Translations under genes and position numbers: made by a program
Part shown: piece by piece, positions 1-25,992 of the stretch
Numbering within the stretch: position 1 is the stretch's first letter
Layout of the letters: each line of letters starts with the position of its first letter
IMG/VR virus record: IMGVR_UViG_3300042879_001442
Coordinates: 1-25,992 of that record
From: a virus
Strand: one strand, 5' to 3'
DNA: 25,992 bases
The notes under the pieces: generated by a model
Databases searched by the model: none
What the model was told of the DNA's origin: nothing
What the model saw: the letters and a program-made list of their open reading frames with translations, nothing else

Positions 1-46
1 CTCTTTTTCACACCCGTGCAAAAACAGAACAAAACAGGAATTATGA
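1..46 (+). CDS. Probable C-terminal end of the HNH endonuclease gene, if the window ends are joined
   Basis: If base 25992 is followed by base 1, the HNH reading frame that leaves the right edge continues in frame: the last two bases plus base 1 make a Thr codon, 14 further codons follow, and the frame stops at TGA 44-46. That stop overlaps the small terminase ATG (43-45) as ATGA, the same 4-nt coupling seen at many other junctions here. The complete HNH protein would have 128 residues. The fit is seen in the sequence; circularity itself is inferred. Confidence 0.6.
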   Translation, partial: SFSHPCKNRTKQEL

Positions 47-480
47 AAGGAAGGCCAAAAAAACCCGATTCAGTAAAGAAATTACAAGGCACGTTTCAAA
101 AATGCCGCGAAGCGCATGAAGTAAAATTTGAAATTGCAAAAATCCCGTTGGAGTTTGGCAAGGATTGGGAAAGCATAAAGGACCTGACGTTTAACCAGCT
201 GCGCGATATTGGCATAGTTGCAAACGTTGACATGGGCTTAATTGAAGGTTACGCGAAAGCGTTGGAGCGATATTTCCAAGCCGATGCGCAATTGCGTGCC
301 ACGTCGATGGTAACTGAGGAAGGGAAAATTTCCCCCTGGTACGATATCGCCGAGCGTAGTTTGAAGCAAGCGACACAAATCGGCCAACTGTTTGGAATCA
401 CGCCAAGCGCACGTGCTAGGATTCCGCAGCAACAGCAGCCAGCTAGTAAACTAGAAATTTTAAAAAAGAAAATATCATGA
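43..480 (+). CDS. terS: Phage terminase small subunit, P27 family
   Basis: This is the DNA-recognition subunit of the packaging motor, which binds phage DNA and hands it to the large subunit. The protein (145 aa) opens with MKGRPKKPDSVKKLQGTF, the GRPxKP...KxLQGT start typical of P27-family (Terminase_4) small subunits, and its length fits the family. I chose the ATG at 43 over the in-frame GTG at 16 because the family motif begins there, AGGAA lies just upstream, and the ATG overlaps the predicted end of the HNH gene as ATGA. The position directly before TerL, and after an HNH gene if circular, is classic for HK97-like phages. The C-terminal tail is Gln/Lys-rich. Confidence 0.85.
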   Translation: MKGRPKKPDSVKKLQGTFQKCREAHEVKFEIAKIPLEFGKDWESIKDLTFNQLRDIGIVANVDMGLIEGYAKALERYFQADAQLRATSMVTEEGKISPWYDIAERSLKQATQIGQLFGITPSARARIPQQQQPASKLEILKKKIS

Positions 481-710
481 AACAATTTGAAATCAAACCG
501 CAGGCAGGCGGTTGGGTAATAACCATCGACGGCGCGGACGTTGACAAGTGGGGCAAGCCAAGCGACACGCCGCACGTGTACCGCAATAAATACCTTGCGC
601 AGTTAGCTGAGCGGTATTTGAAAAATATCACGGTAACGGTTAGCACGGATCACGACAGCACGGACGTAGTGGTGAAATGGACAAAGCCCAAGCATACGCG
701 CAAAAAGTAA
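477..710 (+). CDS. Small protein of unknown function between the terminase subunits
   Basis: I do not recognise this 77-aa protein. The start overlaps the TerS stop as ATGA, and the 3' end overlaps the TerL start by 34 nt, so translation is likely coupled to both. It has no transmembrane segment or cysteine. Several short stretches look like beta strands (GGWVITIDG, ITVTVSTD, DVVVKW), with a basic tail ending KPKHTRKK. It could be a packaging accessory protein or simply a linker gene in the late operon; the sequence does not decide. Confidence 0.7.
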   Translation: MKQFEIKPQAGGWVITIDGADVDKWGKPSDTPHVYRNKYLAQLAERYLKNITVTVSTDHDSTDVVVKWTKPKHTRKK

Positions 711-2296
711 TCAGCGGACAGATAACGGCCTGCAAGCATGTGGTGAACGCATGCCACAGGTTTGCCGCTGACTTGGACGCTTGGAATTATAACGCCGAGC
801 TGGTTGAGCATGCGGTGAATTTCATCCAAGAGCTAGAGCATACAACGGGCGAATATGCAGGGCGTAAGTTTATCCTTGAAGAGTGGCAGTATTTCATTGT
901 GGCTAATCTGTTCGGGTTTGTAAACGCTGACGGGACGCGCAGATTTACACGGGCTTACGTGGAGGTTCCGCGTAAAAACGGGAAGTCGACTTTTAGCAGC
1001 GCGCTGATGTTGTACGGATTATTGGCCGACGGCGAATCGGCCGCGCAGGTTTATAGTGCAGCTACGAAATTGGATCAGGCTATGATGGTATTCGGCGAAT
1101 CTGTTCGGGTTTGTCAAAATACGGATTGGCTGAAAGGCGAGGTAACGGTTAACAACAGCGTTAACAACAGGCGGATATTGTACGGGCAGAATTTATACAA
1201 GCCGCTGGAATGGAATCCGAATAAGCAGGACGGTTTAAATACGCACTTCGCTTGCATAGACGAATACCACGCGCACCCTACGGACGAATTGTACAACGTA
1301 ATATTTAACAGCATGGGAGCGCGTAAGCAGCCGCTATTGTTTACGATTACGACGGCAGGATTTAACCGCGAAGCACCATGCTACCGCCACCGCGTGTATT
1401 GCGCGAATGTGTTGGAGGGGAAATTAAAAGACGATGGGTTGTTCACTATTATTTACACGTTGGACGACGGCGACGATTGGGGCGACGAGAAAAACTGGAT
1501 TAAGGCGAATCCTAATTGGGGCGTGAGCGTTTACCCGAGGCAGTTGCACCAAGCGCTAACCGAGGCGCGCGAGTTTGTCCATAAGGAAGTAGAGTTTAAA
1601 ACCAAACTGCTGAATGTGTGGACCGATACGGCAATGACTTGGATAAGTGACTCGGACTGGATGGCTTGCGAGCAGGATATGGACCTTGATGGGCTTGAGT
1701 GTTATGCAGGGTTAGACCTTGCAAGCACGTCGGATTTCTGCGCGTTTAGTTTGTGGTTTCCCGAATATCACGCCGTGCGCACCTGGTACTATTTACCCGA
1801 GGAAGCAATCCGCAGGCGGACGGATTCGGTTGGACAGCAGTATAAGCAGTGGCAGCGCGACGGGTGGATAATTGAAACACCGGGGAACGTAACCGATTAC
1901 GATTATATTTGGAAGCATATCGGCGAGTTGTGTGAACGGTATAACGTGCAGGAGATAAGCTACGACCGTTATAACAGCAGCCAGTTAGTTATCCAGTTAA
2001 CAAATGACGGGTTGAGCATGTATCCTTTTGGCCAAGGATTTGTAAGCATGAGCGCGCCTACTAAGGAGTTGGAGCGGAAAGTAAAAAATAAAGAGTTAAC
2101 ACATGACGGCAATCCTGTGACTAGGTGGATGATGGGGAACATATATTTGAAAACTGATCCAGCAGGGAATGTTAAAATCGACAAGGCCAAATCAGGGGAC
2201 AAGGTGGACGGCGCGGTTAGTATGGTTATGGCGTTGGGCGGATACATGGCAGGCGCTGCGGAATCGAAACAGGATTTTTGGTTTGTTCAATTGTGA
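677..2296 (+). CDS. terL: Phage terminase large subunit (packaging ATPase-nuclease)
   Basis: This motor subunit translocates DNA into the prohead using ATP and cuts the concatemer with a C-terminal RNase H-like nuclease. The protein has 539 aa, normal for the HK97-type Terminase_1 family. The ATPase domain shows a Walker A-like PRKNGKST at residues 98-105 and Walker B IDE at 194-196. The nuclease domain shows acidic residues at expected places: GLDLAS (D346), ISYDRYN (D430) and GDKVDGAVSM (D511). The start is an ATG inside the end of the preceding gene. The stop overlaps the next small gene as GTGA. The strategy (cos or headful) cannot be read here, although the nearby HNH gene is often linked to cos-type packaging. 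Confidence 0.95.
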   Translation: MDKAQAYAQKVISGQITACKHVVNACHRFAADLDAWNYNAELVEHAVNFIQELEHTTGEYAGRKFILEEWQYFIVANLFGFVNADGTRRFTRAYVEVPRKNGKSTFSSALMLYGLLADGESAAQVYSAATKLDQAMMVFGESVRVCQNTDWLKGEVTVNNSVNNRRILYGQNLYKPLEWNPNKQDGLNTHFACIDEYHAHPTDELYNVIFNSMGARKQPLLFTITTAGFNREAPCYRHRVYCANVLEGKLKDDGLFTIIYTLDDGDDWGDEKNWIKANPNWGVSVYPRQLHQALTEAREFVHKEVEFKTKLLNVWTDTAMTWISDSDWMACEQDMDLDGLECYAGLDLASTSDFCAFSLWFPEYHAVRTWYYLPEEAIRRRTDSVGQQYKQWQRDGWIIETPGNVTDYDYIWKHIGELCERYNVQEISYDRYNSSQLVIQLTNDGLSMYPFGQGFVSMSAPTKELERKVKNKELTHDGNPVTRWMMGNIYLKTDPAGNVKIDKAKSGDKVDGAVSMVMALGGYMAGAAESKQDFWFVQL

Positions 2297-2490
2297 GGCC
2301 CGAATTGATTTATATCGATGAATATGTAAAAGCTTACTATGCAGAGCTACCGAACTGGCCGACTTATGAGAAAGCCTTTGAAGAAATCGAGCGGCAGTAT
2401 ATGAAAACGTTTGGCCGCAACCGATACGCAAACTATGCCACGTTCAGGGTGGTGCTATGCCGGTGGATGAAAATAAACAAACGTTGTTAA
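2293..2490 (+). CDS. Small protein of unknown function between TerL and portal
   Basis: This is a 65-aa protein of unknown function. I chose GTG 2293 as start because it overlaps the TerL TGA as GTGA, matching the coupled junctions of this operon; a TTG at 2278 would add five residues. The sequence is rich in aromatic and charged residues (Tyr, Trp, Glu, Arg), probably helical, with no signal peptide or membrane segment, and ends in a basic WMKINKRC tail. A 35-nt AT-rich spacer separates it from the portal gene. Confidence 0.65.
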   Translation: MRPELIYIDEYVKAYYAELPNWPTYEKAFEEIERQYMKTFGRNRYANYATFRVVLCRWMKINKRC

Positions 2491-2525
2491 CCGATAAGTA
2501 AATAATTTAAATTTAATTTGTAACT

Positions 2526-3803
2526 ATGCAATTCAGGCTATGGCCAAAATTTAGGACAGAAAAGCGGAGCAGTTTATCGGCGCCGCCTGACTGGTTAGTA
2601 AATACACTAAGCAATATATTCGGTATTCAAACTAAATCAGGGCAGGCCGTGAACGAACAAACTGCGCTAAGTATTAGCAGCGTTCACGCTTGCGTCCGCG
2701 TTATATCGGACGGGATAGCGGGGCTAAGCTTGAAAATATACAACGACAGCAACGGCGAGAAAATACAGATAACAAATAACTATGCGGCGGCTTTATTGAA
2801 CGATCCTAACAGCTACCAAACCAAGTTTGATTTTATCAAATACATGGTGGGGCAGTTAGTATTGAAGGGCAACGCATACGCTTTTATAAACCGTGACGCT
2901 AGATTTATCGCAATCGAATTGCACCCAATACGTAGCGAGTTTGTCGAGCCGATTATGGAAGACGGGCAGCTGTTTTATAAAGTGAACGCTAAGGGCTTTC
3001 CCGGCATGATTCCGGCAACGGATATGCTGCACTTTAAAGGCCTTTGCACTGATAACCCATTGAAGGGGAAAAATCCCATCCAAGTGCATGCCGAGAGTTT
3101 GGGTATTGATTTAGCCGCTATTGGCTCCAGCGCTAGCGTTTACAAAAACGGGATATTGAAATTTTTGCTTACTAGCGACGCAATGATAAAGCCTGAACAG
3201 GCCAGCGCGTTAAAAAATAGTTTGGATGATGTTATTAACGGACAGGCGCGCAGCACTGTATTGCCTAACGGCGTAAAAATGGAGCGTTTGAGTTTGTCGC
3301 CTGAGGAAGCGCAGTATATTGAACAGCGTAAATTCTCAGCGCAGGAAATCGCCCGTATGTTTGGCGTTCCTTCGTCTATGATTGGCGCCAACGATGGCGG
3401 CGTGAAGTCGTCAGTTGAGCAAGAGTTTCAGGATTTTTATGCGCGCACGCTGTTAGCTTACGCGATTAATATCGAGCAAGAGATGGGGCGCAAGCTGTTG
3501 ACTGAACAGGATAAGCCTACGATGTATTTTAAGTTTAATTTTAATTCGCTGTTGAGAGCCACGGCTAACGATCGCGCGGACTTTTATAACAAAGGTATTC
3601 GCGGCGGATGGTTATCGCCCAACGAGGCGCGCATGTGGGAAGATATGAACGGTTACACCGAGGGCGCTGGCTATATGGTTGAATCAAATCTAATACCAGC
3701 GGACAGGATGGACGAATACATGGAGGCCAAGATAATTAACTTAACAAACAAGGCATTAAACAACAATAACCCAACGGGTGACAATAATAATACACAGGCA
3801 TGA
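2526..3803 (+). CDS. Portal protein, HK97 family
   Basis: The dodecameric portal ring at the capsid vertex is the DNA entry and exit channel and the docking site for terminase and the neck. The 425-aa protein matches the HK97-type Phage_portal family: an early stretch with ALSISSVHACVRVISDGIA near residue 50, a central YMVGQLVLKGNAYAFI segment near residue 110, and the wing/stem signature FGVPSSMIG followed by the helical EQEFQDFYARTL region. The C-terminal tail is Asn-rich (NNNNPTGDNNNTQA), low complexity and probably disordered. Gene order TerL-portal-protease-capsid is canonical. The stop overlaps the protease ATG by 4 nt. Confidence 0.95.
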   Translation: MQFRLWPKFRTEKRSSLSAPPDWLVNTLSNIFGIQTKSGQAVNEQTALSISSVHACVRVISDGIAGLSLKIYNDSNGEKIQITNNYAAALLNDPNSYQTKFDFIKYMVGQLVLKGNAYAFINRDARFIAIELHPIRSEFVEPIMEDGQLFYKVNAKGFPGMIPATDMLHFKGLCTDNPLKGKNPIQVHAESLGIDLAAIGSSASVYKNGILKFLLTSDAMIKPEQASALKNSLDDVINGQARSTVLPNGVKMERLSLSPEEAQYIEQRKFSAQEIARMFGVPSSMIGANDGGVKSSVEQEFQDFYARTLLAYAINIEQEMGRKLLTEQDKPTMYFKFNFNSLLRATANDRADFYNKGIRGGWLSPNEARMWEDMNGYTEGAGYMVESNLIPADRMDEYMEAKIINLTNKALNNNNPTGDNNNTQA

Positions 3804-4408
3804 TTGAAAAAAGAACGATAACCGGAACGATTGAATATAGAGCCGAAGGCGATGCAATGCCCAAGGAATTGGGCGGCATTGCTGCGGTTGTTAATAGCGT
3901 AACGGATTTAGGATATTTTGAGGAAGTAATCGCACCAGGTGCGTTTGATTACGCGCTGCAAAAAGATTACGATATTCGCTGCTTATTCAATCATGAGAGT
4001 GAATTAATATTAGGCCGCACCAAGGCGAACACCTGCAAAGTGTTTGTAAACGCTCAGGGCAATTTGGAGTACACTTGGGTGCCTGATTACGAAAACCCCA
4101 CGCACGTAAGCGTTGTGCGCTCCATTATGCGCGGCGATATTACGCAATCGAGTTTTGCGTTTACGATCCGCGAGCAGGTTTGGACAGAATCCGAAAAATA
4201 CGGGAGCATGGGAAAGCGCATTGTTAACGTTATTGAAGATTTGTATGACGTTAGCCCGGTTACATACCCAGCGTATGAGGACACTGAGGCAGACGCTCGC
4301 AGTATTATAAAGATGCGCGACGAACAGCGCGAAATTGACGCAGCCGAGCAATCACGGGCAAGCGTTGATTTAATTAAATTGATTGCAATGAGGTATAAAA
4401 ATTATTAA
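3800..4408 (+). CDS. Prohead (capsid maturation) protease, HK97 gp4-like, peptidase S78
   Basis: This serine protease is packaged inside the prohead and removes the capsid protein delta domain. The 202-aa protein shows the family pattern: FNHES with the likely catalytic His65, QSSFAF with the nucleophile Ser at 117 or 118, and the LYDVSPVTYPAY motif around residues 148-159, where the third catalytic acidic residue is expected. The region after about residue 165 is charged and helical, as in proteases that remove their own tail. The ATG overlaps the portal stop, and the capsid gene starts 1 nt after the TAA. Confidence 0.92.
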   Translation: MIEKRTITGTIEYRAEGDAMPKELGGIAAVVNSVTDLGYFEEVIAPGAFDYALQKDYDIRCLFNHESELILGRTKANTCKVFVNAQGNLEYTWVPDYENPTHVSVVRSIMRGDITQSSFAFTIREQVWTESEKYGSMGKRIVNVIEDLYDVSPVTYPAYEDTEADARSIIKMRDEQREIDAAEQSRASVDLIKLIAMRYKNY

Positions 4409-4409
4409 A

Positions 4410-5723
4410 ATGAAAAACATAAAAGCACTTAAAGAAGAGCGCGGCAGCTTGTTGGACGAGTTAGCCGGCTTGCAAAATGTAATTGAGCGTGAAGCTCGCA
4501 GCATGAGCGAAAAAGAAACTAACAGATTGAGCGAAATCGAAGCCCGTTTGTCTGCTATTGCTAACGAAGTTGAGAAGCTTGAGAAGCTCCAAAACTTGGC
4601 TGCACAGGCTGCTGGTAACAGCGTAAGCCGTAGCGAAGAAAAAGAAAAGTCAAAAATGAAGGAGCAATACAGCTTCAAACGCGCTATGGAAATGGCTATT
4701 TCTGGCCGTCGCGATGGCGTTGAAGGTGAATTTAACGCAATCGCTGCTGAGGAATATCAGCGCAGCGGAGTTTCTGTTTCTGCTCATTCTGTTAAAATTC
4801 CTTCCGAGGTTTTCAAGCGTGACATGACTGCAACCGGTGGGACTTCAGGTTCTGAGGGTGGAGTAAACATTCAAACTTCAGTAGGTTCAATTATTGACGT
4901 GTTGCTTCCTAAGACCGTATTGCGCGGGTTGGGCGTTCAGCAATTGAGCAACTTGGTTGGAAACTTAGACCTTCCAACTGCAAGCACTTTGCCTTCTGCT
5001 GGATGGAATACTGAAAACGGAACAGCTACCGAGAAAAGCCCTGCGTTTTCTAAGGTGACTTTTAGCCCTAAGCGTTTGGCTGCTTACATTCAAGTATCAA
5101 ATCAGTTAATGTTGCAGTCTAGCAATAGCATCGACGCCTATGTTCGTAACTGGTTATTGCAGGCTATGGCTCAGAGCTTGGAAGCTGCTGCTATTAAGGG
5201 CGGTGGTTCTAACGAGCCAACTGGTATTATCGCTAACAGCAGCGTGAACGTTGTTTACGCAGGTGGTGCTACTTCAAATTCAACCAACGCCAACGGTGCT
5301 GCACCTGTGTGGGCTGACGTTGTTAACTTGATGAAGGCTGTAGAAAACGCCAACGGCGATGGAGTTGCTTATTTGACTAACCCACTTGTTAAAGCTAAAT
5401 TACAAACAACCCCACGTCAATCAAGCGGCGTTGAAGGTAATTTCATTTGGCCTGCTGGTGGTTCTGAGTTGAACGGTTACCCTGTAGCTGTTTCGACTTT
5501 GGTTCCTAGCAATTTGAGCAAAGGTACTTCTAGCACTTTGAGCGCTGCTATTTTTGGAGATTTCTCTAAGATGGCTTTAGCTTCTTGGGGTGGTATGGAG
5601 TTGACTGTTGATCCTTATAGCGGTGCAACTGCTGGATTGACCAACGTAGTGTTGAACGCTTACATGGATTGCAACTTATTGCAGCCTGCTGCGTTTGCAG
5701 TTTGTAAGGACATTGTAGCCTAA
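4410..5723 (+). CDS. Major capsid protein, HK97 fold, with N-terminal scaffolding delta domain
   Basis: The icosahedral shell subunit, 437 aa. Residues 1 to about 75 form a highly charged, heptad-like coiled coil (KALKEERGSLLDELAGLQNV onwards), the delta domain that acts as built-in scaffold and is cut off by the upstream protease. The rest shows HK97 hallmarks, including the extended E-loop region and a GGGSNEPTGI motif near residue 270. Codon choice differs from neighbours: Ala is mostly GCT, and GGT, TTG and AAC dominate, consistent with selection for high expression. Two hairpins lie just after the stop. I see no separate scaffold gene, as expected for this type. Confidence 0.95.
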   Translation: MKNIKALKEERGSLLDELAGLQNVIEREARSMSEKETNRLSEIEARLSAIANEVEKLEKLQNLAAQAAGNSVSRSEEKEKSKMKEQYSFKRAMEMAISGRRDGVEGEFNAIAAEEYQRSGVSVSAHSVKIPSEVFKRDMTATGGTSGSEGGVNIQTSVGSIIDVLLPKTVLRGLGVQQLSNLVGNLDLPTASTLPSAGWNTENGTATEKSPAFSKVTFSPKRLAAYIQVSNQLMLQSSNSIDAYVRNWLLQAMAQSLEAAAIKGGGSNEPTGIIANSSVNVVYAGGATSNSTNANGAAPVWADVVNLMKAVENANGDGVAYLTNPLVKAKLQTTPRQSSGVEGNFIWPAGGSELNGYPVAVSTLVPSNLSKGTSSTLSAAIFGDFSKMALASWGGMELTVDPYSGATAGLTNVVLNAYMDCNLLQPAAFAVCKDIVA

Positions 5724-5734
5724 TTATAACGGGG

Positions 5735-5783
5735 CGCGGCTCGTTATCCGCGTGGGGCGTAGGTGCTTAATTGTCGCCTACGT
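5735..5783 (+). other. Tandem RNA hairpins after the capsid gene
   Basis: The 69-nt gap after the capsid gene is unusually long for this operon and GC-rich. Hairpin 1 pairs CGCGG (5735-5739) with CCGCG (5748-5752) across an 8-nt loop. Hairpin 2 pairs GCGTAGGTG (5757-5765) with CGCCTACGT (5775-5783), nine pairs with two wobbles and a 9-nt loop. Neither is followed by a T run, so they are not classic terminators. They could protect the capsid mRNA 3' end, be a processing site, or attenuate transcription of downstream genes. Confidence 0.55.
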
Positions 5784-5792
5784 CCGCTAATT

Positions 5793-5975
5793 ATGAAAGT
5801 TAAATTTTTGATTAACCCTACAGGCAAGTGGAATTTATCTTACAATGCCGGGGAGGTTGTGGAATTAGAACAGAAACAAGCCGAACTATTAATCGAGGTA
5901 GGCGATGCCGAAGCGGTAGTGGAAGAGGCCAAGCCAAAAAAAGTAAAACCAATTAACCCCGAAGAGGGCGACTAA
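5793..5975 (+). CDS. Small protein of unknown function after the capsid gene
   Basis: A 60-aa protein starting at ATG 5793 (upstream in-frame alternatives lie inside hairpin 2 and are less likely). The pattern MKVKFLINPTGKWNLSYNAG, then a Glu/Lys helix with QKQAELLIEVGDAEAV, matches short phage proteins often found in this place: a beta hairpin, then a helix that ends in a Gly-acidic-Ala turn, and a charged PKKVKPINPEEGD tail. The family function is unknown to me; it may be a minor head or decoration component. Its TAA shares one base with the next ATG (TAATG). Confidence 0.7.
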   Translation: MKVKFLINPTGKWNLSYNAGEVVELEQKQAELLIEVGDAEAVVEEAKPKKVKPINPEEGD

Positions 5976-6628
5976 TGATCACGGGAAAACGCATAATAAG
6001 TTACAGCCACGCGGCCACCGATTACGTATCGCTTGCAGAAGCCAAACAGCATCTGCGCGTAACGTCAACGGCGGACGACACTTATATTAGTAATCTGCTA
6101 TCCATGGCAATAGATGCCTGTGGGCAGTATTTAGGCTACAGCGTGCGTAAGGCTAGCGTGCAGTATGGCTTCGATTCATTGGTGGGGCAGCCTGCTATTA
6201 TGAATCCCGTTAACGGCACCGAGCAACCTGTGGGTAATTTATTGCGGATTCCTTCAAGAGTAATTAGCTTAACAAATGTTCAGTATGTTGATGACAACAA
6301 CACAGCGCAGGCGTTTACGGATTATATTGTATCGCCTCAGCCGTTGGGTACTTACGGCCGCACCATATTTATAACCAGCGCACCGAGCAGCACAACCGAT
6401 GACGTAACGAAATACCTGGTAACGGTTACCGAGGGCTTTGAACTTGCAACGGCTACGGGCGTGGATGCAGGATTATTGTTTCCGCAGGCGATTAAGTTTG
6501 CCGCATTGCTGTTAGTGGGGCAGATGTACGATAATAGGCAGGCAATTGTAACGGGAACTATTCAGGCGCAAATGGAGTACGGTATGGAGTTTTTATTACA
6601 GCCATATAGAGCAATGCAATTCATATGA
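5975..6628 (+). CDS. Head-tail connector protein, HK97 gp6-like
   Basis: The 217-aa protein likely forms the adaptor ring under the portal. The N-terminal part, VSLAEAKQHLRV...DDTYISNLLSMAIDACGQYLGY (residues about 18-56), is the standard helical start of gp6-like connectors (Phage_connect family). The hydrophobic C-terminal segment AIKFAALLLVGQMYDNRQAI is also typical. A central insert of mixed beta character makes it longer than the compact ~100-aa gp6 proteins, a common two-part form. It lies between the capsid module and the head-closure gene, with TAATG before and ATGA after. Confidence 0.85.
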   Translation: MITGKRIISYSHAATDYVSLAEAKQHLRVTSTADDTYISNLLSMAIDACGQYLGYSVRKASVQYGFDSLVGQPAIMNPVNGTEQPVGNLLRIPSRVISLTNVQYVDDNNTAQAFTDYIVSPQPLGTYGRTIFITSAPSSTTDDVTKYLVTVTEGFELATATGVDAGLLFPQAIKFAALLLVGQMYDNRQAIVTGTIQAQMEYGMEFLLQPYRAMQFI

Positions 6629-6945
6629 ACGCCGGGGCTTTTGACGAACTTATTTCGTTGCAGAGTTACACAACTACAACGGACAGCAACACAGGAGAGA
6701 AACTACAGACGTGGACAACCTATGCAACTGCTTGGGCTAAAGTAACCGAGGCACCTGTAGGAATTGAACAGGTGAACGGCGATAAGCGCGAACACAAACA
6801 AATCGTTGACTTTACTGTTAGATATGACGCGGCTATAGATGTTAAGCATCGAGTGAGTTGGAACGATCGTTATTTTAATATCCTTAATTTGCAAGAACAA
6901 ACGCGCCGCATGTATTTAAAAATTCAAACTGAATTAAGTGAATGA
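6625..6945 (+). CDS. Head closure (stopper) protein, SPP1 gp16 / HK97 gp9-like
   Basis: The 106-aa protein belongs to the Phage_H_T_join type that forms the ring closing the portal channel. Visible features: an early FDELISLQSYTTTTD strand, GEKLQTWTTYATAWAKV (the W..YAT.WA motif common to this family), then DFTVRYDAAIDVKHRVSWNDRYFNI, and the final LYLK-type strand. Length fits the family. The ATG overlaps the previous stop by 4 nt, and the next gene begins 8 nt before this one stops. Confidence 0.85.
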   Translation: MNAGAFDELISLQSYTTTTDSNTGEKLQTWTTYATAWAKVTEAPVGIEQVNGDKREHKQIVDFTVRYDAAIDVKHRVSWNDRYFNILNLQEQTRRMYLKIQTELSE

Positions 6946-7366
6946 CGTTAAAGGGTTGGCCAAATTGATTGACGACCTACGCAAAGCAGGCGCTGAAATT
7001 CAATTGCAAGACACCTTAAAAAAAGAAGGCCAGCGCGTTATTGATGACGCAAAGGCGTTGGCACCTGTGGAAAGCGGCGACATGCGCGATTCGATTGGGT
7101 TTATTACGGCCAAGGATAGCAAGTTTAAAAACACGGTATTGATTGGCCTGCGTAAAAATTACTATAACCATTACCTTGGTGTGATGTTTGAGTTTGGCAC
7201 CGAGCCACGAATCCAAAAATCTACGGGCCGATATACAGGTGAATTGATACCTAAGCCATTTATGCGACCTGCGCTGGATAAGAACAGGCAAGCAATTGTT
7301 AACGGGATCAAAAAAGGATTAACGGAAAAAGTAACTAAATTAGCGGAAAAATATAATTTAAAATAA
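6938..7366 (+). CDS. Neck / tail completion protein, HK97 gp10-like
   Basis: A 142-aa protein of the HK97-gp10 (putative morphogenesis) family. It shows a helical N-terminus (LAKLIDDLRKAGAEIQ), the motif AKALAPVESGDMRDSIGF around residues 40-55, and the late FEFGTEPRIQ...PKPFMRPALDKN region characteristic of the family. Proteins of this family sit between the stopper and the tail tube and help tail attachment. The start is GTG 6938, overlapping the previous gene; no ATG in frame is better placed. The tail tube gene starts 2 nt after its stop. Confidence 0.88.
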   Translation: MNDVKGLAKLIDDLRKAGAEIQLQDTLKKEGQRVIDDAKALAPVESGDMRDSIGFITAKDSKFKNTVLIGLRKNYYNHYLGVMFEFGTEPRIQKSTGRYTGELIPKPFMRPALDKNRQAIVNGIKKGLTEKVTKLAEKYNLK

Positions 7367-7368
7367 TT

Positions 7369-7803
7369 ATGGCAACTACAGGACCAGTAAACGGCACGTT
7401 GATCGCAATATATAAAGATATTAGCGGCACACTTACCAAAATCGCAAACGCCACTTCTAACAGCTTCGATATTACTTCGGATATGATAGACGTTACCAAC
7501 AAAGACAGCGCAGGCTGGAAGGAGTTTATCGTTGGAGAAAAAGGCTACACTATGAGCGTGGAAGGTATTTTTGAAGAGGACGGCTCAGTTGGTGCCGGTG
7601 CATTGTCTTGGAAAGACGTGATCACCGACCTAACTGCAGGTACTTCCGTTACTATTGTAATGACTTCAAACGTAAGCGGCGACATGAAATTGAGCGGCGC
7701 GGCTTTTTTCAGCAACTTGAATTTAACCGCACCTAACAACGACAAAGCAACGTTTACAGCTACCATCCAAGGAACTGGAGCGTTGACAGTAGGCACAATC
7801 TAA
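7369..7803 (+). CDS. Major tail (tube) protein, TP901-1 family
   Basis: A 144-aa tail tube subunit. The pattern fits the TP901-1 family: a first strand with VNGTLIAIYKD, SNSFDITSDMIDVTNKDSAGWKEFI around residues 28-54, the GYTMSVEGIFEEDG stretch, and a C-terminal strand pair (ATFTATIQGTGALTVGTI). Length is normal. Codon use is mildly biased in the same way as the capsid gene, as expected for an abundant structural protein. It is the last gene before terminator 7833-7855, so it closes the head-packaging transcript. Confidence 0.88.
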   Translation: MATTGPVNGTLIAIYKDISGTLTKIANATSNSFDITSDMIDVTNKDSAGWKEFIVGEKGYTMSVEGIFEEDGSVGAGALSWKDVITDLTAGTSVTIVMTSNVSGDMKLSGAAFFSNLNLTAPNNDKATFTATIQGTGALTVGTI

Positions 7804-7832
7804 TTTTTGGTTGGTTTTCATAATGAGCATTT

Positions 7833-7855
7833 GCCCGCCTAATAAGCGGGCTTTT
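7833..7855 (+). terminator. Rho-independent terminator after the tail tube gene
   Basis: GCCCGC (7833-7838) pairs with GCGGGC (7846-7851) over a 7-nt loop, followed directly by TTTT and more T-rich sequence. It ends the HNH-to-tail-tube transcript and sits immediately before a new promoter (7860). Confidence 0.85.
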
Positions 7856-7859
7856 GTGT

Positions 7860-7867
7860 TATATTTG
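7860..7867 (+). promoter_or_regulatory. Bacteroidota -7 promoter element for the tail genes
   Basis: TATATTTG matches TAnnTTTG and is followed by CAACAT, then the ATG at 7875. Only 7 nt lie between the element and the start codon, so the mRNA would have almost no leader. No TTG was found at 17-23 nt upstream; the terminator stem occupies that space. The 14-nt string TATATTTGCAACAT is identical at 25640 and, on the minus strand, at 18073-18060. Confidence 0.7.
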
Positions 7868-7874
7868 CAACATC

Positions 7875-8198
7875 ATGGAAATTAAACTAAAAGATAAGAT
7901 TTACCCGATGACCTTCAACATGAACAGCCTAAAGGCAATCATGGCAGACGCAGGGATGGAAACGTTTGCAGAATTGCAATTTAGCGGCGACCTATTAAAG
8001 CAGCTAGATTTTGGATTATTGTGCGCGTTTCATGGAATTAATGAGGCGGCAGAATGTAACGGGCAGCCTAAGCCGTTTTTATTATTGGCGGATATTGGCA
8101 GACAGGTGCAGCGATTTACGGACTTGCTTCCAGCAATAAGCGCATTTAGTGAAAGCGCGAGCGAATTTTTTAAATCGGACGAAGCCGGGGGAAAGTAA
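7875..8198 (+). CDS. Tail assembly chaperone, gpG-like
   Basis: A 107-aa protein (MEIKLKDKIYPMTFNMNSLK...), mostly helical after a short beta N-terminus. In long-tailed phages, a short chaperone G and its frameshifted extension G-T always lie between the tail tube and tape measure genes and coat the tape measure during assembly. This gene is in that position and ends with an in-frame G GGA AAG slippery heptamer (8189-8195) one codon before its TAA (8196-8198). The start is ATG 7875 just after a TATATTTG promoter. The function is inferred from position, size and frameshift signal rather than from strong sequence similarity. Confidence 0.78.
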   Translation: MEIKLKDKIYPMTFNMNSLKAIMADAGMETFAELQFSGDLLKQLDFGLLCAFHGINEAAECNGQPKPFLLLADIGRQVQRFTDLLPAISAFSESASEFFKSDEAGGK

Positions 8199-8536
8199 AA
8201 GCCAAGGGCGAAGGCGCGCCGCTAACTTGGTTAATAATTGAGCGCATAGCGTTTGGCGAGATGTGCATGAATGAAATCGATTTTAAACGATGCACGCCGA
8301 GATATTTCCGAATCCGATTGCATGGCATGCGAGAGGCACAAATGCAGCAATACCGCAACGATTGGGAGCGCTGTAGATGGCAAACTTCGGTATTATTATC
8401 GCCACATAGTAAGCGGCCAATTGATCCGAAAAAACTGATTACATTCGATTGGGAGCGTAAGGAGTTAACAATAATCGAAGAGGTTGAAAAATATCGGAGT
8501 ATCTTTGAGAAGTTAACACCAATACCAACAGCATGA
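7875..8536 (+). CDS. Tail assembly chaperone G-T fusion made by -1 ribosomal frameshift
   Basis: At GGGAAAG 8189-8195 ribosomes can slip back one base and continue from GTA (8195) in the overlapping frame to TGA 8534-8536, giving a fusion of about 220 aa (107 from G plus 113). The overlapping frame is open from 8174, and its first ATG is not until 8261, so frameshifting explains it better than independent initiation. The heptamer and its register are the same as in lambda G/GT. The extension contains TPRYFRIRLHGMREAQMQQY and WERCRWQTSVLLSP, a pattern recalling T domains of other phages. It overlaps the next gene as ATGA. An internal start at 8261 remains possible as a by-product. Confidence 0.82.
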
Positions 8537-8937
8537 GCGCCGTAAAAGTAGCCTATAATATTTTAGCAAATAACGCGGCCTTGGGTTCCTATGTAAGCGA
8601 CAGAATTAATCCGCTTCGAATACCACAAGGCAGCGCGTTTCCTGCGATAGCTTACAACCTAGTAAGCATAATCCCAACGCCAACTAAGTCAGGCCACAGC
8701 CGCACAGATTTTGCGCGCGTTCAGGTAAGCATATTTGCGCCTACATATCAAAGTTGCAGCGAGGTGGCGGATGCGGTTCGCACAGCATTTGAGGCAGTGA
8801 CACTACCAGGGACATTTAACACGGTTAAAACGCAAACTATTGAGTTCGACGGGCAGCAGGAATTGACGGACGACGAAGCGGACTTCGCAGGCGTTTATCA
8901 AATATCTCAGGACTATTTAATTAATTACACACGATGA
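8533..8937 (+). CDS. DUF3168-like tail terminator / tail completion protein
   Basis: A 134-aa protein with the DUF3168 pattern: a helical start (VKVAYNILANNAALGSYVSDRI), then IPQGSAFPAIAYNLVS, a strand with DFARVQVSIFAPTYQSCSEVADAVRTAF, and a C-terminal DFAGVYQISQDYLI strand. The family includes the ring that caps the head-proximal end of the tail. Such genes usually come before the tail tube gene; here it lies after G-T and before the tape measure, a local rearrangement. The start overlaps the G-T stop as ATGA, and its own stop overlaps the tape measure ATG. Confidence 0.78.
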   Translation: MSAVKVAYNILANNAALGSYVSDRINPLRIPQGSAFPAIAYNLVSIIPTPTKSGHSRTDFARVQVSIFAPTYQSCSEVADAVRTAFEAVTLPGTFNTVKTQTIEFDGQQELTDDEADFAGVYQISQDYLINYTR

Positions 8938-10769
8938 GCAGGTTGAACGTAGCTATCGGAGCGGATATTACCGAACTAGAAAAAGGCTGGGGCAAAGCTA
9001 TTAAGCTTATCGCCGACGGCGGAAAAGAGATGTCAATAGACGTAGCAAAGGCCGCTAAAGATATTCAAGACCGATTAAACACGCTAGCGAATAGCAAGCC
9101 GACGGCTAGAGTTGTAAAGCAATTGCAAACTATGGCAATCGAAGCCCGTGCAATGGGGCCTGAGTTTGCTGCAATGGCTGACCAATTTGTAAAGGCCGCG
9201 GGTAAAATGCAGGACGAAATTGGCGACACGCGGGCGGAGATTGGATATTTTGCCAGCGACACGCGCAGGCTTGATGCGTTAATTGGTGGAGCGCAAGCAA
9301 TGGCCGCAGGGTTTGGAGTTGTCGAGGGTTCAATGGCTGCACTTGGGATTGAAAACGAGGATTTGCAGAAAACCATGGCTAAGCTTCAGGGGGTTATGGT
9401 GTTGTTAAATTCCTTGCAAACAATACAGAACGCATTGCAGGCCGAGAGCGCGCTAGTAGTGGGGGTAAAAACAGCCGCTCAAAAAGTTGAAACGTTTGTA
9501 ATGGGGCAGGCCACACTTGCCGCCCGTGCTTATAATGCTGCATTGGTAGCTACCGCCGCTGGTGCAGTCATTGCAGGTATTGCGGCTATTGCATATATAT
9601 TTAATAAGATAAGCAAGGAAACCCAGTACGCTTCAAAATACACAGACGAATTTTACGAATTACAGAAAAAGAAAGCCAAGGAAACTGGCGACGCAATACG
9701 GGCATTTGATGACGAAATAATTAACAGGCAAATAACCAACGCTAAGCGTAAAGGGTTAACGGATAAGGCGCTTCGTGACGCTGAGATAAAAGCCATAGAG
9801 GACACGATCGCATCACGGACTAAGCAACTTGGAGAGGAGAAAAAATACTCTGATAGATGGATAGAACTTAATAGCAATATTATTAATTTATCTAAGCGTA
9901 AAGAGGAATTAATTACCGAGAATATAGTAGACGCGCATAAGAAAAGAGCGGCGGCACTAGCGGAAGCGGCGGAAAAAGAAAAGGCAAAAATTCAAGAAAC
10001 TGTAGAGTTTGCGCATAAGGTTTACCAACAATTTGGAAGTAAAGCCTACAGCGCTATAATAAACGGATTCGGCCAAGCCGCCAGCACCACGCCGATAAAG
10101 CCGGAGGTAGTGAAAAGCATGGGGCTACAAATTACCAACAGCCTGCAGAAAGTCGAAAAGGAAATATCTAAGAAGCCCATACAGCTAAAAATACAAACGC
10201 AGACGGAATACACTAGTTTTATTAAGGACTTGGAGAATATGCGCAACGCAATAGACAGCGCGTTTGAGAGTTTGATTGAGGATAGTTTGACGGCGTTAGG
10301 TACTGCAATCGGAGAAATGATTGCAGGCGAACAGGGCGCGTTTGAAAAATTTGGTAAGGCCGCACTAGCTTCGATTGCTCAATTTATGAAGGCTTTTGGT
10401 TCGGCATTAATTACCACGGCAATTGCTTCGGATGCATTCCAAAAATTAATTCTGGCAAACCCTATGGCAGCCGCTGCGGCAGGTGTTGCGTTGGTTGCAG
10501 GTTCCGCGATAATTACAGCACAATTGAAGAAAGGACCTGAGTTTGAGAAATTTGCCGATGGTGGTATCGTTTACGGACCAACGCTCGGACTTATGGGAGA
10601 ATATCCAGGGGCTAGAAGTAACCCGGAAGTTATTGCGCCGTTGGATAAATTACGCGATTTAATTACACCAAGCGGAGGCGATGGCGGATTTATAGCAAGC
10701 ACGCATATTAGCGGCCGCGATTTGGCGATAGTTTTACACAGACATAACAACGATTACTCACGGGGATAA
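8934..10769 (+). CDS. Tail tape measure protein
   Basis: A 611-aa protein that sets tail length and is ejected with DNA. It shows long helical stretches with heptad-like Ala/Leu patterns (residues 30-190), a hydrophobic segment at 202-223, a second hydrophobic Ala-rich region at about 490-530, and a C-terminal FADGGIVYGPTLGLMGEYPG followed by NPEVIAPLDKL, a motif very common at the end of tape measures. No muralytic domain is evident. At roughly 0.15 nm per residue (general rule) the tail would be about 90 nm, short for a siphovirus. Its stop shares a base with the next ATG. Confidence 0.93.
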   Translation: MSRLNVAIGADITELEKGWGKAIKLIADGGKEMSIDVAKAAKDIQDRLNTLANSKPTARVVKQLQTMAIEARAMGPEFAAMADQFVKAAGKMQDEIGDTRAEIGYFASDTRRLDALIGGAQAMAAGFGVVEGSMAALGIENEDLQKTMAKLQGVMVLLNSLQTIQNALQAESALVVGVKTAAQKVETFVMGQATLAARAYNAALVATAAGAVIAGIAAIAYIFNKISKETQYASKYTDEFYELQKKKAKETGDAIRAFDDEIINRQITNAKRKGLTDKALRDAEIKAIEDTIASRTKQLGEEKKYSDRWIELNSNIINLSKRKEELITENIVDAHKKRAAALAEAAEKEKAKIQETVEFAHKVYQQFGSKAYSAIINGFGQAASTTPIKPEVVKSMGLQITNSLQKVEKEISKKPIQLKIQTQTEYTSFIKDLENMRNAIDSAFESLIEDSLTALGTAIGEMIAGEQGAFEKFGKAALASIAQFMKAFGSALITTAIASDAFQKLILANPMAAAAAGVALVAGSAIITAQLKKGPEFEKFADGGIVYGPTLGLMGEYPGARSNPEVIAPLDKLRDLITPSGGDGGFIASTHISGRDLAIVLHRHNNDYSRG

Positions 10770-13219
10770 TGGCACGGAAATACTACGGAAGCTTTAAAAG
10801 CATTAATAACATTACCTACAAGGTAGAGATACACGACGCGCCAACGGGCAGCACTACGGCAGGGACTGAGCTAAAACTAGCGACTGATGGATTTAGCCTA
10901 GAGCGCGACGGAGAGGGCAATAAGTGGTGGGATTCTCAAGTATTGGCTAGCCGTATAACCGCTGAATTTGTTATGCCAAATAGTACGGTACTATCGGATT
11001 TCCTTGCGTTGCAGACGGAGGCGGAAACCTACTGGACTATGGTAGTATGGCGTGGTAGTGATTTGTTTTTTGTAGGCCGTATTATTGCCGACCAAATGAC
11101 GCGACTACGCGAATCGTTGGACAGCAAGCCGATAATAAAACTAACCGCCGTAGACGGGTTGGAATTGTTAGACGGTTATAACGTGAAAAATAGCTGGTTT
11201 ACCTCCGACTATATTCAGGTAAACGTATTAGTCAGGAATTGCCTGCATGAATTGGACCTGCAGGACTATTGGCCGTACTTAGGTAAATCAGATTATTACC
11301 TATTTGATGCAATGAGCATGTATGCAGCCGATGCAACACGTAAGGGTTTTGATATGCTGCGAGTTAATATTAACACTTTCCTTGAGGATTACGATCCGTT
11401 TCAAGACGTGAAGGCAATTGACCTTGCAGCAAATTGGTATTACGATTTGAACATGATAACCTGCAAAGAAGCATTAGAGCAGGTGATGCAGATTTTTGGT
11501 TGTCGTTTTATTCACGCGGAGGGTGGCTATTGGTTCTACGATGCTTCGAGCTATAAGGATGTAACGCTTCCGTATCGCCGCTATAATTACACAGCCAACT
11601 ACCAAGGCACGGGAACGCTTACGCACAGGCAGCAACTTGGAACGCTACCAGCGCGGCCGCAATGGGCAGCTAAGCCGTCATTGTACTATCAGCCTGCTGT
11701 TAAATTATTGACAGTTGACACTGAGCGCATAAACGCCGCAACAGTATTTCGGACACGGCCAAACAAAAGCACGTCAGCACTAGAGGCAGAGTTTACAGAA
11801 ATTCCAACAGGCAGCACCCCCGACGCGGCACCCTTGAAAATCAAGGTAGTTGTTAAATCCAACTTCCCAGCGGTGCAGAATGATGCTCGCGTAGATTATG
11901 AATATAAATTAAAGATATGGCTTGAAGATGGATTGGGCGGTATTAAGATATTAAACGGCGACGGCTATTGGATAACAGCGACTAGCGTACCAAATGGAGT
12001 GGAGAAAGTTAGAGTTACGCAGATGCAAGGTAGTTGGGTGACGTATAAGTTTGAAATGCAATGCACCACACCGCCAGCAGGATTTAATATTTTGAAGGTA
12101 AAAATTGACAGCGTGCAAACGTTAATTAGCTTGCTGTATCAAAACAACTTACCCAAGTTATTGCGACCTGCAAAACAAACAAGCACATGGAGTACACCTG
12201 CGGCGTTTAACGTAAGCTATTGGGGCAGTATTCAGGTGGCATTTGCCGAAACTAGCGACTACCAAAATCCCGATTTTGTTTGGAATATTTCGGAAGATTT
12301 CACACCCAACACTAGTAATTCAGTAAACAGCACACAAGTGCAGATTAATCCTAAGTACTATTACAGCGGCAACAAATATGGAATAGGTAATATATGGGCT
12401 AACGATGGGACTAAGTACGTTATTGCGGATGAGTTCTATGGCGGTTGGGATTCGGTAACGAAAGGCACCGTCACTAAAATGTTAGGCGTGGGATTGTCGT
12501 CCTTATATGCGGACTTCATGCCCGTGGTTCGAGGTACCTGGATAGATTCAGGTAGCTACCATCTAATGAAATCCTTGTATTTTGATAACTATGTTTGGGT
12601 TTTAAACGGCGTATCGTTTAACCCAAGGTTTGACACGTGGGAGGGCGAATGGTTAGGAGTGGCTCCGGTGTACACCAATACCACAACGACAGGCGAGGGC
12701 TTGAGAATCAGTAACGAGCAGGGCGATATTTTGCGCGATCGTGTAAATTTGATTGAAACCCAAGTAAACAACTACCAATCTGCAATAAGCCACCAACCTG
12801 CAACGTTTTTGGAATACCTGGTTAACGAAGCCGACGGCGCACCAACAGCGCAGCCAACGCAGAATATAATATGGGAAACGCAGTTAAGATATGACGACAG
12901 CACCGAGCAAGTTGTTTGGCACCTGCAGGAACATGGCGCACCAATCAGTTACACAGTTGGGACGCATACGCTTACGAATGGTTACGAGCTTGTTATTTGC
13001 GATTCTCAGGACGGCAACGTGGTAGTAAATTTACCCGATGCTGACGAATCGCGTGGAAAGAAATATATATTTATTAAGACAAACAGCAACCATACTGTAA
13101 CTATTGACGCCGGAACGTTCCTAATAAACGACAGCGCCACCACTACGATTAGCAGTAAGTACGAGAGCAAAACAGTTATGAGCGACGGAAGCAAATGGTT
13201 TATAGTTGGCAAGGTATAG
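10769..13219 (+). CDS. Large tail tip / baseplate protein with C-terminal fibre-type beta domain
   Basis: An 816-aa protein in the place of the distal tail or tail-associated hub protein. The first ~110 residues are beta rich (KYYGSFKSINNITYKVEIHD), then come segments such as SKPIIKLTAVDGLELLDGYN and CKEALEQVMQIFGCRFIHAE, seen in tail hub-like proteins of Bacteroidota phages. The middle is mixed beta. Residues 737-816 form a separate module with VVVNLPDADESRGKKYIFIK, TIDAGT and SDGSKWFIVGKV, a repeat-like beta motif common at the end of phage fibres and spikes. It seems to combine hub and fibre-anchor functions. The TAATG junction with the tape measure is tight. The exact family is uncertain. 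Confidence 0.8.
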   Translation: MARKYYGSFKSINNITYKVEIHDAPTGSTTAGTELKLATDGFSLERDGEGNKWWDSQVLASRITAEFVMPNSTVLSDFLALQTEAETYWTMVVWRGSDLFFVGRIIADQMTRLRESLDSKPIIKLTAVDGLELLDGYNVKNSWFTSDYIQVNVLVRNCLHELDLQDYWPYLGKSDYYLFDAMSMYAADATRKGFDMLRVNINTFLEDYDPFQDVKAIDLAANWYYDLNMITCKEALEQVMQIFGCRFIHAEGGYWFYDASSYKDVTLPYRRYNYTANYQGTGTLTHRQQLGTLPARPQWAAKPSLYYQPAVKLLTVDTERINAATVFRTRPNKSTSALEAEFTEIPTGSTPDAAPLKIKVVVKSNFPAVQNDARVDYEYKLKIWLEDGLGGIKILNGDGYWITATSVPNGVEKVRVTQMQGSWVTYKFEMQCTTPPAGFNILKVKIDSVQTLISLLYQNNLPKLLRPAKQTSTWSTPAAFNVSYWGSIQVAFAETSDYQNPDFVWNISEDFTPNTSNSVNSTQVQINPKYYYSGNKYGIGNIWANDGTKYVIADEFYGGWDSVTKGTVTKMLGVGLSSLYADFMPVVRGTWIDSGSYHLMKSLYFDNYVWVLNGVSFNPRFDTWEGEWLGVAPVYTNTTTTGEGLRISNEQGDILRDRVNLIETQVNNYQSAISHQPATFLEYLVNEADGAPTAQPTQNIIWETQLRYDDSTEQVVWHLQEHGAPISYTVGTHTLTNGYELVICDSQDGNVVVNLPDADESRGKKYIFIKTNSNHTVTIDAGTFLINDSATTTISSKYESKTVMSDGSKWFIVGKV

Positions 13220-13248
13220 TTGTTAACTTATGTATTTTTTATTTGTAT

Positions 13249-13256
13249 TATATTTG
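13249..13256 (+). promoter_or_regulatory. Bacteroidota -7 promoter element for the fibre and lysis genes
   Basis: TATATTTG matches TAnnTTTG and ends 5 nt before the ATG at 13262. It lies in a short AT-rich gap (13220-13261). The nearest upstream TTG is about 26 nt away, longer than the usual 17-23 spacer, so strength is uncertain. Confidence 0.6.
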
Positions 13257-13261
13257 AAATT

Positions 13262-13543
13262 ATGAGCAATCCTAGTGCAGATATCGCCGTTGGCGGTCAA
13301 GGTTTTAAATATCACGGCGCAGAAACCGTAACCAATGTTACATACGATTCATTAGTTGTACATGTTGACTGCGTTTTTACTTCTTTTACTGTAAAAGGGA
13401 ATAACGAAGCAAGTGGCACTAACGTATTAACTGCGCGCGGCCTTTCTGGAATAACAATAAAAGCAGGTACATTCTTACCAGCAGGTAAGGGGTTTGAAAT
13501 TACCGGATTTGTAATATCTTCAGGATCTGTAATAGCTTATTAA
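13262..13543 (+). CDS. Small beta-rich virion-type protein
   Basis: A 93-aa protein; I chose ATG 13262 because it follows a TATATTTG element, while the open frame upstream is only the promoter region. It has Gly-rich beta strands, with VDCVFTSFTVKGNN, the stretch ITIKAGTFLPAGKGFEITGF and a final SSGSVIAY. A similar short pattern ('G..i.ag....g.f..i...sGsviaY') is found in small proteins located between tail and fibre genes of Bacteroidota phages. It may be a trimeric adaptor or a fibre-associated protein. The function is not established from sequence. The fibre gene starts 1 nt after its stop. Confidence 0.65.
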   Translation: MSNPSADIAVGGQGFKYHGAETVTNVTYDSLVVHVDCVFTSFTVKGNNEASGTNVLTARGLSGITIKAGTFLPAGKGFEITGFVISSGSVIAY

Positions 13544-13544
13544 T

Positions 13545-14912
13545 ATGCCACTAATAGGCGTTGGCGTAGGTTTAAATCGCCAAAGATATGGGCAATTTCA
13601 AAACGGTTATTCATCCCGTGTGATTGCCGATGGTGGAACTATTGAGTCGTTGGAATGCGTAGCGGCTGCATCATCATTGTTGCAATCTGCATCCTTGTTA
13701 TTAATACCCAGTGGGTACAAAGCGGGGGTTGCCTATGCCGAACTACCCGCCACTGGCAATGGAGATTTAACTTGGTCAAGGAATAGTGTAGCCAATAGAA
13801 CGCAGAGCGATGGAACTATTGCCCAAGTTGCGGCTAACGTACCACGTTTATCCTATATGTACGGCAGTTGCCCCGCATTGTTGTTAGAACCGCAGAGAAC
13901 GAATAGTTTGCGTAATAGTACTATGCAGGGTGCGAGTACTTCACCAAGTACTTTGCCTACGAACTGGGCAATAGCAGGTGGTGGATTAACAGGAACTGTT
14001 GTTGGCGTTGGAACTGAAAATGGATTGCCTTACATTGATGTACAATTTAGTGGAACTGCAATATCTACAAGTAGTCAAATTAGATTTGAATCCCTAACAC
14101 AAATTGTTGCATCCAACGGGCAAACTTGGACAAGTTCATTTTGGATTAAAGAAATTGCTGCACCTACACCTGCTAATTCATTAGCAAATACAATGCAAGA
14201 GAGAGATAGTTTGGGTGTTAATCTGGCTACCACTACCCAAACAATTACAATATCATCAACTCTAACTCGAAATATATTTACAAGAACCAATACTAACGCT
14301 TCAACGGCACGAATAAATAATGCGATTAATGCATTTGTAACCATCGGCAACGCTTACGATTTCACTATACGCATAGCAGCACCACAATTAGAACTTGGTG
14401 CATACGCAACAACTTGGATAGATACAACCAATGCCGCAGCAACACGATTGGCAGATTCATTCACCCGCAACAACATCTACACCAATGGGCTAATCTCTGC
14501 AAGTGGTGGTACTTGGTATGTGGAGTTGAGGAATAATGTGGCGTATACGAGGGATGCAAGTAATAATACTGTATGGATTGGTGATACTAATAATGGTACG
14601 TCAAATTCGTTGGTATTGCGTAGTGATACCACAACTTCAGCAATTCGATTGCAAATTATAAAGTTTATTGCAGGCACTCAAGTGTCACTTTTTAGCACAA
14701 CAACAAGTACAGTTAAAATTGCAATAAAATGGAACGGCACAACTGCGGATGTTTTTGTTAATGGGGTTAAGCAAGTTAGTGCAACTGCATTTACAACAAC
14801 AATAATGGAATTTCTTGCTGCGAGTGGACAACAAGTACCAACATTCATCCAAACAATGGCACTATACCCAACGCCTTTAAGTGATGCAGATTGCACAGCC
14901 TTAACAACATAA
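13545..14912 (+). CDS. Receptor-binding / tail fibre protein with lectin-like (ConA-type) domain
   Basis: A 455-aa protein, Ser/Thr/Asn-rich and beta rich. Residues about 65-120 carry the phage fibre pattern LTWSRNSVANRTQSDGTIAQ, VPRLSYM, then CPALLLEPQRTNSLRNS, seen in many phage spike and fibre proteins. The following ~170 residues resemble a carbohydrate-binding jelly roll (SSFWIK, PQLELGAYATTWI). The C-terminal part (TWYVELRN...VKIAIKWNGTTADVFVNGVKQ) looks like a second concanavalin A-like domain and ends in ALYPTPLSDADCTALTT, a common lectin-fold ending. Codons are more AT-ending (AAT, ACA, GGA) than the neighbouring tail genes, as expected for an exchanged host-range gene. The receptor is probably a surface glycan (inference). 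Confidence 0.82.
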   Translation: MPLIGVGVGLNRQRYGQFQNGYSSRVIADGGTIESLECVAAASSLLQSASLLLIPSGYKAGVAYAELPATGNGDLTWSRNSVANRTQSDGTIAQVAANVPRLSYMYGSCPALLLEPQRTNSLRNSTMQGASTSPSTLPTNWAIAGGGLTGTVVGVGTENGLPYIDVQFSGTAISTSSQIRFESLTQIVASNGQTWTSSFWIKEIAAPTPANSLANTMQERDSLGVNLATTTQTITISSTLTRNIFTRTNTNASTARINNAINAFVTIGNAYDFTIRIAAPQLELGAYATTWIDTTNAAATRLADSFTRNNIYTNGLISASGGTWYVELRNNVAYTRDASNNTVWIGDTNNGTSNSLVLRSDTTTSAIRLQIIKFIAGTQVSLFSTTTSTVKIAIKWNGTTADVFVNGVKQVSATAFTTTIMEFLAASGQQVPTFIQTMALYPTPLSDADCTALTT

Positions 14913-14916
14913 CAAT

Positions 14917-15180
14917 ATGATATTTGCAAAATTTGAATTACCGCAAGACAAGTGGGAAGAAATCAAACCCACATTAGAGAATTGTCACATCGTTGAATTA
15001 GGGGTGATTAATACATTGTTTGCCGTTGATATTTTATTTGATGGTGAACTAAACGATGATTTATTGATTTACGAGGTATTCCCCGAACCTTGCGGCATAC
15101 ACACATTTTTAGGAATGGAAGATTTATACCAAGAACGATTTAACGATTTTAACCCGATTATTACCGATGAAACACCTTGA
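14917..15180 (+). CDS. Small acidic protein of unknown function after the fibre gene
   Basis: An 87-aa acidic protein with pattern HIVELGVINTLFAVDILFDG and LIYEVFPEPCGIHTFLG, similar in style to small proteins commonly found after lectin-type fibres in Bacteroidota phages. No signal peptide or membrane segment. Its place suggests a fibre assembly chaperone or a small accessory protein, but there is no direct support. Its last codons overlap the next ATG (15167) by 14 nt. Confidence 0.7.
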   Translation: MIFAKFELPQDKWEEIKPTLENCHIVELGVINTLFAVDILFDGELNDDLLIYEVFPEPCGIHTFLGMEDLYQERFNDFNPIITDETP

Positions 15181-15361
15181 TAACGACACCACCGCAGCCA
15201 TTGCCACAGGAATAAGTGGAAGTGCTACGATAATACATTTCTCTCAAACTTGGCAGCCAGTAGCAGCGTTTGTACTTGCCATTGTCGGCATAGTATCGGG
15301 AATGTTTGCGATTATCTATTACGCACGTAAGATTAAGCAATTAAATGGCAAAAACAAATAA
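15167..15361 (+). CDS. Small membrane protein, holin candidate
   Basis: A 64-aa protein with a moderately hydrophobic segment at residues 10-25 and a strong membrane segment at 32-52 (AAFVLAIVGIVSGMFAIIYY), followed by a basic tail RKIKQLNGKNK. Size, topology and the position two genes before the putative cell-wall enzyme suit a holin or pinholin. Holins have no conserved sequence, so this is inference from context. The next small gene (15345) overlaps its 3' end by 17 nt. Confidence 0.65.
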   Translation: MKHLDNDTTAAIATGISGSATIIHFSQTWQPVAAFVLAIVGIVSGMFAIIYYARKIKQLNGKNK

Positions 15362-15473
15362 ATCTGTAGCTAGTACGTTTAGGGCTAAGCCGCGCAAGAA
15401 ATTAGGCAGACATAAAAAACACGCGAATAAACATGAATCAAGCAAACCATACCAAGGCCAAGGCAAGCGTTAA
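15345..15473 (+). CDS. Small basic phage peptide ending in PYQGQGKR
   Basis: A 42-aa reading frame from ATG 15345 to TAA 15471-15473: very basic, with KPRKKLGRHKKHANKH and the C-terminal KPYQGQGKR. Short Lys/Arg/His peptides with a YxGQG(R/K) end recur near the lysis genes of Bacteroidota phages as I recall them, which is the main reason to call it a gene. It overlaps both neighbours (17 nt upstream, 41 nt downstream), so it is easily missed. Function unknown; the charge suggests nucleic acid or membrane/wall binding. Confidence 0.7.
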   Translation: MAKTNKSVASTFRAKPRKKLGRHKKHANKHESSKPYQGQGKR

Positions 15474-15654
15474 AGGTTACGCCAAGCCAACGCCTGCAAA
15501 GTGGCGCAAAATAGGCGACGGCCTGCTATTATTATCTACCACGCTAGCAGCGTTAAATATTACGCACCCAACGCTGGCTATAGGTATTCAAGTGACGGGG
15601 GTAATCGGTAAGTTTTTAACAAACTTCTTTTATGAGGACACCGCGGCGCAGTGA
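15433..15654 (+). CDS. Small membrane protein, second holin candidate
   Basis: A 73-aa protein: a basic N-terminal 25 residues, then the pattern KPTPAKWRKIGDGLLLLSTT, a hydrophobic segment at about 29-45, a short polar turn (NITHPT), a second hydrophobic segment at 47-66, and a C-terminal FYEDTAAQ. The 'TPxKWRKIGDxLL' start followed by two membrane spans and GKFLTNFF is familiar from small proteins in lysis modules of Bacteroidota phages. Together with the 64-aa protein it could form a holin/antiholin pair. The only in-frame ATG is 15433. Its end overlaps the next gene by 23 nt. Confidence 0.7.
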   Translation: MNQANHTKAKASVKGYAKPTPAKWRKIGDGLLLLSTTLAALNITHPTLAIGIQVTGVIGKFLTNFFYEDTAAQ

Positions 15655-16240
15655 GGTAGAGGCAGCCGTTAAACGGTTGGGTTATAAATGGTTCGAGAAT
15701 GGCGACTACAACGTTAATATTGTAGGCATACGCAACAGCGACACGGGCAGCAAGGTGACTAACCTATTTGACGACTGGATAACAGTCAGCTGGAAAGAGC
15801 AGAGCAAGTGGTGCTATCAAATATTTTCGGCTACCACTGAACCAGGGAAAAAAGGAATGCTTGAAGGTAAGGCCAAAGGAGGCGTTTTTATTTTAAAAGA
15901 AGGGCAGTATCGCGGATCACACGAAATCGGTTTGCACCAGGGGAAATATAAAGCGCTCAGGCAATGCGGCGCGCTTCGTGGTTACCGCGACGGCGATAGG
16001 GACATGGAGTTTGATTTGGTGCAAGAGCAGGAAGTTTGGAACGCTGGCGTTAATATTCATAAGGCAGGCAAAAACAGCACCTACGTAGAGAATTGGAGCG
16101 AAGGCTGTCAAGTGTTTAAAATCGAGCAGGATTTCAACGAGTTTATGAAAATAATAGAAAAAGCGGCCACGATTTACGGCGACCGCTTCACGTACACTCT
16201 TATAGGAAGTAAGGATATTACTTTTTTACCGCTTCCGTAA
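15632..16240 (+). CDS. Probable peptidoglycan-active lysis protein with an H...SxGC motif
   Basis: A 202-aa soluble protein at the end of the late operon. The motif GVNIHKAG...WSEGCQVF (His143, Ser156, Gly158, Cys159) resembles the H...S-x-G-C active site of YkuD-type L,D-transpeptidases, with Cys159 as possible nucleophile. A second His (GLHQGKYKAL, H102) lies upstream. I see no signal peptide, so export would need a holin; two small membrane proteins directly before it could serve. No other endolysin (lysozyme, amidase, CHAP) is visible in the window. Therefore this is the best endolysin candidate, but the enzymatic class is inference. It ends convergently, overlapping the leftward operon by 23 nt. 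Confidence 0.65.
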   Translation: MRTPRRSEVEAAVKRLGYKWFENGDYNVNIVGIRNSDTGSKVTNLFDDWITVSWKEQSKWCYQIFSATTEPGKKGMLEGKAKGGVFILKEGQYRGSHEIGLHQGKYKALRQCGALRGYRDGDRDMEFDLVQEQEVWNAGVNIHKAGKNSTYVENWSEGCQVFKIEQDFNEFMKIIEKAATIYGDRFTYTLIGSKDITFLPLP

Positions 16241-16796
16241 GCTTTGCAATTCCTTCGGGTTTCTCGGTTACGTCTTGAATTTCCTCAACGGCGTGCATAC
16301 CCATCATAATATCGGGCGCGTATAAGCGGCCAAAGAAAGCGGCGGCACGATAGCGCAGCATAAGTTCGGGCATGGTTTGCCATTTACTACCTTGCTTAGT
16401 TAACCACCCTTCGGCCTTCGCCATATCCAGCGTAACCGTTGGACCTTCCAACAGTTCGCCCGTGGCTTTCTCCGTGGCGTATGCTTGGCACGCTGTGGCG
16501 GTGGCCTTAAATTTTAAGGCAGTGAATCGGCCCGAGCTGTTAAGCGCCGCAATAATAAACGCAGACGACCACGAGGGGCGGCCTTGGATAATGTGGAGAT
16601 TCTGCATAACCATTAAAGGACTAGCGCCTATCCTGTGCGCCATTTCCAAAGCTACAAGTGTATTAGGGATGTTGTTTTGGTAATCCTTGGGGATCATAGT
16701 AGAGGCTGATAGGGCCTTGGCAACGCGTTGCGCGTGTTCAAATGATTGTAGGCTGAAAGTTTCAGCGGTTTCTGTGGTTGTTATTTCGGTTGTCAT
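16218..16796 (-). CDS. RecT-like single-strand annealing protein
   Basis: A 192-aa protein, start ATG 16796 (a start 7 codons upstream overlaps the preceding gene and is less likely). It reads IPKDYQNNIPNTLVALEMAH, IGASPLMVMQNLHIIQGRPS, a C-terminal KWQTMPELMLRYRAAAFFGR and VEEIQDV. The order (helical start, 'GRPSWSS' strand, 'MPELMLRYRAA..F.R...P' helix, then E..D) parallels RecT/Red-beta-like proteins, which anneal complementary single strands. Its partner, a RecE-like exonuclease, lies in the same operon, which supports the call. It is shorter than classical RecT (~270 aa). A divergent or unrelated DNA-binding role remains possible. Confidence 0.6.
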   Translation of the reverse strand: MTTEITTTETAETFSLQSFEHAQRVAKALSASTMIPKDYQNNIPNTLVALEMAHRIGASPLMVMQNLHIIQGRPSWSSAFIIAALNSSGRFTALKFKATATACQAYATEKATGELLEGPTVTLDMAKAEGWLTKQGSKWQTMPELMLRYRAAAFFGRLYAPDIMMGMHAVEEIQDVTEKPEGIAKLTEAVKK

Positions 16797-16800
16797 AATG

Positions 16801-16986
16801 TTAAAATTTATTTTCAAGAGGCGTTTTTTTCTTTAATTCTTTTAAATAGTTTATTATCCTATCAATTTGCCAATGCCCAAGTTTAGAATTTTTATCGTAA
16901 CTGCTTAAAGTAAATTCTGTATAACCATTGTCAATTTTATATTTGACTGATATTAATTCGTTAATTTCATTTCTTTCGGTTGTCAT
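16801..16986 (-). CDS. Small protein of unknown function between exonuclease and annealing protein
   Basis: A 61-aa, AT-rich gene. The protein MTTERNEINELISVKYKIDN... has a beta-type N-terminal half and a helical, Lys-rich C-terminal half, and no recognised motif. The first 14 nt around its start codon are identical to those at the start of the annealing protein gene. Its composition differs from both neighbours. It looks like an insertion between the two recombination genes that reused the existing start region. Function unknown. Confidence 0.6.
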   Translation of the reverse strand: MTTERNEINELISVKYKIDNGYTEFTLSSYDKNSKLGHWQIDRIINYLKELKKKTPLENKF

Positions 16987-16987
16987 A

Positions 16988-17728
16988 TTATTTAAGTTTC
17001 AATTCCATTATTTCGCCGCTGAATTGCGGCCAGTTATTAGCTTCATTGCAGGCTTTCCACAGCTCCACGTCTTGCAGATATTCCTCGCGGCCGCGTTGGA
17101 TATCCATTTCATTTATGTAATACACGCCCACCATGTACGGCGGTGTTTTCTCTATTGCTATAAATATAAATGCCTGACATTCGGGAAACGCGTCGCAGTA
17201 CATAGCGGCCTGTACATGATAACGGTATTTTTTAACCGAGTATGCGAACGCGTTGGGGCTTGCGTCGTCTGTGGTTTTCAAGTCTACAATAAAACCGCTG
17301 TTTGTTATCAGGTCCGCAATGCCTTTATAATTTACCCCGTCTGATTCCCAAAGTAGTTCTTTTTCGCGCTCGCCTTCCGATAGCAGTAAGTGACCGGCGT
17401 AGCTGTGCGCCATTAAAGCGCGGTGCATATTCTCGATCTGCGCGTCCTGCTCTTTGGTTAGGATTTCGTGCCCGCGTAGGCTGTTAATAAAGTAATTATA
17501 CAACTCTTTGCCTTCTTTAATTCGGCGGTCGATATTAGGCGGTAGTATTGCGTAGCGCTGGCCGTAGTGTTCAGGTTCTAACACGCGGCAGTGTAGAGCC
17601 TTGCCCATAGTAAGCGCCGCTGTCGGTTCAGGTTGTACGTATTGGCCGCTGAGGTATTTCCACCAATACAAATAAGGGCTGCGGTGGATAAGGTCAAGCC
17701 GCGATTTAGATAGGTAATTTGTTTGCAT
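16988..17728 (-). CDS. ExoVIII/RecE-like PD-(D/E)XK exonuclease
   Basis: A 246-aa nuclease that would resect double-stranded ends to give the 3' single strands used by the annealing protein. The fold's marks are clear: SKSRLDLIHRSPYLYWW at the N-terminus, MGKALHCRVLEPE with His46, GIADL with Asp139, FIVDLKTTDD with Asp149 and Lys151, and YHVQAAMYCD with Gln173. This matches the exodeoxyribonuclease 8 / PD-(D/E)XK type (DUF3799-like). Length fits the isolated nuclease domain of RecE. It overlaps the upstream gene by 23 nt and ends 1 nt before the small gene. Confidence 0.85.
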   Translation of the reverse strand: MQTNYLSKSRLDLIHRSPYLYWWKYLSGQYVQPEPTAALTMGKALHCRVLEPEHYGQRYAILPPNIDRRIKEGKELYNYFINSLRGHEILTKEQDAQIENMHRALMAHSYAGHLLLSEGEREKELLWESDGVNYKGIADLITNSGFIVDLKTTDDASPNAFAYSVKKYRYHVQAAMYCDAFPECQAFIFIAIEKTPPYMVGVYYINEMDIQRGREEYLQDVELWKACNEANNWPQFSGEIMELKLK

Positions 17729-18056
17729 TATATAATTTTTGATAACAGGTTTCGCCGTCTAGGAAATAATCATTTTCGTCGCGTCCGTATTCGTACATAG
17801 TTAGGAAGTGTTCGTATTCCTCCACAATAGCCTCTAGCGCTAATGCCGTAACTGGGTGCAGTTCGCCCAATTGCTCGCGTGCAAATTCGTAAACGTCCAT
17901 CATGGGGGTATTTAGCCGCGTATCGTCAAGCTCGCGAGCGTATGCCTCGGCTAGTGGTTTACTATCATAGCAGCCGCGTCGGATTCCGTTTTTCCAAACG
18001 CACCAACGCCACCCTTGGGGTAATTTTGTACGGGTAATAATTGATTTTTCGGACAT
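17706..18056 (-). CDS. First gene of the leftward operon, unknown function
   Basis: A 116-aa protein starting at ATG 18056, nine nt after a TATATTTG promoter element (18073-18066, minus strand). The N-terminal MSEKSIITRTKLPQGWRWCV followed by WKNGIRRGCYDSKPLAEAYA looks like a small beta-hairpin plus helix, as in compact DNA-binding or integrase arm-type domains. The C-terminal half is acidic and helical (EAIVEEYEHFLTMYEYGRDENDYF). I do not recognise the family. Being the first, nearly leaderless gene opposite the Cro-like gene suggests an early regulatory or recombination accessory role (inference). Confidence 0.65.
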   Translation of the reverse strand: MSEKSIITRTKLPQGWRWCVWKNGIRRGCYDSKPLAEAYARELDDTRLNTPMMDVYEFAREQLGELHPVTALALEAIVEEYEHFLTMYEYGRDENDYFLDGETCYQKLYNANKLPI

Positions 18057-18062
18057 AATATG

Positions 18063-18095
18063 TTGCAAATATAGAACAAAATACTATCTTTGCAA
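18063..18095. promoter_or_regulatory. Symmetric overlapping divergent promoters PL/PR
   Basis: Rightward: TTG 18063-18065, 19-nt spacer, TATCTTTG 18085-18092, then ATG 18097. Leftward: TTG as complement of 18093-18095, 19-nt spacer, TATATTTG as complement of 18066-18073, then ATG 18056. The two halves form a 12-bp inverted repeat with one mismatch (18063-18074 and 18084-18095). Each promoter's -33 TTG lies just beyond the other's -7 element, so the polymerases would compete for one site. Both are close to the known Bacteroidota TTG/TAnnTTTG consensus with 17-23 nt spacing. Confidence 0.8.
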
Positions 18096-18096
18096 T

Positions 18097-18264
18097 ATGT
18101 TTTTACAAGAATTAAAAAATAAAGCAGCGAAAAAAGGGCGAACGTTAAGTAGCATTTGCGACGAATTAGGCATACACCGCAGCGTGATAGCGCGTTGGGA
18201 AAAGGAAGCGCCGAAGTCAATTAAAATTTATCAAAGATTACAGCAAGCTATTGAGAGGTTATGA
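18097..18264 (+). CDS. Small Cro/XRE-like helix-turn-helix regulator
   Basis: A 55-aa protein from ATG 18097 to TGA 18262-18264. It contains a clear helix-turn-helix of XRE/Cro type: TLSSICDELGIHRSVIARWE at residues 16-35, followed by a helix rich in Gln and Arg (KIYQRLQQAIERL). The ATG is 4 nt after the -7 element of the rightward promoter, so the mRNA is probably leaderless. The stop overlaps the helicase ATG as ATGA. As the first gene of the rightward early operon it fits a Cro-like role, likely binding the TTGCAA-containing sites at this promoter pair and at 20009-20024 (inference). I see no second repressor gene of CI type. Confidence 0.82.
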   Translation: MFLQELKNKAAKKGRTLSSICDELGIHRSVIARWEKEAPKSIKIYQRLQQAIERL

Positions 18265-19616
18265 ACCTACGCCCGTACCAAGCCCAAGCCGTTGACGACA
18301 TACGCGCGGCGTTTAAATCTCACAAACGGGTATTATATCAATTGCCTACAGGTGGTGGCAAGACAGTTATATTTTGCCACATAACTAGGGAAGCGGTGCG
18401 GAAAGGTAAATCGGTTTTAATATTAGTACACAGGCAGGAACTGCTGAGGCAGACAACGGCCAAGTTATCACAATGGGGCGTACCTTGGGAAACTATCGAG
18501 GCAGGCAAACCGACCTTAAACGAGTGGCCTGTATCTGTGGCAATGGTGCAGACAGCAGCGCGGCGCGAGCTTACAAAATACGATCTAATTATCTGCGACG
18601 AAGCCCACCACGTTGTCGCTGGAAGTTGGGCAGGTATAATTGAGAAACAGCCGCAGGCTTATTTGCTTGGCGTTACAGCGACTCCGTGTCGCATGGATGG
18701 CAAAGGATTAAAAGACGCCTTCGATGTGCTGTTAGAAGGCGTTAAAATGCGTCAACTTATTACGGACGGATTCCTGTGCGAGCCTAAAATATATGCCGCG
18801 AGTGTGGCCGACCTTACAGGCGTGCGCTTAGTGGGTGGCGATTACAACCGTGGGGATTTGGAAACGGCTTTACTGAAATCAAGGATAACAGGCGACGCCG
18901 TGCGCGAATACCAACAGCATGCCGACGGATTACCTGCAATAGTTTTCTGCGTATCTGTGCAGCACGCACAGGCCACAGCTCAGGCGTTTACCAATGCCGG
19001 TTATCGCAGCGCGGCCGTGGACGGAAGCATGGACGACAGCGAGCGGAAGCGTTTAATAAATGGCCTAACCGATGGAAGCATCCAGGTACTAACAAGCTGC
19101 GACATAGTAAGCGAAGGCACCGACATTCCTGCAGTGGCAGCGGCGATATTATTGCGGCCGACAAAATCGGAAGCGCTGTATTTGCAGCAAGTGGGCAGAG
19201 CGTTGCGGCCGATGGATGGTAAACAGCACGCCGTTATATTAGATCACGCGGGAAATGTATTTCGCCATGGTATGCCGACAGCGGCACGCGAGTGGACGTT
19301 GGAAGGCCGCGATAAACAGGCAAGGCAGAAAACAGCGGAGGCGGTTAGGCAATGCAAACTGTGCTACGCTGTACACCAAGCGGCTGTTTGCCCTGAATGC
19401 GGAGCGCCTGCGCCGTTAAAACCAAGGCAGCTGAAAAAAGTTGCAGGGCAATTGGTTCCGGTGGAGGATGTAGAGCGCGTAAAACGTGAGGCGAAAGTTG
19501 AAGTTTGGGGCGCGCGGTCGCTGGAGGAACTCAAGGCGATAGCGTTCCGCCGTGGGTATAAGCCCGGGTGGGCTTACCACCGTTGGCAGATGTATAATAG
19601 AAAATCGGTAAATTAG
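18261..19616 (+). CDS. SF2 DEAH-box helicase with C-terminal zinc ribbon
   Basis: A 451-aa helicase of the ResIII / DEAD-like superfamily 2. Motifs: Q-like LRPYQAQAV (3-11), Walker A LPTGGGKT (28-35), DEAH (113-116), VTATP (138-142), motif V SEGTDIP (284-290) and motif VI QQVGRALRP (309-317). After the helicase core, CKLC...CPEC (Cys365, 368, 377, 380) forms a zinc ribbon. The final 30 residues carry a YKPGWAYHRWQMY element commonly seen at the end of phage helicases of this type. Likely acts in DNA replication or recombination of the phage. It is coupled by ATGA to the Cro-like gene. Confidence 0.92.
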   Translation: MNLRPYQAQAVDDIRAAFKSHKRVLYQLPTGGGKTVIFCHITREAVRKGKSVLILVHRQELLRQTTAKLSQWGVPWETIEAGKPTLNEWPVSVAMVQTAARRELTKYDLIICDEAHHVVAGSWAGIIEKQPQAYLLGVTATPCRMDGKGLKDAFDVLLEGVKMRQLITDGFLCEPKIYAASVADLTGVRLVGGDYNRGDLETALLKSRITGDAVREYQQHADGLPAIVFCVSVQHAQATAQAFTNAGYRSAAVDGSMDDSERKRLINGLTDGSIQVLTSCDIVSEGTDIPAVAAAILLRPTKSEALYLQQVGRALRPMDGKQHAVILDHAGNVFRHGMPTAAREWTLEGRDKQARQKTAEAVRQCKLCYAVHQAAVCPECGAPAPLKPRQLKKVAGQLVPVEDVERVKREAKVEVWGARSLEELKAIAFRRGYKPGWAYHRWQMYNRKSVN

Positions 19617-19620
19617 CGCA

Positions 19621-19995
19621 ATGGAGCGCGGTAAATTTAGGGCTGAGCCGTTGGAAGCGCCAACAAACGAAACAAGCCTTATGCGGCAGATTATGCTTGC
19701 AGTTAGCAAAATTACAGGCGTTCGGATATTCCGAAATAATACAGGGTTTGACGCGACGAATAAAGTCCGTTACGGATTAATCCAAGGCAGCAGCGATTTA
19801 ATAGGATGGAAATCGGTAACCGTTACCCCTGATATGGTAGGGCAACAGGTGGCTGTGTTTGTTGCGCTGGAGGTTAAGACGCCGAAAGGCCGCGCCACTG
19901 ATGAGCAGAAAAATTTTGTTAATGTGGTAAATGCCGCAGGAGGCAAGGCTGCCATAGTGCGCTCCGTGAGCGAAGGGATTCGTGTATTGTCATAG
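19621..19995 (+). CDS. VRR-NUC domain nuclease
   Basis: A 124-aa single-domain nuclease of the VRR-NUC (PD-(D/E)XK) type. The catalytic pattern is intact: YGLIQGSSDLIGW (Asp59), ALEVKTPKGR (Glu84 and Lys86) and DEQKNFV (Gln96), then AAGGKAAIVRS. Free-standing VRR-NUC proteins are frequent in phages next to helicases and are proposed Holliday-junction or flap nucleases. Here it follows the SF2 helicase by 4 nt, so the two may work together on branched DNA. Confidence 0.88.
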   Translation: MERGKFRAEPLEAPTNETSLMRQIMLAVSKITGVRIFRNNTGFDATNKVRYGLIQGSSDLIGWKSVTVTPDMVGQQVAVFVALEVKTPKGRATDEQKNFVNVVNAAGGKAAIVRSVSEGIRVLS

Positions 19996-20008
19996 AATTG
20001 TCATATTT

Positions 20009-20024
20009 GTTGCAATTTTGCAAC
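20009..20024. promoter_or_regulatory. Perfect GTTGCAA palindrome, operator candidate
   Basis: GTTGCAA (20009-20015), two T, then TTGCAAC (20018-20024): a perfect 7-bp inverted repeat. It ends 5 nt before the -33 TTTG of the promoter at 20030-20061. The same half-site GTTGCAA or its complement occurs at 18062-18068, 7865-7871 and 25645-25651, each at a -7 element. A binding site for the 55-aa HTH protein is a reasonable inference. Confidence 0.5.
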
Positions 20025-20029
20025 GATTA

Positions 20030-20061
20030 TTTGTATTGTTAAATTAATGTGCATAGGTTTG
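20030..20061 (+). promoter_or_regulatory. Bacteroidota-type promoter for the small-gene block
   Basis: TTTG (20030-20033), 20-nt spacer, TAGGTTTG (20054-20061): a full -33/-7 pair with consensus spacing. Transcription would start about 20066-20069, leaving a short AT-rich leader before ATG 20085. The 89-nt gap after the VRR-NUC gene supports a new transcription unit. Confidence 0.7.
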
Positions 20062-20084
20062 TTGGACATTAAAAACAAAATATT

Positions 20085-20297
20085 ATGCTACCAATCGAAT
20101 TTTTGATTTTGTACCCCATCAGCATCCCAGTGGCATTTTTGATGCACAAGCTGTGGAAGAAATTAACGCGCCGCGTGGAAATCGTAGAGGCGCAGCCGTA
20201 TCAGTTTGAGCGCGACGCTTATGTGGAAGGTTTTAACGATGCTACCGAGCATTGGAAACAGGAAGTTAAACGCATGTACAGAGGGGGGCAGTTATGA
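20085..20297 (+). CDS. Small membrane-anchored protein of unknown function
   Basis: A 70-aa protein with an N-terminal hydrophobic segment (residues 2-20, PIEFLILYPISIPVAFLM) followed by a basic stretch KKLTRR and a helical cytoplasmic part. It ends MYRGGQL, and the codons for GG lie in a run of six G that can act as ribosome binding site for the next gene. The same tail ends the cysteine-rich gene at 21039. Stop overlaps the next ATG (ATGA). Function unknown. Confidence 0.65.
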   Translation: MLPIEFLILYPISIPVAFLMHKLWKKLTRRVEIVEAQPYQFERDAYVEGFNDATEHWKQEVKRMYRGGQL

Positions 20298-20302
20298 GCA
20301 AC
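20274..20302 (+). repeat. 29-nt direct repeat, copy 1
   Basis: Identical to 21016-21044. It spans the end of one gene (MYRGGQL stop) and the first codons of the next (MSN), including the GGGGGG ribosome-binding stretch. Confidence 0.9.
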
Positions 20303-20503
20303 GAAACACAACAAACAATAGTTCAGTGGATTAGACACCAAATAAAACAACAAGGTGTTAGTCATTATTTTACAACAAGGGAAATACTTGATAGAGCCGA
20401 ACAAATGGAAAATGAGCAACGTAAAAAAATATGGGACGAAGCATTAAAATCAGTTGAAAAAAAATTAGAATTATTAAAAGAAATCTACGGAGGTAACAAA
20501 TGA
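20294..20503 (+). CDS. Small helical protein of unknown function
   Basis: A 69-aa, AT-rich gene. The protein (MSNETQQTIVQWIRHQIKQQ...) is almost entirely helical and charged, with a conserved-looking FTTREILDRAEQMENEQ segment. It ends IYGGNK, encoded so that GGAGGT (20489-20494) forms a Shine-Dalgarno site for the next gene at 20500. No enzyme motif visible. It belongs to the block of swappable small genes between the VRR-NUC and HTH genes. Confidence 0.65.
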   Translation: MSNETQQTIVQWIRHQIKQQGVSHYFTTREILDRAEQMENEQRKKIWDEALKSVEKKLELLKEIYGGNK

Positions 20504-21039
20504 ATAAAAAAACACAACAAATAGACGGTTATTGGGTAATTGGCTCAAATAAATGGAATGCGTCCATTTACACCCAAGAGCAAGCCGAGAAGTATTCAAA
20601 AACTTTAATTAATTGCCAAAACTGTATCAATTGCAGTTCTTGCAGTGATTGCAGTTATTGCCGTTCTTGCAGTGATTGCAGTTCTTGCCGTTCTTGCAGT
20701 TCTTGCAGTGATTGCAGTTATTGCCGTTCTTGCAGTTCTTGCAGTGATTGCAGTTATTGCCGTTCTTGCAGTTCTTGCAGTGATTGCAGTTATTGCCGTT
20801 CTTGCAGTGATTTTAAAACAAATCCACAACGCATAACATCCTCATTTTTAGGTAGCAGAAATTCACAAACAACTTATTACTGGGATGATAAACGCGAACA
20901 AATTATCTGCGGTTGTTTTAAAGGCACTTTAGAAGAATTTGAGGAAAAAGTCAAAATAACTCACGGAGATAATGACTTTGCAAAAGGATATTTTAAATGG
21001 ATTGAATTAGTTAGAATGTACAGAGGGGGGCAGTTATGA
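20500..21039 (+). CDS. Cysteine-triplet repeat protein with CGCF-GTLEEFE C-terminal domain
   Basis: A 179-aa protein in three parts. Residues 1-38 contain YWVIGSNKWNASIYTQEQAE. Residues 39-102 hold 22 cysteines spaced exactly every third residue (C-S-S, C-S-D, C-S-Y, C-R-S units). The C-terminal part has YYWDDKREQIICGCFKGTLE, then EFEEKV, a sequence I recall from other phage and plasmid proteins that carry cysteine-rich repeats. The regular CxxC ladder suggests metal or Fe-S binding or a solenoid, but function is unknown. The gene ends with the MYRGGQL tail and 29-nt repeat copy 2. The start follows a clear GGAGGT site. Confidence 0.75.
   Translation: MNKKTQQIDGYWVIGSNKWNASIYTQEQAEKYSKTLINCQNCINCSSCSDCSYCRSCSDCSSCRSCSSCSDCSYCRSCSSCSDCSYCRSCSSCSDCSYCRSCSDFKTNPQRITSSFLGSRNSQTTYYWDDKREQIICGCFKGTLEEFEEKVKITHGDNDFAKGYFKWIELVRMYRGGQL
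20632..20811 (+). repeat. In-frame 9-nt / 36-nt tandem repeat encoding the cysteine ladder
   Basis: Twenty consecutive 9-nt units of type TGC(A/C)GTNNT. Four of them (ending TCT, GAT, TAT, TCT) make a 36-nt higher-order unit, found perfectly at 20632-20667, 20695-20730, 20731-20766 and 20767-20802, with a 27-nt partial unit at 20668-20694. Reading-frame-preserving units suggest growth by slippage or recombination. Confidence 0.95.
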
Positions 21040-21044
21040 GCAAC
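21016..21044 (+). repeat. 29-nt direct repeat, copy 2
   Basis: Identical to 20274-20302; again at a gene junction, spanning the MYRGGQL tail and the next start codon. Confidence 0.9.
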
Positions 21045-21290
21045 AATAAACAAAGTATTACATCGTCAGATAAATTAGAACAACTTATTAATAAGTTTGA
21101 TGACTACGGATTAGTACACATTACTGAAGTAAGAAAAATTTCTGTTGAATTTGCAAATTTTGAAGCCAAAAAACTAATAGATTACATTGCAAAATCTATT
21201 GATGAAGAGTTAGAAAAAGATTTTATTGATGGTGATTTTATTAAATCTATTTATTTAAACTACTTAAAACAAAAATATGAGCAACAATAA
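21036..21290 (+). CDS. Small protein of unknown function
   Basis: An 84-aa, AT-rich gene. The protein begins MSNNKQS and is mainly helical with many Lys, Asp and Glu (KLEQLINKF, EAKKLIDYIAKSIDEELEKD). No motif recognised. The first 23 nt of the gene (21036-21058) are repeated exactly at the start of the next gene (21277-21299), which overlaps its 3' end by 14 nt. Confidence 0.6.
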   Translation: MSNNKQSITSSDKLEQLINKFDDYGLVHITEVRKISVEFANFEAKKLIDYIAKSIDEELEKDFIDGDFIKSIYLNYLKQKYEQQ

Positions 21291-21549
21291 ACAAAGTATG
21301 AAACTATACACTAAAGAAGACTTTTTAAAAGCCGCTGAATTTTGCGAAGTGTCAATGATAGATGCGAAATATATAATTGAACGCATTGATGAAGTAAGCG
21401 ACCCCATCGAACTACCAAGTGATGAGGAGATAGAGAATATGGGCAAAGATGTAATTGTTTACAACGATACCAAGCGTGGTTGGTTTGTAGAGGGATTAAG
21501 GTTTATGCGTGATAAAATCCAAGGAGGTAACAATGAGCAACCAAAGTAG
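21277..21549 (+). CDS. Small protein of unknown function, same start sequence as its neighbour
   Basis: A 90-aa protein starting MSNNKQS like the previous one, then YTKEDFLKAAEFCEVSMIDA and EVSDPIELPSDEEIE, and a WFVEGLRFMRDKIQGG end. The 'Y(T/S)KEDxxKA...LPSDEEIE...F..G..WMRD' style is frequent in small proteins of Bacteroidota phages, but no function is known to me. The tail after GG (NNEQPK) looks like read-through of the usual 'GGNK-stop' because one A is missing relative to the other junctions. Confidence 0.6.
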   Translation: MSNNKQSMKLYTKEDFLKAAEFCEVSMIDAKYIIERIDEVSDPIELPSDEEIENMGKDVIVYNDTKRGWFVEGLRFMRDKIQGGNNEQPK

Positions 21550-21772
21550 CGTAGAGTGGTTATTAAAAGAACTTACAGAAATTGGAGTTTTAAACATTAA
21601 AAATTGTCATTGGTCAGATGAGGTAGATATAAAAAAAGCAATCGAACAAGCCGTAGCAATGCACAAGGAAGAGATAATTAATGCTTGGAGAAAAGGTGAT
21701 GGCGTATATGATAAGGTTGCAGAAGAAATGAGTTTAGAATACTACAACGAAACATTTGGAGGTGCCAAATGA
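21533..21772 (+). CDS. Small acidic protein of unknown function
   Basis: A 79-aa protein. I chose ATG 21533 because AGGAGG (21521-21526) stands at a suitable distance and the start MSNQSS resembles the MSN starts of the neighbouring cassettes. The middle segment IEQAVAMHKEEIINAWRKGD is a helical pattern seen in many small phage proteins. It ends FGGAK, whose GGAGG codons give the Shine-Dalgarno site for the next gene. Function unknown. Confidence 0.62.
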   Translation: MSNQSSVEWLLKELTEIGVLNIKNCHWSDEVDIKKAIEQAVAMHKEEIINAWRKGDGVYDKVAEEMSLEYYNETFGGAK

Positions 21773-21960
21773 TAATAGACTACGATAACGAGATGGTAAT
21801 CGTGCCAGAGCCAGAGCCGCTGCATTTAAATTTAAAACACCAAGCCAAGGTGGAAGCAATATTAATACTTCGCGAGGATTTCGCCCTAACATGGAGCGCA
21901 ATAGCGGAACGTATGGGCATGAGCGAAGGATCAATCAGACATTTATTAAACCACATATGA
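21769..21960 (+). CDS. Small helix-turn-helix protein
   Basis: A 63-aa protein with an acidic, Pro-rich start (EMVIVPEPEPLHL) and a C-terminal helix-turn-helix: ILREDFALTWSAIAERMGMSEGSIRHLL (residues about 33-61), resembling sigma-70 region 4 or resolvase-type HTHs. It could be a DNA-binding regulator of the middle or late genes. The ATG overlaps the previous stop and is preceded by GGAGG (21758-21762); its stop overlaps the next ATG. Confidence 0.65.
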   Translation: MIIDYDNEMVIVPEPEPLHLNLKHQAKVEAILILREDFALTWSAIAERMGMSEGSIRHLLNHI

Positions 21961-22337
21961 CAATCCAGATAATTGCGACCTATTTTATAGGAGCTGGCAC
22001 CGCTTCAATTGTTGCGGTAATTGTTAACCAACGTTTAGTTGACGCTTTGAAAAAGAAAAAAGCCGAGCTGCGCCACATGGTGCGGCAAGCACATGAGCAG
22101 GATATTAAAATACATGAAGCCGTAACGCAGTTGGCATTGATGAAAGACCGTTATATAACGCTTTCAAGTGATTATGACACCGTACACAACAACCGCAAGC
22201 ACGACGCTCAAGCGTTGGCAATTTTACAAGAAGATTTCGAGCGATTGAAATTTGAATTTAAGGAGGCTGACGATTTCAGAACCAAGGTAAGATTGTCTAA
22301 AAAGAAATACATGGAAAGGAAGCGCAATGCTAACTAA
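21957..22337 (+). CDS. Membrane-anchored coiled-coil protein, possible inner-membrane spanin-like
   Basis: A 126-aa protein starting at ATG 21957 (ATGA overlap; a longer upstream frame runs through the HTH gene and is not needed). Residues 4-24 form one membrane helix (IIATYFIGAGTASIVAVIVN), followed by a long charged coiled coil (KKKKAELRHMV... to ...KKKYMERKRNAN). This layout is like an i-spanin (Rz), but it lies in the early region far from the lysis genes, so a replication-membrane or DNA-anchoring role is equally possible. The next gene overlaps by 11 nt. Confidence 0.6.
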   Translation: MTIQIIATYFIGAGTASIVAVIVNQRLVDALKKKKAELRHMVRQAHEQDIKIHEAVTQLALMKDRYITLSSDYDTVHNNRKHDAQALAILQEDFERLKFEFKEADDFRTKVRLSKKKYMERKRNAN

Positions 22338-22503
22338 GAGAGTTATAGCCAGTTTGGCTGCCGTGTATCTGGCATTCGCGTTTATATTTGGAAATATAAA
22401 TTCGCAGCAATGGAGCGAAGCCGGGCGTTTTGCATGCGTGGTGACGTTTTGCGTATCATTTGTAATTATTTTAATACTTGACGATGATAGTTCTAAGCGA
22501 TAA
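22327..22503 (+). CDS. Small two-span membrane protein
   Basis: A 58-aa protein from ATG 22327 to TAA 22501-22503: MLTKRVIASLAAVYLAFAFI..., one membrane segment at residues 5-22, a short polar loop (NINSQQWSEAGR), a second at 36-51 (FACVVTFCVSFVIILI), and an acidic tail DDDSSKR. It overlaps the previous gene by 11 nt and the next by 20 nt, which supports its reality. Paired with the preceding coiled-coil membrane protein, it may form a small membrane complex. Function unknown. Confidence 0.65.
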   Translation: MLTKRVIASLAAVYLAFAFIFGNINSQQWSEAGRFACVVTFCVSFVIILILDDDSSKR

Positions 22504-22912
22504 CGGCGACCGCATCGACGTCATGGTTAACGACCAATGGTTTGCCAGCTTCAAAGATTGGCCGCAAGCCATACACTACCAGCACTACCTTAAGCACGGC
22601 GGTTTGGGGACTGAATTGGACAGATTGGGGCAAATTGTTTCCAATATCTATGGCCATAGCCCAGAGCGTTTAAAATCAAAATCTAAACTTTCCGATTTAT
22701 GCGAAGCGCGTGTAGTGTTTTCGTTAATCGCTCGTTACGATTTAGAAAAAACGTTTAAAACCATTGGCGCTTGGATGAAGCGCGACCATTCAACGATTAT
22801 GCACCATTTTAAAACCTATCACGATTGGCTTGCAATGCCGAATTATTACGGGAAGCAGCTGGAACGTTACGAGGCCTGTTTAAAAGTTTGGAAGGGTACG
22901 GGAAATGAGTAA
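22484..22912 (+). CDS. DnaA domain IV-like DNA-binding protein
   Basis: A 142-aa protein with start ATG 22484 (a TTG two codons earlier is less likely). The N-terminal 60 residues include VMVNDQWFASFKDWPQAIHY, a small beta unit. Residues 72-115 read DLCEARVVFSLIARYD, then IGAWMKRDHSTIMHHFKTYH, closely resembling domain IV of the replication initiator DnaA, including the DHST(I/V) signature of the DNA-recognition helix. No ATPase domain is present. It could recognise the phage origin, for example the AAGTTACCC iterons after the primase gene (inference), or act as a competitor of host DnaA. Confidence 0.8.
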   Translation: MIVLSDNGDRIDVMVNDQWFASFKDWPQAIHYQHYLKHGGLGTELDRLGQIVSNIYGHSPERLKSKSKLSDLCEARVVFSLIARYDLEKTFKTIGAWMKRDHSTIMHHFKTYHDWLAMPNYYGKQLERYEACLKVWKGTGNE

Positions 22913-23090
22913 AATTATAGAAAATGGCATTATTTACCCGATAGTAAAAGCCAATAAAAATGGGGTTGTTAAATGCCCGTATTGTTTAAAAATGCACAAA
23001 CATGGTAAGGGTAATGGCCATAGGATTGCTCATTGTGATCCTGCTTTTAAAAGCAAGCAAAATAATGGGTATTATGTGGTTTTTGAGTAA
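22905..23090 (+). CDS. Small putative zinc-finger protein
   Basis: A 61-aa protein with CPYCLKMHKHGKGNGHRIAH, then C (residues 24-44), containing a CxxC pair and several His/Cys that could hold one zinc ion. N-terminal beta strands precede it and a YYVVFE strand follows. Similar small CPYC...H.HG...GHR..HC proteins occur beside replication genes of Bacteroidota phages as I recall. It overlaps the DnaA-like gene by 8 nt and is the last gene before the RNA leader of the primase. Confidence 0.68.
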   Translation: MSKIIENGIIYPIVKANKNGVVKCPYCLKMHKHGKGNGHRIAHCDPAFKSKQNNGYYVVFE

Positions 23091-23095
23091 TTGCT

Positions 23096-23103
23096 TATAT
23101 TTG
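23096..23103 (+). promoter_or_regulatory. -7 promoter element of the primase leader
   Basis: TATATTTG matches TAnnTTTG, starting 6 nt after the zinc-finger gene's stop. Expected start of transcription is near 23108, just at the foot of hairpin 1. No clear -33 TTG at 17-23 nt was found. Confidence 0.6.
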
Positions 23104-23208
23104 CATAGTTAACTGGATGTAGGATATCCGTAAAGTTAAAAAGATATTAGCCCTGTTGAAACTGCGCGTGATCCTACCACCGTAGTTTTGATGGGGCTTT
23201 AAATTTTT
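23104..23208 (+). ncRNA. Structured 5' leader RNA with complementary hairpin loops (kissing-loop candidate)
   Basis: Hairpin 1: TTAACT (23109-23114) pairs with AGTTAA (23134-23139); inside, GGAT (23115-23118) pairs with ATCC (23126-23129), with a GTAA bulge (23130-23133) and a 7-nt loop GTAGGAT (23119-23125). Hairpin 2: 18 consecutive pairs, 23149-23166 with 23181-23198 (five wobbles), then GTG/CAC (23168-23170, 23178-23180), and a 7-nt loop ATCCTAC (23171-23177). The two loops are perfectly complementary. Hairpin 2 ends 10 nt before the primase ATG and is followed by TTTAAATTTTT, so it could block ribosomes or help termination. I do not recognise a known RNA family. Confidence 0.7.
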
Positions 23209-25338
23209 ATGAAAGTATCATTTTACCCAAAAATTACAAACAGCGACAGTCGCGAGATTGCCGAAATTACAACGTTATTAGAAAACATTAAAAACGGCGT
23301 TTATCAAGATTATATATATCCAGTAAGAAACGCCAAAACTGATGATGACAAAAAAATTGCTAAAAGCAATGCGCCTAATTTTACTACTTCAGGCACATTC
23401 ACAAAGCGCGGAAACAATAATTTAATTGAACATAGCGGTTTAATTGCTATTGATTTTGATCATGTCAAAGATTATGGCGATGCTTTTAATATGCTGATAA
23501 ATGATAATTACAGTTTTGCAGTTTTTTCAAGTATTTCTGGGGATGGCATTTGCTGTATTGTAAAAATTGACGGTAAAAGACATTTAGACGCTTTTGAGGG
23601 ATTGCAAAAATACTATTATGATAAATATGGTTTAATATTAGATATAGCTTGCAAGGATGTTAGCAGACCGCGTTTTATTAGTTGGGATCCAGATTTATAT
23701 TTAAACGAAAAAAGCGATGTTTTTCGTAGCTACATAAAAAAAGAAACAAAGCAACAAATAAAAAGATTTCAAGAATTTTCAAAAACTGACGATTTTTTAA
23801 TTCATAATCAAAGTAAGTTTGAAATGGTTTTAAATCGGATAAATTTTGATATTACAGACGATTATGTAATATGGCGAAATATAGGTTTTGCAATTGCTTC
23901 GGAATATGGCGAAGCTGGTTTTGACTATTTTAATCAAATAAGTCAGTTTAGCCCAAAATACGATTATAATACATGTCGTAAGCAATACGAAAACGGCCTA
24001 AAAAAAGATAACGGTCAAAAAATAGGCATAGGCACATTTTATAAAATTTGCAAAGAGTTTGGAATAGACATAAGTGATCCGAGAATTAAACAAACCCGCG
24101 AAATAGCCCAAAAATATAAATCAATAGGCAAAACGCTCAAAGAGGCCATTGCAGAAAATCCCGAAATTATCGAATCGGTTGCCGCTCAAGAATTTGAGAA
24201 AAAGGAATTGCCAGCGATTAGCCGCCATTTTGATATTGACGCATTCGAGGAATGGCTGCGCTCGAATTTCCCAATTAAGAAAAACGAAATAACGCGGTTT
24301 TATGAGCTGAACGGAAAGCAGTTAGAACAGGCCGATTTAAACACGATTTATATTGATGGCAAAAAGCTGTTTCCAAAGTTGTCAAAGGACATTTGCGAAT
24401 CGGTTATATTCAGCAATTATACACCGTCATACAATCCAATTAAAGATTATTTGGAAGGCTTGAAATGGGATGGGAAGGATTATATCAATGATTTGGCCGA
24501 GTGTATTAATTCCAATACCGGAGATTTAGAGTATAGGCGCTATTTGCTTGGTTCGTGGCTGTTGGGTATTGTTGAGAGCCTGTTAGACGAAAAACCAAAT
24601 ATATTGTGCCTTATTTTGGCGGGTAAACAGAACACGGGGAAATCTACCTTTTTTACCAAATTGCTTCCAAAGGAGCTAAATAGGTATTTTGCAACGTCGC
24701 AGCTGGATAGGGGCAAGGATGACGAAATATTGATGTGTCAATCAATAATTATTTTCGACGACGAATTTAGCGGAAAATCCAAGCAGGATGCCAAGCACAT
24801 GAAGCGCATGCTGTCTGCTCCGTCGTTTACATTGCGTGAGCCATACGGGCGGCAAAACGTAACGCTTAAACGTATAGCGACGCTGTGCGGCACATGTAAC
24901 GAATTGGACGTTTTAAACGATCCTACAGGAAATAGGCGGTTTATTGTTTTTGAGGTTGCAGGGCAATTTGATTATGAGCTTTATAACAGCGTTAACAAAT
25001 CCCAGTTATTTGCCCAGCTGATGTCTTACCGTGCCGAAGGTATTACTTCGAATATTGGCTCGGAAATGTTGGATAAAATGCAGCAGAATAGTGAGGCATT
25101 TGTTGAGGTAAATATTGAGCATGAATTAGTTGAGCATTTTTTTAGCCCTACGGAGCTGCCATATAGTAAATTAGTATTCATGCAAGCAGCGTTAATAAAA
25201 ACGCATATAGAGGACGTAACTAAGCAAAAATTAGGCTCAAAAAGGTTATCGCAAGCATTAATTAGCATCGGATGCCGTAAAACAAAACGCGGCGGCGTTC
25301 AAGGTTATTTAGTTGCATTTAAGCAAATGCAGTCATAA
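23209..25338 (+). CDS. Primase-helicase: BT4734-like AEP primase, PriCT-2, VirE-type helicase
   Basis: A 709-aa replication protein. Residues 1-175 form an archaeo-eukaryotic-type primase domain of BT4734/BF3469 type: LIAIDFDHV (Asp82, Asp84), SSISGDGICCIVKI (107-120) and SRPRFISWDPD (152-162). Residues about 203-290 look like a PriCT-2 linker (WRNIGFAIASEYGEAGFDYF). Residues about 400-610 form the virulence-associated E (VirE) SF3-like helicase: Walker A AGKQNTGKST (471-480), Walker B IIIFDDEF (513-520) and the DPTGNRRFIVFEV arginine-finger region (571-583). It likely starts and drives phage DNA replication. The first half is more AT-rich than the second, suggesting a fused or recombined origin. 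It has its own promoter and a structured leader. Confidence 0.93.
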   Translation: MKVSFYPKITNSDSREIAEITTLLENIKNGVYQDYIYPVRNAKTDDDKKIAKSNAPNFTTSGTFTKRGNNNLIEHSGLIAIDFDHVKDYGDAFNMLINDNYSFAVFSSISGDGICCIVKIDGKRHLDAFEGLQKYYYDKYGLILDIACKDVSRPRFISWDPDLYLNEKSDVFRSYIKKETKQQIKRFQEFSKTDDFLIHNQSKFEMVLNRINFDITDDYVIWRNIGFAIASEYGEAGFDYFNQISQFSPKYDYNTCRKQYENGLKKDNGQKIGIGTFYKICKEFGIDISDPRIKQTREIAQKYKSIGKTLKEAIAENPEIIESVAAQEFEKKELPAISRHFDIDAFEEWLRSNFPIKKNEITRFYELNGKQLEQADLNTIYIDGKKLFPKLSKDICESVIFSNYTPSYNPIKDYLEGLKWDGKDYINDLAECINSNTGDLEYRRYLLGSWLLGIVESLLDEKPNILCLILAGKQNTGKSTFFTKLLPKELNRYFATSQLDRGKDDEILMCQSIIIFDDEFSGKSKQDAKHMKRMLSAPSFTLREPYGRQNVTLKRIATLCGTCNELDVLNDPTGNRRFIVFEVAGQFDYELYNSVNKSQLFAQLMSYRAEGITSNIGSEMLDKMQQNSEAFVEVNIEHELVEHFFSPTELPYSKLVFMQAALIKTHIEDVTKQKLGSKRLSQALISIGCRKTKRGGVQGYLVAFKQMQS

Positions 25339-25621
25339 AGTTACCCCAATTCAAAAAATTATATGTTTGATTTACAATTAGTTAGTTTTTTTTTGGGGTA
25401 GGTTGGGGCAACTTCAAACACGATGCCTATTAGATATAATATTTCATGTGATGTGTGTGTGCATGTGTGTGTGTGTATTATTATTATTCCTATTATATTA
25501 TGAAATGAAGTTACCCAAGTTACCCCTATTGATTACAGCCCAACAACAGCGCGGCATTGATTGGGGCAACTTGATGCAATATGAAGTTACCCTGAAGTTA
25601 CCCAAGTTACCCCATTGATTA
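25338..25621. repeat. AAGTTACCC iteron cluster, candidate replication origin
   Basis: This 313-nt gene-free stretch (25339-25651) carries six direct copies of AAGTTACCC at 25338, 25508, 25517, 25584, 25595 and 25604, and two inverted variants GGGGCAACTT at 25405-25414 and 25563-25572. A two-iteron block plus ATTGATTA is present twice (25507-25535 and 25594-25621). ATTGATT occurs also at 25556. An inverted repeat TACCCCAA / TTGGGGTA links 25342-25349 with 25393-25400. Between the iterons lies an AT-rich stretch (25425-25500). This resembles an iteron origin with an unwinding element, next to the primase gene. Confidence 0.65.
25447..25488. repeat. Alternating (TG)n tract followed by (ATT)4
   Basis: TG runs at 25452-25461 and 25464-25476 followed by four ATT units (25477-25488). 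Alternating purine-pyrimidine DNA can form Z-DNA or slip; it lies inside the iteron region beside an AT-rich segment. Confidence 0.9.
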
Positions 25622-25647
25622 TATTGTTGATTAGTGTATTATATTTG
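25615..25647 (+). promoter_or_regulatory. Promoter of the HNH-terminase-head transcript
   Basis: TTG (25615-25617), 22-nt spacer, TATATTTG (25640-25647), then CAAC and the ATG at 25652, so the transcript is probably leaderless. It overlaps the last iteron block's ATTGATTA. If the genome is circular, this promoter drives genes through the tail tube to terminator 7833-7855. Confidence 0.75.
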
Positions 25648-25651
25648 CAAC

Positions 25652-25992
25652 ATGCCAACCATTAACAAACGGGCTAAGCAGTCGCCACAACGTGACAACA
25701 ACGACCACCAAGGCCGCAACTATTACCATTCAGGGTATCAGACCAAGCAATGGAGAGCAATGCGCCGAGCTATATTGCAGGCTTCGCCTTTATGTGTTGA
25801 ATGTGGTAAGCTTGGCCGTGTGACTGTAGCTAATGTCATAGATCACATAAAGCCAGTTCGACTGGGTGGTGAGTTTTGGGAACAGAGCAATATGCAACCG
25901 CTGTGCGTGAGTTGTCATAACAGTAAATCCGCGAAGGAAAGGCATGGCAACCCGGTAGGGGGTGAAAAATATGCACACGAAGGCGACAAAAC
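25652..25992 (+). CDS. HNH endonuclease, 3' end cut by the window edge
   Basis: From ATG 25652 the frame stays open to the last base (113 codons plus 2 nt). HNH fold: CVEC (Cys48, Cys51), VIDHIKPVRLGGEF (Asp64, His65), NMQPLCVSCHNSKSAKER (Asn80, Cys85, Cys88, His89, Asn90). Phage HNH proteins of this kind lie beside the terminase and help cut or package DNA, often at cos ends. The gene continues in frame from base 1 to TGA 44-46 if the window is circular, giving 128 aa and an ATGA overlap with TerS. The ATG lies 4 nt after a TATATTTG element. Confidence 0.9.
   Translation, partial: MPTINKRAKQSPQRDNNDHQGRNYYHSGYQTKQWRAMRRAILQASPLCVECGKLGRVTVANVIDHIKPVRLGGEFWEQSNMQPLCVSCHNSKSAKERHGNPVGGEKYAHEGDK

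Follow-up and report, generated by a model that had tools for sequence, protein, structure and literature searches.

The window, meaning the whole stretch of DNA analysed, spans 25,992 bases and is an entire IMG/VR virus record of a small freshwater phage whose host is presumably a Bacteroidota. From position 1 to ~15 kb it encodes the small and large terminase subunits, portal, prohead protease, HK97-type capsid and tail. Further along, two blocks of genes diverge from a single 33-bp site (Table 1): a leftward block with an ORF of ~116 aa counted from its ATG, an exonuclease VIII-like gene, a 61-aa ORF and a RecT-like gene, and a rightward block with a 55-aa HTH gene, a helicase, VRR-NUC, small ORFs, a DnaA-C-like gene, a primase-helicase and HNH. 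The Pfam and PHROG assignments of these genes hold, such that the division into a recombination and a replication operon, as described in a first-pass annotation of this DNA, is borne out. The first leftward gene has homologues at the same position in 10 of 10 relatives, at 35-97% identity.

Other features of the record were also observed. The window and the contig of one relative (L008), which are independent, end at homologous bases just past the HNH gene (...GGCGACAAAAC and ...GACGGCAAAAC, respectively) with no terminal repeat. This is likely a fixed, cos-type genome end, and because both contigs stop at homologous bases, near-complete linear genomes are suggested. Among the small rightward ORFs, that at 20500-21039 (179 aa) carries many CxxC-type repeats (CSSCSDCSYCRSC...) and belongs to no Pfam family; it and the ORF at 20085-20297 both end in RMYRGGQL, and the ORFs starting at 21036 and 21277 both open with MSNNKQS. 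These common ends (20085-21300) suggest recent cassette duplication or shuffling.

Table 1. Features at and around the divergence point, in window coordinates.
Feature	Position	Strand	Details
Candidate interlocked bidirectional promoter, imperfect 33-bp inverted repeat TTGCAAATATAGAACAAAATACTATCTTTGCAA	18063..18095	both	
Rightward -33 TTG	18063..18065	+	spacer 19
Rightward -7 box TATCTTTG	18085..18092	+	predicted start site 18097-18098
Leftward -33 TTG	18093..18095	-	spacer 19
Leftward -7 box TATATTTG	18066..18073	-	predicted start site 18060-18061
First leftward gene, no assigned function	17706..18056	-	ATG 18056; ORF reaches 18068 with a TTG start
Exonuclease VIII (RecE)-like, DUF3799/PDDEXK	16988..17728	-	PHROG 412, E 5e-73
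61-aa ORF between exonuclease and RecT-like genes	16801..16986	-	
RecT-like annealing protein	16218..16796	-	PHROG 561, E 2e-77
55-aa Cro/CI-type HTH gene (fold from model), first rightward	18097..18264	+	stop overlaps helicase ATG
DEAD/DEAH-type DNA helicase	18261..19616	+	PHROG 16, E 4e-101
VRR-NUC nuclease	19621..19995	+	domain match
DnaA C-terminal-domain-like protein	22478..22912	+	E 3e-11
BT4734/PriCT-2/VapE-type primase-helicase	23209..25338	+	domain and PHROG matches

Sequence and geometry of the divergence point

Direct reading of the site confirmed two opposed TTG-N19-TAnnTTTG promoters in a 33-bp inverted repeat, whose 12-bp arms (TTGCAAATATAG and TTGCAAAGATAG) match at 11 of 12 positions with 9 bp between them; a default-seed inverted-repeat search reported none because the arms carry a mismatch. 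Sigma-70 promoter scans are uninformative for Bacteroidota, and under the criteria for the primary sigma factor of this phylum (sigma-ABfr; -7 box TAnnTTTG, TTG or TTTG near -33, start 4-5 nt past the box) both strands gave exact matches with a spacer of 19 and predicted start sites. The rightward TTG contacts the minus-strand -7 box at 18065|18066 and the leftward TTG contacts the plus-strand box at 18092|18093, as had been claimed, and the core elements of the two divergent promoters thereby overlap in the geometry that characterizes bidirectional promoters. Because each -33 element abuts the opposite -7 box, mutual exclusion would be expected, and the geometry thus supports the suggestion that a single polymerase could bind at a time.

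The AUG lies 5 nt from the -7 box rightward and 10 nt leftward, with CAAT and then ATG 18097 following TATCTTTG on the plus strand, and CAACATATT and then ATG 18056 following TATATTTG on the minus strand. In Flavobacterium johnsoniae transcription mostly begins 4-5 nt past the -7 box and leaders exceed 10 nt in 87% of cases (PMC6847099), and this spacing rule predicts leaders of 0 nt rightward and 4-5 nt leftward, which fits the earlier description of both transcripts as nearly leaderless. Leaders shorter than 10 nt make up 3.7% in B. thetaiotaomicron (PMC7366714), and 5.5% of mRNAs are leaderless in F. psychrophilum (PMC9723704). The leftward genes begin 4-10 nt past the box in the window and in relatives L005, L006 and L007-L011. 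Elsewhere in the window, three further TATATTTG boxes (7860-7875, 13249-13262 and 25640-25652) stand 5-8 nt before ATGs at 7875, 13262 and 25652, with CAAC following two of the three, and because three other genes share this closeness of box and ATG, the phage seems unusually fond of leaderless-type starts.

Single TTG-N18-20-TAnnTTTG matches number three in the window versus 2.06 expected in shuffles (P = 0.32), a chance-level count that makes the motif on its own uninformative. The interlocked layout appeared in 0 of 1000 dinucleotide shuffles, and its analytic expectation is ~1e-6 per spacing, or ~3e-6 by chance in the window. Beyond the promoter-fixed bases, three of seven free pairs match, approximately the chance level for AT-rich DNA, and we rejected the idea that additional dyad symmetry marks an operator. 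Since the -33/-7 pairs dictate most of the arm bases, the palindrome is best read as the footprint of two promoters and is not in itself operator evidence. The interior of the site has no second copy in the window, its 19-mer being unique at up to 3 mismatches.

Conservation among relatives and the HTH protein

Six close relatives (L002-L006 and L010), with helicases 95-98% identical, carry 0-1 changes in the 33 bp (0 to 0.03 per site), and their HTH genes each differ from that of the window by 5-14 bases, all synonymous (0.16-0.44 per synonymous site). Promoter conservation to this degree has, under neutrality, a probability of 0.026 in L004, 0.0003 in L002 and <1e-6 in the other close relatives. 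Judging by these substitutions, the 55-aa gene is real and under purifying selection, because the differences are all synonymous. The promoter is also intact in L002, L003, L004 and L010, where the left neighbour is replaced by a tRNA-like element right up to it. The HTH stop overlaps the helicase start (ATGA; window 18255-18265) in the window, L003 and L010, and ~180-340 additional bases lie exactly at the HTH/helicase junction in L002, L004, L005 and L006.

A second clade (L007, L008, L009 and L011; helicase 71-75% and HTH 61-63% identical) has the site GTTGCAATATTAAAATAAATGTTTTAGATTTGCAAC, in which the TTGCAA...TTGCAA ends and the geometry are kept at a spacer of 20, the rightward promoter is full and both near-leaderless starts persist. 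Its leftward -7 box, TAATATTG, matches at 7/8 with one consensus T missed, and for this reason the leftward arm may be weaker in this clade, or else differently regulated. Flavobacterium phage FCV-3 was tried as a comparator and rejected; the 10 kb around its RecT match holds no comparable divergent site because the annotated genes there are all co-oriented.

Against Pfam HTH_3 the HTH protein scored 21.7 bits (E 2e-4), below the cut-off of 23; a sequence search of solved structures returned no match, and tblastn for homologues in phages gave weak XRE-like matches only. Its AlphaFold model (pLDDT 81) has four helices in the four-to-five-helix lambda-repressor-like fold that defines Cro/CI (XRE) proteins. 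Structural comparison of this model by VIA-align matched prophage Lp1 protein 11 (3b7h; Z 7.2, 1.7 A, 54 aligned), SinR (Z 6.1) and the 434 repressor and Cro (Z 5.9 and 5.5), values of Z below 8 being common among small helical proteins, and almost all top-ranking matches were Cro/CI-type HTH domains. Foldseek E-values exceeded 0.1 because the protein is tiny. The model and its structural matches point to a Cro/CI-type fold, as expected from the naming of this first rightward gene as Cro-like, and a Cro role proper would mean that it represses, by binding, the two early promoters beside it. No sequence mark of an HTH operator is visible.

Chromosomal counterparts and the reading of the site

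Searching for the exact layout (TTGCAAAnnTA...TAnnTTTGCAA with 10-12 central bases) revealed 76 viral stretches and, in the genome collection, at least 117 stretches. Among the 80 of the latter that were listed, ~75 were Bacteroidota by title, 69 sites were 34 bp and nine were 33 bp long, and 58 were flanked on both sides, within 250 bp, by an ORF of 50 aa or more. When 2 to 32 central bases were allowed in 395 Bacteroidota genomes, 43 sites were found versus 4 for the reversed control, with 27 of the 43 being 33 or 34 bp (lengths from listed matches). Other -7 boxes upstream of ORFs at 75 genome loci had a TTG exactly 20 nt upstream in 19 of 94 cases, which argues that the -33 element is real and explains the preference for 34 bp. 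Relaxed -7/-7 pairs without the -33 context are not enriched at this sample size (16 divergent vs 15 convergent controls in 573 kb of Bacteroidota loci, source sites masked), and relaxed CAAAnnTA-N7-16-TAnnTTTGC sites in 99 genomes stood modestly above control among the matches listed.

These chromosomal sites (TTGCAAAnnTA-N11/12-TAnnTTTGCAA) share the phage layout and usually have divergent ORFs whose starts lie within ~20-60 nt to each side, but unlike the phage site they are mostly 34 bp long (spacer 20), have longer leaders and in some cases adjoin regulators that are not Cro-type, namely two HxlR-type and two MerR-type genes, Pfam-confirmed. As the layout recurs in Bacteroidota chromosomes, it presumably represents a compact two-way promoter and not a lambda-type lysogeny switch. 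We found nothing relevant on bidirectional promoters of Bacteroidota in the literature, and no prior description of the interlocked geometry in the literature searched, of which coverage was incomplete. We offer only as a tentative idea, which we would sooner doubt than assert, that interlocked 33/34-bp double promoters might form a phylum-wide Bacteroidota module enabled by a sigma factor with -33 (TTG) and -7 (TTTG) elements that join head to tail, and that the phage early switch might be one such module plus a near-leaderless 55-aa Cro-like protein. The interlocked layout suggests a second bidirectional-promoter geometry, one particular to the Bacteroidota type of sigma factor. Its simple signature can be tallied in genomes of every kind and examined in tractable Bacteroides or Flavobacterium strains, and for phages it would be a possible minimal early switch of ~200 bp.

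Bacterial bidirectional promoters have been studied by Warman, Grainger and colleagues, who describe one short symmetric element that yields RNA both ways, with opposing polymerases excluding each other, as common among mRNA-producing promoters; in E. coli a single symmetric -10 element serves both directions, and the starts lie 18 bp apart in most cases, with 10 and 23 bp also occurring (PMC12825309, PMC10268837). The phage site differs in comprising two complete interlocked -33/-7 promoters that fit the Bacteroidota type of sigma factor, and its predicted starts are 36-38 bp apart. The Pc/Pr conjugation switch of pLS20 likewise has divergent promoters that overlap, next to the transcriptional regulator RcoLS20, which represses the main promoter and adjusts the one from which it is itself expressed (PMC4207663), but that Gram-positive plasmid has several operators, DNA looping and unequal promoter strength, none of which were seen in the phage.

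On the sequence evidence, the 33-bp site is probably a bidirectional early promoter with mutual exclusion of RNA polymerases and probable feedback from the HTH protein. The primary, Bacteroidota-type sigma factor of the host would read the site both ways, the leftward arm driving the recombination operon and the rightward arm the HTH-helicase-primase operon, with both first messages beginning at, or a few bases before, the AUG if mapped spacing rules apply. A polymerase engaged in one direction would block the opposite one, and activating one arm would repress the other, as work on bidirectional promoters suggests (PMC12825309). With somewhat less support, the accumulated 55-aa Cro/CI-fold protein probably binds in or beside the site and damps one or both directions, and the circuit would then time lytic growth instead of deciding between lysis and lysogeny. 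Overlapping promoters are established to exclude a second polymerase in E. coli, but basal activity of the bidirectional promoters tested there was too low for polymerase competition, and for that reason exclusion may not matter in vivo (PMC12825309).

Rather less probable is that the site lacks a regulator of its own: the two operons would be set solely by how strong each promoter is and by competition between polymerases, and the target of the HTH protein would lie elsewhere, such as in replication or at host promoters. The lack of extra dyad symmetry and of a second interior copy agrees with this, as does the finding that competition alone accounts for most E. coli cases (PMC12825309), but the HTH gene comes first in its operon beside the site in both clades, and the HxlR and MerR genes at some chromosomal sites likewise place regulators next to the layout. 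It is improbable that the repeat is chiefly a regulator's operator with the rightward promoter alone active: the TTGCAA...TTGCAA arms are indeed what the second clade keeps best, its leftward -7 box being off consensus, but the arms are exactly the bases required by two -33/-7 pairs, the 27-28 bp between them is a large distance for a small Cro-type dimer, and the leftward genes stay close to the box in the window, L005, L006 and L007-L011.

More improbable still is that the phage is temperate and the site a genuine lysis-lysogeny switch of the lambda type. The proposed likeness to lambda PL/PR stood in part, with recombination genes running one way and a Cro-like HTH gene followed by replication genes the other. 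Lambda has tandem 17-bp operators at each promoter and the CI gene between its divergent early promoters, which stand apart, and neither defining feature was present in the phage: its promoters overlap and so leave no room for a repressor gene between them, and its site interior occurs once, so that the tandem operators of lambda OL/OR have no counterpart. Pfam showed no CI-like repressor domain in the record and no integrase among the scanned ORFs of the record, which is presumably complete or nearly so. Because integrase and repressor were not found and the window and L008 ends are homologous, as suits near-complete linear genomes, a lysogeny decision is unlikely, and together with the chromosomal recurrence this speaks against the lambda-type switch. 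Least probable of all is a chance overlap of AT-rich motifs, which could appeal to the chance frequency of single matches in the window but is refuted by the conservation of a layout that is itself so rare by chance.

A tRNA-like element family near the promoter

In L002, L003, L004 and L010, all four of them close relatives, the first feature downstream of the leftward promoter is the tRNA-like element (L003 5539-5664, minus strand), which is also present in L276 and L277 and, overall, in at least 120 viral contigs; we found no description of the family in the literature searched. Its ends are nearly invariant (TAGTCAGGTGGCGGAATGGTAGACGC ... ACAGGTTCGAnTCCTGTCCTGACTA), comprising an acceptor stem, a Leu-type D arm and a T arm, and a hypervariable interior of ~25-130 nt takes the place of the anticodon arm. 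The 84 interiors formed 69 clusters at 75% identity, and a 5-bp/7-nt anticodon stem occurred in two of the 84 versus 2.7 expected after shuffling. ARAGORN called 20 of 90 elements with inconsistent anticodons, and the Rfam tRNA model matched several with a large insert. One phage contig with tRNAs and two tRNA-like elements (L359) additionally carries a GOLLD RNA at 1293-1710 (Rfam RF02032, 262 bits).
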